Below, one piece after another: positions 1 to 34,860 of a stretch of 34,860 bases of DNA (positions are counted from its first letter, which is position 1; each line of letters begins with the position of its first letter). The notes beneath the pieces are model-generated. The model was not told the origin of the DNA and ran no database searches. It was given only the letters and a program-made list of their open reading frames with translations. Made by a program: the position numbers and the translations under genes. The stretch spans positions 1 through 34,860 of the IMG/VR virus record IMGVR_UViG_3300036850_000038; one strand, 5' to 3'. The stretch comes from a virus.

Positions 1-319
1 GTGTCGCGGGAGATACCCATGTTCTCGCGGTCCCCCCTCCCCCCTACCCCCATCTTCACGCCGTTGCGCCGTGTCGTGACGACCGAGTACGACGTCTGCT
101 GCAGCCGTGGCACGAGGGGACGACGTACTCCGACACGTCGCTCAACAGCGCACATCACCATGTTCCTCCCGGTCTTCGCGCTGCTCTCGCTTCCTACCGT
201 CCCAAGTGCACTAACCCAAGGACGAGGCGTGGATCCGTTTTCGAGAACGTGCGCGGTCGGGGAGCTTGAGGCCCTTAGTTTCCACAGGGTTCCTCGACCG
301 TAGCGGTCGTCTCGTTGTC
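1..319. other. Non-coding left end with dyads and a poly-C tract
   Basis: I see no convincing gene here. Bases 32-51 are three runs of five or six C, which puts three long G runs on the minus strand. Short dyads follow: gtcgt-g-acgac at 73-83, gagtacg (85-91) facing cgtactc (124-130), and cgacgt...acgtcg within 121-140. A perfect 6-bp hairpin with a 3-base loop lies at 295-309, just past the stop of the 650-residue gene. If the genome ends join, this region sits between the last tail gene and the HNH/terminase genes, where a cos or pac site is expected. That role is inference. Confidence 0.45.
295..309 (-). terminator. Hairpin after the last left-arm gene
   Basis: A perfect 6-bp inverted repeat, cgaccg-tag-cggtcg, begins 11 bases beyond the minus-strand stop at 320. 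It could end the 4402-to-320 transcript. No U-tract follows on the minus strand, so it is at best an atypical terminator. Confidence 0.35.
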
Positions 320-2272
320 TCAGCCCTCGAGCCCCGCCCCGACGAGCGCGTCGCCCTCAATGCTGCCCGCTGCACCACCGTCACCCTCGAGGTACGTCGA
401 CGTGGCGTCGGCGTCGCCCTCGGTTATGAACACCAGGTCGACCAGGCCGGGGAATGACGGGGCCGGGATCGTGGCGATTGCTGCCACCGTGAACGGTGAG
501 GCGACACCTGCACCCCGAACCGTTGGCGCTGGCACCGTGGTGACCGCGGCCACTCTGACGGGGTTCGCCTGTCCCGAGCTTGATGCCGTCGGTGCGGGGA
601 CAGCGGCTACTGCCGCGACCTGCGCGGGTGTCGTCCGAGCTGCACCCCTGGCAATCGGTGCGGGTACCGCCGCGACAGCTCCCACCGTGGTAGGGCCGAT
701 GATCGCTGCTCCCCGTGCGATAGACGCTGGGATGGCGGCCACTGCGGCCACCGTTGCAGGGTTCGCCGTCCCATCGCCACCTGCGCCACCGGATGCGACC
801 GGCGCGGGCACCGCACCGATAGCCGCCACGGTCAGCGGTGTGGTCACCGCGGCGCTTTGGGTTGTCGGTGCAGGGACCGACGCCGTGGCAGCTACCGTTG
901 TCGGCGAGGTTGACGCTGCACCTCGAGCCGTTGGGACCGGGACGGCCGTTGTCGCGGCGACCGTCGCCGGTGAGGCCGTGTTGTCCGATCGGGCCGTGGG
1001 CGCGGGCACCGCTCCTACGGCTGCGACCGTCGAGGGCGAGGTTTGTGCCGCACCCTGGGCGCTCGGAGCGGGGACCGCTGCCGTAGCCGCTACCGTGCTC
1101 GGGGTGGCCGTGGCATCACCCGCCACCACGAACTGCGCCACCTCGAGCATGAGGTCGATGAAGTTCGAGTCCGCAGCGACATCGTTGAATCCGATGCGGA
1201 ACTTCGACCCATCAACCTTGGTGCCGTCCCATCCACCCGAGGGGGCGATGGTCATGCGCTTGCGGATGGTGAGAGTGGTGCCAGGGTCTTCGCTTGAGTC
1301 GATAACTGCGAGGCTGCCGGTGGTCAGAACCTCGGTGTTGTCCGAGAGTAGGAGACGAGCCTCATGGGCCGAGTTGCCCGTCGCGGATGATTCGACGTGT
1401 GTGGCGTAGGCCCGGACTCCGGCGACCGACTTCGTGTTATCGGCCAGGTTCTCTAGGCCGAACTCCATGTAGTCCGATGCCGCGATTACGTCCTGCCGGA
1501 TCACCTGGTCGGCGGTGTTCGCCGCTTGTAGCGGCCGGTGACCGATGAACGTGTTGCCGTTGGTCGTGCTGTTGCTGAACGCTGTTCCGGTGAACGAGTC
1601 GAAGTTGCCCGAGGCCGAGATGTTGTGCGTGCCGTCCGAGTTCGGGATCAGGGACTCGATCTGGTGGCTCGTCCAGCCCTCGATCTCCTCGTAGTCGCCG
1701 TCGGTAACCGAGATGAGCCAGTCGTCGTAGTAGGCCGTGTAGGTCTGGGAGCCGCCCGTCCCCAGGCGAGCGGCGGTGGTGTCTGCCGCAGCCCGTGCCG
1801 TGGAGGCCGAGAACTCGGTCCCACCGTCCACTGTGGCGCGGATGACGGCATTGGCCCCCGATGTGTCGTACTCGACGACGATGCGGTACCAGGTATCGAC
1901 GGCGAGCGTCGGGCCACCTAGGGCGCTGTTCGTCCCGTTCGTGACCCGGAACTGGTTGTCATCGACGCTGTACTGCAGGAGCCCGTTCCCGCCGCTGTTG
2001 ACGAACTGGATGAGCTGGTCGGTGACGCCCGCGCCGGTTGGAAGGGCCGCGAATCGGATGTAGACCGCCTGCGTGATGACACGGTTCCCGGCGGCGATCG
2101 TGTAGCTCACGTACTCCTGCGACCCTGTGGCCGTGATCTCCAATGCACGCGCGCCGGTTCGCGCGGGGCTTGTGACGTTCCCAGGTGATCCGAAGACACT
2201 ATCGAATACACCCGCCGACCCGGCCGCTGCCCGTCCGTGCTCGAATCCATCGAGCATCAGGAGCGTGGCCAT
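320..2272 (-). CDS. Large repeat-containing virion protein, probable tail fibre or appendage
   Basis: This encodes a 650-residue protein. I chose the ATG at 2272 because it shares one base with the upstream stop (TGATG). Residues 1 to about 200 look like a LamG/concanavalin-type beta-sandwich, opening with MATLLMLDGFEHGR as phage appendage proteins with such domains do. Residues 200-380 are a second beta-rich region. Residues 385-605 are ten imperfect repeats of about 22 residues with the core TVAAxxAVPAPTARGA. A short acidic, glycine-rich tail ends the protein. Its position behind two other virion-like genes suggests a host-recognition or decoration role. The exact function is not recognisable, and the domain names are inferred from pattern, not a search. 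Confidence 0.75.
   Translation of the reverse strand: MATLLMLDGFEHGRAAAGSAGVFDSVFGSPGNVTSPARTGARALEITATGSQEYVSYTIAAGNRVITQAVYIRFAALPTGAGVTDQLIQFVNSGGNGLLQYSVDDNQFRVTNGTNSALGGPTLAVDTWYRIVVEYDTSGANAVIRATVDGGTEFSASTARAAADTTAARLGTGGSQTYTAYYDDWLISVTDGDYEEIEGWTSHQIESLIPNSDGTHNISASGNFDSFTGTAFSNSTTNGNTFIGHRPLQAANTADQVIRQDVIAASDYMEFGLENLADNTKSVAGVRAYATHVESSATGNSAHEARLLLSDNTEVLTTGSLAVIDSSEDPGTTLTIRKRMTIAPSGGWDGTKVDGSKFRIGFNDVAADSNFIDLMLEVAQFVVAGDATATPSTVAATAAVPAPSAQGAAQTSPSTVAAVGAVPAPTARSDNTASPATVAATTAVPVPTARGAASTSPTTVAATASVPAPTTQSAAVTTPLTVAAIGAVPAPVASGGAGGDGTANPATVAAVAAIPASIARGAAIIGPTTVGAVAAVPAPIARGAARTTPAQVAAVAAVPAPTASSSGQANPVRVAAVTTVPAPTVRGAGVASPFTVAAIATIPAPSFPGLVDLVFITEGDADATSTYLEGDGGAAGSIEGDALVGAGLEG
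455..1120 (-). repeat. Ten-copy tandem repeat coding TVAA..VPAP units
   Basis: Ten consecutive coding repeats of about 63-75 bases fill the 3' part of the 650-residue gene. Each unit reads roughly SPxTVAAxxAVPAPTARGAA. Copies diverge at many codons, and one (near 780-800) carries a short Gly-rich insertion (GGAGGDG). The divergence implies an old array kept by selection, not a recent slippage product. The region is likely an extended Pro/Ala/Val stalk. Confidence 0.9.
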
Positions 2273-3447
2273 CAGGCGTTTCCTGAGCAGACCACCCCGG
2301 CCAGGCCACAACCGGTCACGGCGTCCCCGTTCATCGTGTTGTCCCGAATGACCACCCCGCGGCTGTCCGGCTGAGCCTTGCCCTCGCGCGAGGACGTGAA
2401 GATGATGCTGACGCCGGGCACGCCGAGCTCGGCCTGGCCACCGAAGGTGTTGTTCTCGACGATGATGTCGTTCGCGGTCGAGATGTGGATACCGGCGCGG
2501 AGGGGCTGACCCGCCAGGGTGCCATTGCCGCGAATCACGTTGTCATAGATGTGAGCGCTGTCGGTGGCGGAATACCCGCCCGACATCTCCCACTGGATTC
2601 CACGGGCACCACTGGTCTCGATCACGTTGTCGTGGACGTCCCAGGCACCGACCTTGTTGAAGTCGGCCCACAGGCCGTTCCAGGGGTTGTCGTGGATGTG
2701 GTTGCCGTAGGCGATCAGGTTGCCCGAACCGGCACCGTAGGCGGCGACGATCTTGACGCAGGCCGCGTACCGGAACGAGGAGGTCATCGAGTAGGCAGAA
2801 CCATTGACGTAGCAGTCGTTGTCGATGAACGTCAGCGAGCCGGCCTGGCCGACGCAGTTGCCGCCGTTGTCGTGGCAATCCACACGCTCGACGGTCAGCA
2901 TCGCCGCGAAGTTCTTGAACGCCTGGCCGTAGGCGGCGCAGCTCGTCCCACCCGGGCAGGTCGTGGGGACGTCCGCGCCGGAGATGTCGAGGTCGGAAAC
3001 GTAGACGTTGCCGCGGGCCACGAACCCAACCGACTTGTCGGGGTCGGAGATCGGCGTGTCAATCGTGATGATCGTCGCGTCTCGCCCCGACCCGATGATC
3101 CGATCGCCGTCATCGAGGTTCGTCGACTGGCTGATCGGGAAAGTCCCCTCGGCAACACAGAACGTGGTGCCGGGTGGGTTCGCATCGATCTTCGCGTCGA
3201 GGTCCTGCCCTGCAACGACCTGTACGCCCTCGCACGTGGGAACTGGCGGCTCGGTCGTTGTCGTGGGCTCCGGGCTAGGGGTTGGGCTCGGGCTCGGGAA
3301 GACGGCTTCCTCGAGAGCCACGACCCGCTCCACAAGGGCGTCGAACTCCTCCTTCGTCGGGACGAACACGCCCTTGACCTGGATCGCCGAGATGACGATG
3401 CCGAGGACGACGAATGCCCCGATGGCGGTGAGGATGCCGCGTTTCAC
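2272..3447 (-). CDS. Parallel beta-helix protein with N-terminal membrane or signal segment, tailspike-like
   Basis: The GTG at 3447 overlaps the preceding stop as GTGA and gives 391 residues. A hydrophobic segment (about residues 4-24, GILTAIGAFVVLGIVIS) is followed by a short helical stretch, then a Pro/Ser/Thr linker (about 52-70). From about 75 to the end there are repeated short strands with Asn/Asp turns (DNxI, HDNxI, ENNTF), the signature of right-handed pectate-lyase-like beta-helices. Such folds form phage tailspikes and polysaccharide lyases. A membrane or signal segment is odd for a virion spike and suggests a secreted or surface-anchored alternative. Catalytic residues cannot be assigned by eye. 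Confidence 0.75.
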   Translation of the reverse strand: MKRGILTAIGAFVVLGIVISAIQVKGVFVPTKEEFDALVERVVALEEAVFPSPSPTPSPEPTTTTEPPVPTCEGVQVVAGQDLDAKIDANPPGTTFCVAEGTFPISQSTNLDDGDRIIGSGRDATIITIDTPISDPDKSVGFVARGNVYVSDLDISGADVPTTCPGGTSCAAYGQAFKNFAAMLTVERVDCHDNGGNCVGQAGSLTFIDNDCYVNGSAYSMTSSFRYAACVKIVAAYGAGSGNLIAYGNHIHDNPWNGLWADFNKVGAWDVHDNVIETSGARGIQWEMSGGYSATDSAHIYDNVIRGNGTLAGQPLRAGIHISTANDIIVENNTFGGQAELGVPGVSIIFTSSREGKAQPDSRGVVIRDNTMNGDAVTGCGLAGVVCSGNA

Positions 3448-4154
3448 GGCGTCCAGTCGACCGTGAACACGCCAAGGCTGTTCCAAGCGATCGTGAACGT
3501 CCCCGCCGTCGACACGATGTCGGCGCCGAAGGTGTGCGCCACGATCAGGCTGTTCGTAGCTAGCGCGTCGGCGTATTCGACCGAACCTCGAGCCGTGACC
3601 GTGGTCGGCGAAGCCCAGACCTGATCGCCCAGGTCGTACATCATCGTCCCCGCCGGCGACTCGGTGGTCGTCGGGGACACGACGACCTGGCCGCCCGCGG
3701 TGTAACCGGTGCCCGAGGACTGGTTCGATGTGTACGGCGCGGCGGTGAAGTCCTGGTTCGCGGAGTAATCCGGTGTCAGCGCGTCGAGGAAAAGTGCGAT
3801 CTTGTGGGTGGTCAGCGATAGGTCGATGGCGAGCTGCGTTCCGTCGAAGACGTCGATCATGTTCTCGACATAGATGCCCGATGTGCCGAACGCACCGTCC
3901 TCGTTCCGGTGCAGCGACCGGGCGAGGTCGCGTGCTCCCCGCCACGGCCGACGCTCACGGCGAACGAGGAAGCCGATCCCGGGGGCGTACAGGCCGGGCG
4001 TCGTGAGGCCGTCGCCGACGATCACATGCGGACGGTGCCCAAAGGCGACGGCGTCCTGGTGATCGTCCCAATACTCGGTGTGGAATCCGGCGAGGCGGCC
4101 GTCGTCCTCGGAGCGGACGGGCTTGCGATGGGTACGCGGTCGCAGCAGGTTCAT
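3444..4154 (-). CDS. Phage virion protein, tail-associated type
   Basis: The start is the ATG at 4154, in ATGA overlap with the previous stop, giving 236 residues. The N-terminal third is Arg-rich with a Gly/Pro-rich stretch. The C-terminal 140 residues match a layout I know from many phage structural proteins: a KIALFLDALTPDYSAN-type opening, then GTGYTAGG, ESPAGTMMYDLGD, and an ending like GTFTIAWNSLGVFTVDWTP. These proteins usually sit among minor tail or appendage genes. Here the next genes encode a beta-helix and a repeat protein, which fits a host-recognition module. The molecular role is unknown. Confidence 0.7.
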   Translation of the reverse strand: MNLLRPRTHRKPVRSEDDGRLAGFHTEYWDDHQDAVAFGHRPHVIVGDGLTTPGLYAPGIGFLVRRERRPWRGARDLARSLHRNEDGAFGTSGIYVENMIDVFDGTQLAIDLSLTTHKIALFLDALTPDYSANQDFTAAPYTSNQSSGTGYTAGGQVVVSPTTTESPAGTMMYDLGDQVWASPTTVTARGSVEYADALATNSLIVAHTFGADIVSTAGTFTIAWNSLGVFTVDWTP

Positions 4155-4402
4155 GGCTGGTTCACCGTTCCCTTCGCCTTCACGGTCTCGGGCGTGGCGA
4201 CACCGTCGCCACCGGACTGCTGCTGTGACGGATATGCCTCGCGGAAGGCTGCCCGGACCTCCGAGGCCTTCGCCGCCGCGGCCTTGTACGCCGCGATGGT
4301 CTTCGGCGTGCGGTCGGCGTGCATCGCCTCGCGCGCCTTCTCGAGCGGCTCCATCGCTTCGGCCAGAGCGAGCTCGGCGCGCAGTCGTTCGACGTCGGAC
4401 AC
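4151..4402 (-). CDS. Small helical protein, first gene of the left-arm operon
   Basis: An 83-residue protein with a GTG start at 4402. It is preceded at good spacing by GAAGGAGA and by a promoter about 90-120 bases upstream. Residues 1-60 are rich in Ala, Glu, Arg and Lys and should form long helices (SDVERLRAELALAEAMEP). The last 20 residues are Gly/Gln/Pro-rich and probably flexible. It overlaps the next virion gene by four bases. I do not recognise a family. Its place suggests a chaperone or small virion component, which is inference. Confidence 0.65.
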   Translation of the reverse strand: MSDVERLRAELALAEAMEPLEKAREAMHADRTPKTIAAYKAAAAKASEVRAAFREAYPSQQQSGGDGVATPETVKAKGTVNQP

Positions 4403-4533
4403 GGCGATCTCCTTCGGTAGCTGGGTGTGGATGGTCGCGGAGGGCTAGATCAAGGGGTGTGCCTGGAGAATGGGCGGGGAAGTGCGACCGTATTTTGGCG
4501 TGCCCTTTCGCCCCAGTCAAGGGCTTTGGGCGG
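4403..4533 (-). promoter_or_regulatory. Promoter region for the left-arm (appendage) operon
   Basis: This gap separates the long early operon from the appendage genes. On the minus strand TTGACT (4515-4520) is followed after 17 bases by CAAAAT (4492-4497), a good sigma-70-type pair. The leader then runs about 85 bases to the GAAGGAGA ribosome site and the GTG at 4402. It implies timing independent of both the early operon and the right-arm structural operon. Promoter calls from sequence alone are tentative. Confidence 0.55.
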
Positions 4534-4713
4534 TTACCTCATCATCGCGCGGATCGCCGACGCCTCGAGCTCGCGGTCCAGTCGAGCCATATTCGTCCGC
4601 CCGATGACTTCCCACGGGCGGTCGGAACCGTTGCGGCGCAGATAGATGTAACAGGCGGGGCAGCGATGGAGACGTAGGCGTCGAATGCTCCCGCAGACCT
4701 CACACGTCCCCAC
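4534..4713 (-). CDS. Zinc-ribbon mini-protein
   Basis: I chose the GTG at 4713 (59 residues) because it begins right before a CxxC pair: residues CEVCG, then RCPACY about 12 residues on, then YLRRNGSDRPWE. This C-x2-C...C-x2-C plus RRxGxxRP layout recurs in small actinophage proteins and indicates one bound zinc. The C-terminal half is a basic/acidic helix. A DNA- or RNA-binding role is likely for the fold but not shown. It is the last gene before the 4403-4533 promoter gap. Confidence 0.6.
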   Translation of the reverse strand: MGTCEVCGSIRRLRLHRCPACYIYLRRNGSDRPWEVIGRTNMARLDRELEASAIRAMMR

Positions 4714-4729
4714 GGGACGCCAGTCTACC

Positions 4730-4912
4730 CTACGGCGCAGCGTTCTCTGAGTCCTTGCCCTTAGCGATAGCTGGTGCCCTGCCATATAGGTGCAGGAACA
4801 GACCCAATAGTGCGGCCTGCATCTTATCGTTGTCACCGTCCGCCCAGGCAAGACACGCATCTCGGGCCAACTCCTCGACTGTCACGGGATTTGGTCGCTG
4901 CGGCAGCATCAC
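4730..4912 (-). CDS. Small hypothetical protein
   Basis: About 60 residues, starting GTGATG; either the GTG at 4912 (GTGA overlap with the upstream stop) or the ATG at 4909 is possible. The middle is helical with the pattern VEELARDACLAWADGDNDKM. The C-terminal end is Lys/Gly/Asn-rich. No family is recognised. Tight coupling to its neighbours supports it as a real gene of the early operon. Confidence 0.55.
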   Translation of the reverse strand: MMLPQRPNPVTVEELARDACLAWADGDNDKMQAALLGLFLHLYGRAPAIAKGKDSENAAP

Positions 4913-5172
4913 GCTTCCCCCTTGGTCTTAGCGATGGCGACGCGGGCGATTACAGTCGCCTCAGGCGCGATTAGTGGATGACGGTTGTCCCACCAGACGT
5001 CTTCGTCCAGTGGGATCGCCGCTATTTGTTCCAGCGCCACCAGGAGGTCCGGGGCGGCGGTGTGCAACGGGCAGAGATGAATCCACCGCTGATCTCCCGA
5101 TGCTCCCCCGTCGCAGCCACAGAGCATCAACGGCCCCTGAGTCACTCCCGATATCCGCAACCGCTCACCCAC
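4909..5172 (-). CDS. Small protein with Cys/His cluster and LLVALE...ARVAIAK motif
   Basis: 87 residues from the GTG at 5172, which follows a GGAGGAGG site and overlaps the upstream stop by eight bases. Residues 18-37 hold a CGCD...HLCPLH cluster that could bind zinc. The second half contains DLLVALEQIAAI and ends VIARVAIAKTKGEA. The gene at 15418-15612 shares this second-half pattern, so the two look like distant paralogues. The pattern is common in phage hypothetical proteins. Function unknown. Confidence 0.6.
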   Translation of the reverse strand: MGERLRISGVTQGPLMLCGCDGGASGDQRWIHLCPLHTAAPDLLVALEQIAAIPLDEDVWWDNRHPLIAPEATVIARVAIAKTKGEA

Positions 5173-5617
5173 GTCGCAGCTCCTCCTCCCGCTCGCGGTG
5201 CCGTCGCCGGTTCACCGCACGCTCGAACGTCGACTGATCGACGACGGCATCCGGCGACCGTGTGACCGGCTGCTCGGCCAGATTACCGAACGCCTGCAGC
5301 GCCATCTCGACGTGCACCGCTGCTGATCGTAAGTGAGAGACGGCCTTGGCGCACCGCCGGCGGGCGGCCTCGTTCTCCTTGTCGATGACCGTCGCCTCGG
5401 TCAATGATCCGGGGCTCGAGGTCACCGAGACCTCGCTACCACCGAGGGCGACGAGCGCCTCGTGCTCGAGCGCATAGACCATGCCAAGAGCGTGAAGGCG
5501 GGCGACGGCCTCGCGGACCTCGCGGCGCACGGCTCGCGGCTGGGGCAAAGCGTCGGGTGGAGCGGGACGCGACCTCTTTGCCCCCCTTCCGAGGTCGCGC
5601 CCCACGTCTGTCGTCAC
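5165..5617 (-). CDS. Helical hypothetical protein
   Basis: I take the GTG at 5617, two bases after the upstream stop, giving 150 residues; longer in-frame versions would run across the neighbouring gene. The N-terminus is basic and proline-rich, and the rest is strongly helical with alternating acidic and basic residues (AARRRCAKAVSHLRSAAVHV), ending in an Arg/Glu-rich tail. No catalytic motif is visible. It may be a nucleic-acid-associated or scaffold-type protein, but this is only inferred from composition. Confidence 0.55.
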   Translation of the reverse strand: MTTDVGRDLGRGAKRSRPAPPDALPQPRAVRREVREAVARLHALGMVYALEHEALVALGGSEVSVTSSPGSLTEATVIDKENEAARRRCAKAVSHLRSAAVHVEMALQAFGNLAEQPVTRSPDAVVDQSTFERAVNRRRHREREEELRRG

Positions 5618-5619
5618 GT

Positions 5620-5886
5620 TCAGAACCGCCAGGTCCAGCGGACGTGCAGCACCGTCGGTGCGTAGTACTTCGACCACCGGCTGTACCGCATCCAGAAGTC
5701 GGCGTACCGCGTCCCCGCCGTCGTCCTGACCGTGAGACGCATGTGCACCGCGTACGGTGTCGTGTTGTAGCACCGGACCACGTGCGCGGTCGGGATGCGG
5801 CAGTAGACCCTGTCCGCCCGCGCCGGGAGCGCCGTGCCGACTAGCATCGTCAGCGCGATCAGCAGCGTTGCCAGTGTTCGTTTCAC
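5620..5886 (-). CDS. Small secreted protein
   Basis: 88 residues from the GTG at 5886 (GTGA overlap with the upstream stop). The N-terminus is a clear Sec signal peptide: basic MKRT, a hydrophobic core LATLLIALTMLVGTAL, and the cleavage motif ARA-D at about residue 24. The mature part is beta-like and rich in Tyr, Arg, Thr and Trp, with two Cys (YCRIP and RCYN) that could form a disulfide. It sits two genes behind a secreted transglycosylase-like gene, so the trio may act at the cell envelope. Function unknown. Confidence 0.65.
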   Translation of the reverse strand: MKRTLATLLIALTMLVGTALPARADRVYCRIPTAHVVRCYNTTPYAVHMRLTVRTTAGTRYADFWMRYSRWSKYYAPTVLHVRWTWRF

Positions 5887-6083
5887 GATTCGTTCCTCCC
5901 TGTCTCCAGCCGTCGCATCTTCTCGTTGCATCGAAGCATCCGGCGTACGCCGCGTCGCGCGCCCCATGTCGTCAACGCATAGCCCGTTGTGCGGCCGAAG
6001 TCTTCATCGTCAACGGCCCAGAACCAGCCCCGGTCGTGCAGCACGGTGCCGTGGTTGATTGTCACCTTCGGCCACTCGGCCAT
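5883..6083 (-). CDS. Small hypothetical protein
   Basis: 66 residues from the ATG at 6083, with GGGAGG seven to eight bases upstream. The first half has short strands with Trp and acidic residues (GWFWAVDDEDFG) and the second half is basic (WGARRGVRRMLRCNEKMRR). No family is recognised. It lies between two exported proteins but has no signal sequence itself. Confidence 0.55.
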   Translation of the reverse strand: MAEWPKVTINHGTVLHDRGWFWAVDDEDFGRTTGYALTTWGARRGVRRMLRCNEKMRRLETGRNES

Positions 6084-6096
6084 CACTGCCTCCCTG

Positions 6097-6588
6097 TCAC
6101 GCGCACGACCAGGCGCCCCAGCCGGAGGCGTGAACCATCCGAACGGTGACGACGATCTGCGCCCTTGAGTTTCGCCAGCTCGACCATGGGCCGACGCGCC
6201 AGCCATCGGGCATCGCCCATGCCACGCGCGCCGACCACGCTGACGCCGCGTGCTGGAATAGGCCCAGGTAACTGCCGCCGTTGTTGGCGAGCCGATACCA
6301 GCCTGACTCGCACGATCCGACCTGGCGGGCTTTGTCGATGCCGCCGTCGATTGGGCCGAACTTGTTGACCACGCACTCGAGCGTTCGCTGCTCCTCGCGG
6401 TCGGTCCACGTCGCCTTGTCGACCCACTGATAACGACACGTCCTCTCCCTGATCTCCTGCGTTTGCGTCCCCGGCGCTGCTGCCAGAGAATCGATTAGCC
6501 GGGGGCTTGCGAGTCCTTCCGGTGGCCCGGCCGCCGCGATCCCTGTCACGAGAACGGCGGTCAGGGCCGTCATCACCACGCATTTCAC
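6097..6588 (-). CDS. Secreted lytic-transglycosylase/lysozyme-like protein
   Basis: I chose the GTG at 6588, five bases after AGGAGG, giving 163 residues; a GTG at 6594 overlaps the ribosome site. Residues 1-28 form a signal peptide (VVMTALTAVLVTGIAAAG). The C-terminal 80 residues resemble the Rpf/SLT-type lysozyme fold, with the catalytic-type Glu in GSCESGWYRL (about E94) and the downstream SYLGLFQH segment. It would cut peptidoglycan glycan strands outside the membrane. An export signal and an early-operon position make it unlike the endolysin at 19416-20051. A role in wall remodelling or superinfection exclusion is inference. Confidence 0.65.
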   Translation of the reverse strand: MKCVVMTALTAVLVTGIAAAGPPEGLASPRLIDSLAAAPGTQTQEIRERTCRYQWVDKATWTDREEQRTLECVVNKFGPIDGGIDKARQVGSCESGWYRLANNGGSYLGLFQHAASAWSARVAWAMPDGWRVGPWSSWRNSRAQIVVTVRMVHASGWGAWSCA

Positions 6589-6678
6589 TGGCACCTCCTG
6601 AGAGTTGGCCGCTTCGGCGGCGCGGTCAGGTTCCGGTCTGTTGCGACATCACCTCCCTTCGATGGTTACCGCGGCCCT
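6589..6678 (-). promoter_or_regulatory. Leader with an orphan extended Shine-Dalgarno site and a hairpin
   Basis: This is one of the few gaps in the early operon. On the minus strand GGGAGGTGAT (about 6648-6657) is nearly a full complement of the 16S rRNA 3' end. It is followed only by a 7-codon open frame (6626-6649, MSQQTGT). A hairpin GCCGC-CGAA-GCGGC (6608-6621) comes next, then AGGAGG and the GTG at 6588. It may tune translation or processing upstream of the secreted enzyme. Confidence 0.4.
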
Positions 6679-7125
6679 TCATGCCGTCTCGAACTCCGCA
6701 AGCGTCTGGTTGGCTGCCTCTAGCGCTCGATCGGTCATGCCATCTTGAAGTAGGTCACGGATCGCACCGACCTGACCGAGCAGTGAGCGAATGTGCCACT
6801 CCTGAGACTCACGGGCTGCCTTCACCTGACCGAGTTCTTCGTTGAGTTCGGCCGCTCGCTTGCGGGCACGCCATAGTGTCTCCTCATCGTTCATCTCAGA
6901 TTTCCTCCCGTTCGGCGCCGCGGCCTCCGGATCGGTTTGTATGGGCGTCACCTCCCCGGCTAGTTCGGGGAACCCATCTCCGGTCAGGTCAGCGATCTCG
7001 TCCCGCAGCCTCTCGATCTCGGCCCGTACGCGGCGCAGGGCAAACTCTGGCTCGTATGGGGCCGTGCCCGGTTCAATGGGCATAACCACGGCGAACAGCA
7101 TCTCGAAGTCCTGCTCGATGGTCAT
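6679..7125 (-). CDS. Coiled-coil hypothetical protein
   Basis: 148 residues from the start at 7125, overlapping the upstream stop by four bases. Two helical segments are visible, about residues 30-48 (FALRRVRAEIERLRDEIADL) and 83-125 (RARKRAAELNEELGQVKAAR), separated by a flexible acidic/Pro region. The heptad-like spacing of Leu and the Glu/Arg/Lys content suggest coiled coils. No enzyme motif is seen. It neighbours another coiled-coil gene with similar layout, so the two may interact. Function unknown. Confidence 0.6.
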   Translation of the reverse strand: MTIEQDFEMLFAVVMPIEPGTAPYEPEFALRRVRAEIERLRDEIADLTGDGFPELAGEVTPIQTDPEAAAPNGRKSEMNDEETLWRARKRAAELNEELGQVKAARESQEWHIRSLLGQVGAIRDLLQDGMTDRALEAANQTLAEFETA

Positions 7126-7574
7126 TCCTTCTCCTCGGCCAGGGCGTTGCAGAGAGCGTTGTGGGCGTCGATGCCTTTGTCCCCGCGTCCGATTGAGTGC
7201 TGCTCGTAGTACCTCGCTGCCTCCTCGATGCGGCGGAGGCGGGCCTCGGCTTCGTCCTTCTGACGCATTGGAGCCATGATGGCGACAATGCGAGGGTCCT
7301 CGTCGCGTTCCTGCTGGTCATTGGGGGTAAAACGCGAACGCGCGTTCTTGAGGTTCTCAGCCCGCAGCCGCTCGACCTCGGCCCGCAGGCGGGCGCATTC
7401 GTTCCGAGCGTCGATGTACGAAGCCTCAGCCTGGTGGAAGTTGTCGCGCTGCTCCTCGACCTCCTCGACGAGCGCAGCTATTGCTTCGCGGGCATCGCCA
7501 AGTGTCGGGATAGGCTGATTGAACCGTTCGTCGCTCAACCAGTTCTTACGAATCGTCTCGATGTCGTCGTTCAT
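7122..7574 (-). CDS. Coiled-coil hypothetical protein
   Basis: 150 residues from the ATG at 7574, overlapping the RusA stop by four bases. Residues 30-75 form a long coiled coil (EEQRDNFHQAEASYIDARNE, then CARLRAEVERLRAENL). A central charged loop follows, then a second helix (EAEARLRRIEEAARYYEQH) and a tail with HNALCNALAEEKE. Such proteins are common in actinophage early regions without known function. Confidence 0.6.
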   Translation of the reverse strand: MNDDIETIRKNWLSDERFNQPIPTLGDAREAIAALVEEVEEQRDNFHQAEASYIDARNECARLRAEVERLRAENLKNARSRFTPNDQQERDEDPRIVAIMAPMRQKDEAEARLRRIEEAARYYEQHSIGRGDKGIDAHNALCNALAEEKE

Positions 7575-7975
7575 GCGTCCCCATCCACGAACACTCGAAC
7601 GTGCGGCGCCTCGGTCGTATACCGCTTGCGCACGGTGAGCGTCGTCACCTGCGAATCGTCGCGGAACACCCCGGCGTCGGTCATGCCGTCGAGCACCGCG
7701 CGCGCTAGCTTGTCGACGTCGGGCTTCGTGATCGGCACCGCCGCCTTCGGCCGCTTCGGCTGGCGAAGGAAGAACATCAGCGTGATGCGAACGGGACCGA
7801 GCTCGGGGGCGTCACCGTTCAACTCCGCACGCGCTGCGTCAACGACCGCCGACCGCCACGACCGCAGCGTCGCCTTGTTGTCGTCGACAACGACCGCGCG
7901 GTTCTTCACGACGAACGCACGCTTCGAACCTTGGGGGACCGGATCCCCGAAGACGATGAAGGCCATCGACCTCAT
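7571..7975 (-). CDS. rusA: RusA-family Holliday junction resolvase
   Basis: 134 residues from the ATG at 7975, in ATGA overlap with the previous stop. The family layout is clear: an N-terminal strand with GDPVPQGSKRAF, then the conserved acidic patch KPDVDKLARAVLDGMTDAGV (D86, D88, D96) followed by FRDDSQV (D106, D107). RusA is a dimeric Mg2+ endonuclease that cuts four-way junctions. In phages it resolves recombination or replication branches before packaging. It shares the operon with a RecB-like nuclease and a candidate annealing protein. Confidence 0.88.
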   Translation of the reverse strand: MRSMAFIVFGDPVPQGSKRAFVVKNRAVVVDDNKATLRSWRSAVVDAARAELNGDAPELGPVRITLMFFLRQPKRPKAAVPITKPDVDKLARAVLDGMTDAGVFRDDSQVTTLTVRKRYTTEAPHVRVFVDGDA

Positions 7976-8238
7976 GCCGTGTCCTCCATGATGTTCTGCC
8001 AGGCCTCCATCATCTCGACGTACCGTTTCGATCCCTCGCGCACATGACCGAACCGCTCGGAGATGGCGGCGACGGCAGCGGCCCGGACCATCGGTACCGA
8101 CCAATCGAAGTCCTCGGCCGTGTCCTCGATACTGTCGCCGGCGAAGATTCGCTCGACCACAGCATCAACCTCGCGGTGCCGGGAGTCAGGACCTCCGCAG
8201 AATGCGCACGGTCCACGCGGTCGCAGCTCCACCGTCAC
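7972..8238 (-). CDS. Small protein with a CxxC front and DUF433-like helical domain
   Basis: 88 residues from the GTG at 8238 (GTGA overlap). The N-terminus reads GPCAFCGGPDSRHRE, a possible zinc knuckle with two Cys and a His. Residues 23-60 (DAVVERIFAGDSIEDTAEDF then DWSVPMVRAA) look like the helix-turn-helix found in DUF433-type antitoxin-like proteins. A DNA-binding role is plausible. The family assignment is by eye and uncertain. Confidence 0.6.
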   Translation of the reverse strand: MTVELRPRGPCAFCGGPDSRHREVDAVVERIFAGDSIEDTAEDFDWSVPMVRAAAVAAISERFGHVREGSKRYVEMMEAWQNIMEDTA

Positions 8239-8462
8239 AGCACACGCTCCACCGCGTCGCCGTCCATCTCACCGGTGAGCGCCACGGCGGCCTTGCGCAC
8301 CGCGGCGCGCAGCACCCGCACATCATCGATCGTGCCGGGCAGATAGCTCTCGTGGCGATCGGCTGGCTTCCATACGCGCGGCGGCCGGTCGTCGGCGTGC
8401 CAATGCTTGCCCGTGTGTCCCTCGGACAGGTCGCAGCGGGCCTGGCAGCGGAGGGCGCTCAT
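8235..8462 (-). CDS. Cys/His mini-protein
   Basis: 75 residues from the ATG at 8462, in ATGA overlap with the methyltransferase stop. The N-terminus has the spacing C-x3-C-x7-H-x3-H-x-H (RCQARCDLSEGHTGKHWHAD), a layout frequent in small phage proteins and likely to bind zinc. The rest is helical with basic and acidic residues (VRVLRAAVRKAAVALTGEMD). Its constant place behind a methyltransferase gene could mean a linked role, but no function is known. Confidence 0.6.
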   Translation of the reverse strand: MSALRCQARCDLSEGHTGKHWHADDRPPRVWKPADRHESYLPGTIDDVRVLRAAVRKAAVALTGEMDGDAVERVL

Positions 8463-9121
8463 GCGACGTGTTCCATGACGTCGAGCAGAGCCCGCCCGAT
8501 GAACTCGGTGTAGGCGGGGGGGATCGCATCGACGAGCTCGTCGGTGGTCATCCAATCTATGCCCATCACTCGAGACCACGTGGCGAGATCGCTCGGCAGC
8601 ATCCCCGGCCAGGCTCCCCGCTCCCCGTGTGGGTTGCCGTACACGCCCGCTGCCGGCCGAGAGTGATCGCACGGTGATACGAGGGGGCTCAGCGACATGT
8701 TGCTCTCGAACCACCGGTGGCGGCGAACGGCAAGCCCGAACATCGAACCGCAGAGCTGAACGTCGGGACGCATCGGAGCACCGGGCACGTTCTCGATGAC
8801 ATACGGCGGCGATTGCCATAGCCGTTCCAGGCGCCCCCGAATGGCCGGCACCAAATCGGGATGGCGCCCCTTGTCGACCGTGCCGCCCCGGATATATCGC
8901 TGACAAGGTGGCGATGCATGGAAGACGTCGATCCGATGACCAGATGGAGCCCAGACCGACTCGTTCACCATGAAGTCCATGACGTCTGCCTGGATGAACT
9001 CGAACGGATAGTGCGGCTGTGGCTTAATATCCACGCCGACCACGTCGAATCCTGCTCGGTGGTAGCCCATCGCTGCACCGCCGGCGCCGCAGAACAGGTC
9101 GAGGAGAAGGGGGCGGCTCAT
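8459..9121 (-). CDS. C5-cytosine DNA methyltransferase
   Basis: 220 residues from the ATG at 9121 (ATGA overlap). Motif I is LLLDLFCGAGGAAMG (residues 5-18, S-adenosylmethionine binding). Motif IV is HASPPCQ with the catalytic Cys73. Motif VI is ENV at 110-112. The C-terminal part carries the late motifs around MTTDELVDAIPPAYTEFIG. It transfers a methyl group to C5 of cytosine in DNA. It is much shorter than bacterial Dcm proteins, with little room for a separate target-recognition domain, a form common in phages. No partner restriction enzyme is seen, so protection against host restriction is the likely job. Confidence 0.88.
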   Translation of the reverse strand: MSRPLLLDLFCGAGGAAMGYHRAGFDVVGVDIKPQPHYPFEFIQADVMDFMVNESVWAPSGHRIDVFHASPPCQRYIRGGTVDKGRHPDLVPAIRGRLERLWQSPPYVIENVPGAPMRPDVQLCGSMFGLAVRRHRWFESNMSLSPLVSPCDHSRPAAGVYGNPHGERGAWPGMLPSDLATWSRVMGIDWMTTDELVDAIPPAYTEFIGRALLDVMEHVA

Positions 9122-9294
9122 GCCTTCGCCGCCTTCGGCGGCACCGGGAAGAAGCCATCACACGGACAGAGCTTTCCCCTGCCTCGCCCTCCCACGGTGC
9201 AGAACGAGCCGTCCCTCGCCGGAGCATGATGCTTCGACGGATGGCCGCAGCGATCGCAAGGATCGTTCGGCGCGATCTCGCGAAGGAAGCTCAC
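9118..9294 (-). CDS. Zinc-finger-like mini-protein
   Basis: A 58-residue gene found by joining the GTG at 9294 (GTGA overlap with the upstream stop) to the TGA at 9118. Its metal-binding candidates are CDRCGHPSKHH in the first third and FCTV...LCPCDGF further on, that is CxxC, H/H and CxC clusters. It ends Lys/Ala-rich. The arrangement suggests one or two zinc sites, and a nucleic-acid role is only inferred. It sits directly upstream of the C5 methyltransferase with a 4-base overlap. Confidence 0.6.
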   Translation of the reverse strand: MSFLREIAPNDPCDRCGHPSKHHAPARDGSFCTVGGRGRGKLCPCDGFFPVPPKAAKA

Positions 9295-9545
9295 TGCTTG
9301 GCCTCGCGTTCCAGGGCTCCCAGGGCCATCTTGCGAAGTTCGTCGTCCTCATGGAACAGCAGCGCGTTGCAGCGATCTAGTCGTAATCCCCAGATCGGAT
9401 CATCGGCCGCGGACATGGTCTCCAGGCACGTCTGACGGAAGTCCTGGATGCCTCCTCGCAGCGTCTGGTCTCGGAGCCGAGCCAGTCGGTGCGCGGCGCA
9501 CAAGATGCCGTCGTCAACCCTGTCGGCGAAGGTGAGCTCAGCCAC
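9291..9545 (-). CDS. Small hypothetical protein
   Basis: 84 residues from the GTG at 9545, which overlaps the replication-protein stop by eight bases; the longer frame upstream is a shadow of that gene. The protein is mostly helical (ADRVDDGILCAAHRLARLRD) with a central IQDFRQTC and a C-terminal LLFHEDDELRKMALGALE. No family is recognised. It could be a small replication accessory, judged only from its neighbours. Confidence 0.55.
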   Translation of the reverse strand: MAELTFADRVDDGILCAAHRLARLRDQTLRGGIQDFRQTCLETMSAADDPIWGLRLDRCNALLFHEDDELRKMALGALEREAKQ

Positions 9546-10347
9546 CGTTCCCCCTACCTTCCTCGAGCGCGCGCTCGATCTCGATCTCAGCGAGCGCTGG
9601 GTCGTAGGGCCGTGGAGGGTCGGGGCGTCCAAAGGCTGGCCGTGCTGGCCGTGATGGCTGCGGATCACGGCACTTGCTCCACTGGTTCGCCAGCGCGTTA
9701 GGTGTCAGCGCTGCCCCGTCGAAGTGGGTGAGGTAGTTCGTCGCCCTTCGGTGCAGCTCTTCGGTTGTGAGGTCGGGTGTGGCGACCTTGATCTCGGCCA
9801 GGGCTACGCCGCACGCCCGAGCTTCACGGACCGTCATGGCCATTGGGTCGTATCCCGTTGCCTCGGCCAAGGCGTCGAAGAGCACGTTGCGGGCTCGCGC
9901 GACTTGCTCGCGCTCAAGGGTTTGATCTTTGGGTTCTACGTCTAGGGGATCTACGTCTCTGGGATCTACTACTGCGGGTGTATGAGCCGCCCCCGGTTCA
10001 ACCGCCCCCGGTTCAACCGCCCCCGGTGAGGTCGCAAGTTCAAGCCGCATTTGTTGCGGGATGGCGTACACGGTGTAGGCGGTGCTGAACGTGCCATTCG
10101 TGCGCCTGACCTGATCCAGGCTGGCGTAGCCGAGGCCAGCGAGCTCACGCATGATCGATCGGGCAGCTGCTCGACCGCAGCGGTTCTCGTGCATCACAAC
10201 TGCGATGGCTGAGCGGACCCACCCCTCTTCGTGGGACAACAGCGTGACGAGCCCACCCTTAGCCTGGGGCGATAGCCGTGCGTCGCGCAGAATGCGCCGC
10301 GGTATTGCCTGCCACGGCTCGCCGCCGAAGTCGATCCGGTCGCTCAC
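9538..10347 (-). CDS. Helix-turn-helix replication protein (initiator/DnaD-like)
   Basis: 269 residues from the GTG at 10347 (GTGA overlap). Residues 15-95 form a winged-helix-type domain (LSPQAKGGLVTLLSHEEGWV, then NRCGRAAARSIMRELAGLGY) like phage replisome organisers. Residues 108-140 are a Pro/Asp/Glu hinge made of two sets of 5-residue repeats. Residues 145-230 are helical, as in DnaD-like C-terminal domains, and a basic Pro-rich tail follows. Such proteins bind the phage origin and recruit helicase. No helicase or polymerase gene is seen in the window, so the host machinery would be used. The exact family is uncertain. Confidence 0.65.
   Translation of the reverse strand: MSDRIDFGGEPWQAIPRRILRDARLSPQAKGGLVTLLSHEEGWVRSAIAVVMHENRCGRAAARSIMRELAGLGYASLDQVRRTNGTFSTAYTVYAIPQQMRLELATSPGAVEPGAVEPGAAHTPAVVDPRDVDPLDVEPKDQTLEREQVARARNVLFDALAEATGYDPMAMTVREARACGVALAEIKVATPDLTTEELHRRATNYLTHFDGAALTPNALANQWSKCRDPQPSRPARPAFGRPDPPRPYDPALAEIEIERALEEGRGNGG
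9931..10030 (-). repeat. Two 15-bp tandem arrays in the replication-protein hinge
   Basis: Three 15-base units run from 9931 to 9975 (consensus gggatctacgtctct) and three different 15-base units from 9986 to 10030 (consensus accgcccccggttca). Both keep the frame and encode five-residue units, DVDPL-like and AVEPG-like. Copy-number change would lengthen or shorten the hinge without breaking the protein. Confidence 0.85.
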
Positions 10348-10556
10348 AGATGCATCGCCGCCTGGTCTCCGGTCACGCCGTCGATCCGCGCGACGTCACG
10401 CCGGGCACAGTCGCGGCAGACTCGCCGGCGCTGTCTGACGAGGAATCGAGACTGCGTGACTAGGTCCCTCCACTCGGTGCGCTCTTCGAGGAGGGACCGG
10501 CGGTCGACGAGGCGGGAGCCCTCGTGGGCCGGGTGGGCGCAGATGGATGCCGTCAC
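10344..10556 (-). CDS. Small basic Cys-containing protein
   Basis: 70 residues from the GTG at 10556 (GTGA overlap). It carries SICAHPAHEGSR near the start and VCRDCARRD near residue 46, so two Cys-based clusters that could hold a metal. The middle is very rich in Arg. It is coupled on both sides. It could be a small DNA-binding factor working with the replication protein that follows, but I recognise no family. Confidence 0.55.
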   Translation of the reverse strand: MTASICAHPAHEGSRLVDRRSLLEERTEWRDLVTQSRFLVRQRRRVCRDCARRDVARIDGVTGDQAAMHL

Positions 10557-10888
10557 GCCGCCTCCCGCCAGAGCCGAAGTTGGGGGGCACCGTGCCTACG
10601 GCATTCGACCCTACGGCCGAGCGGTGTGCGTCGGTCCGCCGTGCCTAGGGAATATTGCGCGAGGCCAAGTGTGGCCTTCCTCGGTCGCCCCCGGCCGAAG
10701 ATGGGGAGCTTGAGCTGGATCGGATCTAGCGGCCCCGGCCGCCGCCACACCCCGTCGCCGTTCTGATGGAGCCCGATGCCTCGGAGTCCGGCGACCGAGC
10801 GGCACCGCTTGTTCGGGTGAGCTCGGCGCCAGGTGAAGTGACCACCGAAGGAGCGGCGGCACCGCGGGCAGCGGATGGGCTCGGTCAT
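10553..10888 (-). CDS. C2HC-type zinc-finger protein
   Basis: 111 residues from the ATG at 10888, in ATGA overlap with the methyltransferase stop; a longer frame upstream is a shadow. The N-terminus has CPRCRRSFGGHFTWRRAH and then KRC, giving C-x2-C...H...C as in small zinc-binding domains. The rest is basic with many Arg and Gly. DNA binding is likely for the composition. Function is unknown. Confidence 0.6.
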   Translation of the reverse strand: MTEPIRCPRCRRSFGGHFTWRRAHPNKRCRSVAGLRGIGLHQNGDGVWRRPGPLDPIQLKLPIFGRGRPRKATLGLAQYSLGTADRRTPLGRRVECRRHGAPQLRLWREAA

Positions 10889-12288
10889 GCCTGCACCTCG
10901 GACCCGACCGCGAACAGCGGAGCGTCCCCGACGATCCGTGCCCTGGCGATCGCCACGTACTCGGGCTCCCGCTCGATGCCGATGAAGTCGAACCCCTCGC
11001 GCAGCGCGGCGATGCCGGTCGAGCCTGATCCGAGGAACGGGTCGAGAACGAGGCCGCCGGGTGGCGTGACCAGGCGGCAGAGCCACTGCATTAGGTCGAC
11101 TGGCTTGACTGTCGGGTGATGATTCGAGACCTCGCGCCCGAGCCTGCCCCCATCACGGAGCGCACCGACTCCGGCCCCGGCCCCGGCCCCGTCGAAGTAG
11201 GGTTGTCCGTTCTCCCGCTCCGCCCTGCTCGTCTTCGCCGTGTAGAAGAAGCGGGAGGCGCCGCCGGAGTCGCCGTAATGGAACGGAGAATCGCCAACGT
11301 CGCGAGCACCCTGAACCGTGCGCCCGTCCCGGTAGGATTTCGACTGCGGCGGCTGAACGTAGAACCCGCCGCCCTTGTCGCCCCGCTCTCCGCTCTGCTC
11401 GTCGAGCATCGCCGCCGCCTCGGGGTCGAGGACTACGTTGGCGGGCCATCGGCCGGACGAGGTGTCGAACTCTCGGGGCTGCGCGTTCTCATGGAACGGG
11501 CGAGAGTTGTCACCGTGAAACTGCAGGGGGGGCTTCCCCGAACCACTCGCCTTCGGTCCCTCGATCCGCGTGCCGTCCACGTTCAGCGCCCCGGTGCCGA
11601 ACTCGAGAACGTTCGCGGCGACAGTCCCCGACAGCGGCTTACGGGCCAGGACGATTGGCTCGAACGCCGGTTTCAACGCCGTGCCCCATCCTTGCCAGCG
11701 TTCGGCGTCGGGGGTAGCGGGGGCGGTGCGCGGAAGCGTGTCAAGGCCCTGATACTCACCGGGAGCAAATGTCGCGCCAGAGCTCGGCGAGTGACCGCGC
11801 ATCTCGACGACCTCGCGCTCCGCGCCCGCCGCCTTGTCGATTGCCTTGCTCACGTCGAGCGACTTCGGGAACCCCGAACCGTAGAGCCAGGCGAGGCAGT
11901 CCCTGATCTCGAACCCGGCGTCCTCGAGGGCGCAGGCGAGCCGGTGATAAGTGCGGGTGCCACCGAAGGACAGGAGGTGCCCGCCGGGCTTGAGTAGGCG
12001 GAGGGCTTCGGTGGCCCAGGCCGTACACCAGTCCTGGAACCGCTGATGGCCCGAGCGCGTCTGATCGTACTCGCCCGCGACCATCGACGCACTCACCCGC
12101 TGCTTGTGATGGCCGCGCCCGTACTTCGTGACCACGCCGTTCGCCGTGGCCTCGACACCAGGCTGGTCCCACTCGTGGCCCATGAAGCCGATCCCGTAAG
12201 GTGGGGCGGTCACCACGGCGTCGACGCTGGTCTCATCGAGCTCGGCCATGACGGCGATGCAGTCGCCCTCGATCACGCGCCAGCTCAC
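10885..12288 (-). CDS. Beta-class N6-adenine/N4-cytosine DNA methyltransferase
   Basis: 467 residues from the GTG at 12288, which forms a GTGA overlap; an in-frame ATG at 12309 is the alternative. Motif IV is TAPPYG (residues 27-32) and the late motif I is DPFLGSGSTGIAALREG near the C-terminus, so the order is that of beta-class enzymes. Between them lie GGHLLSFGGTRTYHR and LAWLYGSGFPKSLDVSKAID, a set seen in many phage methyltransferases, and a long Gly/Pro-rich insertion. It methylates an exocyclic amine in DNA. With no cognate nuclease nearby, restriction evasion is the likely role. Adenine versus cytosine cannot be told from APPY alone. Confidence 0.85.
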   Translation of the reverse strand: MSWRVIEGDCIAVMAELDETSVDAVVTAPPYGIGFMGHEWDQPGVEATANGVVTKYGRGHHKQRVSASMVAGEYDQTRSGHQRFQDWCTAWATEALRLLKPGGHLLSFGGTRTYHRLACALEDAGFEIRDCLAWLYGSGFPKSLDVSKAIDKAAGAEREVVEMRGHSPSSGATFAPGEYQGLDTLPRTAPATPDAERWQGWGTALKPAFEPIVLARKPLSGTVAANVLEFGTGALNVDGTRIEGPKASGSGKPPLQFHGDNSRPFHENAQPREFDTSSGRWPANVVLDPEAAAMLDEQSGERGDKGGGFYVQPPQSKSYRDGRTVQGARDVGDSPFHYGDSGGASRFFYTAKTSRAERENGQPYFDGAGAGAGVGALRDGGRLGREVSNHHPTVKPVDLMQWLCRLVTPPGGLVLDPFLGSGSTGIAALREGFDFIGIEREPEYVAIARARIVGDAPLFAVGSEVQA

Positions 12289-13355
12289 CCGCGCTCCCCG
12301 TCCCGCCATGCCGCTCCAACCCGCGCAAGCTGGTCGCCGGTGAACCCCGACTTGGTCTTCGGCACCGACCCGGGGAAACGCCCTGTCGCGCGCATCTTCG
12401 TCGCCAGCTTCACCGCGCCTGATAGCGTCATGTCCTTCGGCGCGCGCGCCCATGCCTCCGGCGATGCTGGTGAGGAGTCCCCCGAGTCGCTCGCGGTCGT
12501 GGCGCCTTCCCCATGCACCGTCACGCTCGCGTCACCGGGGGACTCCTCGGCTCCGACGCCGGAAGATGCCGAAGTGGCGTCGGAAGGTTCAGGACGGGGG
12601 CCGCGTTCGCCCGTTCCCGTGGAAGTTGGCGGCGTGCCCGCTCCCCCGCCCTGAAGTCTTGCCTGCCAACGATCTATGACGTCGCTGGCCTCGTCACGCG
12701 TCAACGCTCGGTAGCTGTCAACGCCTGCTTCGGCATGTCCCTGATCGTGATCGAGTCCGAGCTCACGTTCGAGCTGGTGAAGGATTCCGACCTGGGCATC
12801 GGTGGCCGGGGCATCCGGATCGGTGATCTCGAAGCCGCCGATCTTCGGGATGAATCCAAGGACCGAACGCGCGGCGACCCGTGCCGCACGAAGCTGCGCC
12901 ATCTGTCTGAGCGTGTTCTCAGCCGGTGGTGTCTTGCGCTTGGCGAAGGTCGGTTCGGTCTTCTGACACATCCCATCACGCCGTCCGAGCACACGACCAC
13001 TCGCAACGTGCCGGAGCTCGGCCGTTGCCTCCCAACCCGAACCATCGGCCAGGGGCCGGGAGTCCACCCCAACCACGGTCATGCCCAGCATCGAGGACAG
13101 GAACTGCCAGGCTTCGATGTGGAGGAACTCGTTGGGGTTGTCGCCGTAGCGCCGCGCAAGATCGCGCTGGTGAACGGCGTTCATGAGGACGTCGGCGACA
13201 TCGGCGATGCGCTGCACGATGGCCTTCGGGTCGCGCGAGGCGAACATCGTGTCGAGGATCGCCGGGTCCATGACCGCAAGCGCGCGCTCGTTGCTCTCAC
13301 GGTCCACCTCGCGGCGAACGATGTCAGCGCGATCAATGACTTCGACGTCAGGCAT
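12285..13355 (-). CDS. Candidate single-strand annealing protein (Erf/Rad52-like)
   Basis: 356 residues from the ATG at 13355 (8-base ATGCCTGA overlap). Residues 70-220 contain LHIEAWQFLSSMLGM, a strand-rich GSGWEATAELRHVASGRVLG, and TLRQMAQLRAARVAARSVLG. A short-chain beta-sheet region followed by a MAQxRA...A helix recalls phage proteins annotated as Erf- or RecT-like. Residues 265-320 are a Gly/Ser/Thr/Pro-rich linker and the last 45 form a basic helical tail, as in SSB-interacting recombinases. It sits in one operon with a RecB/Cas4-like exonuclease, the usual partner. The family call is inference. Confidence 0.55.
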   Translation of the reverse strand: MPDVEVIDRADIVRREVDRESNERALAVMDPAILDTMFASRDPKAIVQRIADVADVLMNAVHQRDLARRYGDNPNEFLHIEAWQFLSSMLGMTVVGVDSRPLADGSGWEATAELRHVASGRVLGRRDGMCQKTEPTFAKRKTPPAENTLRQMAQLRAARVAARSVLGFIPKIGGFEITDPDAPATDAQVGILHQLERELGLDHDQGHAEAGVDSYRALTRDEASDVIDRWQARLQGGGAGTPPTSTGTGERGPRPEPSDATSASSGVGAEESPGDASVTVHGEGATTASDSGDSSPASPEAWARAPKDMTLSGAVKLATKMRATGRFPGSVPKTKSGFTGDQLARVGAAWRDGERG

Positions 13356-13533
13356 CGGGTACCTCATCGGGGTGAATGGGGCAATCGGGGATTTCACGAT
13401 CCGTGTTCCCGCACCGGAGTGTCCATTCAGGCGAGCAGGCGATGTAGCATTCGTGACTTCCGCACCAGGGACACTCGTCGCATGTGCAGGCATCGGGCGT
13501 GCGGCGCGCGAGGTCAGCGGCGGGCTCAGGCAT
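13348..13533 (-). CDS. Cys-rich mini-protein
   Basis: 61 residues from the ATG at 13533 (ATGCCTGA overlap). Six Cys are packed into the middle: CTCDECPWCGSHECYIAC, then LRCGN and a late CPIHPDE. The CxxC pairs and His suggest one or two zinc ions. It lies between two recombination-type genes. No known family or function. Confidence 0.6.
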   Translation of the reverse strand: MPEPAADLARRTPDACTCDECPWCGSHECYIACSPEWTLRCGNTDREIPDCPIHPDEVPDA

Positions 13534-13789
13534 CGGAGCCCTTGGGGTAGAGCTGGAAGTCGACCGTGACGTGTTCGCCGGGTTCGAGGCTTACCGGGAA
13601 CGGGGAACGATTGCCGGACGTGGACTGGTCGATCAGATCGGCAGCCTCATTGAAGGCTTCCGCGCGAGCGCGGAGACGGATGCGCCTGACCGGATTCACG
13701 GTCCATATGACGCCGCAGTCCCGAGCGAACAGCCGGAGCCATTCGGCGACCGGTCGCGGTGGCGTACCGATGTTGTGCGTCTCAGGCAT
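13526..13789 (-). CDS. Small hypothetical protein
   Basis: 87 residues from the ATG at 13789 (ATGCCTGA overlap with the exonuclease stop). A helical basic region (EWLRLFARDC, then RRIRLRARAEAFNEAADLI) is followed by a short beta-like C-terminus (LEPGEHVTVDFQLYPKG). It is coupled to the exonuclease upstream and the Cys-rich protein downstream. I recognise no family. Confidence 0.55.
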   Translation of the reverse strand: MPETHNIGTPPRPVAEWLRLFARDCGVIWTVNPVRRIRLRARAEAFNEAADLIDQSTSGNRSPFPVSLEPGEHVTVDFQLYPKGSDA

Positions 13790-14756
13790 CGGAATCCCCG
13801 GCGGGGACGGGCGCGGCCAACTGCCCGTCCCCCTGGTCTCGCAACCCGTCGCTCTCGATAGCCGACGCGGCGGCCGGGGAATCCTCGACGGGAACGGAGG
13901 GTGCCTGACCGCCAGCGGTCGACAACGCCGCGCTATCTACACCTTCCCCCGCCCCCGCCAAGTCGAGCACCGGTTGCACCGGCGTGAACCATTGAGCGAG
14001 CCGCTCCGGGCTCATCTTCGGCCCGACGGCCTGGTTGTCCTTGACCCACTCCCATGCGTTGCGCAGACCGAGGAATGCCGAGAACGCACGGTCGTCCGCG
14101 TCGATCGTGTGGACGACGTAGCCGCCCGGGCGCAGATGGACGACGATGCACCCGTCGACCTGAGGCATCGGCGAGAGGTTGCCATAGCGTGCTTCCCACA
14201 CGGCCTCGCCATGACGGAGCGCCGATAGCTGCAGCGCAACTTCCTGGTACACGCCAGAGCCCGTTTTATGGTCTCCGAGTACCAGCAGGTCGTCGAAGCG
14301 CGCGATGAAGTCGGCGGTCCCGGCGTAGCGGTGCTCCTCGGAGAAGATCGTCACCTCGACCATCTCGAACTCGGGCTTGTAGTCCTCGACGAAGCTGAGA
14401 AATGCCTCGAGGAATGGCTCGTGTTGATCGTCGAAGTCCGGCCAGTCCTCACCGCTCGCGACGGCCTCGGCGACGGCATGGACGACGGTCCCAACGTTGG
14501 CCGCCTTGTCACGCTTCGGCCAGGGCGCCCCCTTGAGCAGGGCGATGGCCCCGTCGCGATCATCAATGGTCATCAGCGTCTCGCGGCGATCCCATGCAGC
14601 CCCGGCTACTTCCTTGGCGGCCCAATAGGGGAGAGCGGGCTTGTCGAGGATGCCGATGCAGTTGGTCACCGAAGGGAACAGCTCGCCGGTGGGCGGATAG
14701 CGGTAGGCTCGGCCACGTCCGCCCGGTAGTTGGACCGCAAGGATGGGGTCAGACAC
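13782..14756 (-). CDS. RecB/Cas4-like PD-(D/E)XK exonuclease
   Basis: 324 residues from the GTG at 14756, overlapping the upstream stop by eight bases. The nuclease signature is in order: H93 in VGTVVHAVAEAV, D149 in YAGTADFIARF, D162-x-K164 in LVLGDHKTG, and Q176 in VALQLSALRHGEAV. These match the RecB/Cas4 nuclease fold (H...D...DxK...QxxxY-like). No Cys-ligated iron-sulfur cluster of Cas4 type is evident. The last 75 residues are an Ala/Ser/Pro-rich tail. It probably resects double-stranded ends for the candidate annealing protein encoded downstream. Confidence 0.78.
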   Translation of the reverse strand: MSDPILAVQLPGGRGRAYRYPPTGELFPSVTNCIGILDKPALPYWAAKEVAGAAWDRRETLMTIDDRDGAIALLKGAPWPKRDKAANVGTVVHAVAEAVASGEDWPDFDDQHEPFLEAFLSFVEDYKPEFEMVEVTIFSEEHRYAGTADFIARFDDLLVLGDHKTGSGVYQEVALQLSALRHGEAVWEARYGNLSPMPQVDGCIVVHLRPGGYVVHTIDADDRAFSAFLGLRNAWEWVKDNQAVGPKMSPERLAQWFTPVQPVLDLAGAGEGVDSAALSTAGGQAPSVPVEDSPAAASAIESDGLRDQGDGQLAAPVPAGDSDA

Positions 14757-14916
14757 TGGCGAGCTCCTGGCGGATCGCGTTCATCAGCGCGTCGGCATCG
14801 CGCGGTCCCATGAGCCTGTCGGCGAGCTTCACGAAGGCCCTGCGCAGCAAGGCATTGCACGTATCGCAGTGACCGTGATCCAGCGTCGGGTCGTGATCGA
14901 CGGCGTGGACGGTCAC
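14749..14916 (-). CDS. Small His/Cys mini-protein
   Basis: 55 residues, not visible as a long frame: GTG at 14916 (GTGA overlap) to TGA at 14749. The N-terminus has HDPTLDHGHCDTCNALLRR, a H/H/H/CxxC cluster that may bind a metal. The remainder is helical (ADRLMGPRDADALMNAIRQE). It overlaps the exonuclease gene by eight bases, the same spacing as several neighbours. Function unknown. Confidence 0.55.
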   Translation of the reverse strand: MTVHAVDHDPTLDHGHCDTCNALLRRAFVKLADRLMGPRDADALMNAIRQELASV

Positions 14917-15224
14917 GAGACCTTCTTCACCTTCTGCGCCTGCCAGTCCGCGCCAATCTGCGTGGGCGACTTCCCGGCCCTCATCCCGTCAGCGAAGAAG
15001 CGGTTCCAGTCGGACGGATATGTGCCGCGGCGAACCCTCCGACCGACCAGCGCGTTCTCGATCTCAATGAGCCGCTCGGCGATGAACAGGCCCACCATCA
15101 TCATCTGCTCGTGCTTCCGGTCATAGCCGTACCGCACCTTGTCCAACGATTCGACGAGCTGCGGCAGCGTGCGTATGTCGACGGTCTTCTTCCCGCCGCG
15201 CTTGCCGGTGTACGTGATCTTCAT
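14913..15224 (-). CDS. Small hypothetical protein
   Basis: 103 residues from the ATG at 15224, in ATGA overlap and after a G-rich ribosome site. It opens with KITYTGKRGGKKTVDIRTL (basic beta hairpin), followed by a helix LVESLDKVRYGYDRKHEQMM and a basic loop VGRRVRRGTYPSDWNRFF. The C-terminal KSPTQIGADWQAQ may be another helix. It looks like a small nucleic-acid-associated protein, but no family is recognised. Confidence 0.58.
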   Translation of the reverse strand: MKITYTGKRGGKKTVDIRTLPQLVESLDKVRYGYDRKHEQMMMVGLFIAERLIEIENALVGRRVRRGTYPSDWNRFFADGMRAGKSPTQIGADWQAQKVKKVS

Positions 15225-15418
15225 CGGGAAGTCCCCCCTTGCCTCGCTCGCGGTCGCCGCTCCTGGTCCCGGTGCCACCGCTCGACCCACTCCTGCGACA
15301 TCCGGTCACCGTGGTCGTTCACTCGCGACGCACTCATGAAGAACGCGACGATGAGAACGACGGCGAGGAGCCAGCCGCCCATCAAGAGCCAGCTCAGACC
15401 GGGCGACAGGGCTGCCAT
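15221..15418 (-). CDS. Small single-pass membrane protein
   Basis: 65 residues from the ATG at 15418 (TGATG overlap). One strong membrane segment runs from about residue 7 to 28 (LSWLLMGGWLLAVVLIVAFF), followed by a charged tail rich in Arg, Glu and His. The tail-to-cytoplasm orientation is likely given its Arg-rich end. Early expression of such proteins often relates to envelope changes or exclusion, which is inference. Confidence 0.6.
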   Translation of the reverse strand: MAALSPGLSWLLMGGWLLAVVLIVAFFMSASRVNDHGDRMSQEWVERWHRDQERRPRARQGGTSR

Positions 15419-15612
15419 CACAACACTGCCTTGGCCTTGGCGATGGCGACGCGGGCGCTGTCTGCCACTTGGACACCAGGGACTCCGTTGAACCGCAAGA
15501 CCGACACGATGGCCACCATGCCTTCCAGGGCCACCAGCAGGTCCGCACTCACCTGCTCGAGCTGCCGACACCGGCGCAGGTAGAGCTCGGCGTCCTTCGC
15601 CGCGGCATTCAC
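15418..15612 (-). CDS. Small helical protein with LLVALE...ARVAIAK motif
   Basis: 64 residues from the GTG at 15612 (GTGA overlap with the lipoprotein stop). It is helical at the front (AELYLRRCRQLEQV), then SADLLVALEGMVAI, and ends SARVAIAKAKAVL. The second half matches that of the 4909-5172 gene, so they appear to be distant duplicates. Function unknown. Confidence 0.58.
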   Translation of the reverse strand: MNAAAKDAELYLRRCRQLEQVSADLLVALEGMVAIVSVLRFNGVPGVQVADSARVAIAKAKAVL

Positions 15613-16079
15613 GATTCGCAGGCCTGCGACGTGAATCCGGGCACCGCCTGGGTCATGTCGTCCATCAGCGGTGTTGCCTGGCTTATCGTGCTCGTGGCCT
15701 TGCGAATGGACAGAGCCCGCAGGTGCTCCGCCGAGTCATGCAGCAATGAAGCGATCAACTGTCCCGTTACGACCTGCGAGTCGCCACCGTCCAACCCCTC
15801 GTACAGCGCAGCGAGCGCGAGCCAATCATCCGCCGCACGGTCGGTCTCGTCGGCGGCCCCGTCGATATCGAACGCCTTGAGATATCGAACCCCGTCGGTG
15901 AGGTGCTGCGCGGCCGAGTTCGCCAGACGCGCGCCCTCGATGGTGTCGAGACACGCGGCCTCGATCACCGGCGATGGAGCCTCGGTAATGGTCACTGCGG
16001 CGTGCGATGTCGGCGGCGCCTCGGAGCATGCCGCTGCGAGCAATCCAATCAGCGCGAATCCGATCAGCATGTTCTTCAT
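15609..16079 (-). CDS. Lipoprotein
   Basis: 156 residues from the ATG at 16079 (ATGA overlap). The N-terminus MKNMLIGFALIGLLAAAC is a lipoprotein signal ending in the lipobox LAAAC, so Cys18 would be lipid-anchored to the outer face of the membrane. After a Ser/Thr/Pro-rich linker come long helices (GARLANSAAQHLTDGVRYLK, then ADDWLALAALYEGLDG). An early, repressor-proximal lipoprotein is a classic arrangement for superinfection exclusion. That role is inferred from position. Confidence 0.7.
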   Translation of the reverse strand: MKNMLIGFALIGLLAAACSEAPPTSHAAVTITEAPSPVIEAACLDTIEGARLANSAAQHLTDGVRYLKAFDIDGAADETDRAADDWLALAALYEGLDGGDSQVVTGQLIASLLHDSAEHLRALSIRKATSTISQATPLMDDMTQAVPGFTSQACES

Positions 16080-16282
16080 GGTTTCCTCCCCCGAACCAGG
16101 ACTCGGCCACTGTCGAACCAAGCCGGTTCCAATCGCGTGTCATCGGCTCCGAGGCACCACCAGCGGCACGGGTTCCCGCCGCAGTGGGTGCAGTCGTTCG
16201 GCGTACCGTCGCGGCACCACGCCTTGTGGAGCAGGCGACCGTCGTACTCGTCAACCGTCGAGCCGCAGCGCCAGCAGGTCAT
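16076..16282 (-). CDS. Zinc-ribbon-like mini-protein
   Basis: 68 residues from the ATG at 16282 (ATGA overlap). Cys pairs are CWRCG at residues 3-7 and CTHCGGNPCRWWC around 31-43, so up to two metal sites. The C-terminus is basic. Coupled tightly to the lipoprotein that follows. No known function. Confidence 0.58.
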   Translation of the reverse strand: MTCWRCGSTVDEYDGRLLHKAWCRDGTPNDCTHCGGNPCRWWCLGADDTRLEPAWFDSGRVLVRGRKP

Positions 16283-16476
16283 GCCGACCTCTCCTTGATG
16301 CCAACGAGGAACTGGCCAGAGGCGAGTGTCTTCTCGTTCCGCGCCCATGCGATGAGTTCATCGATGCGGTCCCGCAGCATGAGTTCGAGATACTCAGCGG
16401 CCCGGAGGTCTTCCTCGCTCAGCTCCTCCTCGGTCTTGTAGTTCGTCGAGATGCTCACGCTCCAGGTCGCGCTCAC
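16279..16476 (-). CDS. Small acidic helical protein
   Basis: 65 residues from the GTG at 16476, in GTGA overlap with the Cro-like gene. A strand-like start (ATWSVSISTNYKTEEELSEE) leads into helices AAEYLELMLRDRIDEL and ends KERSA. It is the second gene of the leftward early transcript, so one of the first phage proteins made. Unknown function. Confidence 0.6.
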   Translation of the reverse strand: MSATWSVSISTNYKTEEELSEEDLRAAEYLELMLRDRIDELIAWARNEKTLASGQFLVGIKERSA

Positions 16477-16700
16477 GCCGACACGTCCTCGGGCTCCTCG
16501 GTGAGCAGCGCCACCAGCTCGTCGAAGTCCATCTCGAGGCCGGTAGCGAGCTTGCGGATCGTGCTGAGCTGGGGCCTGGTCGTATCGCCCCGCTCGATGT
16601 CCGAGATGGTCTCGATGGTGAGGTCAGATCGGATGGCGAGCTCGCGCTGGGTCAGGCCCCGGCGACCTCGGATCCTTGCGAGTGCTGAAGGGGTTTCCAC
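16473..16700 (-). CDS. XRE-family regulator, Cro-like candidate
   Basis: 75 residues starting at the GTG at 16700. A lambda-type helix-turn-helix covers residues 6-60: ARIRGRRGLTQRELAIRSDL is the first helix pair and TIETISDIERGDTTRPQLST the recognition helix region. Its short length, with no C-terminal domain, fits a Cro-like protein. It heads the leftward early operon and is divergent from the 16818 regulator. Its promoter puts the likely RNA start at or within a few bases of the GTG, so the message may be leaderless. The roles of the two regulators could be swapped. Confidence 0.78.
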   Translation of the reverse strand: METPSALARIRGRRGLTQRELAIRSDLTIETISDIERGDTTRPQLSTIRKLATGLEMDFDELVALLTEEPEDVSA

Positions 16701-16817
16701 GGGTGATAGGTATATACACCCGCTGAAGGACAGTCAAGACCCGACGGGGAATCTTCTTGACCTTTCGGAAGAAATACGCCAATATCCGTAGCCCCATCCC
16801 CAGGAGGGCGACGGCCG
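16701..16817. promoter_or_regulatory. Divergent promoter/operator of the lysogeny switch
   Basis: Leftward, TTGACT (16732-16737) and TATACC (16709-16714) are 17 bases apart, with TATATA also possible two bases earlier. Rightward, TTGACC (16757-16762) is followed by an AT-rich -10 candidate near 16780-16786. The rightward ribosome site AGGAGGG is at 16802-16808. Operator candidates are GGGTG...CACCC (16701-16721), which overlaps the leftward -10, and TTCTT...AAGAA (16754-16773), which overlaps the rightward -35. Confidence 0.65.
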
Positions 16818-17105
16818 ATGGACCGACAGGAGTACCGCGACAGGCTGGCGGATCGGCTGCGCGGCGCGCGCGCCGAGAGCCACCTGACTCAGGTGCAGGT
16901 CAGAGACGCGACGGGGATCAGCACAGCCCATCTCTCACGAGTCGAGAACGGGCACGACGCCCTCGACCTCGAGGAACTCTTGCTACTTGCCGCCCTCTAC
17001 GATGTTCAGCTCGATCGGTTCCTCGAGGTCCTTGCACCCCTTGGGGATCCGCCTTCGGCCACGCGGGCGTCGTCCAACAGGCAACCCCAACACCAGGCGG
17101 CGTAG
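16818..17105 (+). CDS. XRE-family regulator, immunity repressor candidate
   Basis: 95 residues from the ATG at 16818, with AGGAGGG at 9-base spacing. The helix-turn-helix lies at residues 8-65: RLRGARAESHLTQVQVRDAT then GISTAHLSRVENGHDALDLE. The last 25 residues are a polar, probably disordered tail. It is read rightward together with the integrase 34 bases downstream, so this looks like the lysogeny operon and this protein the repressor. It lacks an S24 peptidase domain, so RecA-driven self-cleavage is unlikely. Confidence 0.78.
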   Translation: MDRQEYRDRLADRLRGARAESHLTQVQVRDATGISTAHLSRVENGHDALDLEELLLLAALYDVQLDRFLEVLAPLGDPPSATRASSNRQPQHQAA

Positions 17106-17138
17106 CCCGCCGTCCTCGCCGAATGGTCCGGGCGACCG

Positions 17139-18077
17139 ATGCGCCATCTGTCAACGCTCGCCGATGTTCCCTACATGGAGCAGCGCACCTTCCCCGCGGT
17201 GCTCCGTCGGTTCGATCAGCACCTCGACGTTCTCGGCCGCGCCGATTCCACCCGTCGAAAGTACCGTTACGAGCTGCTCTGCTGGTGGGTCGACTACCTG
17301 TTCCCCGGCGGGCTCGACGTAGCGGACGTACGCTCCGGCCACGTAGAGGAGTACGTCGGCGCCCTACCCCGCCACGGGTCCAAGCGGAGCGACGCGCTGC
17401 GGGCACTCCGGGCGTTCATGGCCTGGGCCGTCGTCGAGGGGGAGCTCGACCGGAACCCCGTCGCCCATATCCCGGTCCCCCGGCCGAAAATCGCGCCAGC
17501 GCCGGACCTGTCCGACGACGACCTACGCCGTCTGCTCCGCGCGGCCTTCCACCGGGAGCGCCGACGAGGGTGGGCGATCCTGCTCTGCTACGTCACCGGC
17601 GCGCGTGTGGGTTCCCTCGTGGCAGCTCGGCCGGCCGACGTTCACCTTGGCCCTGATGCTCGGCTCGACCTGCTCGAGGCCAAGGGCGGGAAGCCGTACA
17701 GCGTGCCGCTTGAGCGCGCTGGGGTGATCGCGGCCGGGCATTTGAACCGCTTGTGCAGAGCAAATCCGAACGTAGGAAATGGGTCATATCGGCTCATCGG
17801 CGTCGGTGCCGAGCGGTTCCGCCAGTGGGTCCACGCCGCCGAGCAGGAGGCCGGCCTCGGCCGCGTCTGGCCACACCTCCTGCGACACGCCTTCCTCACT
17901 CGAGTCGCCCATGCCAAGGGCGTCAGCCCCGAGGAGGTGCGGAAGCTCGCCAACTGGTCCGACCTGTCGCAGTGGCCCCGTTACATCGCTGCCTCTGATC
18001 CCGTTGCACGGCAGGCTGTCGGAGCGGTCCTGGGTGGACATGCGAAAGCGCCCGCCGATCCTGCCCAGGGAGGATAA
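17139..18077 (+). CDS. int: Tyrosine recombinase integrase
   Basis: 312 residues from the ATG at 17139; an in-frame ATG at 17175 is an alternative and neither has a good ribosome site. Residues 17-110 form the core-binding helices. The catalytic set is R156 (TGARVGSL), K182 or K185 (EAKGGKPYSVPL), H246-x-x-R249 (PHLLRHAF), W273 in place of the usual His, and Y282 (WPRYIA). It inserts and excises the phage at an attachment site. No excisionase is recognised, although a small early helix-turn-helix or zinc protein could serve. Its stop lies inside the large hairpin at 18047-18097. Confidence 0.92.
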   Translation: MRHLSTLADVPYMEQRTFPAVLRRFDQHLDVLGRADSTRRKYRYELLCWWVDYLFPGGLDVADVRSGHVEEYVGALPRHGSKRSDALRALRAFMAWAVVEGELDRNPVAHIPVPRPKIAPAPDLSDDDLRRLLRAAFHRERRRGWAILLCYVTGARVGSLVAARPADVHLGPDARLDLLEAKGGKPYSVPLERAGVIAAGHLNRLCRANPNVGNGSYRLIGVGAERFRQWVHAAEQEAGLGRVWPHLLRHAFLTRVAHAKGVSPEEVRKLANWSDLSQWPRYIAASDPVARQAVGAVLGGHAKAPADPAQGG

Positions 18078-18097
18078 GAGGCAGGTCGACGGGCGCT
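18047..18097. terminator. Large bidirectional hairpin between integrase and holin-like gene
   Basis: The left arm 18047-18065 and right arm 18080-18097 pair over 17 positions with one mismatch and one bulged base: agcgcccg/cgggcgct, then cga/tcg, then cctgcc/ggcagg, with a 14-base loop. The integrase stop (18075-18077) is in the loop. It lies where the rightward integrase and leftward lysis transcripts meet. There is no long U-tract, so termination efficiency is unknown. Confidence 0.7.
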
Positions 18098-18115
18098 GGG
18101 GCCGACGCGGAGGCG

Positions 18116-18301
18116 TCAGCGGTCTTTGAACCAGGTCACCACCGCCGGCAAGAGACCGACCAGGACCAGCAGCGCGGCGGCCTGATCCTCGGACAGGTCC
18201 AGGCCGAACAGCGCGAGCAGCGCCACGACGGCGGCGCCGATGCCTGTGGTCTCGGCGGGACGGCGCTTGACGGTCTGTGTGGTCTTGCTGACGACTTTCA
18301 T
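18116..18301 (-). CDS. Holin-like small membrane protein
   Basis: 61 residues from the ATG at 18301, after TTAGGAGG at ideal spacing; the longer frame lacks a site. The N-terminus is basic (MKVVSKTTQTVKRRP). Two hydrophobic segments follow: TGIGAAVVALLALFGL, and AAALLVLVGLLPAVVTWF, separated by DLSEDQ. A Lys/Asp/Arg end closes it. Small proteins of this kind at the end of phage lysis cassettes are typically holins or holin-like, forming the membrane lesion that releases endolysin. Confidence 0.7.
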   Translation of the reverse strand: MKVVSKTTQTVKRRPAETTGIGAAVVALLALFGLDLSEDQAAALLVLVGLLPAVVTWFKDR

Positions 18302-18309
18302 CGGGCCTC

Positions 18310-18888
18310 CTAACAGGGTTCGGGTGGTTTGGTCGGCGGTGGCGTGCACGCTGGGAATGGTTCGGTCACGGTGATGGCGATGGTCTCGGTGACAACCGGC
18401 GTTGGGGACGGCTCGACCTCCTCGACGATCTCCATCACGGTCATGAGCGAGGATTCGAGGGCGAGGGCCATCTCCGGTTCCTGGCTACGAAAGGTCTCCT
18501 CACATCCTTTGACCGCGTCGCCGGGATCCACGAAGCATTGATCGGCACCGGGTCCGCCGGAGACCCTCTCGCCGCCACGGTCGTCCACGGCGAACAGCCG
18601 GTCCTTGCCCCCGCCTCCTCGAACGACGTCCCGGCCACTACCGCCCACAGCGACGTCTCTGCCTCCCCCGGCCTTGAGGACGTCGCTACCGGCCTGGCCG
18701 TGGATGAAGTCCCTGCCCTGCAACGAGCAGAGGACATTGGTGCCCTTCGTCCCGGTCTTCACATCGCGCTCCGGCGTCCCGACCCAGGTGCAGCGCCCCG
18801 GCGCCCCAGGCGACGGCTCACCACCGGCAGCGACGATGCCGATGAGCGCCACTGTCAGGATGGCAAGCAGGATCAGGATCCGTCGCAC
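18310..18888 (-). CDS. Secreted RTX-like calcium-binding repeat protein
   Basis: 192 residues from the GTG at 18888, overlapping the upstream gene by 16 bases. Residues 1-22 are a signal peptide (ILILLAILTVALIGIVAAG). Residues 35-115 hold five nonapeptide-like units: GQAGSDVLK, GGGGRDVAV, GGSGRDVVR, GGGGKDRLF and GGPGADQCF. These resemble the GGxGxDxLx calcium-binding repeats of RTX proteins, which fold as a parallel beta-roll. A Thr/Val/Pro-rich C-terminal region ends PPTKPPEPC. Four Cys could form disulfides. It has no enzyme domain. Placement in a lysis cassette is unusual, and its role is unknown. Confidence 0.75.
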   Translation of the reverse strand: MRRILILLAILTVALIGIVAAGGEPSPGAPGRCTWVGTPERDVKTGTKGTNVLCSLQGRDFIHGQAGSDVLKAGGGRDVAVGGSGRDVVRGGGGKDRLFAVDDRGGERVSGGPGADQCFVDPGDAVKGCEETFRSQEPEMALALESSLMTVMEIVEEVEPSPTPVVTETIAITVTEPFPACTPPPTKPPEPC

Positions 18889-19160
18889 TCGGGGGGCACC
18901 TCCGGGATCTCGATATGCGGCGGGAACACGACTGGCAAGCCGAGTTCGATGGCGATCCGCGTGCTGATGATGCCGTTGCGCTCCGTGGCCTGCAGCTCAA
19001 GGATGCTCGACCGCAGAATCTGGCAGGCGATCTCCTGGGTCTGCTCCCTCTGCTCTTCGGCTCGTCTCTCCTCCCGTGCGTCTAAGAACGCTGTGCCAAC
19101 TAAGAACGCAACGACGACGACGAACAACGCGACGGCCTGCCACACGTCTCGCGCGGTCAT
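18873..19160 (-). CDS. Small membrane-anchored protein of the lysis cassette
   Basis: 95 residues from the ATG at 19160 (ATGA overlap). One membrane segment at about residues 7-27 (WQAVALFVVVVAFLVGTAFL) leads into an Arg/Glu-rich helix (DAREERRAEEQREQTQEIAC), then another helix, and a Pro-rich end (PEVPPECDGS). A single N-terminal anchor with an extended helical exterior is the layout of spanin-like or auxiliary lysis proteins, but actinophage hosts lack a classical outer membrane. Function is inferred only from location and topology. Confidence 0.62.
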   Translation of the reverse strand: MTARDVWQAVALFVVVVAFLVGTAFLDAREERRAEEQREQTQEIACQILRSSILELQATERNGIISTRIAIELGLPVVFPPHIEIPEVPPECDGS

Positions 19161-19423
19161 AGGCCGATGTCGATCAGGGTCCGCCCGATGAAGCCCGCGA
19201 CCACCGCCCCCAAGATCGCGTAGAACTTCAGGTCGAGCGAGCGGATGCGCTCGGTGTTCTGTTTCACCTGGCGGACGATCGGGGGGACCGGGGGGACGTC
19301 TTCCTCCATCTGCTCCACCACCTTGAACCGGGCGTAGAAGCTCACCCACGTCACCTCGTCGATGGGGAGCTCGCGGTAGGCCTCGGTCTGCCGGCGCTCG
19401 GGACCGTCGTGCGCGTCATTCAC
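19157..19423 (-). CDS. Small C-terminally anchored protein, XhlA-like
   Basis: 88 residues from the GTG at 19423, overlapping the endolysin stop (GTGAATGA). The front is acidic/polar, then PPIVRQVKQNTERIRSLDLK looks like a short coiled coil, and the C-terminus is one membrane segment FYAILGAVVAGFIGRTLIDI. This head-coiled-coil-anchor layout resembles XhlA/hemolysin-type proteins that accompany phage endolysins. It likely works with the other small membrane proteins of the cassette. Confidence 0.6.
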   Translation of the reverse strand: MNDAHDGPERRQTEAYRELPIDEVTWVSFYARFKVVEQMEEDVPPVPPIVRQVKQNTERIRSLDLKFYAILGAVVAGFIGRTLIDIGL

Positions 19424-20051
19424 CGCGGGGATTCTGAGCCGCGAACCGCGCGTCGCTCCAGCCTCGCTTGAACCAACCGGGCTTGTCGTCCTTCGGTGGT
19501 CCGGGATCCTGCCCGCCGGCTTCCTTGTACTTGTCCTTGTAGGCCTCGAACCCCTTCTGAAACTGGTCGAGCCGCTCGTCCTGCATGAGGTCTCCCCTCG
19601 CCCTGTCGGTCGCATTGTTGGCCTGCGACGGCGTCTCCATGTACTCGAAATGCATCCAGTCCTTCGTGCCCGAGTAGTCACCGCCCCAGCGGAACCCGTA
19701 GCTGGTCCACAGCGCGCCCATCGTTGCCGGGATCGTGTGCGACGTGCAGCCGAAGCAGTTCGATGGCGCGTTGACGTCTAGCGCCAGACCCCACGAATGG
19801 TTCGAGGGAGTGTTCGTCAGCGATCCATCGGGGTTCTTGATCGGGCGGCAGGCGTAGCCCCAGCACTCATCGTCATGGAGCCGCACGTAGCCGCGGTCAA
19901 CAGACTCGAGGAGCAGGATCTCCATGAGATCATGGATATCCTCGTGGACACCGCCGGGGAAGTCGGCACCGTCGACGCGGAGCACCACCATGTCGCCGCT
20001 TCGATCGGCCGGCCAGCCCGGCCCCCATCCGCGATCGGAAGCGTCGCTCAC
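19416..20051 (-). CDS. M15-family peptidoglycan peptidase (endolysin)
   Basis: 211 residues from the GTG at 20051, after GAGGAGG. The zinc-binding signature of VanY/D,D-carboxypeptidase-type enzymes is visible: SNHSWGLALDVN (H85, D92) and DWMHFEY (H134). Two CxxC-like pairs (ECWGYAC, NCFGCTS) may be disulfides. Residues 150-211 form a charged helix-rich tail that may bind the wall. There is no signal peptide, so release through a holin is expected. It would cut peptide cross-links of the host wall during lysis. Confidence 0.85.
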   Translation of the reverse strand: MSDASDRGWGPGWPADRSGDMVVLRVDGADFPGGVHEDIHDLMEILLLESVDRGYVRLHDDECWGYACRPIKNPDGSLTNTPSNHSWGLALDVNAPSNCFGCTSHTIPATMGALWTSYGFRWGGDYSGTKDWMHFEYMETPSQANNATDRARGDLMQDERLDQFQKGFEAYKDKYKEAGGQDPGPPKDDKPGWFKRGWSDARFAAQNPRGE

Positions 20052-20581
20052 GTTCCCTCCTCGTAGTACGCCGACACCGATTCAAGGTCGTGGTCGTTCG
20101 GCATCGCACCTCCGCTCATGATCCCGCGACCTCCGTGGGCCAGCCCGAGCGCGTGCCCGAACTCGTGGCAGATCGTCCGGGGCGGCGCATAGAACGGGTC
20201 GGTCTGATCGAGCATCCGTTGGACGTTGAAGAAGGCCACCGACCCCTTTGCGCAGTAGGCCCAGGCCATCGCCCAGAACTTCGGCGCGTCCGGGGTGTAG
20301 GTGGACGCGACGAGCGTGATCCGATCCGGCACCGCGTACATCGTCACCTCGCTCGAGACCTGCGGCCAATCGGGGGAGCCAAGGCCGATGAAGGTCGCCC
20401 CCGCTCCGATCGACAGCTCGAAATGCAGGCCGGTCGGCAACCAGAACCTCAGTCCTCGGTTTCTCGCCTGCCGCCACGTCTTGCGCAGGCTGCGGGGAAG
20501 GGTCGCCACGACCTCGTCGAGGACGGGGATGTATGGGACCGTCGAGAAGCTCGGCGAGCAGATCGTGCCAGGCCCGTGCAT
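20048..20581 (-). CDS. Metzincin-type zinc metalloprotease
   Basis: 177 residues from the ATG at 20581 (TAATG overlap); an in-frame TTG at 20596 would add five. The active site reads ICHEFGHALGLAHG, the full HExxHxxGxxH signature (H139, E140, H143, H149), with the Met-turn GGRGIMSGG at M155. These define metzincins such as matrixins. The N-terminal 130 residues form a compact mixed fold with TMYAVPDRITLVASTY. There is no pro-domain Cys switch and no signal peptide. It lies between a tail gene and the endolysin, so it is either a virion-associated protease that clears surface protein or a lysis accessory. Confidence 0.85.
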   Translation of the reverse strand: MHGPGTICSPSFSTVPYIPVLDEVVATLPRSLRKTWRQARNRGLRFWLPTGLHFELSIGAGATFIGLGSPDWPQVSSEVTMYAVPDRITLVASTYTPDAPKFWAMAWAYCAKGSVAFFNVQRMLDQTDPFYAPPRTICHEFGHALGLAHGGRGIMSGGAMPNDHDLESVSAYYEEGT

Positions 20582-21126
20582 TAGGCGAGTTTGCAACCGA
20601 AGATGCAGGAGTTCGTCCGTATGACCGTCGCCGTTGCGTTAGAAGTAGCCTGCGCCCACTCGAGTGCGAACGTCCCGGCGGAACCGCCGTTGATGTATTG
20701 CAGGTCGAAGCTCCACATGCGCCCGGCCCCGGCAGCTAGACCGGTGATATTTCGCGCTGTCGACGGTGATGTCGTCTCGCGAGCAGGGGTATTTACCTCG
20801 GTATCTGATGCGTTGAGGTACTGGATGATGTGGTAGTAGAGCGTGCCACCGGGGAACGTGAACCTGATTTGGAGGTCCCCCGACGCAGAGCCGTCGGCGA
20901 TCAGAGACCACCGGGTATGCCATGTCTCATTCGCTCCGACGGCGAAGGAGAGGTGATCATCGGCCTGGAACGTCGTCGATGACGTGACCGACTCGTCGGC
21001 GCTCTTGCGGCTGATGAGGTGCCATGTCGCCTTGAGCTGATCGCGGATGTGCGTGTCCGCGATCGATTCGTTTACGAGCTCGCCGTCGGTCCAATCGCGG
21101 GGCGGTTCCGTCCACGTTGTCGTCAT
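20581..21126 (-). CDS. Minor tail protein
   Basis: 181 residues from the ATG at 21126, with AGGAG upstream. The opening TTTWTEPPRDWTDGELVNES and IADTHIRDQLKAT follow the pattern of actinophage minor tail proteins that start TWTxPRTWxxGExVxAxxMNxHxRDN. The rest is beta-rich (DLQIRFTFPGGTLYYHIIQY) and may trimerise or bind at the tail tip. It is the last clear virion gene of the right-arm operon before the lysis cassette. Confidence 0.7.
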   Translation of the reverse strand: MTTTWTEPPRDWTDGELVNESIADTHIRDQLKATWHLISRKSADESVTSSTTFQADDHLSFAVGANETWHTRWSLIADGSASGDLQIRFTFPGGTLYYHIIQYLNASDTEVNTPARETTSPSTARNITGLAAGAGRMWSFDLQYINGGSAGTFALEWAQATSNATATVIRTNSCIFGCKLA

Positions 21127-21137
21127 CTATCTAGCTC

Positions 21138-22349
21138 CTAACCGCTCACGAGCGTGGTCGTCTCGCCGAGCTCGGACTTGCCCACGACACCGAGCGTCCA
21201 CTGACCTGTCTGGAAGGTCGTCGACGAGAGCGCCCACGTGGTCATCCACGACGTAGGGGCGATGTCGTGGGCAATGCCCTCGATGACCGACGGCTGCTCG
21301 ATGACCCCGCCGGCCTGCGGCCGCTTGCGCACCAGGATGCGATCGTGGAGATCCTTGTTCAGAATGCGTGGCCACTGCGCGTCGTCGGGGCGGTCCAGCA
21401 CGATCGGCGAGATACGCAGCTCGAAATCCTTGTACTTGCCGAGCAAGGACTCGGCCCGTGCCAGCATCGCCGCCTGGGTCGTCAGCAGGGTGCTGACCGG
21501 CAGAGAGCGCGGGACGCGCGTCCGCGAGATGCTCGCCGAGTCACTGGCCGTCTGGGACGTGAGCGCCGGTGCCGACACGGTGACGACGTTCCACACGTTC
21601 GAGTCGTCGTAGGCGACCTGCACCTCGAGGTAGCCCTTCTCGGGGAGCTGGTCGCCCCAGACGTCGTTCGTCTCATCGAGCAGCACGGAGTGGGTCTGCG
21701 AGAAGAACGTAGCCGCACCGTCGGCCGCCATGAAGAACACGCCGCCCTCGCTCGTCGCAACGTCCTGCAGGTGGGTCAGCGCCGGGGCCGCCGACAGGGC
21801 GGACGCTTGCACGGTCATGTCGCCGGCGTCCACGTTGCGATCGGCAGCCGCCCATCCAAGCTCGTCGAGCACCGCGGCGACCCTTGCGCCCGAGAGCTGC
21901 TGGGGGAACGATGCCGTCAGATCGGACAGGTTGAACAGCTTGAACGCATCGACGGCCGTGACGTCTACCCAGGCATCGCCGGAGGGGCCGGGGCCGTATC
22001 GCTGCGGCCAGCCCTCCACGAACCCGAAGAACAGCGGGTAGGTCACCGCGCTCCACGTCGCCTCGATCAGCAGGGGGACCATCGGCCGGATGTCGGGGTA
22101 ATAGGGGCCGGTCAAGTTGAGCGGGTTGAACACGTCGTCACGGTTGGGCAGCCGGACGGTCGCCGTGCCCGCCTCCATGCGGTTCAGCTCATGCTGCCGG
22201 CCACGCCGGATCGAGACATGACGCCACGGGATCTCATCGAACGACGCGAAGCCGAGGATCGTGCTCGTACCGAGGATCGACTTCACCGAGTCGCCGAGGA
22301 TCCACCCGCTGCGGCCGATCGACACCGTGACCGTGGGGGCCATGCCCAT
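21138..22349 (-). CDS. Distal tail/hub minor tail protein
   Basis: 403 residues from the ATG at 22349, overlapping the tape-measure stop by one base (TGATG). Beta-strand-rich throughout, with IPWRHVSIRRGRQHELNRME and GTATVRLPNRDDVFNPLNLT near the start, and YPLFFGFVEGWPQRYGP following. This matches phage proteins that follow the tape measure and form the baseplate hub or distal tail ring. There is no enzymatic motif. Position is the main evidence. Confidence 0.72.
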   Translation of the reverse strand: MGMAPTVTVSIGRSGWILGDSVKSILGTSTILGFASFDEIPWRHVSIRRGRQHELNRMEAGTATVRLPNRDDVFNPLNLTGPYYPDIRPMVPLLIEATWSAVTYPLFFGFVEGWPQRYGPGPSGDAWVDVTAVDAFKLFNLSDLTASFPQQLSGARVAAVLDELGWAAADRNVDAGDMTVQASALSAAPALTHLQDVATSEGGVFFMAADGAATFFSQTHSVLLDETNDVWGDQLPEKGYLEVQVAYDDSNVWNVVTVSAPALTSQTASDSASISRTRVPRSLPVSTLLTTQAAMLARAESLLGKYKDFELRISPIVLDRPDDAQWPRILNKDLHDRILVRKRPQAGGVIEQPSVIEGIAHDIAPTSWMTTWALSSTTFQTGQWTLGVVGKSELGETTTLVSG

Positions 22350-24124
22350 CAGGCCCGGCCTCCGAAGATGTCGGGGTTTCGGTAGCCGGTCTTCACGAGT
22401 CCCTCGCGGACGGCCTCCACGAGGTCCCGCTCGGTGACGACGAAGCCAGCAACATTGACGATGACCGTCGTTCCCATGCCGCCGCCCTTGCCGAGCGGGA
22501 CCACGGCCTCGGGGCCGGCCTCACCGATCAGGGCAACAGTGGGACGCCTGACGATGCCGCCGTGCTGCAGAGCGCGGCCCGGTGTCCCCACCTTGTCGTA
22601 GAACGTCGTGACGTGGGTGTCGACCTTTTCGGGCACTCGATTCAGCTCGCGGATGTAGGACTGAATCTCTTGGAGCAGGTCGTTCACGACGCCCTTCTGG
22701 ATGCCGAAGTCGGCCGCGAGATCCTTAACCTTCTGCCGCACCGAGCGTGCCGTCTCGCCCGATTCGGCGAGCTCCTTGCCGTAGGACAGCACCGCATCCT
22801 CGAGCCCGATCTGCGCCTCGAGGGCGTCGAGGACGGCCGCCTCGTATGCCTTCGTGTCCTCACGGCCGGCGCGCTCGAGCCGGTTGAGCTCCTTCTGCGC
22901 CTCGGTCACGTCGTTCGCGGAGTCGACGATCCCGAGGTAGGAATCGGTGAGGGCCAGCGTGGCGAGGCGCTGCTCGCGTTGGGCGTCGGTCAATGCTCGC
23001 GTGGCATTCTCAGCGATCTTCTCCTTCTCGGCCGCCGTGTCCATCGCGTCGGCGAACTCCCCGCGGAATAGACTCGAGAGGTCACTGACGACGCCGTTCT
23101 GCGTCTCCCATGTATCCGTGGCGTGGTCGGAGATGTCGACCATGTTCCCGAGGATCGGGATCGTGTCGAGCACCACGTCGGCGAAGTCCCCGATGCCCGC
23201 ACCGCCACCGTCCGCGCTGTTCCTCACCTGCTGGATGTCCTCGGACATCTGCAGCAGCGGCAGGCTCGAGATCGCCTTGGCGGCGAGCTCGAAGATCGGC
23301 ACGAGCGTCAAGGCCGTGTCGGCCAGGCTCTCGAGCGCCGGGATAAGCGCCTCTCCGACCTGTTCCTGCACGTCGCCGAACTTCGACGACAGGATCGCCA
23401 ACTGACCGCCGAACGTATCGCCGGCCGCCTCGGCCGCCCCGCCGAACTCCTTGGTCAGCTCGGCGAGGATGACCTTCTGCGCGCCCATGAGGTCGCCCGA
23501 TTCGACGAGCGCCGCGATGGTGTCGCGCTGGGCCTGGGTGAACGACACGCCGACACGCCGCAGCGCGGTCATGCCCGTGATCGGGTCGTTCAACGCCTTG
23601 CCGAGCGAGAGGGTTGCTGAATGCAACTGCTCGGTCGACGGTACCGCGCCCTCGTTCAACGCAGTCGCCATGTCGAGGATCGCGCCCTGCGCCTGGTTGA
23701 AGATGTCGTTGCCCTTGCCGAGCTCGTTGTGCACGGCGCGGAACGTGAGCAACAGGTTCGATGATGCCTGGATCGCCTCATCGTCGACACCGGACAGGTC
23801 ACGGAGCCTCTGAGAGAGAGCGACGATCTGGGTCGCCGTGATGTTGGCCTCGCCGCCCGTCGACTTGAGGACGGCCTGGGTGTTCGCCATCACCTGCTCT
23901 GCCTCGATGAACGCTTTCACCGAGTCGGCACCGAACTTCACGATTGCCGCTGCCCCCGCGACCGCCGCGAGGGGAATCACAGAACCGAACGTCTGCTTGA
24001 ACGTTCCGCCGGTCTTGGCCGTGGTGCCCGCCATCGCGGTGTTCCCAGCGTTGATCTGGCCCTGGGCAGCCAGAACTGATTTGGCATCGGCCAAATACGT
24101 GATCGTCAATGCCCTGCCAGCCAC
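22349..24124 (-). CDS. Tape measure protein
   Basis: 591 residues from the GTG at 24124, with TAAGGAGG upstream. It begins with RALTITYLADAKSVLAAQG and then long helices. A membrane-like hydrophobic stretch IPLAAVAGAAAIVKFGADSV (about 50-70) may form the DNA-passage channel. Further on are INELRDLSG-like helical repeats with Ala/Leu/Glu heptads, and C-terminal GIVRRPTVALIGEAGPEAVV, the common tape-measure ending. At about 0.15 nm per residue its length predicts a tail near 90 nm. It is short for a siphovirus, and no peptidoglycan-degrading domain is seen. Confidence 0.88.
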   Translation of the reverse strand: MAGRALTITYLADAKSVLAAQGQINAGNTAMAGTTAKTGGTFKQTFGSVIPLAAVAGAAAIVKFGADSVKAFIEAEQVMANTQAVLKSTGGEANITATQIVALSQRLRDLSGVDDEAIQASSNLLLTFRAVHNELGKGNDIFNQAQGAILDMATALNEGAVPSTEQLHSATLSLGKALNDPITGMTALRRVGVSFTQAQRDTIAALVESGDLMGAQKVILAELTKEFGGAAEAAGDTFGGQLAILSSKFGDVQEQVGEALIPALESLADTALTLVPIFELAAKAISSLPLLQMSEDIQQVRNSADGGGAGIGDFADVVLDTIPILGNMVDISDHATDTWETQNGVVSDLSSLFRGEFADAMDTAAEKEKIAENATRALTDAQREQRLATLALTDSYLGIVDSANDVTEAQKELNRLERAGREDTKAYEAAVLDALEAQIGLEDAVLSYGKELAESGETARSVRQKVKDLAADFGIQKGVVNDLLQEIQSYIRELNRVPEKVDTHVTTFYDKVGTPGRALQHGGIVRRPTVALIGEAGPEAVVPLGKGGGMGTTVIVNVAGFVVTERDLVEAVREGLVKTGYRNPDIFGGRA

Positions 24125-24139
24125 GTATCCTCCTTAGGC

Positions 24140-24241
24140 ATGAACGTGCGAAAGAGCGAGCTGGTGATCCCGTGGTGGGCGCTCACGCTGGCCCTGCTAC
24201 TCGTCGGCCTCAGCGGCCTGGTGATCGGCCTGCGGGCCTAG
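24140..24241 (+). CDS. Possible 33-residue membrane peptide on the opposite strand
   Basis: This is the only plus-strand frame in the right arm that resembles a gene. ATG at 24140 to TAG at 24241 encodes MNVRKSEL, then a membrane segment VIPWWALTLALLLVGLSGLV, then IGLRA. Third codon positions are almost all G or C, as in real genes here. It lies in a 113-base gap between minus-strand genes. No strong ribosome site precedes it, since the purine-rich site there is the tape-measure signal on the other strand. It could be chance. Confidence 0.35.
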   Translation: MNVRKSELVIPWWALTLALLLVGLSGLVIGLRA

Positions 24242-24639
24242 TGGAACCAGCCGTAGGCTGAGACGATCTCGCGGAGCTCGTTCTCGACGATGAGCTGGAT
24301 CACGGTCTCCTGCTGATCGACAGCCCGCCCGGCGAATCGCGGCGGTGCGCCGTAACGGTTGAACCCCGAGAACTTTCCGAACCGTCCCCATTCAGCCCCG
24401 CCTGCGTACGGCACCGACGAAACCACGCTCGCCGTCGTGCCGCGCACGCTCACCTTGTAGCCGCCGGCCAGAGCACCCGATAGACGCGGTGCGAGCGCCG
24501 ATGCCTGCGCAACGACTGGTATCCCGGCCTTCTTGAGCGCCAGGGGAATCTCGCGCGGATAGGCCGCCGCCGCGATCCGAACCGCCGCCCGAAACTCGTT
24601 GAGCCCCTGGATGACGATCCCATTGCCTTGACTAGCCAC
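24238..24639 (-). CDS. HK97-gp10-like virion protein
   Basis: 133 residues from the GTG at 24639, overlapping the chaperone stop by eight bases. A helical start (FRAAVRIAAAAYPREIPLAL) leads to LKKAGIPVVAQASALAPRLSG, then a beta region GALAGGYKVSVRG and ASVVSSVPYAGGAEWGRFG. The PYAGGxEWG box is characteristic of HK97-gp10-type neck/tail-completion proteins. These usually sit before the tail tube gene, so its place between the chaperones and the tape measure is unusual. Confidence 0.65.
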   Translation of the reverse strand: MASQGNGIVIQGLNEFRAAVRIAAAAYPREIPLALKKAGIPVVAQASALAPRLSGALAGGYKVSVRGTTASVVSSVPYAGGAEWGRFGKFSGFNRYGAPPRFAGRAVDQQETVIQLIVENELREIVSAYGWFH

Positions 24640-25119
24640 GCCGCCGTTCCTCCATCGCGCGTTCGAGCTGCTCTATCTGACCGTTGTGGTACTCGACGAG
24701 CGCCTGCTGGATCTCCACCGGCGCCTGCAGGATGTCGTTGGGCGCCAGGTGCAGGTCGGCCGCTAGGACGGCGACGTCCCAGGCAGCGGACTCGGGTCCG
24801 TAGGGTCCACGGGGCCATCCAGCTTCTCGAGCTTGACCTCCTCGACGTTCTCGAGGAAGTCGTCGAACCCACCGACCGGGCACTCGCCACGGGTCAGCGT
24901 GCGCCAGCAGAAGTAGGCGGTCTGCTCCTCGCGGAGGGTTCGCACCTCCGACGTCGCCTCGCCGTCGGCATCGATCTTGCGCGATTCGCGCCGGAGCTCG
25001 ACGACCGACACGTCGTAGATGCGCTCGAACATGATTCGATCGGACAGCGCCATGTAGACCCCGACGGCCTCGTGCTTCGTGCCATCGAGCATCACCGCGA
25101 CCACACGCATCGACGTCAC
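24632..25119 (-). CDS. Tail assembly chaperone GT fusion (-1 frameshift)
   Basis: The G frame (24763-25119) can be extended by a -1 shift into the frame ending at 24632. The best slip point is GGC-CCC at 24811-24816, where the A-site tRNA can re-pair with CCC. The extended protein would be about 162 residues, adding ESAAWDVAVLAADLHLAPND and a charged Arg/Glu end. Gene order (tube, G, GT, tape measure) and the overlapping frames are typical of the conserved tail-chaperone frameshift. The exact slip site is inferred. Confidence 0.65.
24763..25119 (-). CDS. Tail assembly chaperone G
   Basis: 118 residues from the GTG at 25119 (GTGA overlap). The front has RVVAVMLDGTKHEAVGVYMA, then VVELRRESRKIDADGE, and the end is acidic and Pro-rich (VDPTDPSPLPGTSPS). 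In long-tailed phages the protein just before the tape measure assists tail tube assembly and is mostly made unshifted, with a minority shifted to GT. Position and the overlapping -1 frame are the basis. Confidence 0.7.
   Translation of the reverse strand: MTSMRVVAVMLDGTKHEAVGVYMALSDRIMFERIYDVSVVELRRESRKIDADGEATSEVRTLREEQTAYFCWRTLTRGECPVGGFDDFLENVEEVKLEKLDGPVDPTDPSPLPGTSPS
24811..24816 (-). promoter_or_regulatory. Candidate -1 ribosomal frameshift site
   Basis: On the minus strand the zero-frame codons GGC CCC sit here inside the chaperone overlap. Slipping back one base keeps full CCC pairing for the A-site tRNA and enters the open frame that ends at 24632. It is not a classic XXXYYYZ heptamer, so a single-tRNA slip is the likely mechanism. 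Confidence 0.45.
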
Positions 25120-25427
25120 GACGGTCCCCCGTTGCCCGGCAGCACGATCCGCGGCTGCGCCACCGTGATGTCCGGCCGCTGCCCGAGCAGGCCGAGCAGG
25201 TCGACGATGTGCTGCCGGTCCTTGATGCCCTTGCGGATGGCGGCCAGCGCTTGCTCGCAGCGGTCCTTGGACCCTACGACAAGCGGCGTTCGGATCGGCC
25301 CCGCCTGGTTGGCACCGACGGAGAACGCGAGGAGCCCAAAGCTCCCCTGGTCGGCCGGGACGATGGCGAACGAGAACACGTTGTCCCCGTTGACCATCTC
25401 CTGGCCCATGTCGTTGACGATGTACAT
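25116..25427 (-). CDS. Hypothetical protein between tail tube and chaperone genes
   Basis: 103 residues from the ATG at 25427, with AGGGGGGG upstream. It opens YIVNDMGQEMVNGDNVFSFA, has a beta-like front, and then a helix RCEQALAAIRKGIKDRQHIV. The C-terminal IVLPGNGGPS overlaps the chaperone start. Unknown family; tail assembly or a small virion protein is suggested by position. Confidence 0.6.
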   Translation of the reverse strand: MYIVNDMGQEMVNGDNVFSFAIVPADQGSFGLLAFSVGANQAGPIRTPLVVGSKDRCEQALAAIRKGIKDRQHIVDLLGLLGQRPDITVAQPRIVLPGNGGPS

Positions 25428-25437
25428 GGTCCCCCCC

Positions 25438-26427
25438 TTACGATCCGGTGTAGGAAGCCGAGTTCTCCCCGTTGTGGACGATCGCGGTGAAGGCCGAACC
25501 GGCGGGCTTGACCACGGTGCCGGTCAGCTCGATCTCGACCGGGCCACCGGCGGGGTCCGGGTCCGGGTAGTCGCCGGTGAACGCGATCCGCGTCCCGAGG
25601 AAGTCCATATCCCGCGTGGCCGCCGTGATCGTGAACAGCGTGTGGAACGAGCCGTAGATGGGCGCGTTCGAGATGGCGGTCCCCGCGTCCGATCCGGTGA
25701 CGACCGAGCGCCACAGCGTCGTGTTCGTCGGGATCAGCCGCAGCGTCACCGTGATCTCGTGCAGCCCCGGCCATACGTCGGTCGGCTCAAGCTGGCGGGA
25801 GACGCGCACCGGCTCGAGGTGGTTGGCGATCGTGATGGTGCCGCCGGTGATGTCGGCGGTGACCGGCGTGGTGGAGTCCGAGTCGATCTGGAAGATGCCG
25901 CCGGCGGGATAGAACGACTGCTGGTCCGAGTCGTCGGTCGACGGGTTACCGGACGTCGTGTAGGGAGAGCCGATCGTGCCCATCGCCCGCAGGCCCATCT
26001 CAAGGGGCTCGGCCTGGTTCCACGAGAACGAGAGCTCATCGACGCGGCAGTCGCGGATCTTGTGGTACTCGGTGTCGAGCCGTGTCGCCATCGTGAGGTA
26101 GCCGGGGACATCCGCCGGGTCGATCGTATGGGTAAACGGGTCGCCGGCGCCGGTCGTCACCCGCGCACCGAGCGCGTTCTCGAGCAGCATCACAACTGAG
26201 CGCGGCCACGCGCGTGACACGCAGTCGACCGTCCACAGGAATGCGGATCGGTAGGCCGACGGCGGGAAGCGGTTCGCAGTGGTGAGCTCCTCGTAGGACT
26301 GATCGAGGCCCGCGTTCAGGATCGAGCCCGACCGGATGCCGAAGCCATACTTGCGGTTGGCGGCGAGCGTGCCGAACGCCGTCTGCTTGTCGAACGCGAC
26401 GACCGCAATCTTCTTGTTGAGCGCCAC
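25438..26427 (-). CDS. Major tail tube protein
   Basis: 329 residues from the GTG at 26427, with AAGGAGG six bases before. It begins ALNKKIAVVAFDKQTAFGTL, as phage tube proteins do, and is dominated by beta strands with TITIANHLEPVRVSRQ and a late VEIELTGTVVKPAGSAFTA. It probably forms the hexameric rings of the tail. The position between connector genes and chaperones fits exactly. The assignment rests on order and fold pattern. Confidence 0.8.
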   Translation of the reverse strand: MALNKKIAVVAFDKQTAFGTLAANRKYGFGIRSGSILNAGLDQSYEELTTANRFPPSAYRSAFLWTVDCVSRAWPRSVVMLLENALGARVTTGAGDPFTHTIDPADVPGYLTMATRLDTEYHKIRDCRVDELSFSWNQAEPLEMGLRAMGTIGSPYTTSGNPSTDDSDQQSFYPAGGIFQIDSDSTTPVTADITGGTITIANHLEPVRVSRQLEPTDVWPGLHEITVTLRLIPTNTTLWRSVVTGSDAGTAISNAPIYGSFHTLFTITAATRDMDFLGTRIAFTGDYPDPDPAGGPVEIELTGTVVKPAGSAFTAIVHNGENSASYTGS

Positions 26428-26428
26428 C

Positions 26429-26596
26429 TCATGCCTCCTTGTCGGACGACTTCACCCGTTCGGCGAGGCCGACCTGCTCGAGGTGTTCGAGCGCCTCCCG
26501 ATCCTTCTCGCGCGCCTCGTGGATCCCGGCCTTGAACGTCTGCTCCGGGCCGGGACCGATCGACAGCGACACGTCCTCAAGAACCTTGAACTTCAC
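26429..26596 (-). CDS. Small protein before the tail tube gene
   Basis: A 55-residue gene on the minus strand, GTG at 26596 with GGAGGAGG seven bases upstream, TGA at 26429. The front reads KFKVLEDVSLSIGPGPEQTF, then a charged helix GIHEAREKDREALEHLEQVG and an acidic/Lys end. Its stop is one base from the tail tube start. Small proteins here are seen in many siphoviruses, with unknown function. Confidence 0.65.
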   Translation of the reverse strand: MKFKVLEDVSLSIGPGPEQTFKAGIHEAREKDREALEHLEQVGLAERVKSSDKEA

Positions 26597-26726
26597 GACG
26601 ACCTCCTCCGAGGGGTAGACTCCGGGCGTACCTGGCGAGAGCCGAAGCCCCGGCGCGGTGCGCCAACCTCAAGGGCATGAGGCGAGGCGGGGGAGTGGAC
26701 CGTGGTGCAGTCCGCAGGCCCGCCCT
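26597..26726 (-). other. Structured spacer before the tail module
   Basis: A 130-base gap in an otherwise compact operon. The minus-strand RNA can pair GAGGGCGGG with CCCGCCTC (one bulge) around a short inner stem GGAC/GTCC, over about 26681-26726. No open frame is seen. It could limit read-through from head to tail genes or hold a processing site. Confidence 0.4.
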
Positions 26727-27212
26727 CTAACTCAGCAGCGACGTCACGGTCACATCGATGAGTACCTGACACGCGCGGCCGAAGTCCCCCATCGCGGCCA
26801 TGACGCGCTTACGGGTGACTTCGCCCTGGAACACCGTCACGCCGCCCACCGTCCCGAGGGTGAAGTCATCGCGGACGGCGAGCTCCACCTCGCCGGCAAG
26901 CTCAAGCGCGCGGTCGCGGTTCGGGCCGTAGTCCTCGTCCTCAAGGTTGACCCACACGGCCACGGCGAGCGTGATCGTCTCGACCTTTTGGCCGTTCTGG
27001 CCGATGGTCGTCTGCCACTCCTCGGTCGATTCGGACTCACCGGGGATCCACACGTGCTGGCGTTGCAGCGCGTCGCCGGGATGACCGAGCGTCAGCTCGA
27101 CCTTGGCCCCGGGAATCTCGGTCAGGTCCCATGCGCCGGCGAGTGCCTGGCGTGCTACGAGCAAATCGAACAGGGCATCCTCGGCGGCGCCGATGCGCGA
27201 GGTGAGGCTCAC
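26727..27212 (-). CDS. Tail terminator-like/neck protein
   Basis: 161 residues from the GTG at 27212 (GTGA overlap with the connector stop). It has a helical front (SRIGAAEDALFDLLVARQAL) followed by strands VELTLGHPGD, HVWIPGESES and ETITLAVAVWVNLEDEDYG. The mixed fold and place just before the tail tube gene match tail terminator or neck proteins. No search is possible here, so the exact role is open. Confidence 0.65.
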   Translation of the reverse strand: MSLTSRIGAAEDALFDLLVARQALAGAWDLTEIPGAKVELTLGHPGDALQRQHVWIPGESESTEEWQTTIGQNGQKVETITLAVAVWVNLEDEDYGPNRDRALELAGEVELAVRDDFTLGTVGGVTVFQGEVTRKRVMAAMGDFGRACQVLIDVTVTSLLS

Positions 27213-28051
27213 GATAGGGCCACCATCGGCACCTGTCGATCCAGCAGCACCGCGTCGACCTCACCGATTCCGGTGGGTCGCGTCGGTGCGCGGAAGGTCT
27301 GCGTCATGCCGTCGACCTGCATCTGCGAGATGTTGGCCGGAATCGCGGACTGGTCGCCGAGCAGGCGCGCGCGGATCGCGGTCAGCGCCGCCTCCCGCAT
27401 GTCCGAGTCGGGGGAGTCGAAGCCGTGCTCGTAGATGACCTCAACGTTTCGCGCGCCGACGGGGAACGCGCTCGGGGCCACGATGTAGCCGGCGTCGTAC
27501 AGGTCCCAATCGGTCGTGGTCTGCGCCACCCCGTCGAACTTCACCGACAGGAGCACCCGGGGACGCGCGCGCCGGAGCTCGAGTTTCGTGGAGCCACGGC
27601 CGTTCAACACGTCGCGCTGGTAGTGCGGGACGAACGACACGCCGCAGAATCGCTCGGCCTTGTCCTCGAACCACTGTCGTGCCTCGGCGAGCTTGGCGTT
27701 AGGGAACTTCGTCGTGTTCGAGAGCGAGTTCTCCGCGCGGATGTCGACGAGCGAGACGTAGTAACCGCCGACGATCTCGACCTGCGACGTGATGTGCTGC
27801 ATGACGCCGCCGAACGTGCCCTCCCATCGGAAGGTGAACAGCTCGAGGGCCGATTGAGGGGCGAGTGTATAGCGGTAGGTACCGGAGGCCGCGCCCTGCA
27901 GCGTCGTCGCCTGATCGCTCAGGAACACCGATCCATCGCCGCGGGTGATGTCCACCGTGACCGCGCCGTCGGCATCGGTCGGCGTCGTGCCGACATAGAA
28001 CGTCACCTCGGGCTGCGCCTGGGTGTCGCGGAGGACGCGCTGAACGGTCAC
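27209..28051 (-). CDS. Head-tail connector (adaptor) protein
   Basis: 280 residues from the GTG at 28051, directly after the upstream TAG. The first 110 residues are beta-rich with a TFYVGTTPTDADGAVTVDIT segment. The rest includes LAEARQWFEDKAERFCGVSF and SDMREAALTAIRARLLGDQS, resembling gp6-like/HK97-type connector helices. It would sit on the portal vertex and join head to tail. The front domain is an extra not seen in the smallest family members. Confidence 0.72.
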   Translation of the reverse strand: MTVQRVLRDTQAQPEVTFYVGTTPTDADGAVTVDITRGDGSVFLSDQATTLQGAASGTYRYTLAPQSALELFTFRWEGTFGGVMQHITSQVEIVGGYYVSLVDIRAENSLSNTTKFPNAKLAEARQWFEDKAERFCGVSFVPHYQRDVLNGRGSTKLELRRARPRVLLSVKFDGVAQTTTDWDLYDAGYIVAPSAFPVGARNVEVIYEHGFDSPDSDMREAALTAIRARLLGDQSAIPANISQMQVDGMTQTFRAPTRPTGIGEVDAVLLDRQVPMVALS

Positions 28052-28273
28052 CTAACGCTTCTCACCCGGCGCGGCTGTCGCCTGCTCGACCTTGTCCCAC
28101 CGGCCGAACGACGTGACCTCTTCGAAGTGCTCGGCGACGCCCGCCTTCCCGAGCTGCTTGAGCAGCGCGTGACCAGATGGGACGAGCTCGCCCTCCGAGA
28201 TCGTGATGAACTCGCCCTGATACTGCACGCCGAAAGCGTGCCGAGCCTTCAGGTATGTCTTCGCTGCTGGCAT
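28052..28273 (-). CDS. Small protein downstream of the capsid gene
   Basis: 73 residues from the ATG at 28273, with AGGGAGG upstream. It begins AAKTYLKARHAFGVQYQGEF, with VPSGHALLKQLGKAGVAEHF in the middle and a polar end. Many siphoviruses have such a small gene between capsid and connector. It may be a head-completion or decoration protein; no family is recognised. Confidence 0.6.
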   Translation of the reverse strand: MPAAKTYLKARHAFGVQYQGEFITISEGELVPSGHALLKQLGKAGVAEHFEEVTSFGRWDKVEQATAAPGEKR

Positions 28274-28291
28274 CGGACCTCCCTATCGGGT

Positions 28292-28316
28292 GGGGGGAGG
28301 CCGTGTGCCTCCCCCC
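28292..28316 (-). terminator. Perfect 10-bp hairpin after the major capsid gene
   Basis: ggggggaggc (28292-28301) and gcctcccccc (28307-28316) pair perfectly around a 5-base loop. It lies between the capsid stop (28340) and the next gene's ribosome site. On the minus strand no U-run follows, so it more likely acts as an attenuator or mRNA-stabilising 3' end that keeps capsid message most abundant. Confidence 0.6.
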
Positions 28317-28339
28317 CGATCCATCCGGTTGCCCGGGTC

Positions 28340-29842
28340 TTACGTGGTGCCGGTTCCGGCGCGGAACCCGACCGCGTCCAGCACCTTCGAACCGTTCCTC
28401 CACCACGCGAACAGGCCACGCTGGCCGGTCGGGAAGCCGAACCCGGCCCCGGCCACGGCCTGCTGCGTGAGGTTCTGCACGAGCTCGATGTTCATGCCCA
28501 CCCGGTCGATGATCTTGAACATGGAGAAGTCACCCAGGAAGATGTCCTTCACGCCGTTCACGATCGTGGCGGGTGCCGTCGAGAGCTCGTTCACGGCGTA
28601 GCCGAGCAGACGGAGCCCGGTGTTGCCGTTGCCACCCGAGGACGCCGGAGCGTTCCCCATCAGCTCACCGATGCGGAGCCAGAGCTGCGCGCCGCCCGCG
28701 GTGTCCAATGCCCGGATGATGTTGTAGATCGCCCGGTTCGCCACCCACTGCGCCCGAGGCCGGAACCGTGGAGCGAGCGCGGCCTCGATCGAGTACAGGT
28801 TGGCGGCGGTGATCGTCAGTCCGGTCGCCAGCGCCGTCGTCCCCGTGACTCCGGTCGACAGGCCGAATGGGTTCGGCGGCGTGCCGTTGCCGGAGAAGAA
28901 CGACGTCGCCTCCTCGTCATCCTTCGAGTCGGCGAACAACCGCGCCAGCCCGGCGTCCATGCCGGGCCAGTCGCCCTCGGACTCCACTGAGAACGGCACG
29001 AACGCCTGCACCCGCGAGCAGACGATCGCGGGCTGCGCGAGCGTCGGGGTGTTGTCGGTCGTGACTGCGGCCTCGAGTGCACGCGAAGCAGTGATCGCCG
29101 CGGCGGTGGCTCCACGCCACTCGTTCGACCCGACGATTGACTCCACGTTGGAGATCGCGCGCAGGGGGTTCACCACCGAGGCCGACACCGGGATCAGCGT
29201 CGGGTCGAGGGTGAACGTGATCGGGATGCCGGTCGTCGACAGCGAGAACGCGCGCTGCTCCTCGTTCGTCATCGGCACACCGCTCATCCACTTGCGGAAG
29301 GCCGCCCGATACTGCGGCGACCCGGTCTTGAGGATCCGGCGGGCGAGCTGCCCATCGGGCGTGTCGTACTCATCGAGCAGGCGCGAGATGTGATCCTGCG
29401 CCTGCTGCCTTGTGATCTGCTCGGGAAAGTGCGCGAGCTCGATCGCTCGCATCGCCCGGTCGCGGTACTCCTGACGCCCGCTCTCGGGGTTCTCGGGGTT
29501 GAACCGGACATTGGAGAGGTCGTAGATGTCCCTCTCCTTCAGGCTCGCGCGGTCGACCTTCGGTGCCTCCCATGCGGGCGTGACGCGGGCCGAGTCCGAT
29601 CCGCCGTTCTCGGCGATGTGCTTGAGGTACTTCTCGCGCTTGTCGAGCTCGACGACGCGCTTGTCGATCTCCTCGTTCGTCTCGACGAGGTCGGCGTACC
29701 GCTCGCGCGCGTCCTCGGGGTAAGGCAGACCAGCGAACTCGTTCTCGAGCGCCGTCAGCTCGGCCTTCACCTGCCCCTGCTTGTTCGTTAGCTCCTCGAT
29801 GGATCGGAGCTCGTTCAGCTCGGTGACATCCAACTTAGCCAC
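28340..29842 (-). CDS. Major capsid protein, HK97 fold
   Basis: 500 residues if the GTG at 29842 is used; a TTG at 29833 is better spaced from AGGAG and would trim three. Residues 1-80 are a coiled-coil delta (scaffold) domain (VKAELTALENEFAGLPYPED, then ERYADLVETNEEIDKRVVEL). The capsid core follows, including AITASRALEAAVTTDNTPTL and the late LRLLGYAVNELSTAPATIVN and VKDIFLGDFSMFKIIDRVG, a familiar HK97-type ending. The delta domain is expected to be removed by the adjacent protease. Confidence 0.88.
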   Translation of the reverse strand: MAKLDVTELNELRSIEELTNKQGQVKAELTALENEFAGLPYPEDARERYADLVETNEEIDKRVVELDKREKYLKHIAENGGSDSARVTPAWEAPKVDRASLKERDIYDLSNVRFNPENPESGRQEYRDRAMRAIELAHFPEQITRQQAQDHISRLLDEYDTPDGQLARRILKTGSPQYRAAFRKWMSGVPMTNEEQRAFSLSTTGIPITFTLDPTLIPVSASVVNPLRAISNVESIVGSNEWRGATAAAITASRALEAAVTTDNTPTLAQPAIVCSRVQAFVPFSVESEGDWPGMDAGLARLFADSKDDEEATSFFSGNGTPPNPFGLSTGVTGTTALATGLTITAANLYSIEAALAPRFRPRAQWVANRAIYNIIRALDTAGGAQLWLRIGELMGNAPASSGGNGNTGLRLLGYAVNELSTAPATIVNGVKDIFLGDFSMFKIIDRVGMNIELVQNLTQQAVAGAGFGFPTGQRGLFAWWRNGSKVLDAVGFRAGTGTT

Positions 29843-31011
29843 TCCTCTCGTGTGCGGAACCTCCGCACTTCGATGGGCAGAGGCTTGTCCTCGGGAGGCT
29901 TGTCCTCGCCCTGATGCAGGACTTCTTCGATCATCCGGGCCAGCTCACCCGGACGCTTACGTGCCAGCTCCGCGACGGTCTCGCTCGCTGGCCGGAACTC
30001 ATCGGTGAGCGACCGCACGCCGGCGGTCGCGTTCGCGTAGGCCGGGAATGTCACCGGCCCCACCTCGGGTACCGTGGCCTTGAGGATCGTCCGCTCCGGC
30101 AGACCCTCGGGGTTGTGGTCGGAGACCTTGGGCCGGTGCACGATGTCCTCGTCGTCGACGCCGAAGCGGAACGATGAACCGTAGGCGCCAGCGCGAAGGC
30201 CGTCGACCACGAGCTGCGGCACGCCGGGGAACAGCGGGGCCTCAGCCACGCCGCCGTCGGCGTCTTCGCGGGCCGTAACCGGGTGCCCGAGGAGCTTGTC
30301 GCCGAGGTCGGGGTCGCGGCCGTGGTTGAACGTGATCCTCGGCGCCTGGGCCGCGAGCGTCTCGGTGAAGGCGCCCGGCGCGATCTGCTCCATGAACCGC
30401 CCCTCGAACCACGAGTCGATCTCGGTCCACTCGTTGAAACGCGCGAAGTGCACGACGAGCGTCTGCAACCCGCCCTCGCCCTCCTCGCGGAGCTCGAAGT
30501 GCGACCCTGACGGGGCCATCGCGCGGTATAGGTCGGACCTCGGAAGCGAGGACGCCTCCTGGGCCTGGATCGTTTCCATGTGCGCCTCCATGTGTCGGCG
30601 GGCCTCCTCGCGGTTCGTGAGACCCTGCGTCGCAGAGAACCGCTGCAGCGCGGCTCGCACGCCGTCAGCGTTGGGAACGGGTGCCTTCGCCAGGTAGTGA
30701 TGGGGCAGCTTGTGGCTTGAGCGCAGCGCGGGGTCGCCCGCGGTCTTGCCCGCGCAGACCTTGTTGTAGTCGGCGGCCGATGAGCACTGCGTCATCGCCT
30801 TGTTCCCGTCCCACGCGCTGTTGTCGACCGCGGCCCTCGTGGCCTGATCGGTCATGTCTGCCCCCTTCACGTTGACGTTCAGCGCCGCGAGGTGCGCGAG
30901 CGCCTTCGCCTTCGTCGGATGACAGCCGCCGGGCACGACCTTGCCCGTGGCATCGAGTACCACCGCCCAGCCCGAGCAGGCCGGATGGTCACTGTCCAGG
31001 TGCCACGGCAT
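29815..31011 (-). CDS. Prohead protease, HK97-type (U35) with N-terminal extension
   Basis: 398 residues from the ATG at 31011, where MPWHLDSDHPACSGWAVVLD is a known actinophage opening; a longer start at 31041 is less likely. Residues 55-145 hold a domain with KAMTQCSSAADYNKVCAGKT and HKLPHHYLAKAPVPNADGVR often fused to phage proteases. The protease domain follows with EQIAPGAFTETL, the likely catalytic H230 in RITFNHGRDPDLG, and a Ser in YGSSFRFGV (279/280). It cuts the capsid delta domain during maturation. Confidence 0.82.
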   Translation of the reverse strand: MPWHLDSDHPACSGWAVVLDATGKVVPGGCHPTKAKALAHLAALNVNVKGADMTDQATRAAVDNSAWDGNKAMTQCSSAADYNKVCAGKTAGDPALRSSHKLPHHYLAKAPVPNADGVRAALQRFSATQGLTNREEARRHMEAHMETIQAQEASSLPRSDLYRAMAPSGSHFELREEGEGGLQTLVVHFARFNEWTEIDSWFEGRFMEQIAPGAFTETLAAQAPRITFNHGRDPDLGDKLLGHPVTAREDADGGVAEAPLFPGVPQLVVDGLRAGAYGSSFRFGVDDEDIVHRPKVSDHNPEGLPERTILKATVPEVGPVTFPAYANATAGVRSLTDEFRPASETVAELARKRPGELARMIEEVLHQGEDKPPEDKPLPIEVRRFRTREEWLSWMSPS

Positions 31012-32371
31012 CGGCCGGGGCCTTCCCGTTCGGTGGCGCACCGTTCGGCGGCGCGAGCTCGGTCCCCGGCGGGTGGAGCTGCACCGAGACCAGACCCGTG
31101 TGCGAACCCTGTAGCAGTCTCAGGTCATCCGCCATGACGGCTTGCACGGCTGCGTCTGGCGGGAAGCCCTCCTTGACGAGCTTGGTGATGTTCTCGGTCT
31201 GAATGGCCTGGATGTCTGCGGCGTCTTTCTGATCCTCCTGCAGGAACGGCACATCGGCATCGTCGTACCAGAGGCGCGAATCCGACGGCGTCGAAATGAT
31301 CGACTGCAACGACCCGGCGAAGTTGCGCCATGTCGGCCGCGCCCACTCGTCGGCGAACGCGCGACGGGCCTGGCCGTAGTTCGAGTACGTCGCGGCCTGC
31401 AGGCCCTCGGACAGACCCACCAGCACCGGGGGAACGCCGGCCGCCGCCGCGATCCGCGTCTCCCCGGCACCCTGGGTCTGCTTGAAGTCCATCTGCCGCA
31501 TGTTCGCGCCGATCACCTCGGCATCGGCACCGCCACCGAGGAACAGGGTCTTGTAGGCGTTGGCCGTGCCCTCGCTGCCCTCGCGGAATAGCGTCACCCA
31601 TTCCTTGAACTTCTCGGGCGTGAGCAGCGGGTCGGCCTTGACCTTGAGGTTCGGCGTGGCGGCCTGCTCGAAGAACTGCAGCTTGTGCGATGTCGCCGCC
31701 GTGTCGGCCTTGATCTCGCGTAGCACAGGCGTCAGCCAGGATTGCCCGCGCCACGGTGCCAGCGGGTCCGGCACCGGCGCGAAGTGCGCGACCGTCTCCG
31801 GTAGCAGGAACCGCGGCTGCTTGCCCGATCCGCGGCCACCCGGCTGGTAGATGTAGCCGAGCACCTCGGCTCCGAGATCCCAGCCGTTCGTCTCGTCGTC
31901 ATCCGGCAGTCCCGACAGGATCGTCACCCAATCCGGTCGGAGCACCTGCAGGCGATTCGGATTGACTCGGTACGTGAACGAGTTGCCGAACAGATCGGCG
32001 TAGACCAGGTTGCGGGCGAGCAGGTCGCCAGTGGTCCCGTTCGGCCACGGATGCTCGAGCAGATTCAACGCCGAGGATGACCACAGATCACCCGGTCGGC
32101 CACCGCGCATCCGCTGGAACGCGAACCGGGCCTCGGTGAAGACCCGCATCCGCACGGCCATGCACGCGAACACGACGGCGTTGCCGCCGAAGGCGTAGGA
32201 CGCGAGACCGGTCGCGCCGGGCGGAACCTCCTCGCGGTTGCCGGTCATCGACGTGTTGACCCCGAGGAGGTACTGCGTGCCGAGGTAGGTCATCCATTCG
32301 CCGAAGGCGAGCGGATCGTTCTGCCGCTCCCCGGCACCGACGAAGCGCCACCATCTGTCGATCAGACCCAT
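30989..32371 (-). CDS. Portal protein
   Basis: 460 residues from the ATG at 32371, with GGAGG upstream. The HK97-type portal pattern is seen: a helical start, then AVFACMAVRMRVFTEARFAF-like region with VYADLFGNSFTYRVNPN, and SEGLQAATYSNYGQARRAFA followed by a helix-rich crown. The C-terminus is Pro/Gly/Ala-rich. It forms the dodecameric DNA channel at one capsid vertex and binds the terminase. It overlaps the protease gene by 23 bases. Confidence 0.88.
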   Translation of the reverse strand: MGLIDRWWRFVGAGERQNDPLAFGEWMTYLGTQYLLGVNTSMTGNREEVPPGATGLASYAFGGNAVVFACMAVRMRVFTEARFAFQRMRGGRPGDLWSSSALNLLEHPWPNGTTGDLLARNLVYADLFGNSFTYRVNPNRLQVLRPDWVTILSGLPDDDETNGWDLGAEVLGYIYQPGGRGSGKQPRFLLPETVAHFAPVPDPLAPWRGQSWLTPVLREIKADTAATSHKLQFFEQAATPNLKVKADPLLTPEKFKEWVTLFREGSEGTANAYKTLFLGGGADAEVIGANMRQMDFKQTQGAGETRIAAAAGVPPVLVGLSEGLQAATYSNYGQARRAFADEWARPTWRNFAGSLQSIISTPSDSRLWYDDADVPFLQEDQKDAADIQAIQTENITKLVKEGFPPDAAVQAVMADDLRLLQGSHTGLVSVQLHPPGTELAPPNGAPPNGKAPADAVAPGQ

Positions 32372-32381
32372 GCGACCTCCA

Positions 32382-33785
32382 TCACAACCACGCGATCATC
32401 GGTTCGGATGAGATCTGCCGCGCGCGGAGCGCGAGGGTGGCGGCCATCAGCGGCGTCACGTCGCCGATCGAGCCCTTCCGCGACCATGCCCACATGTCAC
32501 CGACCACCTTCTTGACCGCCCCGTGGATCGCGGCATCGAACGCGCGATCGGAGCGGAACGTCACGGTCGCGCTTGAGATCGCGTCGTACATCGCCCCGCA
32601 GGCTTGCAGCACCTGTCGGGAGTTCATCTGCTCGGGACGTTCCAGCGAATCGGCCAGGACACCCGCCGGTCCCTGGAAGTCGATCGCCACCGTCGCCCCG
32701 TGACGTGCCGTGAGCTCATTCGCGCGTCCGACGCACCAGCCGATCCCGGCGCGATGCTCGATGAGCTCGACGACGCCGTTGGAGCCCGCCACCACGATCG
32801 CCGCCGACTGGCGGTCCTCCGCGACGTCGAGGCCGAACCGTAGGGCTCCGTCGGGGTGAACGTCGGGGTCGCAGACCCGGTCCCAGGCCTCGAGCGGCAG
32901 GATCATTTCCACGCCCATCGTCGGCCGGTTCCCGTAGGCCCGCCGGAACTCCCCTGGCTTCATCGCCTGGCGTTCGAGTTCGATCGAGCGGACCGAGATC
33001 GTGTGGCCCAGCGCCGGCATGAACGTCCACCAGGTCTCCTGGTCCTCCGGTTCCCAGTCCATCGGGGCCGACCACTCGAAGTAGGCGATCCCGGAGCCCG
33101 TGTCCCGCTCGACCGCGCGGCGCCCGGCCGCCACCTTCGCGTTGTAGACGGTCGAGGCCGCCGTTCCCGCCGTCGAGCAGATCAGGAGCTGCCGGTCCTC
33201 CCGGGTGATCATCGCCGGGCGCAGACCCTGCTCGCGCCGGTCGTCCGAGTCGTGCCAGATCTCGTCCATCACGGCCTGGTCGAGCGTTTTGGAGTGCCCC
33301 GAGGACTCCGACGTCGACAGGATCCGGATCAGCGACCCGGTGCGGAACCGGACCGCCTCGTTCCCCATCCCGCGATTGATGCCCCCGGGGGGGATGAGCG
33401 GTCCGAGCCGCGAGGAGATGAGCTGTGGGAACAGCTCGTCGATCCACTTGTCCCGGGCATCCTTCCCGGTCTGGGCGGTGTAGGCCGATCGCTGTGACCT
33501 ACCCCAGTTCAGGCAACGGTCCAGTTGCCACGTGAGCTCGATCGTCGTCTTGCCCGACTGGCGGGGCGTGGTAATGATGATCTCGTTGTAGGCCGGGTAC
33601 CCGGTCTCCGGGTCGATCTCGCAGCCCACGTCGGCGGCGTACCGCTGCCAGGGCATGAACGGCACGCCCAGCTTGCCAGCGATCGTCGCCAGGCGATGTC
33701 CGAACGTGAACCGGTCAGCCCTCCTCGGCGTCGCCAGGGTCGGACTGCAGCTCGGCGATGAGGGCCGAGAGGTCGCCTTGGTCAT
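32382..33785 (-). CDS. terL: Terminase large subunit
   Basis: 467 residues from the ATG at 33785, overlapping the small subunit by 71 bases. The ATPase domain has Walker A ITTPRQSGKTT (K79) and Walker B AVMDEIWH (D174, E175). The nuclease domain has D320 (FGLDVAEDRQ) and D369 (VAIDFQG), consistent with an RNase-H-type fold. It pumps DNA into proheads and cuts concatemers. Being next to HNH genes, it likely belongs to the cos-type, HNH-assisted group, but this is inferred. Confidence 0.92.
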   Translation of the reverse strand: MTKATSRPSSPSCSPTLATPRRADRFTFGHRLATIAGKLGVPFMPWQRYAADVGCEIDPETGYPAYNEIIITTPRQSGKTTIELTWQLDRCLNWGRSQRSAYTAQTGKDARDKWIDELFPQLISSRLGPLIPPGGINRGMGNEAVRFRTGSLIRILSTSESSGHSKTLDQAVMDEIWHDSDDRREQGLRPAMITREDRQLLICSTAGTAASTVYNAKVAAGRRAVERDTGSGIAYFEWSAPMDWEPEDQETWWTFMPALGHTISVRSIELERQAMKPGEFRRAYGNRPTMGVEMILPLEAWDRVCDPDVHPDGALRFGLDVAEDRQSAAIVVAGSNGVVELIEHRAGIGWCVGRANELTARHGATVAIDFQGPAGVLADSLERPEQMNSRQVLQACGAMYDAISSATVTFRSDRAFDAAIHGAVKKVVGDMWAWSRKGSIGDVTPLMAATLALRARQISSEPMIAWL

Positions 33786-34155
33786 CGGACGCGATCAGCT
33801 CCTCGAGCGCGTTGCGGTACTCGCGCCACATCTGCGGGGATGACGGCGACCGGTCCACCACATCGGCCATCGACCGAAGCGCCTGCACCCTCGCGGCGTC
33901 GATCTCCTCGAGCCGCCCCATCCGGGTGAGCTCGGCCAGCGTCACCTCGACGGCCCGGCGATTGTCACCACTCTCGGGAGGGATGCCGTTGTCCGACGCC
34001 CCGGAAGACCCGTCCCTCGTTGCACGGCTTGCAGGACGCCCGGAGGTTCGCCGGGTCGTAGTACGCCCCCCCTTGGCGCCACGGGATGATGTGGTCGGCG
34101 CGGTCGGCTCGGATGAGGCATTTCGGCCCCCGGATTTGGCAGAGCCAGCCATCAC
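33715..34155 (-). CDS. terS: Terminase small subunit
   Basis: 146 residues if the GTG at 34155 is used, supported by GGGAGG at nine bases. That would overlap the upstream HNH gene by 191 bases, and the first 60 residues are Ser/Thr/Arg-rich and look like shadow sequence. A shorter version from a GTG at 33945 would be 76 residues. The conserved part contains GDNRRAVEVTLAELTRMGRL, EEIDAARVQALRSMADVVD, and SSPQMWREYRNALEEL, which I recognise from actinophage small terminases. It recognises the packaging site. Confidence 0.72.
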   Translation of the reverse strand: MMAGSAKSGGRNASSEPTAPTTSSRGAKGGRTTTRRTSGRPASRATRDGSSGASDNGIPPESGDNRRAVEVTLAELTRMGRLEEIDAARVQALRSMADVVDRSPSSPQMWREYRNALEELIASDDQGDLSALIAELQSDPGDAEEG

Positions 34156-34222
34156 GTTCGAGTACCTCCCGGCGCACCCTGCGCCACCTGGCGTTGTAGA
34201 CGGTCCGTGTCTCGGCGGTCAT
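33965..34222 (-). CDS. HNH endonuclease, second of a pair
   Basis: 85 residues from the ATG at 34222 (ATGA overlap with the first HNH gene); upstream frame is shadow. Residues 14-25 are RVRREVLERDGW, then CQI and a CLI pair, and the HNH core RADHIIPWRQGG...DPANLRASCKPCNEGR. The DH pair, the Asn and the second Cys pair are all present. In HK97-type phages an HNH protein beside the terminase is needed for cutting at cos. Confidence 0.85.
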   Translation of the reverse strand: MTAETRTVYNARWRRVRREVLERDGWLCQIRGPKCLIRADRADHIIPWRQGGAYYDPANLRASCKPCNEGRVFRGVGQRHPSREW

Positions 34223-34860
34223 GCAACCTTGCCACCCTTGGCGATGTTGCACCGAAGATGGGCCGCCTGGACATTGCTCGGCGTGTCTTCCCCCCCGGCC
34301 GACATAGGCACGATGTGGTCGATGGAGCCCCAGAGCGGCTCCGGATAGACGGCATCTCGGGGGATGAGTTCGGCGCAGATGCCGCAGGTCCACTCGTCCC
34401 GCTCGAAGATCTCAGCGCGCTCGTAAGACTCCCGTCGGACCTTCGCCCGCCGAGCTCGTCTGGCCGGTTCCTGGCGACGACGATTGGCGCGGGTGCGGCA
34501 TGATGGGGAGCAGAAGTTCCGAAATCGTTCTCCACCCCTAGTCGGTATGAAGTCCTGACCGCACTCTCGGCAGACTGCCGAAGACGGTGGCGGGAGTCCG
34601 ATATCTCGGCGACGATACTCTGGGTCGGTGTTGTAGCGCCGCATCCTGTAGCAGGCCTGGCACTCGCCAGCGACCGTCTTGCGAGGATGATCGGGGTGAC
34701 AGAGCGCTGGACGGCCACGCGTCGGCCGACAATCTGGACACCATTTCGGTGGCCTTCCCCGGTGCCCACCACCGCGGTCCAACCGCTTCTGGAGTCCATC
34801 ACCGCACCCGAAGCAGCGTCCCTGATCAGAGGCACTATCTGGCCGGGCGTAAATCTTGAC
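34219..34860 (-). CDS. Zinc-finger-rich HNH endonuclease, cut by the window edge
   Basis: The frame is open to 34860, so the true start lies beyond the window. A TTG at 34782 would give 187 residues but would split a CxxC pair set (CFGCG...CPDC), so the protein likely begins further upstream. Three Cys-pair modules are seen: CFGC/CPDC, CHPDH/CQAC, and CREC/CSPSC. They precede an HNH domain with WTCGIC, SIDHIVPMSAGGED, and NVQAAHLRCNIAKGG. It may be a packaging nuclease or a homing-type endonuclease. Confidence 0.8.
   Translation of the reverse strand, partial: VKIYARPDSASDQGRCFGCGDGLQKRLDRGGGHRGRPPKWCPDCRPTRGRPALCHPDHPRKTVAGECQACYRMRRYNTDPEYRRRDIGLPPPSSAVCRECGQDFIPTRGGERFRNFCSPSCRTRANRRRQEPARRARRAKVRRESYERAEIFERDEWTCGICAELIPRDAVYPEPLWGSIDHIVPMSAGGEDTPSNVQAAHLRCNIAKGGKVA

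Follow-up and report, generated by a model that had tools for sequence, protein, structure and literature searches.

A reverse-strand membrane microprotein gene in the tail module of soil siphophages, a candidate superinfection-exclusion cassette

Does a frame of only 33 codons, which lies in the tail module of a virus on the strand opposite to the late genes, encode a protein, and what could such a protein do there? The frame belongs to a virus record of IMG/VR with 34,860 bases (the whole stretch that was analysed, hereafter the window). Genes for the major head protein, the portal, the prohead protease and the terminase are present in it, as are an exonuclease gene, a methyltransferase gene and an HTH gene of repressor-like type. 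By gene content the phage, a soil phage, is temperate. The features needed for the argument are the following:

24140..24241, plus strand: predicted gene of a 33-residue single-span membrane microprotein (read here as a reverse moron), ATG at 24140, TAG at 24239-24241
24126..24131, plus strand: TATCCT, a -10-like box of a possible leaderless promoter, 8 nt before the ATG
24238..24639, minus strand: tail-completion (HK97-gp10-like) gene, assigned by PHROG match (phrog_5), convergent neighbour
22349..24124, minus strand: tape-measure protein gene, GTG start with AGGAGG, divergent neighbour
24238..24241, no strand: CTAG palindrome, a 4-nt overlap made up of the stop codons (TAG) of both convergent genes
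17139..18077, plus strand: tyrosine integrase (PF00589, phrog_1), on the strand of the microprotein gene

The frame, its surroundings and its relatives

The initial annotation had described a 33-codon mini-ORF with a membrane segment and near-uniform G/C third positions, and both its coordinates and these properties were confirmed: the highest 19-residue Kyte-Doolittle mean of the product (MNVRKSELVIPWWALTLALLLVGLSGLVIGLRA) is 2.28, and G or C occupies the third position in 31 of the 33 codons. AF2 predicted one helix (residues 12-32, mean pLDDT 83.5), which adjoins PWW and exhibits an invariant G23xxG26xxxG30 face. The frame is located in a 113-nt gap between the tail-completion gene and the tape-measure gene. 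Its placement between chaperone and tape-measure genes in the only sizeable gap of the tail module had to be corrected in part: the tape-measure side and the gap are real, but the upstream neighbour is the tail-completion gene, with chaperone-like ORFs one gene beyond, and the late module has further gaps of 130 and 66 nt, both further upstream. Nor is the plus strand otherwise silent, as it carries the integrase. The chaperone-like ORFs (118 and 83 aa, 24632-25119, minus strand) overlap and resemble a frameshifted tail-assembly chaperone pair.

That the frame arose by chance in a high-GC genome would be consistent with the dinucleotide shuffles of the 113-nt gap, 64% of which contained some plus-strand ORF of at least 28 codons. 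However, none of the 2000 shuffles had such an ORF as hydrophobic as the 33-residue one, so that the bare open frame is not improbable by chance while the membrane segment is. Only five ORFs of 25-130 aa with a 19-residue mean of at least 1.9 occur in the whole window, two of them on the plus strand. The homologues described below, together with a permutation test, refuted the chance explanation, which we regard as practically negligible.

Homologues in the same frame and of nearly equal length were found in four further IMG/VR contigs (L002, L088, L090 and L117). L088 and L090 were recovered with a degenerate pattern and L117 via relatives of the L088 major tail protein; four other contigs that matched the pattern (L091, L092, L101 and L131) were rejected, as the family is not encoded there. 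The five members share the motif VRxxE--IPxWA-xLALLxVGxxGLxxGL and 17 invariant alignment positions. The nearest relative of the window is L002 (tape measure 72% and tail completion 80% identical), whose copy starts with GTG and agrees with that of the window in frame, length and CTAG ending, the latter being identical also in L004. The comparison of synonymous with non-synonymous change, which had been named as a check by the initial annotation, was carried out for all six pairs among the window, L002, L088 and L090 and gave pN values of 0.10-0.23, pS values of 0.37-0.66 and dN/dS ratios of 0.13-0.41. When the 23 substitutions between the window and L002 were placed randomly, at most eight residue changes without a stop were obtained in 0.18% of the trials (permutation P 0.0018). 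With frame and length kept and synonymous change in excess, the sequences argue that 24140-24241 is almost certainly a real protein-coding gene, as had been suspected.

A profile of the five members matched four of 12 records, namely three records from which it had been built and L133, which harbors a distant sixth copy (E 1.2e-11). This homologue (4613-4762, minus strand, 49 aa) has an extra C-terminal tail, adjoins replication genes on their strand and is preceded by a ribosome site; it is a possible source of the tail-module cassette. A second small membrane ORF (4369-4509, minus strand) follows it. As a separate observation, L133 (716-1204, minus strand) and the window (6097-6594, minus strand), otherwise different phages, both encode an exported-looking protein with a near-identical N-terminal stretch, for which the window version gave no PHROG match.

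Searches of the microprotein against PHROGs, Pfam, NCBIfam and PADLOC yielded no match at the thresholds used, only weak ones with E values of 0.08-0.2. No match was obtained for the family (two versions and that of L133) in 50,697 phage records or for the L133 version in plasmids. A GTDB scan for the host with the tail-completion alignment found nothing, and the single match of a pattern scan was judged to be chance; the putative leaderless genes and distant Microbacterium and Gordonia tape measures merely hint at Actinobacteria.

An optional insert at two sites

Morons are phage cargo genes that are recognized as an extra gene between genes otherwise adjacent, with an own promoter, an own terminator and prophage expression independent of the late genes. 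The slot at the tape-measure gene is termed site A. Its upstream gene is present in 12 contigs, of which four (window, L002, L003 and L004) have the slot open by 113-159 nt and two end too early. The remaining six (L005, L006, L099, L127, L129 and L130) have no gap there, as the tail-completion gene ends in overlap or direct contact with the tape-measure start. An extra gene between genes that abut in relatives was hence found at site A (six abutting, four with insert, two cut off, n = 12).

In L088, L090 and L117 the microprotein gene resides at another place, site B, next to where the major tail gene ends; there too it lies in reverse and converges on the upstream gene. On its other side follows the chaperone gene in L088 and L090, while the L117 contig stops before reaching it. 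Window and L088 share 74% DNA identity in the mini-gene, but the proteins compared are only 26% (major tail) and 34% (tape measure, over 157 residues) identical. Judged from these comparisons the microprotein gene is a travelling insert, the same gene being found at a different tail-module site despite tail proteins of at most 34% identity. Of 11 loci with this region, three break off within the major tail gene. In the other eight contigs, which were examined for site B, the slot measures at least 154 nt in six, counted as open, and 72-77 nt in two, which are nearly closed.

Across both sites, every one of the ten open slots contained a membrane ORF on the opposite strand, the weakest being that of L115 with a 19-residue mean of 1.75, and none contained one on the same strand. 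Shuffles of each open slot produced an opposite-strand membrane ORF in 0-2% and a same-strand one in 0-1% of cases. Contigs in which the insert is plainly absent (L127, L129, L130, L099, L113 and L114) show, as far as sequence can tell, that the microprotein gene is optional. It is very probable that we are dealing with an inserted reverse cassette.

The cargo of the ten open slots comprises about four kinds, all on the opposite strand:

Five slots: the microprotein family of the window
L003 and L004: a 43-aa protein (alignment z 4.3)
L115: a 49-aa protein
L119 5002-5247 (minus) and L116 5068-5367 (minus): two related proteins of 81 and 99 aa, weakly like DUF4190

The last two have several hydrophobic segments and occupy a slot that elsewhere holds a microprotein of 33-37 aa; their match to DUF4190 (PF13828) is weak and below the curated cut-off, and the window protein differs from it. 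In L006, where site A is closed, a 38-aa reverse membrane ORF (4273-4389, minus strand) whose start is preceded by TAGGAT at a distance of 6 nt lies upstream of the chaperone gene, and reverse membrane ORFs upstream of the tape-measure gene also occur in L009 (4702-4842, minus strand) and L047 (4669-4899, minus strand). Across 80 loci with tape-measure relatives, most of which have only a central tape-measure domain in common, reverse membrane ORFs were not generally overrepresented close to the start of the tape-measure gene; besides those of L009 and L047 the reverse ORFs there were mostly long antisense ORFs. Consequently, the docking proposal made below is restricted to two lineages.

Expression signals and phage lifestyle

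The TATCCT box in front of the microprotein gene is at the same time the complement of the tape-measure Shine-Dalgarno stretch and is therefore ambiguous from the window alone. A standard scan of the window revealed no sigma-70 promoter, and a standard scan of 23950-24450 revealed no terminator-like site; an own terminator, as expected of a moron, was not found, and the microprotein stop overlaps that of the next gene. A TANNNT box ending 6-8 nt before the start was found for five of eight reverse mini-genes (window, L002, L003, L004 and L090), compared with five of 1131 ORF first starts in the same records, among which some mini-genes may themselves be counted. These statistics treat the genes as independent, although three pairs are related (window with L002, L088 with L090, L003 with L004), and for L002 and L003, later also for L117, the start was picked among several in frame; restriction to first-in-frame starts leaves three of eight (window, L004 and L090). 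L006 and L117 have the box in addition, and L088, L115 and L119 have ribosome-site-like stretches instead. The overlap of the box with the complement of the tape-measure ribosome site concerns site A.

PMC3160421 takes TANNNT about 12 bp upstream as the mark of leaderless genes, which are common in Actinobacteria, and counted from the first T the distance is 12-14 bp in the window, L002, L003, L004 and L090. At site B a promoter-like sequence, TTGC[GA][TG]-16/18-TANNGT, occurs in five of the six open slots (it is absent in L119) and in neither of the two closed ones, and it precedes three different cargo types. The TANNNT box before several mini-genes suggests a leaderless mRNA, and the microprotein gene probably has its own promoter. 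Independently of the slots, three similar-looking late-strand proteins of 66-69 aa (L053 9133-9342, L060 9668-9868, L082 8819-9019 (+)) combine an N-terminal half rich in charges with a single membrane helix close to the C-terminus. Each has TANNNT 6-7 nt before the start, and they possibly constitute a leaderless holin-like family.

The promoter-like boxes, together with the convergent arrangement and the overlap with the end of the upstream late gene, would also fit an element that works as antisense RNA or by transcription interference, with the peptide being incidental. The initial annotation had considered an antisense RNA site over the tape-measure start. This is not supported, since a transcript that begins at 24140 would proceed in the direction opposite to the tape-measure start (24124) and it is the protein that is conserved; moreover, the slot proteins differ and yet always have membrane helices. 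We consider an RNA-based function very doubtful.

The integrase lies on the mini-gene strand in all four contigs with an open site A (window, L002, L003 and L004). However, it is also opposite to the late genes in the closed-slot contigs L127 and L130, so its orientation reflects the direction of the lysogeny side and has no specific link to the mini-gene. Neither a tyrosine nor a serine integrase was detected in three contigs with a site-B insert, L088 of 35 kb and L116 and L119 of 33 kb each, which may be partial. These integrase-less contigs are a real weakness of a role restricted to lysogens and would favour a small membrane protein for lytic growth (early membrane remodelling, take-over of a host membrane protein, or a helper of injection or tail assembly) that in some phages just happens to be placed in reverse. 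The L133 copy among the replication genes, on their strand and with a ribosome site, points in the same direction. Nevertheless, all members but one of the six run backwards within the late operon, where late transcription would be directed against them, and the optional insertion speaks against an assembly role, which makes a lytic role unlikely.

Possible functions and known systems

Whereas the gene and cassette readings are well supported, we infer the function. Overall, the best reading is a reverse moron whose small membrane product most likely serves in superinfection exclusion, a reading for and against which we see about equal weight. In such a scheme a small independent cassette would have been inserted so as to run counter to the late operon. 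Its mRNA, probably leaderless, would start from a short promoter that coincides with the tape-measure start or lies next to it, and the single helix would be placed in the cytoplasmic membrane. Because transcription of the microprotein gene would collide with that of the late genes, it would most likely be expressed from the prophage, while the late genes are silent and in the orientation that it shares with the integrase gene. The microprotein would then block the tape-measure or DNA-injection step of incoming siphophages.

Among known systems HK97 gp15 comes closest. It is a superinfection exclusion moron, small (62 aa) and hydrophobic (19-residue mean 2.43), and is encoded between the chaperone and tape-measure genes; the microprotein is likewise small, hydrophobic and encoded upstream of the tape measure. 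Unlike the microprotein, gp15 is on the late-gene strand, has an annotated terminator and belongs to a phage of a Gram-negative host, and BLASTP gave no alignment between the two at E 100 or better, so that homology was not found. The term 'reverse moron' is already used in the HK97 annotation for gp23, which is encoded among the tail genes, the kind being hence already known; gp23 is larger and sits at another site.

According to PMC10883804, gp15 acts at DNA injection and its block is bypassed by exchange of the tail tube or tape measure. TP-J34 Ltp and Tuc2009 Sie2009 are comparable as they are described to be prophage-made, membrane-attached blockers of siphophage DNA injection. Ltp is described in PMC3952083 as a lipoprotein whose block is defeated by tape-measure changes (also PMC10883804); unlike the microprotein it is encoded in the lysogeny module and not in the tail module. 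In these reports the tape measure is the target for Ltp and the implied one for gp15 (PMC10883804, PMC3952083), and PMC13190303 reports a membrane nuclease associated with tape-measure proteins. A single prophage-expressed membrane protein of mycobacteriophage Charlie is reported to exclude Che9c DNA injection (PMC6426606).

Exclusion is favoured on account of these reported prophage membrane proteins that block siphophage DNA injection, the tape-measure targets and the matching position of HK97 gp15. As site B is away from the tape-measure gene, adjacency to this gene is no constant clue to the target, and the L133 homologue on the replication-gene strand does not point to exclusion. We thus put forward the exclusion function of the microprotein as a serious yet tentative proposal.

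The initial annotation had named a toxin, a holin or a regulator. Toxin or regulator are possible; a membrane-acting toxin, or one half of a type I style toxin-antitoxin pair, would agree with a short hydrophobic peptide, and the convergent overlap could allow antisense control by the late mRNA. As no antitoxin RNA, partner gene or family match was identified for the microprotein, this explanation appears improbable. Size and single helix match the small class of holins, but a holin, antiholin or lysis modulator is disfavoured, as no lysis cassette was seen close to the family, the other occupants of its slots are membrane proteins unrelated to it, and 18116-18349 (minus strand) offers another small membrane ORF; given that the gene is also optional, we deem a lysis function quite improbable.

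The exclusion reading can be extended to the slot itself, which would be a docking place, as in other phages of these lineages it holds other small membrane proteins, still reversed. A standing tail-module 'dock' in soil siphophages of two related tail lineages, made of an opposite-strand and often leaderless promoter behind which different small membrane proteins are swapped, could amount to a rapidly exchanged repertoire of injection-blocking exclusion factors that is coupled to the tail genes guarded against. We regard this as conceivable but doubtful. Neither the microprotein family nor the docking pattern was found in the published literature, as searched largely at the level of abstract openings.

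Phage annotation can easily miss ORFs of 33 codons, above all when they lie on the 'wrong' strand with respect to a structural operon. The microprotein gene is conserved and mobile and marks a place of membrane-protein exchange between phages. If the exchanged proteins are exclusion factors, the combination of reverse strand, TANNNT near the start, membrane helix and tail-gene gap would provide a search rule for anti-phage microproteins, and the relatives with empty sites would serve as natural controls.
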